Source: an uncultured Porphyromonadaceae bacterium (GTDB taxonomy: Bacteria > Bacteroidota > Bacteroidia > Bacteroidales > Muribaculaceae). From it: a stretch of DNA of 14,104 nt. The stretch lies in the NCBI GenBank assembly GCA_947175455.1, contig CAMWMW010000003.1, forward strand, positions 1 to 14,104. The letters are read 5' to 3'. Made by a program: the position numbers and the translations under genes. Numbering within the stretch: position 1 is the first letter of the stretch; the number at the start of each line of letters is the position of its first letter. The notes under the pieces were generated by a model. The model saw only the letters and a program-made list of their open reading frames with translations. It ran no database searches and was not told the origin of the DNA. Of this stretch, positions 1 to 14,104 are shown piece by piece.

Positions 1-98
1 TTCGTTTTTATTTCGGGTCTGCAGGGTCCGGTATTTACCAGAGGTCCTCCTGGTGTATATTCCTCCGGGAACAGAGGTTTTAGCTCAGATATCTTCAT
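1..98 (-). CDS. Partial CDS, unrecognised protein (N-terminus only)
   Basis: Reading the minus strand from an ATG at 98-96 gives 32 open codons that run off the window edge with no stop. The visible peptide begins MKISELKPLFPEEYTPGG and continues with a Gly/Pro-rich stretch (LVNTGPCRPEIKT). There is no signal peptide or membrane segment in the visible part, so it is probably cytoplasmic. I do not recognise the family. Support for it being real is limited: the frame is open, the start has a natural-looking N-terminus, an AGAG-like purine run sits about 10 bases upstream, and the spacer to the divergent nitroreductase gene is AT-rich like a promoter region. A promoter for it would read leftward from about 150-160, where TTACTTTG is one base off the Bacteroidota -7 consensus. 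Confidence 0.4.
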   Translation of the reverse strand, partial: MKISELKPLFPEEYTPGGPLVNTGPCRPEIKT

Positions 99-146
99 AA
101 ACACACTCTCTTAAGTAAAAAGTTCAGACGAACTCTCGGACACTCC

Positions 147-162
147 TTACTTTACAAAGTAA
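147..162. promoter_or_regulatory. Perfect 7-bp inverted repeat in divergent spacer
   Basis: TTACTTT-AC-AAAGTAA is a perfect 7-bp dyad with a 2-base spacer, lying between the leftward partial gene (start 98) and the rightward nitroreductase gene (start 223). On the minus strand its right arm forms TTACTTTG, a near match to the -7 box TAnnTTTG. It could therefore be an operator overlapping a leftward promoter, but a short AT-rich dyad may also be chance. Confidence 0.25.
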
Positions 163-211
163 AATTATAAAAAAATAGGGGAATATTTAGGCATACAACC
201 GGAAAAAGTAT

Positions 212-219
212 TAAATTTG
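212..219 (+). promoter_or_regulatory. -7 promoter box abutting nitroreductase start
   Basis: TAAATTTG matches the Bacteroidota -7 consensus TAnnTTTG exactly. No good TTTG lies about 20 bases upstream; the nearest is TTTA at 186-189. The box ends only 3 bases before the ATG at 223, so a transcript made from it would start at or about the start codon. Confidence 0.4.
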
Positions 220-222
220 AGG

Positions 223-801
223 ATGGAATACAAAGAACTGAAGGAAATGATGATTCGTAACCGTTCGTACCGGCGGTTTGATGAATCAAAAAAAATAGAT
301 GCCTGCCAACTTGAAAAACTTGTGGAGCTGTGTGTCTATTGTGCGTCTGGACGTAATATGCAGCCGTTGAAATACAGGACGGTTTTGTCGGAGGACGAGT
401 GCGGTCAGGTTTTTCCGCTGCTTGGATGGGCAGGTTATCTTACAGACTGGCAAGGTCCTGCCGAAGGAGAGCGACCTGTTGCCTACATAGTTCAGTGTCT
501 TGACCGGAATCTGACTGACAACCCTATGTGTGATGACGGCATACAGCTGGAGGCACTGACACTCGGAGCTGTCAGTCTCGGATTGGGTGCCTGTATCATA
601 AAGTCATTCAATGCCAATAAAATAAGCGAGCTGCTGTCGCTGGAGTCCGGTCTTGAGCCCCGTCATGTCATTGCATTGGGAGTCCCGGCTGAAGAAGTGG
701 TGATTGAAGACATGAAAGAGGACGATATCCGATATTGGCGCGATAAAGATGGAATTCACCATGTTCCGAAAAGGAGACTTAAAGAAATTTTGGTTAAATA
801 A
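223..801 (+). CDS. Nitroreductase family protein (FMN-dependent)
   Basis: This 192-residue protein is of the small nitroreductase type: cytoplasmic, FMN-binding, usually dimeric, using NAD(P)H to reduce nitro compounds, quinones or other acceptors. The natural substrate cannot be told from sequence. Visible family marks are the N-terminal RSYRRF (14-19), which contacts the FMN phosphate; the SGRNMQPLKYR segment (42-52); the LGWAGYL region (67-73); the glycine-rich helix LGAVSLGLGACII (114-126); and the C-terminal ALGVPAEEVVIEDMK. About 190 residues is normal for this subgroup. The frame extends to a TTG at 217, but that codon is part of the TAAATTTG promoter box, so the ATG at 223 (MEYKELKEMM) is the better start. 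No terminator follows; the promoter of the aldolase gene lies within its last codons. Confidence 0.85.
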   Translation: MEYKELKEMMIRNRSYRRFDESKKIDACQLEKLVELCVYCASGRNMQPLKYRTVLSEDECGQVFPLLGWAGYLTDWQGPAEGERPVAYIVQCLDRNLTDNPMCDDGIQLEALTLGAVSLGLGACIIKSFNANKISELLSLESGLEPRHVIALGVPAEEVVIEDMKEDDIRYWRDKDGIHHVPKRRLKEILVK

Positions 802-820
802 AGAAAAATTTCTATATTTG
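789..820 (+). promoter_or_regulatory. Bacteroidota-type promoter for fba
   Basis: TTTG at 789-792, a 20-base spacer, then TATATTTG at 813-820 match the Bacteroidota primary sigma factor consensus (TTTG / TAnnTTTG). The -33 element lies inside the last codons of the nitroreductase gene. Transcription should begin near 824, giving the aldolase mRNA a leader of about 120 bases. Confidence 0.75.
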
Positions 821-906
821 CACCGGATTTGGCTTACAAGGTCACCGGTATTTGGCAGATTCGAGTTCTACAGGTCTTGGATTTCGACAAACCTCTGATA
901 GTCAGA
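821..906 (+). promoter_or_regulatory. fba 5' leader with direct repeats and small hairpins
   Basis: The leader starts with an imperfect direct repeat, CACCGGATTTGGC (821-833) and CACCGGTATTTGGC (843-856), 22 bases apart. ACCGG at 822-826 can pair with CCGGT at 845-849. Next, AGGT-c-TTG (872-879) can pair with CAA-ACCT (888-894) around an 8-base loop, and TCTGA (894-898) with TCAGA (902-906) around TAG. The final 37 bases before the ATG are A/T-rich and unstructured with no Shine-Dalgarno, as is usual in this phylum. A regulatory role is inference only. Confidence 0.3.
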
Positions 907-943
907 ATAAAGAAAAGATACATATTTAAATATTATTCAACCA

Positions 944-1945
944 ATGGTAGATTACAAAAGCTTAGGTCTTGTAAACACCAAAGAGATGTTTGCAAAGGCA
1001 GTTCACGGCGGATATGCGATCCCCGCGTTCAACTTCAACAACATGGAGCAGCTTCAGGCCATCATCAAGGCAGCTGCCGACACCAAATCTCCCGTAATCC
1101 TTCAGGTATCCAAAGGCGCTCGTAACTACGCCAACCCCATCCTGTTGCGTTATATGGCTCAGGGAGCTGTGGAATATGCTAAATCACTTGGTTGGGAGCA
1201 TCCTCAGATCGTTCTTCACCTTGACCATGGTGACAGCTTCGAACTTTGCAAGGATTGTGTAGACAACGGTTTCTCATCTGTCATGATCGACGGCAGCCAT
1301 CTTCCCTACGAAGAGAATGTGGCACTCACAAAGAAAGTTTGCGAGTATGCTCATGAACATGATGTGACAGTAGAGGGCGAGCTTGGCGTTCTTGCAGGTG
1401 TCGAGGATGAGGTAAGCTCAGACCACCACACTTATACCGATCCCGAGGAGGTTGTGGACTTCGTTACCCGCACAGGCGTTGACAGTCTCGCCATCTCAAT
1501 CGGCACATCACACGGTGCCTATAAGTTCACACCCGAACAGTGCACGCGTGACCCGAAAACCGGTCGTCTCGTTCCCCCGCCGCTGGCATTCGACGTACTT
1601 GAGGGTGTAGAGGCAAAGATTCCGGGATTCCCCATCGTTCTTCACGGTTCATCTTCTGTTCCTCAGGAGTATGTCGACATCATCAACGCAAACGGCGGCA
1701 AGCTTCCCAACGCCATCGGTATTCCCGAGGAGGAGCTTCGCAAGGCAGCCAAGATGGATGTATGCAAGATCAATATCGACTCCGACAGCCGTCTTGCCAT
1801 GACAGCAGCCGTTCGCCAGGTGTTCGCCGAGAAACCCGCTGAGTTTGACCCGCGCAAATATCTCGGTCCCGCCCGCGATGAGATGGAGAAACTTTACAAG
1901 CACAAAATCATTGCCGTTCTCGGCAGTGAAGGAAAGGCAGAATAA
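944..1945 (+). CDS. fba: Class II fructose-1,6-bisphosphate aldolase
   Basis: A 333-residue cytoplasmic glycolytic enzyme that reversibly cleaves fructose 1,6-bisphosphate to dihydroxyacetone phosphate and glyceraldehyde 3-phosphate, using a zinc ion. The class II signature is complete: HLDHG at 92-96 (catalytic Asp94, zinc ligand His95), VEGELG at 143-148 with the metal-site Glu145, GTSHGAYK at 187-194 (zinc ligand His190), VLHGSSS at 232-238 (zinc ligand His234), and KINIDSDSR at 275-283, which binds the substrate phosphate. The length fits the larger type B form. It has its own promoter (789-820) and terminator (1980-2011), so it is a single-gene unit. Its codon use is plainly the optimised kind (many ATC, AAG, CGT, CTT), consistent with high expression. 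There is no Shine-Dalgarno; the ATG at 944 follows an AT-rich stretch. Confidence 0.96.
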   Translation: MVDYKSLGLVNTKEMFAKAVHGGYAIPAFNFNNMEQLQAIIKAAADTKSPVILQVSKGARNYANPILLRYMAQGAVEYAKSLGWEHPQIVLHLDHGDSFELCKDCVDNGFSSVMIDGSHLPYEENVALTKKVCEYAHEHDVTVEGELGVLAGVEDEVSSDHHTYTDPEEVVDFVTRTGVDSLAISIGTSHGAYKFTPEQCTRDPKTGRLVPPPLAFDVLEGVEAKIPGFPIVLHGSSSVPQEYVDIINANGGKLPNAIGIPEEELRKAAKMDVCKINIDSDSRLAMTAAVRQVFAEKPAEFDPRKYLGPARDEMEKLYKHKIIAVLGSEGKAE

Positions 1946-1979
1946 TTTTTTTCTTCAATAGGTATAAATAGTTTGTGTG

Positions 1980-2011
1980 AAGTCTGCGCCGTGACGGCGC
2001 GGACTTTTTTT
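1980..2011 (+). terminator. Intrinsic terminator after fba
   Basis: AAGTCTGCGCCG (1980-1991), a TGA loop, then CGGCGCGGACTT (1995-2006) form a 12-pair stem with a single T-G wobble, leading into seven T (2005-2011). It is a very strong rho-independent terminator, separating fba from the nnr unit. Confidence 0.93.
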
Positions 2012-2021
2012 ATAGATTACA

Positions 2022-2053
2022 TTTGGAATATTGGTTTCGGGACGTTAAATTTG
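2022..2053 (+). promoter_or_regulatory. Promoter for the nnr - DUF4831 - xseA unit
   Basis: TTTG at 2022-2025, a 20-base spacer and TAAATTTG at 2046-2053 match the Bacteroidota consensus in sequence and spacing. It sits just past the fba terminator. The predicted leader to the ATG at 2092 is about 35 bases and has no clear Shine-Dalgarno. Confidence 0.75.
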
Positions 2054-2091
2054 TAATTTAAACGGATGGTATATAAAGCGCAGATAAGAAA

Positions 2092-3615
2092 ATGAAGATA
2101 TTTACATCGCAGGCAATCCATGAATTAGACAGTGCCACCTGTGAGGCGCAGCAGATCAGTTCCATAGACCTTATGGAACGCGCCTCCGAGCTTGTGGCAG
2201 ATGAACTGAATTCCCGCTTTCTTCCCGGACAGCGTTTCGTTGTCATGGCAGGTCCGGGAAACAACGGAGGAGATGCCCTTGCCGTGGCACGTATGCTTAT
2301 AGAACGTGGATATAAAAGAGTTGAGGTGTTCCTTTTTAACGTTACGGGAAAACTCAGTCATGACTGCGATGAAGAGCGGAAGAAGCTTATCACCATAGAC
2401 GGTGTGGATTTCACCGAGGTCTCACGTGAGTTCAATCCTCCTTATCTGAGTGAGAACGATGTCGTGATCGACGGGCTTTTCGGTTCCGGGCTCAACAAGC
2501 CATTGATGGGCGGCTTTGTCGCGGTTACGCGTTATATCAATGAATCCGGTGCCTATGTGGTGTCGATCGATCTCCCGTCAGGATTGTTCGGGGAATGGAA
2601 TTCCCAGGTCAACCGTCGCGATATAATCCATGCCAATCTGACGCTCGCTTTCCAGATGCCGCGTTTGTCTTTTTTCTTCGAAGAGAACTACGCTGTGCTG
2701 GGTGAATGGAAGCTTCTTGACATAGATCTTGACGAGACCAAAATAAAGGAATTGCCGGCTGAGTACATGCTCGTTGAAAGCCGCAATATACGGCCGTTGC
2801 TGCAGAAACGCCTTCCGTTCACAGGGAAACGCGATTATGGATCCGCGCTTCTGTTCGCAGGCAGCACGGGTATGATGGGGGCAGCGGTGATGTGTTCCCG
2901 GTCAACTCTGCGCAGCGGAGCGGGGCTGGTGACAGTTCATGGTCCCAAAGGGGGAATCTCCATCCTTCAGACAGCTGTGCCGGAAGCGATGTTCGAACCC
3001 GACCGCAACGAGCATTTTATCACCGATATGCGTATTCATCACGATCATCAGGCTATTGCTGTCGGACCCGGAATCGGGACTCACGACCAGACTGTAGACG
3101 CGCTTGAAGCGTTGCTGAAGAGCGGTGTGTCATCGCTTGTGCTTGATGCCGACGCGCTGAACTGCATCTCAAAGCGTCCGTCGCTGCTGAGTCTTTTGCC
3201 GCCTAAGACAATCATCACTCCGCATATCGGAGAATTCGACCGCCTTTTCGGCGAACAGCGTTCTTCGGAAGACCGGTTGAAAACGGCAATAGAGATGGCG
3301 CGTCAATACGGTATAATCATTGTTCTCAAGGGGCATTACACAGCCACAGTGCGCCCAACAGGAAGAGTGTATATAAATCCGACCGGAAACCCGGGAATGG
3401 CAACTGCAGGAGCCGGAGATGTACTCACGGGCATAATCGCCGCTTTTCTCGCGCAGGGCTATAAACCCGAACACGCCGCGACAATCGGGGTCTTCGTGCA
3501 TGGTCTTGCAGGAGACATAGCTGCGGAAAAGATAGGAGAATTCGGCATGACCGCAGGAGATATAGCAGCGTATGCGGGACGTGCGATACGAATGATAATA
3601 GATAAGAATGTGTAA
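2092..3615 (+). CDS. nnr: Bifunctional NAD(P)H-hydrate epimerase / ADP-dependent dehydratase
   Basis: A metabolite-repair enzyme that restores damaged, hydrated NADH and NADPH (NADHX/NADPHX). The N-terminal YjeF_N domain (about 1-215) interconverts the R and S hydrates; the C-terminal ribokinase-like domain (about 235-505) dehydrates the S form using ADP. Visible motifs are GPGNNGGDALAVAR at 54-67 and SIDLPSG at 158-164 in the epimerase. The dehydratase shows YGSALLFAGSTGMMGAA (249-265), VGPGIG (324-329), LDADALN (351-357), TPHIGEFDRL (376-385) and NPGMATAGAGDVLTG (433-447), with the conserved Asp443. At 507 residues it has the usual length for the fusion. It is the first gene of a rightward unit, and only 15 bases separate it from the DUF4831 gene, so the two are probably cotranscribed. 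Confidence 0.95.
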   Translation: MKIFTSQAIHELDSATCEAQQISSIDLMERASELVADELNSRFLPGQRFVVMAGPGNNGGDALAVARMLIERGYKRVEVFLFNVTGKLSHDCDEERKKLITIDGVDFTEVSREFNPPYLSENDVVIDGLFGSGLNKPLMGGFVAVTRYINESGAYVVSIDLPSGLFGEWNSQVNRRDIIHANLTLAFQMPRLSFFFEENYAVLGEWKLLDIDLDETKIKELPAEYMLVESRNIRPLLQKRLPFTGKRDYGSALLFAGSTGMMGAAVMCSRSTLRSGAGLVTVHGPKGGISILQTAVPEAMFEPDRNEHFITDMRIHHDHQAIAVGPGIGTHDQTVDALEALLKSGVSSLVLDADALNCISKRPSLLSLLPPKTIITPHIGEFDRLFGEQRSSEDRLKTAIEMARQYGIIIVLKGHYTATVRPTGRVYINPTGNPGMATAGAGDVLTGIIAAFLAQGYKPEHAATIGVFVHGLAGDIAAEKIGEFGMTAGDIAAYAGRAIRMIIDKNV

Positions 3616-3630
3616 GCAAAAATTTAAGAT

Positions 3631-4719
3631 ATGAGATTATACGGAATTCTGACAATAGCGGCTGTGATGCTTGGCGGACTCGGTTCCAGCGCCCAGCAGA
3701 CCAAAATACTCACGGCAGACAAACATAATGAATACGGACTGGTCTACACGCTTCCGGTAACAACGCTCGAAATAGAGGTTACGGCAAAGAGAACGGTAAA
3801 GAAGGCGGGACCTTATTATCAGTATGCAAAGAAATTCATAGGCACGGACAAGGTGATAAAGGAAGATTCCGAGTCATGGACAATAACAGGTGTCCGTGTG
3901 ACCCCTTATGGAGTCGCCGATTCCGAGAACCGATATCTTATGCAGCTGAAGAGCGGAGCCGTGACATACATATGTGTCGATGAAAACGGCATGTTGCTCT
4001 CAATCAATCGCGACGTTCCGGCTCCAGCGTCAACCGTTGCCGCCTATACTCCGGAAGAAAAGGGAGGAGAGAAAGTCAGAATAAACGAATACCTGCAGTA
4101 TGTGAATGAGGATTTCATAGCGTCTCAGAGTTCCGCCAAGCAGGCTCAGATGCTTGCGGAGAATCTCATGGAAATACGCGAAGCCAAGATCGCGCTGACA
4201 CGTGGCACAGCGGAGACAATGCCTCAGGACGGCAAACAGCTTGAGCTTATGCTCAATTCATTGTCTCATCAGGAAGCGGCTATGACAGCGGCGTTTGCCG
4301 GAATCTCGGAAACCGAGACAATAACCAAGACGTATACATTCACCCCCCGCGATGATGAGCGGCAGATACTCTTCAGAATGAGCGATTTCGCAGGATTTGT
4401 GGGAGCGGACGACTATTCCGGGGATCCGGTATATATTACAGTGAATGTCACCAACCGGGGAGAACTCCCTGTGGATGCCAAAGGTGAAGAGAAAAAACTT
4501 CCTAAAGACGCGGTTGTATACAATATACCCGGTGCGGCGAAGATAACTGTTTCTTCGCTCGGAAACACGCTTTACGAGCGGGAGATGGAGTTTTCCCAGT
4601 TCGGTGTGAGGTTCGGTCTGAATCCATCGCTTTTCAGCGCGAAGAAGAACCGTTCTTTTGCAACATTCAGCCCGATAACAGGGGGATTGACCGAAATAGG
4701 CGAGGATGGCGGAGAATAA
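3631..4719 (+). CDS. DUF4831 family exported protein
   Basis: A 362-residue protein with a classic signal peptide: short basic start, hydrophobic core (residues 4-18) and a likely cut after SSA (A21/Q22). There is no cysteine at the cut, so it is periplasmic or envelope-associated rather than a lipoprotein. The mature start (TKILTADKHNEYGLVYTLPVT) followed by KRTVKKAGPYYQYAKKFIG resembles DUF4831, a Bacteroidota-specific family of unknown function; this is recognition from memory, not a search. A helical, Ala/Glu-rich middle (about 150-225) separates two beta-rich parts. Its stop overlaps the xseA start by 14 bases, so it is translated from the same message as nnr and xseA, although an envelope protein has no obvious link to either. 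Confidence 0.8.
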   Translation: MRLYGILTIAAVMLGGLGSSAQQTKILTADKHNEYGLVYTLPVTTLEIEVTAKRTVKKAGPYYQYAKKFIGTDKVIKEDSESWTITGVRVTPYGVADSENRYLMQLKSGAVTYICVDENGMLLSINRDVPAPASTVAAYTPEEKGGEKVRINEYLQYVNEDFIASQSSAKQAQMLAENLMEIREAKIALTRGTAETMPQDGKQLELMLNSLSHQEAAMTAAFAGISETETITKTYTFTPRDDERQILFRMSDFAGFVGADDYSGDPVYITVNVTNRGELPVDAKGEEKKLPKDAVVYNIPGAAKITVSSLGNTLYEREMEFSQFGVRFGLNPSLFSAKKNRSFATFSPITGGLTEIGEDGGE

Positions 4720-6007
4720 TGCCCTGACACTTCAGCAGCTGCAGCAGCTGATAGGAAACACTGTCAGAATGAACCCGCAACTGCAGGGTGTGTGGGTCAC
4801 CGCAGAACTCAGTGATGTGCGCATAGCCGGAGGGCATTGCTATATGGAACTCGTGGAAAAAGATGTTCTCGGCAATACCTGCGCAAAGATGCGCGCCATG
4901 ATCTGGAACAATACGCTCAATACGCTTCGCGGAAAGTTTTATGTCGCCACAGGCAAGGACATATGCGCCGGCATGAAGGTGATGGTGCGCGGCTCCGCCA
5001 ACCATCATAACCTTTACGGGTTGAGTTTCACAATAAGTGATATTGACCCCGCATATACGGTCGGAGACATGGAACGCATAAGGCGGGAGATTCTTGAAAG
5101 ACTGCATAGAGAGGGGCTTCTTGACCGTAACCGAAGTCTTCGGTTTCCGCCTGTTCCCCAGCGCATAGCCGTGATATCCGCGGAAGGAGCTGCCGGATAC
5201 GGCGAGTTTATGAACCAGCTTTTGAATAATCCCGATGGCTTCAAATTTTACACGCATCTTTTCCCGGCGGTGATGCAGGGGGAAAAGACATCGCAGAGTG
5301 TAAGAAACGCGCTTGGACAAATAAGAAAGAGTCTTGATTTATGGGATTGCGTGGTGATTATAAGGGGTGGCGGAGCGACTACCGATCTAAACGGATTCGA
5401 TGAATACGAGGTTGCAAAGGCGGTGGCGGTTTTTCCGCTGCCCGTAGCAGTGGGGATTGGTCATGAGAGAGACCGGACCGTTCTTGACGAGATAGCGTGT
5501 ATGCGGTGCAAGACCCCGACAGCCGTGGCGGCGATGCTCATTGATTCTTTGCGTCTGGCTTATGCCGCGACAGTGGAGAGGGTAAAGAAGATTGCCCGCT
5601 ACAGCGCGGATGCCATGAAAGGTGAGAAATATCGTATCGCCAATATTGAGACTGCTCTCCCTGCAAGAGTCCAGACACGGATAATGCGTTCTGAAAAACG
5701 CCTCGGAGAAATCGGACACTCAATTGAACGTGCGTTGTCCAGACGTTATTCTTCTGAAAGCGAGAGAATGAGAATGATCCGCTACCGCTTTGAGAAAGCG
5801 TGTCTGCAGGTTACGGAGAAACCTGCCACAAAACTGAAGAATCTTGAGAATATGGTTAGGGTTCTCAGTCCTCAGAATACCGTCAGCCGGGGATATTCGC
5901 TGACCTTGCTTAATGGGAAAGCTGTAAAAAGTGTCAGTGAGTTGCGGAAAGGCGACACAGTCACGACGTGTCTCTCCGACGGAACTGTGGAATCAACAGT
6001 AAAATGA
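4706..6007 (+). CDS. xseA: Exodeoxyribonuclease VII large subunit
   Basis: This is the catalytic subunit of exonuclease VII, which degrades single-stranded DNA from both ends into oligonucleotides during repair. The 433 residues show an N-terminal OB fold (about 8-115: LQGVWVTAELSDVRIAGGHCYMEL), the catalytic domain with RIAVISAEGAAGYGEF (153-168) and VVIIRGGGATTDLNGFDEYEVAKAV (216-240), and the signature GIGHERDRTVLDEIA (250-264), which carries the His and Asp of the active site. A long charged helical region (about 285-400) is the expected coiled coil that binds the small subunits. It is slightly shorter than the 456-residue E. coli enzyme. The ATG lies inside the end of the DUF4831 gene, overlapping by 14 bases, which suggests translational coupling. 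The small subunit follows after 66 bases. Confidence 0.94.
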   Translation: MAENNALTLQQLQQLIGNTVRMNPQLQGVWVTAELSDVRIAGGHCYMELVEKDVLGNTCAKMRAMIWNNTLNTLRGKFYVATGKDICAGMKVMVRGSANHHNLYGLSFTISDIDPAYTVGDMERIRREILERLHREGLLDRNRSLRFPPVPQRIAVISAEGAAGYGEFMNQLLNNPDGFKFYTHLFPAVMQGEKTSQSVRNALGQIRKSLDLWDCVVIIRGGGATTDLNGFDEYEVAKAVAVFPLPVAVGIGHERDRTVLDEIACMRCKTPTAVAAMLIDSLRLAYAATVERVKKIARYSADAMKGEKYRIANIETALPARVQTRIMRSEKRLGEIGHSIERALSRRYSSESERMRMIRYRFEKACLQVTEKPATKLKNLENMVRVLSPQNTVSRGYSLTLLNGKAVKSVSELRKGDTVTTCLSDGTVESTVK

Positions 6008-6073
6008 CGCGTCAGTCAGGATAAGACGCGTATACTCGGTATCTTATTATAAACTAATTTTCAATACTTACTT

Positions 6074-6280
6074 ATGAGTGAACTTACATACAAGGGGGCT
6101 GTCGCCGAACTTGAAGAAATAGTGCGCAAAATGGAATCTGATGCCTGCGACATTGACCAGTTGTCGGATTATACGACACGTGCGCTTGAATTGCTGAAGT
6201 TCTGTAAGGAACACCTTTTCAAGACAAATGAAGAGGTCGAGAAATGCCTTGCCGAACTGCGCGAGGCTCTCCCTGAATAA
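6074..6280 (+). CDS. xseB: Exodeoxyribonuclease VII small subunit
   Basis: A 68-residue, wholly helical acidic protein beginning MSELTYKGAVAELEEIVRKME. The pattern YKGAVAELEEIVRKME...DIDQLSDYTTRALELLKFCKEHL matches the XseB helical hairpin, in which several copies wrap the coiled coil of XseA and are needed for nuclease activity. Length is usual for the family (about 60-80). It lies 66 bases after xseA with no terminator between them, so it is probably in the same message. TAATTTTC at about 6054-6061 is one base off the -7 consensus and could add a weak internal promoter. Confidence 0.92.
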   Translation: MSELTYKGAVAELEEIVRKMESDACDIDQLSDYTTRALELLKFCKEHLFKTNEEVEKCLAELREALPE

Positions 6281-6303
6281 TACGTGAGTCTTGGGAAGAC
6301 GCT

Positions 6304-6339
6304 CTGAAAAACAGTTTTCAGGAAACACTCAGGGAGTGT
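6304..6339. terminator. Tandem hairpins between convergent genes
   Basis: CTGAAAA-acag-TTTTCAG (6304-6321) and ACACTC-agg-GAGTGT (6325-6339) are two adjacent perfect hairpins in the 60-base space between xseB (+) and murF-alr (-). Neither is followed by a clean T run, so they would be weak intrinsic terminators. Location between converging genes is the main reason for this call. Confidence 0.35.
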
Positions 6340-6340
6340 C

Positions 6341-8812
6341 TCATTCGCGGAAATACACGCGTTTCACGCGAGGAGACACTGATGTCAGTATTTCATAAGG
6401 GATGGTGTCAAGAATGTCTGCAAGACGTTGCACAGGCATGTTTTGTCCGAAGATTTCAACGGAGTCGCCCACTTCGCAGTCAATCCCCGTTACATCTATC
6501 ATGCATGCGTCCATGCATATGTTCCCGATAGTAGGCGCCTCTTTGCCATTGACCATCACAGATATATTTCCTCTGCCGAAATGGCGGTTCATCCCGTCTG
6601 CGTATCCTATAGGCAGAGTGGCGATTCTTGAGCGTCGTTTGATTTTACCCCATCGTCCGTAGCCTACTGTTTCACCGGGGTCATATTCCCTGATGGCTAT
6701 GATGACAGTGCGAAGCGTCGAGACCACGGCAAGAGGTCTCTCAATTTCCGGCGGAAGAGTGTTGGCTCCATACAGACCGATACCAAGACGTGCCATGTCA
6801 TAATGATGTTCAGGATATCGCAGAATGCCTGCGGAGTTCAGCACATGTCTCAGAATCGGGTGCTTTGAGCGGTCAAGCATATATCCGGTATATCTCTTGA
6901 ATCTTTCCAGCTGCAGTTCCGTGAAGTCGTCCATGTCCGGGCAGTCAGCCGTAGCAAGGTGAGAGAATGTGGATTTGGCATACACCGCGTCGGACGAATT
7001 GATTATATCCATCAGGGCGGGAAGTTCCTCCTCTACGAATCCCATGCGGTGCATGCCGGTGTCGAGTTTGATATGTATAGGGTAGCCGGTGATGCCGTTT
7101 TTCTCAGCCTCCGCTATCACATCTTTCAGCATTCCGAAGGAATAGATTTCCGGTTCCAGCCTGTTTGCAAACATCGATTTGTAGTTCACCACCTTTGGAT
7201 TCATGACCATTATCGGCATGGTGATTCCCTGCCTTCGCAACTCAATGCCCTCGTCAAGAACCGCCACCGCAAGGTATGCGGCGCCACAGTCCTGAAGAGT
7301 CTTGGCTATTTCATAACTCCCGGCGCCGTATCCGGATGCCTTGACCATGCATACGATGCCGCATGAGGAAGGAAGTGAGTTGCGGAAGTAATTGTAGTTT
7401 GCCACGATGGAATCAAGGTTGACCTCAAGCACAGTCTCGTGTTTTCTGGTTTCCAGCATTTCCGCCACATCCTTGAAGCTGAATTCAGGGGACCCCTTGA
7501 GAAGTATTATCTCGTCCTGAAAATCGGATGTGGAGAGTTTTTTTAGCAGCGAAGCTGTCGATTCGAAAAAAAGTGCGTTTTCAGGGAACAGCTTACGGTG
7601 TTCGGAGAGAACCTTGCCTATTCCTATGAACCTGCTGATTCCTGCGGTTCTGGTTATTTCAGCGATTTCAGCATAAAGATTACCGGTTGGAGAGGTCTCA
7701 TGGTGAAGATCGCTGAGAATCAATGTGGAGGCCTGGCGCGGTATTCTTCGGCGGCGCATGAAGTCAAGAGCCGGGCGAAGAGATGAGAAATCGGATGTGT
7801 AGGAGTCAAGGATTATAGAGCATCCGTTCACACCTTCTGTGACGTTGAGGCGAGTTCCGATTTTGTGGAGGTGATGGAATCTTTCCGCTATAACATCGGC
7901 TTCTATACCTTGAGACAGCATGAAAGCAAGGGCATTGGCGGCATTCTCTATGTCCGATTCCGTATCAAGAGGCGCGGTGAATGAATTTGCGACCCCCTTC
8001 CATACATATGTTATTCTCATTTCGCCCTTGTCGGTGGTATCAGTGGAGATATATAGCCGTGCATCTTTATTCTTTCTTGACCATCCGAGAATATCGCGTC
8101 CGTCGGCGTATTTCATTACGGCATCGTTTATTTCCGGATAATCACTGCAATATATGATGTTTTTGGTCCGGGGGGTTGAAGCGAGCATCAGTTTTTGCGA
8201 GGCTTTTTCAATTCTTGAAGAGAACCCCTCCGCATGTGCGTCTCCGATATTTGTGACAATCACTGTGTCCGGGAGAATGCAGGCTGCGAGACGTTCCATC
8301 TCACCCTTTTTCGATATTCCCGCCTCAATGATAGCCAGAGATGTTTCCTTGTCAATTTCCCACATGGACAGCGGAACGCCTATCTGTGAGTTGAAACTTC
8401 TGGGACTGCGTGATATGTCTGACAACGGCTCCATCAGCTGATATATCCATTCTTTGAGAGTGGTTTTGCCTCGGGAGCCGGTAATGCCGACGATGTGTCC
8501 GTTGAAGCGTTTGTCTCTTGTCGCAATTTTCTGCAAGGCATCGACTGTATTCCCGACAACAAGCCAATTGATATCGTTTTTCTCACGGAGCGACGGGGGA
8601 ATCGCGTTGACAACGAAATTCCTCACGCCAAGCTCATAAAGCCCGGGGATATATCTGTGACCGTCATTGCCATCTGTGGGAATGGCGAAGAACAATGTAC
8701 CTGCGGCATTGGCAAGCGAGCGGGAGTCTGTGAGAAGAGAAGAAATCTGTCTGTCGTGTGGCAAGGCACGAATGCCGAGCCTGGCGGCAATTTCATTTAT
8801 CGATAATTGCAT
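6341..8812 (-). CDS. murF-alr: MurF - alanine racemase fusion protein
   Basis: An 823-residue cytoplasmic enzyme that joins two peptidoglycan precursor steps: making D-alanine from L-alanine, and adding D-Ala-D-Ala to UDP-MurNAc-tripeptide. The MurF part (about 1-455) has the ATP loop GITGSRGKTT (109-118), SFNSQIGVPLS (139-149), EAGISKKGEM (163-172) and TNIGDAHAEGF (187-197). The racemase part (about 458-823) has VKASGYGAG (490-498), where Lys491 should carry pyridoxal phosphate; ARLGIGLYG (674-682); VGYGRWGK (716-723) with the second catalytic base Tyr718; and TLPIGYADGM and GNICMDACMIDVT near the end. This fusion is a known Bacteroidota arrangement. In MurF the usual NDAYNANP-like stretch reads LDSYTSDFSS (335-344), a divergent form. 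It is the only gene in its leftward unit, with its own -7 box at 8857-8864. Confidence 0.95.
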   Translation of the reverse strand: MQLSINEIAARLGIRALPHDRQISSLLTDSRSLANAAGTLFFAIPTDGNDGHRYIPGLYELGVRNFVVNAIPPSLREKNDINWLVVGNTVDALQKIATRDKRFNGHIVGITGSRGKTTLKEWIYQLMEPLSDISRSPRSFNSQIGVPLSMWEIDKETSLAIIEAGISKKGEMERLAACILPDTVIVTNIGDAHAEGFSSRIEKASQKLMLASTPRTKNIIYCSDYPEINDAVMKYADGRDILGWSRKNKDARLYISTDTTDKGEMRITYVWKGVANSFTAPLDTESDIENAANALAFMLSQGIEADVIAERFHHLHKIGTRLNVTEGVNGCSIILDSYTSDFSSLRPALDFMRRRRIPRQASTLILSDLHHETSPTGNLYAEIAEITRTAGISRFIGIGKVLSEHRKLFPENALFFESTASLLKKLSTSDFQDEIILLKGSPEFSFKDVAEMLETRKHETVLEVNLDSIVANYNYFRNSLPSSCGIVCMVKASGYGAGSYEIAKTLQDCGAAYLAVAVLDEGIELRRQGITMPIMVMNPKVVNYKSMFANRLEPEIYSFGMLKDVIAEAEKNGITGYPIHIKLDTGMHRMGFVEEELPALMDIINSSDAVYAKSTFSHLATADCPDMDDFTELQLERFKRYTGYMLDRSKHPILRHVLNSAGILRYPEHHYDMARLGIGLYGANTLPPEIERPLAVVSTLRTVIIAIREYDPGETVGYGRWGKIKRRSRIATLPIGYADGMNRHFGRGNISVMVNGKEAPTIGNICMDACMIDVTGIDCEVGDSVEIFGQNMPVQRLADILDTIPYEILTSVSPRVKRVYFRE

Positions 8813-8856
8813 TGATAGGTGAGGGGAAAGGGTTATTATGTTCTGAATTTAGAATG

Positions 8857-8864
8857 CAAAAATA
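8857..8864 (-). promoter_or_regulatory. -7 box of the probable murF-alr promoter
   Basis: On the minus strand 8864-8857 reads TATTTTTG, an exact TAnnTTTG match, about 45 bases before the murF-alr ATG. No TTTG is seen at the -33 position. Instead that region holds a tandem repeat, TTCTGAAAA on the plus strand at 8873-8881 and 8885-8893, with a 12-base period. This could mark an activator or repressor site, or simply a weak promoter. Confidence 0.5.
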
Positions 8865-8913
8865 ATACTTTTTTCTGAAAAGCGTTCTGAAAATGGCATG
8901 GAAACGGGGAAAT

Positions 8914-8949
8914 AAAAAACGGGGGTATATCACTACACTCCCGTTTTTT
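8914..8949 (-). terminator. Intrinsic terminator of the minus-strand small RNA
   Basis: AAAAAACGGG (8914-8923) and CCCGTTTTTT (8940-8949) form a 10-pair stem around a 16-base loop. On the minus strand the stem ends in six T, so it would end the RNA begun near 9092. The A/T flanks are symmetrical, so it could work in either direction, but no plus-strand gene reads into it. Confidence 0.85.
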
Positions 8950-9092
8950 CCAGACGACCTCGAAATCCTTCGAAGCCGAATGTAGGTCCTAATTCTAATT
9001 TAACTATTAATCCATAACTTTACTAATGCAACAATAAATTGTCAATGAAACGATATATGCGATTTGCTGTCATTTCTTAATCAAACTATTGG
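8914..9092 (-). ncRNA. Candidate structured small RNA (6S-like)
   Basis: A complete transcription unit with no reading frame: a consensus promoter (9097-9127), about 175-180 bases, and an intrinsic terminator. The ends pair: CAGAC (9096-9092) with GTCTG (8955-8951), although transcription may start a base or two into this stem. Inside, TAGTTT (9088-9083) pairs with AAATTA (9001-8996), AATCGCATA (9064-9056) pairs with TATGGATT (9016-9009) with one bulge, and ACAA-TTTA-TTGT (9042-9031) caps the arm. On the 3' side GACCT (8988-8984) pairs with AGGTC (8960-8956) around an inner TTCG-GCTT-CGAA hairpin. A rod closed by its ends, with large internal loops and a side hairpin in the 3' strand, is the layout of 6S RNA, and the size fits. 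No signal recognition particle or tmRNA motifs are present. An alternative is a leader or attenuator for murF-alr. Confidence 0.6.
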
Positions 9093-9096
9093 TCTG

Positions 9097-9127
9097 CAAA
9101 GTTACGAATTTATAAACTAAAAACAAA
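9097..9127 (-). promoter_or_regulatory. Strong promoter of the small RNA
   Basis: On the minus strand TTTG (9127-9124), a 19-base AT-rich spacer and TAACTTTG (9104-9097) match the Bacteroidota consensus exactly. There is no coding frame downstream for about 280 bases. Transcription should begin around 9093-9090. Confidence 0.8.
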
Positions 9128-9154
9128 ATATATGGGCAAAATAATTACCCATAT
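9119..9154 (-). terminator. Probable terminator of the mtaB-GT-surE operon
   Basis: Read leftward, ATATGGG (9154-9148) pairs with CCCATAT (9136-9130) around an 11-base AT-rich loop, followed by TTTTGTTTTT (9128-9119). It lies about 110 bases past the surE stop. The G in the T run belongs to the -33 element (TTTG) of the small RNA promoter, so terminator and promoter overlap. Confidence 0.5.
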
Positions 9155-9224
9155 TTAAGGTTTTTACGTGATTTTATGTTAAAATTATTAAAATAACTTA
9201 CGGCGGAATATAAAATACGTTTGC

Positions 9225-9256
9225 AGGAAATATACATTTTATGCATTATATTTCCT
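9225..9256. repeat. 10-bp inverted repeat just past surE
   Basis: AGGAAATATA (9225-9234) and TATATTTCCT (9247-9256) are perfect complements around a 12-base loop, starting 9 bases after the surE stop. There is no following T run on the minus strand, so it is not a standard terminator; it may protect the 3' end of the operon mRNA. No copies were seen elsewhere in the window. Confidence 0.5.
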
Positions 9257-9265
9257 CGTTCCTGT

Positions 9266-10045
9266 TCATGACTTGTATTTATCCGACAGGTCCTTCATCC
9301 ATTCCGTAGCCGGTGTGACGGGTGCGGTCCGCTCGATACAAACCGGCACAACTGATATTATTCCGTGAGAAAGACACCATTCATCGGTTTTTTCATTTTC
9401 GGGTTCTTCGTTGATGTATTCTCCGGTAAGCCAGTAGAACTTATGTCCGTGCGGATCTGTATATTCGCGGTATTCGTCGTTCCATCTTCCCCGACAAGCG
9501 ACAGCGAGACGCATCTCTTCAGGTGTTCTGCCGATATTGGGTACGTTTACGTTGAGGCATATGTCTTCGGGCAGACCATGTTCGAGCACTTCTTTCACCA
9601 GCAGGTCTATTGCCTTGTAACAAGGTGTGAAATCTGCATCGTGAGAGTGGTCGGTCAGAGAGAAACCTATTGACGGGATGCCGAAGGCGCACCCCTCCAT
9701 CGCCGCTCCCATCGTTCCGGAATAGAGAACGTTTACCGCAGAGTTGGATCCGTGGTTGATACCGGCTACTACAAGATCCGCCTTTCTCGGCAATATGTGG
9801 TGCATGGCGAGTTTCACACAGTCAACTGGTGTGCCGCTTACCTTAAACATTTTCGCGCCATTGTAGTCGGGAAGTTCAGTGAGTTTCAACGCATCGTTTA
9901 CCGTTATAGCCATGGATTGTCCCGAACGGGGGGCATCGGGGCAGACCGCCACTACATCTCCGAATGGAATAAGGCGGTCTATGAGGCAGTGCACGCCCTT
10001 GGCACTGTAGCTGTCGTCGTTGCTTACTAATATCAGTGGTCTCAT
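9266..10045 (-). CDS. surE: 5'/3'-nucleotidase SurE
   Basis: A 259-residue cytoplasmic, metal-dependent phosphatase that removes phosphate from nucleoside monophosphates; in other bacteria it is tied to stationary-phase survival. The family signature is complete: VSNDD at 7-11 (metal ligands Asp10, Asp11), APRSGQS at 38-44 (Ser41), FKVSGTPVDCVK at 67-78, AGINHGSN at 94-101 (Asn97) and YSGTMGAAMEG at 108-118. Length is normal. It is the last gene of a leftward operon; its ATG overlaps the stop of the glycosyltransferase gene as ATGA, a sign of coupled translation. A 10-bp dyad and a probable terminator follow. Confidence 0.95.
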   Translation of the reverse strand: MRPLILVSNDDSYSAKGVHCLIDRLIPFGDVVAVCPDAPRSGQSMAITVNDALKLTELPDYNGAKMFKVSGTPVDCVKLAMHHILPRKADLVVAGINHGSNSAVNVLYSGTMGAAMEGCAFGIPSIGFSLTDHSHDADFTPCYKAIDLLVKEVLEHGLPEDICLNVNVPNIGRTPEEMRLAVACRGRWNDEYREYTDPHGHKFYWLTGEYINEEPENEKTDEWCLSHGIISVVPVCIERTAPVTPATEWMKDLSDKYKS

Positions 10046-11067
10046 GTCTTGTCTTGTTTTCTTGGATTTATTTTTATGGATTTGCGTCTTTTTATATAAC
10101 GTTCTACAATAGCGCTTTTGTCGGCTCCCGGCTGGGAAGACAGTATGTCGCGTTCCGGAAAGACACAGTAATTTCTTTTCATTTTGCGGAAATCACGATG
10201 GGCGTCAATTATGGCTCCGGCGTTCGCGAAATCGAGCTTTGCCAGAAACATCAGGAACGCCAGCGTGTCTGCAAGGCGTCTGAACAACAATACCTTTTTT
10301 CCTTTTTTCTTCGGAAGATTCTTGTGGAGGAGAAGAAGATTGTTGCGGAAATTAAGATAAGTCTTGCGTGGATTACCTTGAGCGAGCGAGGCTCCGCCTA
10401 CGTGATATACAGCGGATTCTGTTACAGCGCAGACTCTATAGCCGGCATTGAGTATTCTGCAGCACAGGTCTATTTCTTCCATGTGGGCGAAGAATCCGGC
10501 ATCAAGACCGCCGAGCCGCAGATAGAGTTCCCTGCGTGTCATAAGGCAGGCACCCGAAGCCCAGCAGATGTCGGCAGGCGCACCGTCGTATTGACCGTTG
10601 TCTTCCTCAATGCAGTCAAAAAGTCGTCCGCGGCAGTAAGGGTATCCCAATGAATCAAGGTATCCTCCTGCGGCACCTGCATATTCAAACCTGTTTTTTT
10701 CGGCGAACGACAATATTTTGGGTTGGATGGCTCCTGCATCCGGATTCTTCTCCATGAAGGACAGCATCGGTCTCCACCAGCCCGGTGTCACTTCGACATC
10801 GGAATTCAACAATACAATATATTCATATTCGGTATTTATTATCGCGCGGTTGTATCCTTCCGAGAAACCATAGTTTTTGTCGAGCCTGATTGTCTTAACT
10901 TCCGGATGATTCTCCGCGAGCCATGACAGAGAGTTGTCCGAAGAACCGTTGTCAGCCACAATCAGATCCGCTTCATCCGACACTGTATATTCAGATGCCT
11001 TGGGGATGAATTTTTTCAGAAGCTCTTCCCCGTTCCAGTTCAGAATGATGACGCCAAGTTTTTTCAT
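10042..11067 (-). CDS. Family 2 glycosyltransferase (rhamnosyltransferase-like)
   Basis: A 341-residue GT-A fold enzyme that should transfer a sugar from a nucleotide sugar to a glycan or lipid-linked acceptor on the cytoplasmic side of the membrane. Visible marks are VIILNWNG (6-13), VADNGSSDNS (37-46), NYGFSEGYNRAI (65-76), LLNSDVEV (86-93), which is the metal/nucleotide site, WASGACLMTR (169-178) with a following GGLDAGFFAHMEEIDLCCR (187-204), and YHVGGAS (221-227). This pattern is that of WbbL/RfbF-like rhamnosyltransferases, but donor and acceptor are unknown. There is no clear transmembrane helix; the tail is very basic. The frame could start earlier at 11163, but the ATG at 11067 overlaps the mtaB stop as ATGA and the protein begins with the expected MKKLGVIILNWNG, so it is preferred. 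It is also coupled to surE by ATGA. Confidence 0.88.
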   Translation of the reverse strand: MKKLGVIILNWNGEELLKKFIPKASEYTVSDEADLIVADNGSSDNSLSWLAENHPEVKTIRLDKNYGFSEGYNRAIINTEYEYIVLLNSDVEVTPGWWRPMLSFMEKNPDAGAIQPKILSFAEKNRFEYAGAAGGYLDSLGYPYCRGRLFDCIEEDNGQYDGAPADICWASGACLMTRRELYLRLGGLDAGFFAHMEEIDLCCRILNAGYRVCAVTESAVYHVGGASLAQGNPRKTYLNFRNNLLLLHKNLPKKKGKKVLLFRRLADTLAFLMFLAKLDFANAGAIIDAHRDFRKMKRNYCVFPERDILSSQPGADKSAIVERYIKRRKSIKINPRKQDKT

Positions 11068-12383
11068 GACTGAATTATTTGTGCCCTGAGTGAATCGGGA
11101 TCCGAAGTGTCGGGTCCTGTAAGTCTTACTCTGGAGAGCGTGTTTATTAATTCCGGACGGCAAGGGGCGGTAACCCTTATGTAGTTCCGGGTGAAGCCGT
11201 GCATTTCCTCACCGCCTCTTACAGGATGCTCCCAAAGCACTTCCGCCTCGCTTCCGATGTGTTGTTTGTAGAACGTGTCAAATTTCCTGTCTGATATCGC
11301 GGTGAGTGTGTTCACTCTGCGATGCCGTTCGGAGGGCGGAACTGAATCTCCGAGAAGGAGTGCGGCTGTTCCGGGACGTTCGGAATATGGGAACACATGA
11401 AGGCGAGTTATGGGGAGCGACTCGATGAACGCAATCCCTTTCTCCCATTCCTCGCAGGTCTCCCCTCGTGCGCCGGCAATCACATCCACACCGATGAACG
11501 CGTCTGGAATCATATCCTTGATCATCGTTATCCGCGATTCGAAAAGCGAAGTGTCATAATGTCTGTTCATTTTTTTCAGCACCCTGTCGGACCCCGCCTG
11601 CAGCGGAATGTGGAAATGCGGCATGAACGCACGTGACTCACAAGCAACCCACCTTATTATTTCTTCGGTAAGGAGATTCGGTTCGATCGATGAAATGCGG
11701 TATCGTTCTATACCTTCGACTTTGTCGAGGCTTTTGATGAGATCGAAAAAAGTCTCGCCTGTGTTCTTGCCGAAATCCCCGATATTGACACCGGTTATCA
11801 CAATTTCCTTCCCCCCCTCGTCGGCAGCTTCGCGAGCCATTTCAGTCAGCTGGGAGATTGTGCCGGATCTGGATTTTCCACGGGCAAAAGGTATTGTGCA
11901 GTATGTGCAGAAATAGTCGCATCCGTCCTGCACCTTTAGAAAGTATCTGGTGCGGTCTCCTCTTTCGCAGGAAGGTATGAACCCTTCGATTTCACGGAAA
12001 GGAGTCACATCAATCTGTTTGCTTCGTGACGCGAGCCATTTGTCGATATATTCAGCGGCTTTCAGTTTTTCGTTTGAACCAAGCACAATATCCACACCTT
12101 CAAGTGCTGCCACCTCTTCCGGTTTCAGCTGGGCGTAGCATCCGGTCACAACCATTGTCGCCTCCGGATAGCGTGCGGCAAGGCGACGAATGAGCTGGCG
12201 CCCCTTCTTATCGGCGGTTTCGGTGACAGAGCATGTGTTCACCACGATAATATCGGGGGAATCACCGCGCGCCGCTCTCGTGACACCCCTTTCGGAGAGT
12301 ACTTTGCCGATGGCGGATGTCTCGGAGAAATTCAGTTTGCATCCGAGTGTATGGAATGCTGCTTTTAGATTCTTTTCAACCAT
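11064..12383 (-). CDS. mtaB: tRNA t6A37 methylthiotransferase MtaB
   Basis: A radical SAM enzyme that adds a methylthio group to N6-threonylcarbamoyladenosine at position 37 of tRNAs reading ANN codons, stabilising codon pairing. Numbering from the ATG at 12383 (439 residues): the N-terminal UPF0004 domain has AFHTLGCKLNFSE (Cys15), VVNTCSVTE (Cys51) and VVTGCYAQ (Cys82), which hold the auxiliary iron-sulphur cluster. The radical SAM motif CDYFCTYC supplies Cys155, Cys159 and Cys162. A TRAM-like RNA-binding region ends the protein (about 370-435). HTLGCKLN and NTCSVTE favour MtaB over MiaB or RimO. The frame extends to a TTG at 12401, but those codons make up the promoter box TAATTTTG, so 12383 is preferred. 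It is first in a leftward operon with the glycosyltransferase and surE. Confidence 0.94.
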   Translation of the reverse strand: MVEKNLKAAFHTLGCKLNFSETSAIGKVLSERGVTRAARGDSPDIIVVNTCSVTETADKKGRQLIRRLAARYPEATMVVTGCYAQLKPEEVAALEGVDIVLGSNEKLKAAEYIDKWLASRSKQIDVTPFREIEGFIPSCERGDRTRYFLKVQDGCDYFCTYCTIPFARGKSRSGTISQLTEMAREAADEGGKEIVITGVNIGDFGKNTGETFFDLIKSLDKVEGIERYRISSIEPNLLTEEIIRWVACESRAFMPHFHIPLQAGSDRVLKKMNRHYDTSLFESRITMIKDMIPDAFIGVDVIAGARGETCEEWEKGIAFIESLPITRLHVFPYSERPGTAALLLGDSVPPSERHRRVNTLTAISDRKFDTFYKQHIGSEAEVLWEHPVRGGEEMHGFTRNYIRVTAPCRPELINTLSRVRLTGPDTSDPDSLRAQIIQS

Positions 12384-12388
12384 AATTG

Positions 12389-12396
12389 CAAAATTA
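12389..12396 (-). promoter_or_regulatory. -7 box abutting the mtaB start
   Basis: On the minus strand 12396-12389 reads TAATTTTG, an exact TAnnTTTG match, ending 5 bases before the mtaB ATG. The -33 region lacks a clean TTTG. The expected start point gives an mRNA with a leader of only about 0-3 bases. Confidence 0.55.
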
Positions 12397-12450
12397 CTCA
12401 ATTTTTATGAGAAATTTGGTTGTTTTGTTGTTAAAAAAAGGAGTAAATTC

Positions 12451-12482
12451 TTGACAACAGGGTGCTTTATTTATTATCTTTG
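12451..12482 (+). promoter_or_regulatory. Strong promoter for ftsX
   Basis: TTGAC at 12451, a spacer of 21 bases after its TTG, and TATCTTTG at 12475-12482 match the Bacteroidota consensus well. The box ends 8 bases before the ftsX ATG, so the leader should be only about 3-6 bases. An A/T tract with a run of seven A upstream (12433-12439) may act as an UP element. It is divergent to the mtaB promoter within a 107-base spacer. Confidence 0.8.
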
Positions 12483-12490
12483 CAGATTGA

Positions 12491-13366
12491 ATGGAAAATA
12501 AAGAAGTAAAAATCTCATTTTGGGCATCACATCTCACCACGATCGTGAGTGTGACCCTCGTGCTTCTGCTCGTGGGAATCATCGCTATGGTATGGGTGTG
12601 TGCCGACAACGAGACACGCCGGCTTCGCGAGCGTGTCGAACTGAGTGCGGTGATGTCTGACTCCATCAGCAATGCGCAGGCAAACGAAATCGGTCGGCGT
12701 ATAAGCCAAGCTCCCTTTTCGAAAAAGGTAGTGGTGATATCCAAGGAGCAGGCGTTGATGAACTGGGCAGATGAGACGGGCGAGGATCTTGCCGAGCTTT
12801 ATGGCGTGAATCCTTTGACTCCGGAAGTCTCGTTCACATTGAAGGCGGACTGGAACAGTGTGGAGAAAATCGAAGCTGTAAAGAATCAGGTGTCTGCTAT
12901 CCCGGGAGTGGAAAGTGTTGATGCGCCGGAGTCGGAGATGGTGGAGGCAATGAATTCCAATATCGCCGGAATGACGCTGGTGCTCGGAGTGGTGGCAATA
13001 GTGATGCTTGTCATTTCGTTCGTGCTGATCAACAATACAGTGCAGCTTACCATATATTCAAGAAGGTTTACTATTCACACGATGCAGCTTGTCGGTGCTA
13101 CCAACGGATTTATTTCCAGACCTGTTGTGTCAAACAACGCATTGAGCGGTCTGATAGCGGGAATGCTTGCCTCATTGCTTCTTGCCGTTGCGATGGCGTG
13201 TGCGCCCTATGCTGGAATCGGTAATATAAATTCATACATAAGCTGGCGCGTGTTCGGGTGCATAGCAGGCGGCATGATGCTTGCCGGCGTGGTGCTTTGT
13301 GCGCTGACTGCATGGATAGCAACGGCGAAATATCTGAGAAAAGATTACGATGAGCTGTTCCGATAA
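12491..13366 (+). CDS. ftsX: Cell division protein FtsX (permease-like)
   Basis: A 291-residue inner-membrane protein that with the ATPase FtsE forms an ABC-type complex acting at the division site, where it controls peptidoglycan hydrolases rather than moving a solute. It has four membrane segments: about 18-38, 158-181, 218-242 and 256-278. A periplasmic domain (39-157) lies between the first and second and includes FTLKADWNSVEKIEAVKNQVSAIPGVESVD, the typical FtsX fold. The conserved cytoplasmic loop NNTVQLTIYSRRFTIHTMQLVGAT (181-204) should contact FtsE. The start is fixed by the first helix and the promoter: no other ATG is available before it. FtsE is not next door, which is usual for Bacteroidota. 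DUF3098 and uppP follow in the same direction. Confidence 0.93.
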   Translation: MENKEVKISFWASHLTTIVSVTLVLLLVGIIAMVWVCADNETRRLRERVELSAVMSDSISNAQANEIGRRISQAPFSKKVVVISKEQALMNWADETGEDLAELYGVNPLTPEVSFTLKADWNSVEKIEAVKNQVSAIPGVESVDAPESEMVEAMNSNIAGMTLVLGVVAIVMLVISFVLINNTVQLTIYSRRFTIHTMQLVGATNGFISRPVVSNNALSGLIAGMLASLLLAVAMACAPYAGIGNINSYISWRVFGCIAGGMMLAGVVLCALTAWIATAKYLRKDYDELFR

Positions 13367-13414
13367 TAGGATACTATGCTCGTGGAGTATAAAAAATACA
13401 GGAAATAATAACTT

Positions 13415-13705
13415 ATGACGAAACTGAATAACAAGTCAGACAGTGCCGTCACCAGGGACGGACTGGATAAGGTCACGGCAGGTCAGCGCCCATTCTCGAA
13501 GATAAATTTCTGGATGATGGGCGGATGTCTCGCGTTGATAATAATTGGCTTTCTGCTCATGAGCGGAGGCGGCACAAACGGGACTGATTTCAATCCTGAG
13601 GTGTTCAGCACGCGCAGAATTGTCGTGGGACCGCTTCTTGCCTTTCTTGGTTTTCTCTTCATGGCAATCTCGATTGTCTGGATTCCGAAATCAATGAAGA
13701 AATGA
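13415..13705 (+). CDS. DUF3098 family small membrane protein
   Basis: A 96-residue protein with a polar N-terminal tail (1-27), then FSKINFWMMGGCLALIIIGFLLMSGG (first membrane helix, about 31-49), a short extracytoplasmic loop with FNPEVFSTRRIVVGP, and a second helix (about 71-90) ending IPKSMKK. The FNPEVFS...R stretch and two-helix layout are those of DUF3098, a Bacteroidota family of unknown function. In this phylum it commonly sits between ftsX and uppP, exactly as here, so a role in division or cell wall synthesis is possible but unproven. It lies 48 bases after ftsX with no terminator between; ATACT/AGTAT in that gap could form only a weak hairpin. Confidence 0.88.
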   Translation: MTKLNNKSDSAVTRDGLDKVTAGQRPFSKINFWMMGGCLALIIIGFLLMSGGGTNGTDFNPEVFSTRRIVVGPLLAFLGFLFMAISIVWIPKSMKK

Positions 13706-13754
13706 TAGCTTTATACACAGACTGAACTTTTGAACTTATACGAAATATTAAAGA

Positions 13755-14104
13755 ATGGAATGGCTTGACGCCCTTATTCTGGGCATTGTGCAGGGGTTGG
13801 CTGAATATCTTCCGGTCAGCTCCAGCGGACACCTCGAAATATTCCGGGAGATACTTGGCATAGATCTTCCATCTGATGAGACATTGCAGTTCGACATAAT
13901 AGTGCATGCCGCGACAGTATGTTCGACACTCGTCATACTATGGCCGATGTTTTCCAGGCTTTGTGTGAGTTTTTTCACATTCAGGCGTGATTATGATTTC
14001 TATTATGTCTGCAAGATTCTTGTGTCCTGCATTCCTATAGCTGTGGTCGGCTTTTTCTTCAAGGATTGGGTCGAGCAGTTTTTCGGCAGCGGACTTTTCA
14101 TAGT
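13755..14104 (+). CDS. uppP: Undecaprenyl-diphosphate phosphatase UppP (partial, 5' end)
   Basis: The first 116 codons of an integral membrane enzyme that dephosphorylates undecaprenyl diphosphate so the lipid carrier can be reused for peptidoglycan and other envelope glycans; loss or gain changes bacitracin sensitivity. The frame is open to the window end. It opens MEWLDALILGIVQGLAEYLP, followed by VSSSGHLEIF. This holds the (E/Q)xxxE motif as Gln13/Glu17 and the catalytic His26; the second signature (PGxSRS) lies beyond the window. Membrane helices are visible at about 70-80 and 98-110. It follows DUF3098 by 49 bases with no terminator, so it is probably part of the ftsX message. Confidence 0.92.
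   Translation, partial: MEWLDALILGIVQGLAEYLPVSSSGHLEIFREILGIDLPSDETLQFDIIVHAATVCSTLVILWPMFSRLCVSFFTFRRDYDFYYVCKILVSCIPIAVVGFFFKDWVEQFFGSGLFI

Follow-up and report, generated by a model that had tools for sequence, protein, structure and literature searches.

The locus examined here raises two questions: does the DNA between surE and a murF-alr fusion gene hold an RNA gene of its own and, if so, to which kind of RNA does it belong? The window, the whole stretch of 14,104 nucleotides that was analysed, comes from an uncultured member of the Muribaculaceae, abundant bacteria of the mouse gut for which no paper on small RNAs was found among the open-licence papers listed. The original prediction read the site as a self-contained small RNA gene, namely a 6S homologue, a member of the Bacteroidales-1 family or else a new RNA. 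Judged from the sequence of the window and of related genomes, the gene looks real and the 6S label wrong. A predicted promoter, a terminator, a covarying hairpin, a near-invariant core and independence from the downstream gene lend good support to a self-contained small RNA gene, and the last of the three options, a new RNA, is well supported too. The best reading is an undescribed, trans-acting small RNA which, as far as genomes were sampled, is restricted to one genus and whose family is absent from Rfam 15. For the Muribaculaceae, a small RNA gene with predicted limits from promoter to terminator is now in hand together with a covariance model.

Layout and covariation of the RNA gene

The RNA gene is encoded by the minus strand and lies, as originally described, between surE (9266-10045) and murF-alr (6341-8812); the identities of both neighbours are backed by Pfam. 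It forms one unit that consists of TTTG-N19-TAACTTTG (9127-9097), about 178 nt without a conserved reading frame, and a terminator (8949-8914). The exact Bacteroidota promoter that had been claimed is present in the sequence, with a predicted -33 element TTTG at 9124-9127, a spacer of 19 nt and a predicted -7 element TAACTTTG at 9097-9104; both elements also draw on the promoter counts in other copies given below, and transcription would start near 9091. Comparison of the copies shows that the following 5' leader (9055-9091) differs in length and sequence among species. Next comes the near-invariant, A/U-rich core of 69 nt (AUCGUUUCAUUGAC...AUUGUUGCAUUAGUAAAGUUAUGGAUUAAUAGUUAAAUUAGAAUUAGGAC; 8986-9054), which contains a few indels in the alignment, then a hairpin with strong compensatory changes (8951-8982) and finally the intrinsic terminator (8914-8949) with a covarying stem, the loop AGNGAU and a run of six T at 8919-8914, which corresponds to the T6 tail noted before.

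The alignment used for the covariation counts (A2) comprises 43 rows, that is, 41 distinct full-length copies plus two (L007 and L012) added by hand. Of 73 core occurrences 54 were distinct, and the 41 were kept after truncated copies and copies lacking a T run of four had been left out. A2 took the place of an earlier alignment (A1) in which strands were mixed, and a third one with divergent copies (A3) underlies no count. Over all 43 copies, 91.6% of the cells in the terminator stem and the 3' hairpin are paired as compared with 73.9% after shuffling (90.8% for the hairpin taken singly), and 20 of their 22 pairs, ten of eleven in each helix, have changed on both sides. Such changes occupy 189 cells versus a shuffled mean of 55.2, a value reached in none of 500 shuffles, and the covariation is also far above that of slid controls. 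Compensatory changes, for which the original prediction had proposed to look among relatives, are present in these two helices. The columns of a helix within the core were too invariant for a covariation test.

The terminator loop AGNGAU is invariant in all 43 rows. Within 384 kb of loci from the genus, 40 hairpins with such a loop lie near a core and three elsewhere, one of the latter being an additional terminator next to a copy of the RNA. In locus L073 the terminator hairpin recurs around position 5467 (G005:C260:5461-5505), just 3' of the RNA.

The RNA sequence of the window folds better than its shuffled versions (z -3.54, reached by none of 200), in agreement with the coherent fold that had been claimed. 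The 'paired ends' and the 'rod' of that claim were not confirmed, as the minimum-energy fold strings local hairpins together and lacks a stem joining the 5' and 3' ends, and the part 5' of the core varies between species in both sequence and length.

Spread and conservation within the genus

A BLAST search with 231 bases against 61 genomes gave matches in 26 of them at E 0.01, and these were read individually. The RNA was recognized at 20 loci in 19 of 37 same-genus genomes, one genome (G005) having two loci; the other matches examined were short promoter-like or scattered pieces. The core alone matched 22 of 41 genus genomes. With the covariance model, one match per genome was obtained in 27 of 40 same-genus genomes and in 27 of 297 genomes of the family, all in one of 30 genera; the 40 are those of the same genus among the genomes listed of the 297, while 250 without a match were assigned to other genera by list order. 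Four weaker model matches (G162, G308, G288 and G339) are without much of the core. In an order-wide sample only the genome of the window itself was hit (1 of 295 genomes, 184 genera). Hence, there was no match outside this genus among the sampled genomes, with absence meaning no match at the sensitivity of a covariance-model search run with stricter filters.

An exact 30-mer of the core was found in 53 contigs of the genome_contigs collection, which are labelled Muribaculaceae, Porphyromonadaceae, Bacteroides sp. or Bacteroidales and include Candidatus Amulumruptor caecigallinarius (Muribaculaceae). Among the carriers are two strains with isolate names, Isolate-036 and Isolate-037 (Harlan); over 8 kb the first of them shares 92.4% identity with the window. 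A search for a viral carrier with a single exact pattern gave no match in viral_contigs. The core is far more conserved than SurE, whose amino-acid identity is about 50-74% across the 13 further loci in which surE was located, although this conservation is partly a selection effect because the copies were sought by BLAST or by the exact core 30-mer.

Messenger, leader or 6S RNA

Three other explanations of the locus were considered. One takes the RNA for a small messenger that encodes a short peptide, for the window contains an ATG that opens a frame running into the core and ending in RFIDNLLLH. However, one-base indels among the copies put the core into three different frames with three different peptide ends, and an ATG upstream in that frame is present in only six of 46 distinct copies examined, the window's among them, and missing in the other 40. 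As had been stated for the window alone, no reading frame is kept; the frame shifts led us to discard the peptide, whose probability we regard as very small. Another explanation makes the RNA part of a neighbouring transcript: for murF-alr it would be a leader or attenuator acting in cis, for surE no more than the 3' UTR and terminator. The placement of the RNA between these genes and on their strand in the window is compatible with this model, and so is the finding that surE precedes the RNA on its strand, at a distance of 125-520 nt, in 32 of 53 genome_contigs loci. The promoter argues against it. The motif TAnnTTTG lies 20-260 nt 5' of the core 30-mer in 48 of 49 distinct copies, whereas dinucleotide shuffles average 8.6 and the reverse strand, which served as control, gives 12. 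Its distance from the 30-mer ranges from 62 to 227 nt in the 39 of 41 full-length copies that have the motif. The full pattern TTTG-N17..22-TAnnTTTG occurs in 24 of the 49 copies as against 0.42 on average in the shuffles and none on the reverse strand. With the terminator kept as well, promoter and terminator form a conserved pair. Their placement relative to surE was read in the window, where the promoter of the RNA is situated between surE and the core and where murF-alr has a TAnnTTTG of its own (TATTTTTG) 3' of the RNA terminator. The arrangement of the neighbours, moreover, is variable. Adjacent surE on the same strand is absent from 15 of the 47 loci in which at least 600 bases of upstream sequence are present. 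The constant co-directional place upstream of murF-alr that a cis-acting leader would call for was not found, murF-alr being co-directional and adjacent in only 13 of the 53 loci and convergent in four; in the remainder, several of which have short downstream sequence, it is not adjacent in the available DNA. Because murF-alr may be co-directional or convergent, synteny rules out that the RNA is its leader, and the promoter in the copies together with the variable arrangement of surE and murF-alr indicates a gene of its own. We therefore consider the leader or 3'-UTR model highly unlikely.

The third explanation, a 6S or second 6S-like RNA that would hold RNA polymerase as a mimic of the open promoter, has in its favour the length class of the RNA and the possession of its own promoter and terminator, features in which it resembles 6S (RF00013) and 6S-Flavo (RF01685). 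Yet none of the models for 6S, 6S-Flavo and Bacteroidales-1 (RF01693) matched: Rfam 15 gave no match to the window at gathering scores and only chance-level matches around the locus at E up to 10, so that the model check proposed at the outset came out negative for 6S and Bacteroidales-1 alike. Bacteroidales-1 RNA is similar in length and likewise belongs to the Bacteroidales, but it is encoded by a separate gene in the same genome (G000:C15:2011-2196), with 101 bits at a cut-off of 60, and lies above the cut-off in 35 of the 61 genomes. Since Rfam annotates it as '6S-Bacteroidales RNA suggested', the two names offered originally, 6S and Bacteroidales-1, may be one and the same. Neither RF00013 nor RF01685 exceeded its cut-off in any of the 61 genomes, a result to be read against named controls of which four of 14 passed with RF00013 and none of 14 with RF01685. 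A further difference is structural: 6S RNA is expected to have a closing stem and a large central bubble, whereas the RNA described here folds into local hairpins only and its 5' part is unconserved. Finally, it was found in one genus only. Both identities were dropped for lack of a model match and of a closing stem and in view of the Bacteroidales-1 gene elsewhere in the genome, and we rate a 6S function as very improbable indeed.

A 6S RNA of Bacteroides is reported from dRNA-seq in a study whose main text does not name Bacteroidales-1 (PMC7366714). At another locus (L092; G050:C197:5361-5556), weak matches to Bacteroidales-1 (28.9 bits) and 6S-Flavo (33.3 bits) overlap, both below the cut-off, and neither RF01693 nor RF01685 was recovered when this locus was rescanned at E 0.001. 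The overlap hints at a relationship between the two families, in line with the 6S suggestion of Rfam for Bacteroidales-1.

Core, candidate targets and possible partners

As a full explanation we tentatively propose a regulatory small RNA of about 178 nt that is transcribed on its own, is usually present once per genome and pairs through its core with the start regions of mRNAs. Such an RNA would act in trans, the core would be its business end, as in GibS and FopS of Bacteroides, and pairing would block translation, while the hairpin and the terminator with its conserved loop might stabilize the RNA or hold a protein. For GibS and FopS of Bacteroides thetaiotaomicron, a long conserved stretch upstream of a Rho-independent terminator has been described that serves as a seed at translation starts; this stretch is 5' in the RNA and pairs with mRNA starts, the RNAs bind the RRM protein RbpB, and FopS occurs in 12-15 copies per genome (Ruttiger et al. 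2025, PMC11697453). Compared with this description, the new RNA shares the Bacteroidota promoter and the long conserved stretch before a Rho-independent terminator, although its core, with a mean unpaired probability of 0.435 versus 0.423, is predicted to be no more accessible than shuffled RNA. It differs from what is described for GibS and FopS in the single match per genome in 27 genomes, as opposed to the multiple copies of FopS, in the extra covarying hairpin and the conserved terminator loop, in the failure to find an RRM protein in its genus and in showing no pairing enrichment at susC starts.

With respect to the protein, a search for RRM_1 (PF00076) at E 0.001 was negative in all 41 genus genomes, 17 of which are at least 90% complete, while the Bacteroides ihuae control was positive. 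RNA-binding proteins of the RbpB type may thus have been lost from the genus, and because none was found, any protein partner of the RNA is unlikely to be an RRM protein of this kind; an RbpB-like partner was accordingly dropped as a candidate. A paper on an RRM protein of Porphyromonas yielded no motif (PMC12119571). The finding raises the question of how genes are regulated at the post-transcriptional level in a Bacteroidales genus where RRM proteins of the Bacteroides type were not found.

In the genome of the window, secondary matches of the core were obtained at E 1.8e-5, 0.0027 and 0.0099, the best values for two shuffled cores being 0.12 and 1.46. Two of the three are antisense over the start regions of glycan-enzyme genes. 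Codons 4-14 of a GH36 melibiase gene match the core in antisense orientation (93% over 30 nt, E 1.8e-5; L028:1501-1530, C11:4045-4074) with a predicted duplex of -42.5 kcal/mol, and in a sulfatase gene the core is antisense over 18 of 18 nt from -24 to -7 (L123:701-718, C287:3142-3159), at a site close to a contig end. We regard the sulfatase match as a lead and the GH36 match as a lead for a target that is itself unproven. None of 21 other GH36 loci had the site (duplexes of -13.0 to -27.8); the survey took in 22 of 23 listed places, all except L294, and the start looks misplaced in L284 and L288. The nearest GH36 site, 83% identical, occurs in a genome in which the RNA was not found (G026), which makes it a weak test.

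Antisense pairing to mRNA starts in general was also considered, as the matches in the window's genome and in G012 looked convincing, but it proved not to be enriched over shuffles. Among the first 40 secondary core matches in the 41 genus genomes nine were antisense at start regions (six in the top 20 and three in the next 20) as compared with five of 20 and two of 20 for two shuffled cores. Outside the window's own genome only one secondary match reached E <=0.01 (G031), no more than for each shuffled core. The susC mRNAs found no support as targets, either: the duplex energies of 42 start regions did not improve on those obtained with shuffled cores, of which 101 of 200 reached the observed mean. 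The set represents only some of the numerous susC-like matches listed, its starts are the most upstream ATGs, and four loci (L252, L265, L268 and L270) were dropped from it because the contig end was too near.

The missing enrichment speaks for a different mode of action, in which the RNA would work mainly by binding protein, as a decoy, a scaffold or an RNP, rather than by antisense pairing, with the core and its UUAGRAUUAGGAC end and the terminator loop as putative protein sites. The conservation of the core far beyond that of surE (with copies partly found through the core) and a terminator loop that keeps its pattern throughout the 43 rows and is almost confined to this RNA family point in the same direction. 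Against it, there is no candidate protein from a search that covered RRM_1 (none in 41 genomes), and the GGA of the hairpin loop reads GUGA or otherwise in many copies. Mainly protein-binding action appears possible, if somewhat unlikely, to us; antisense regulation is the reading that we put first, and a protein-binding role ranks only slightly below it.

Going beyond antisense regulation of single mRNAs, one may speculate that a separate global switch at the post-transcriptional level is built around this RNA in a genus that appears to lack RRM RNA-binding proteins, with species-specific glycan-enzyme mRNAs such as those of GH36 and sulfatase recruited as antisense targets. The core of about 69 nt would then be kept near letter-perfect because many partners or an RNA-binding protein dock there, and leader and neighbours could change while the core stays. 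We hold this extension to be doubtful. Elsewhere in the window's own genome, an intergenic region close to a contig end contains a fragment of the core in sense orientation (22 of 24 nt; L122:701-724; C72:7309-7332), perhaps a decayed copy.
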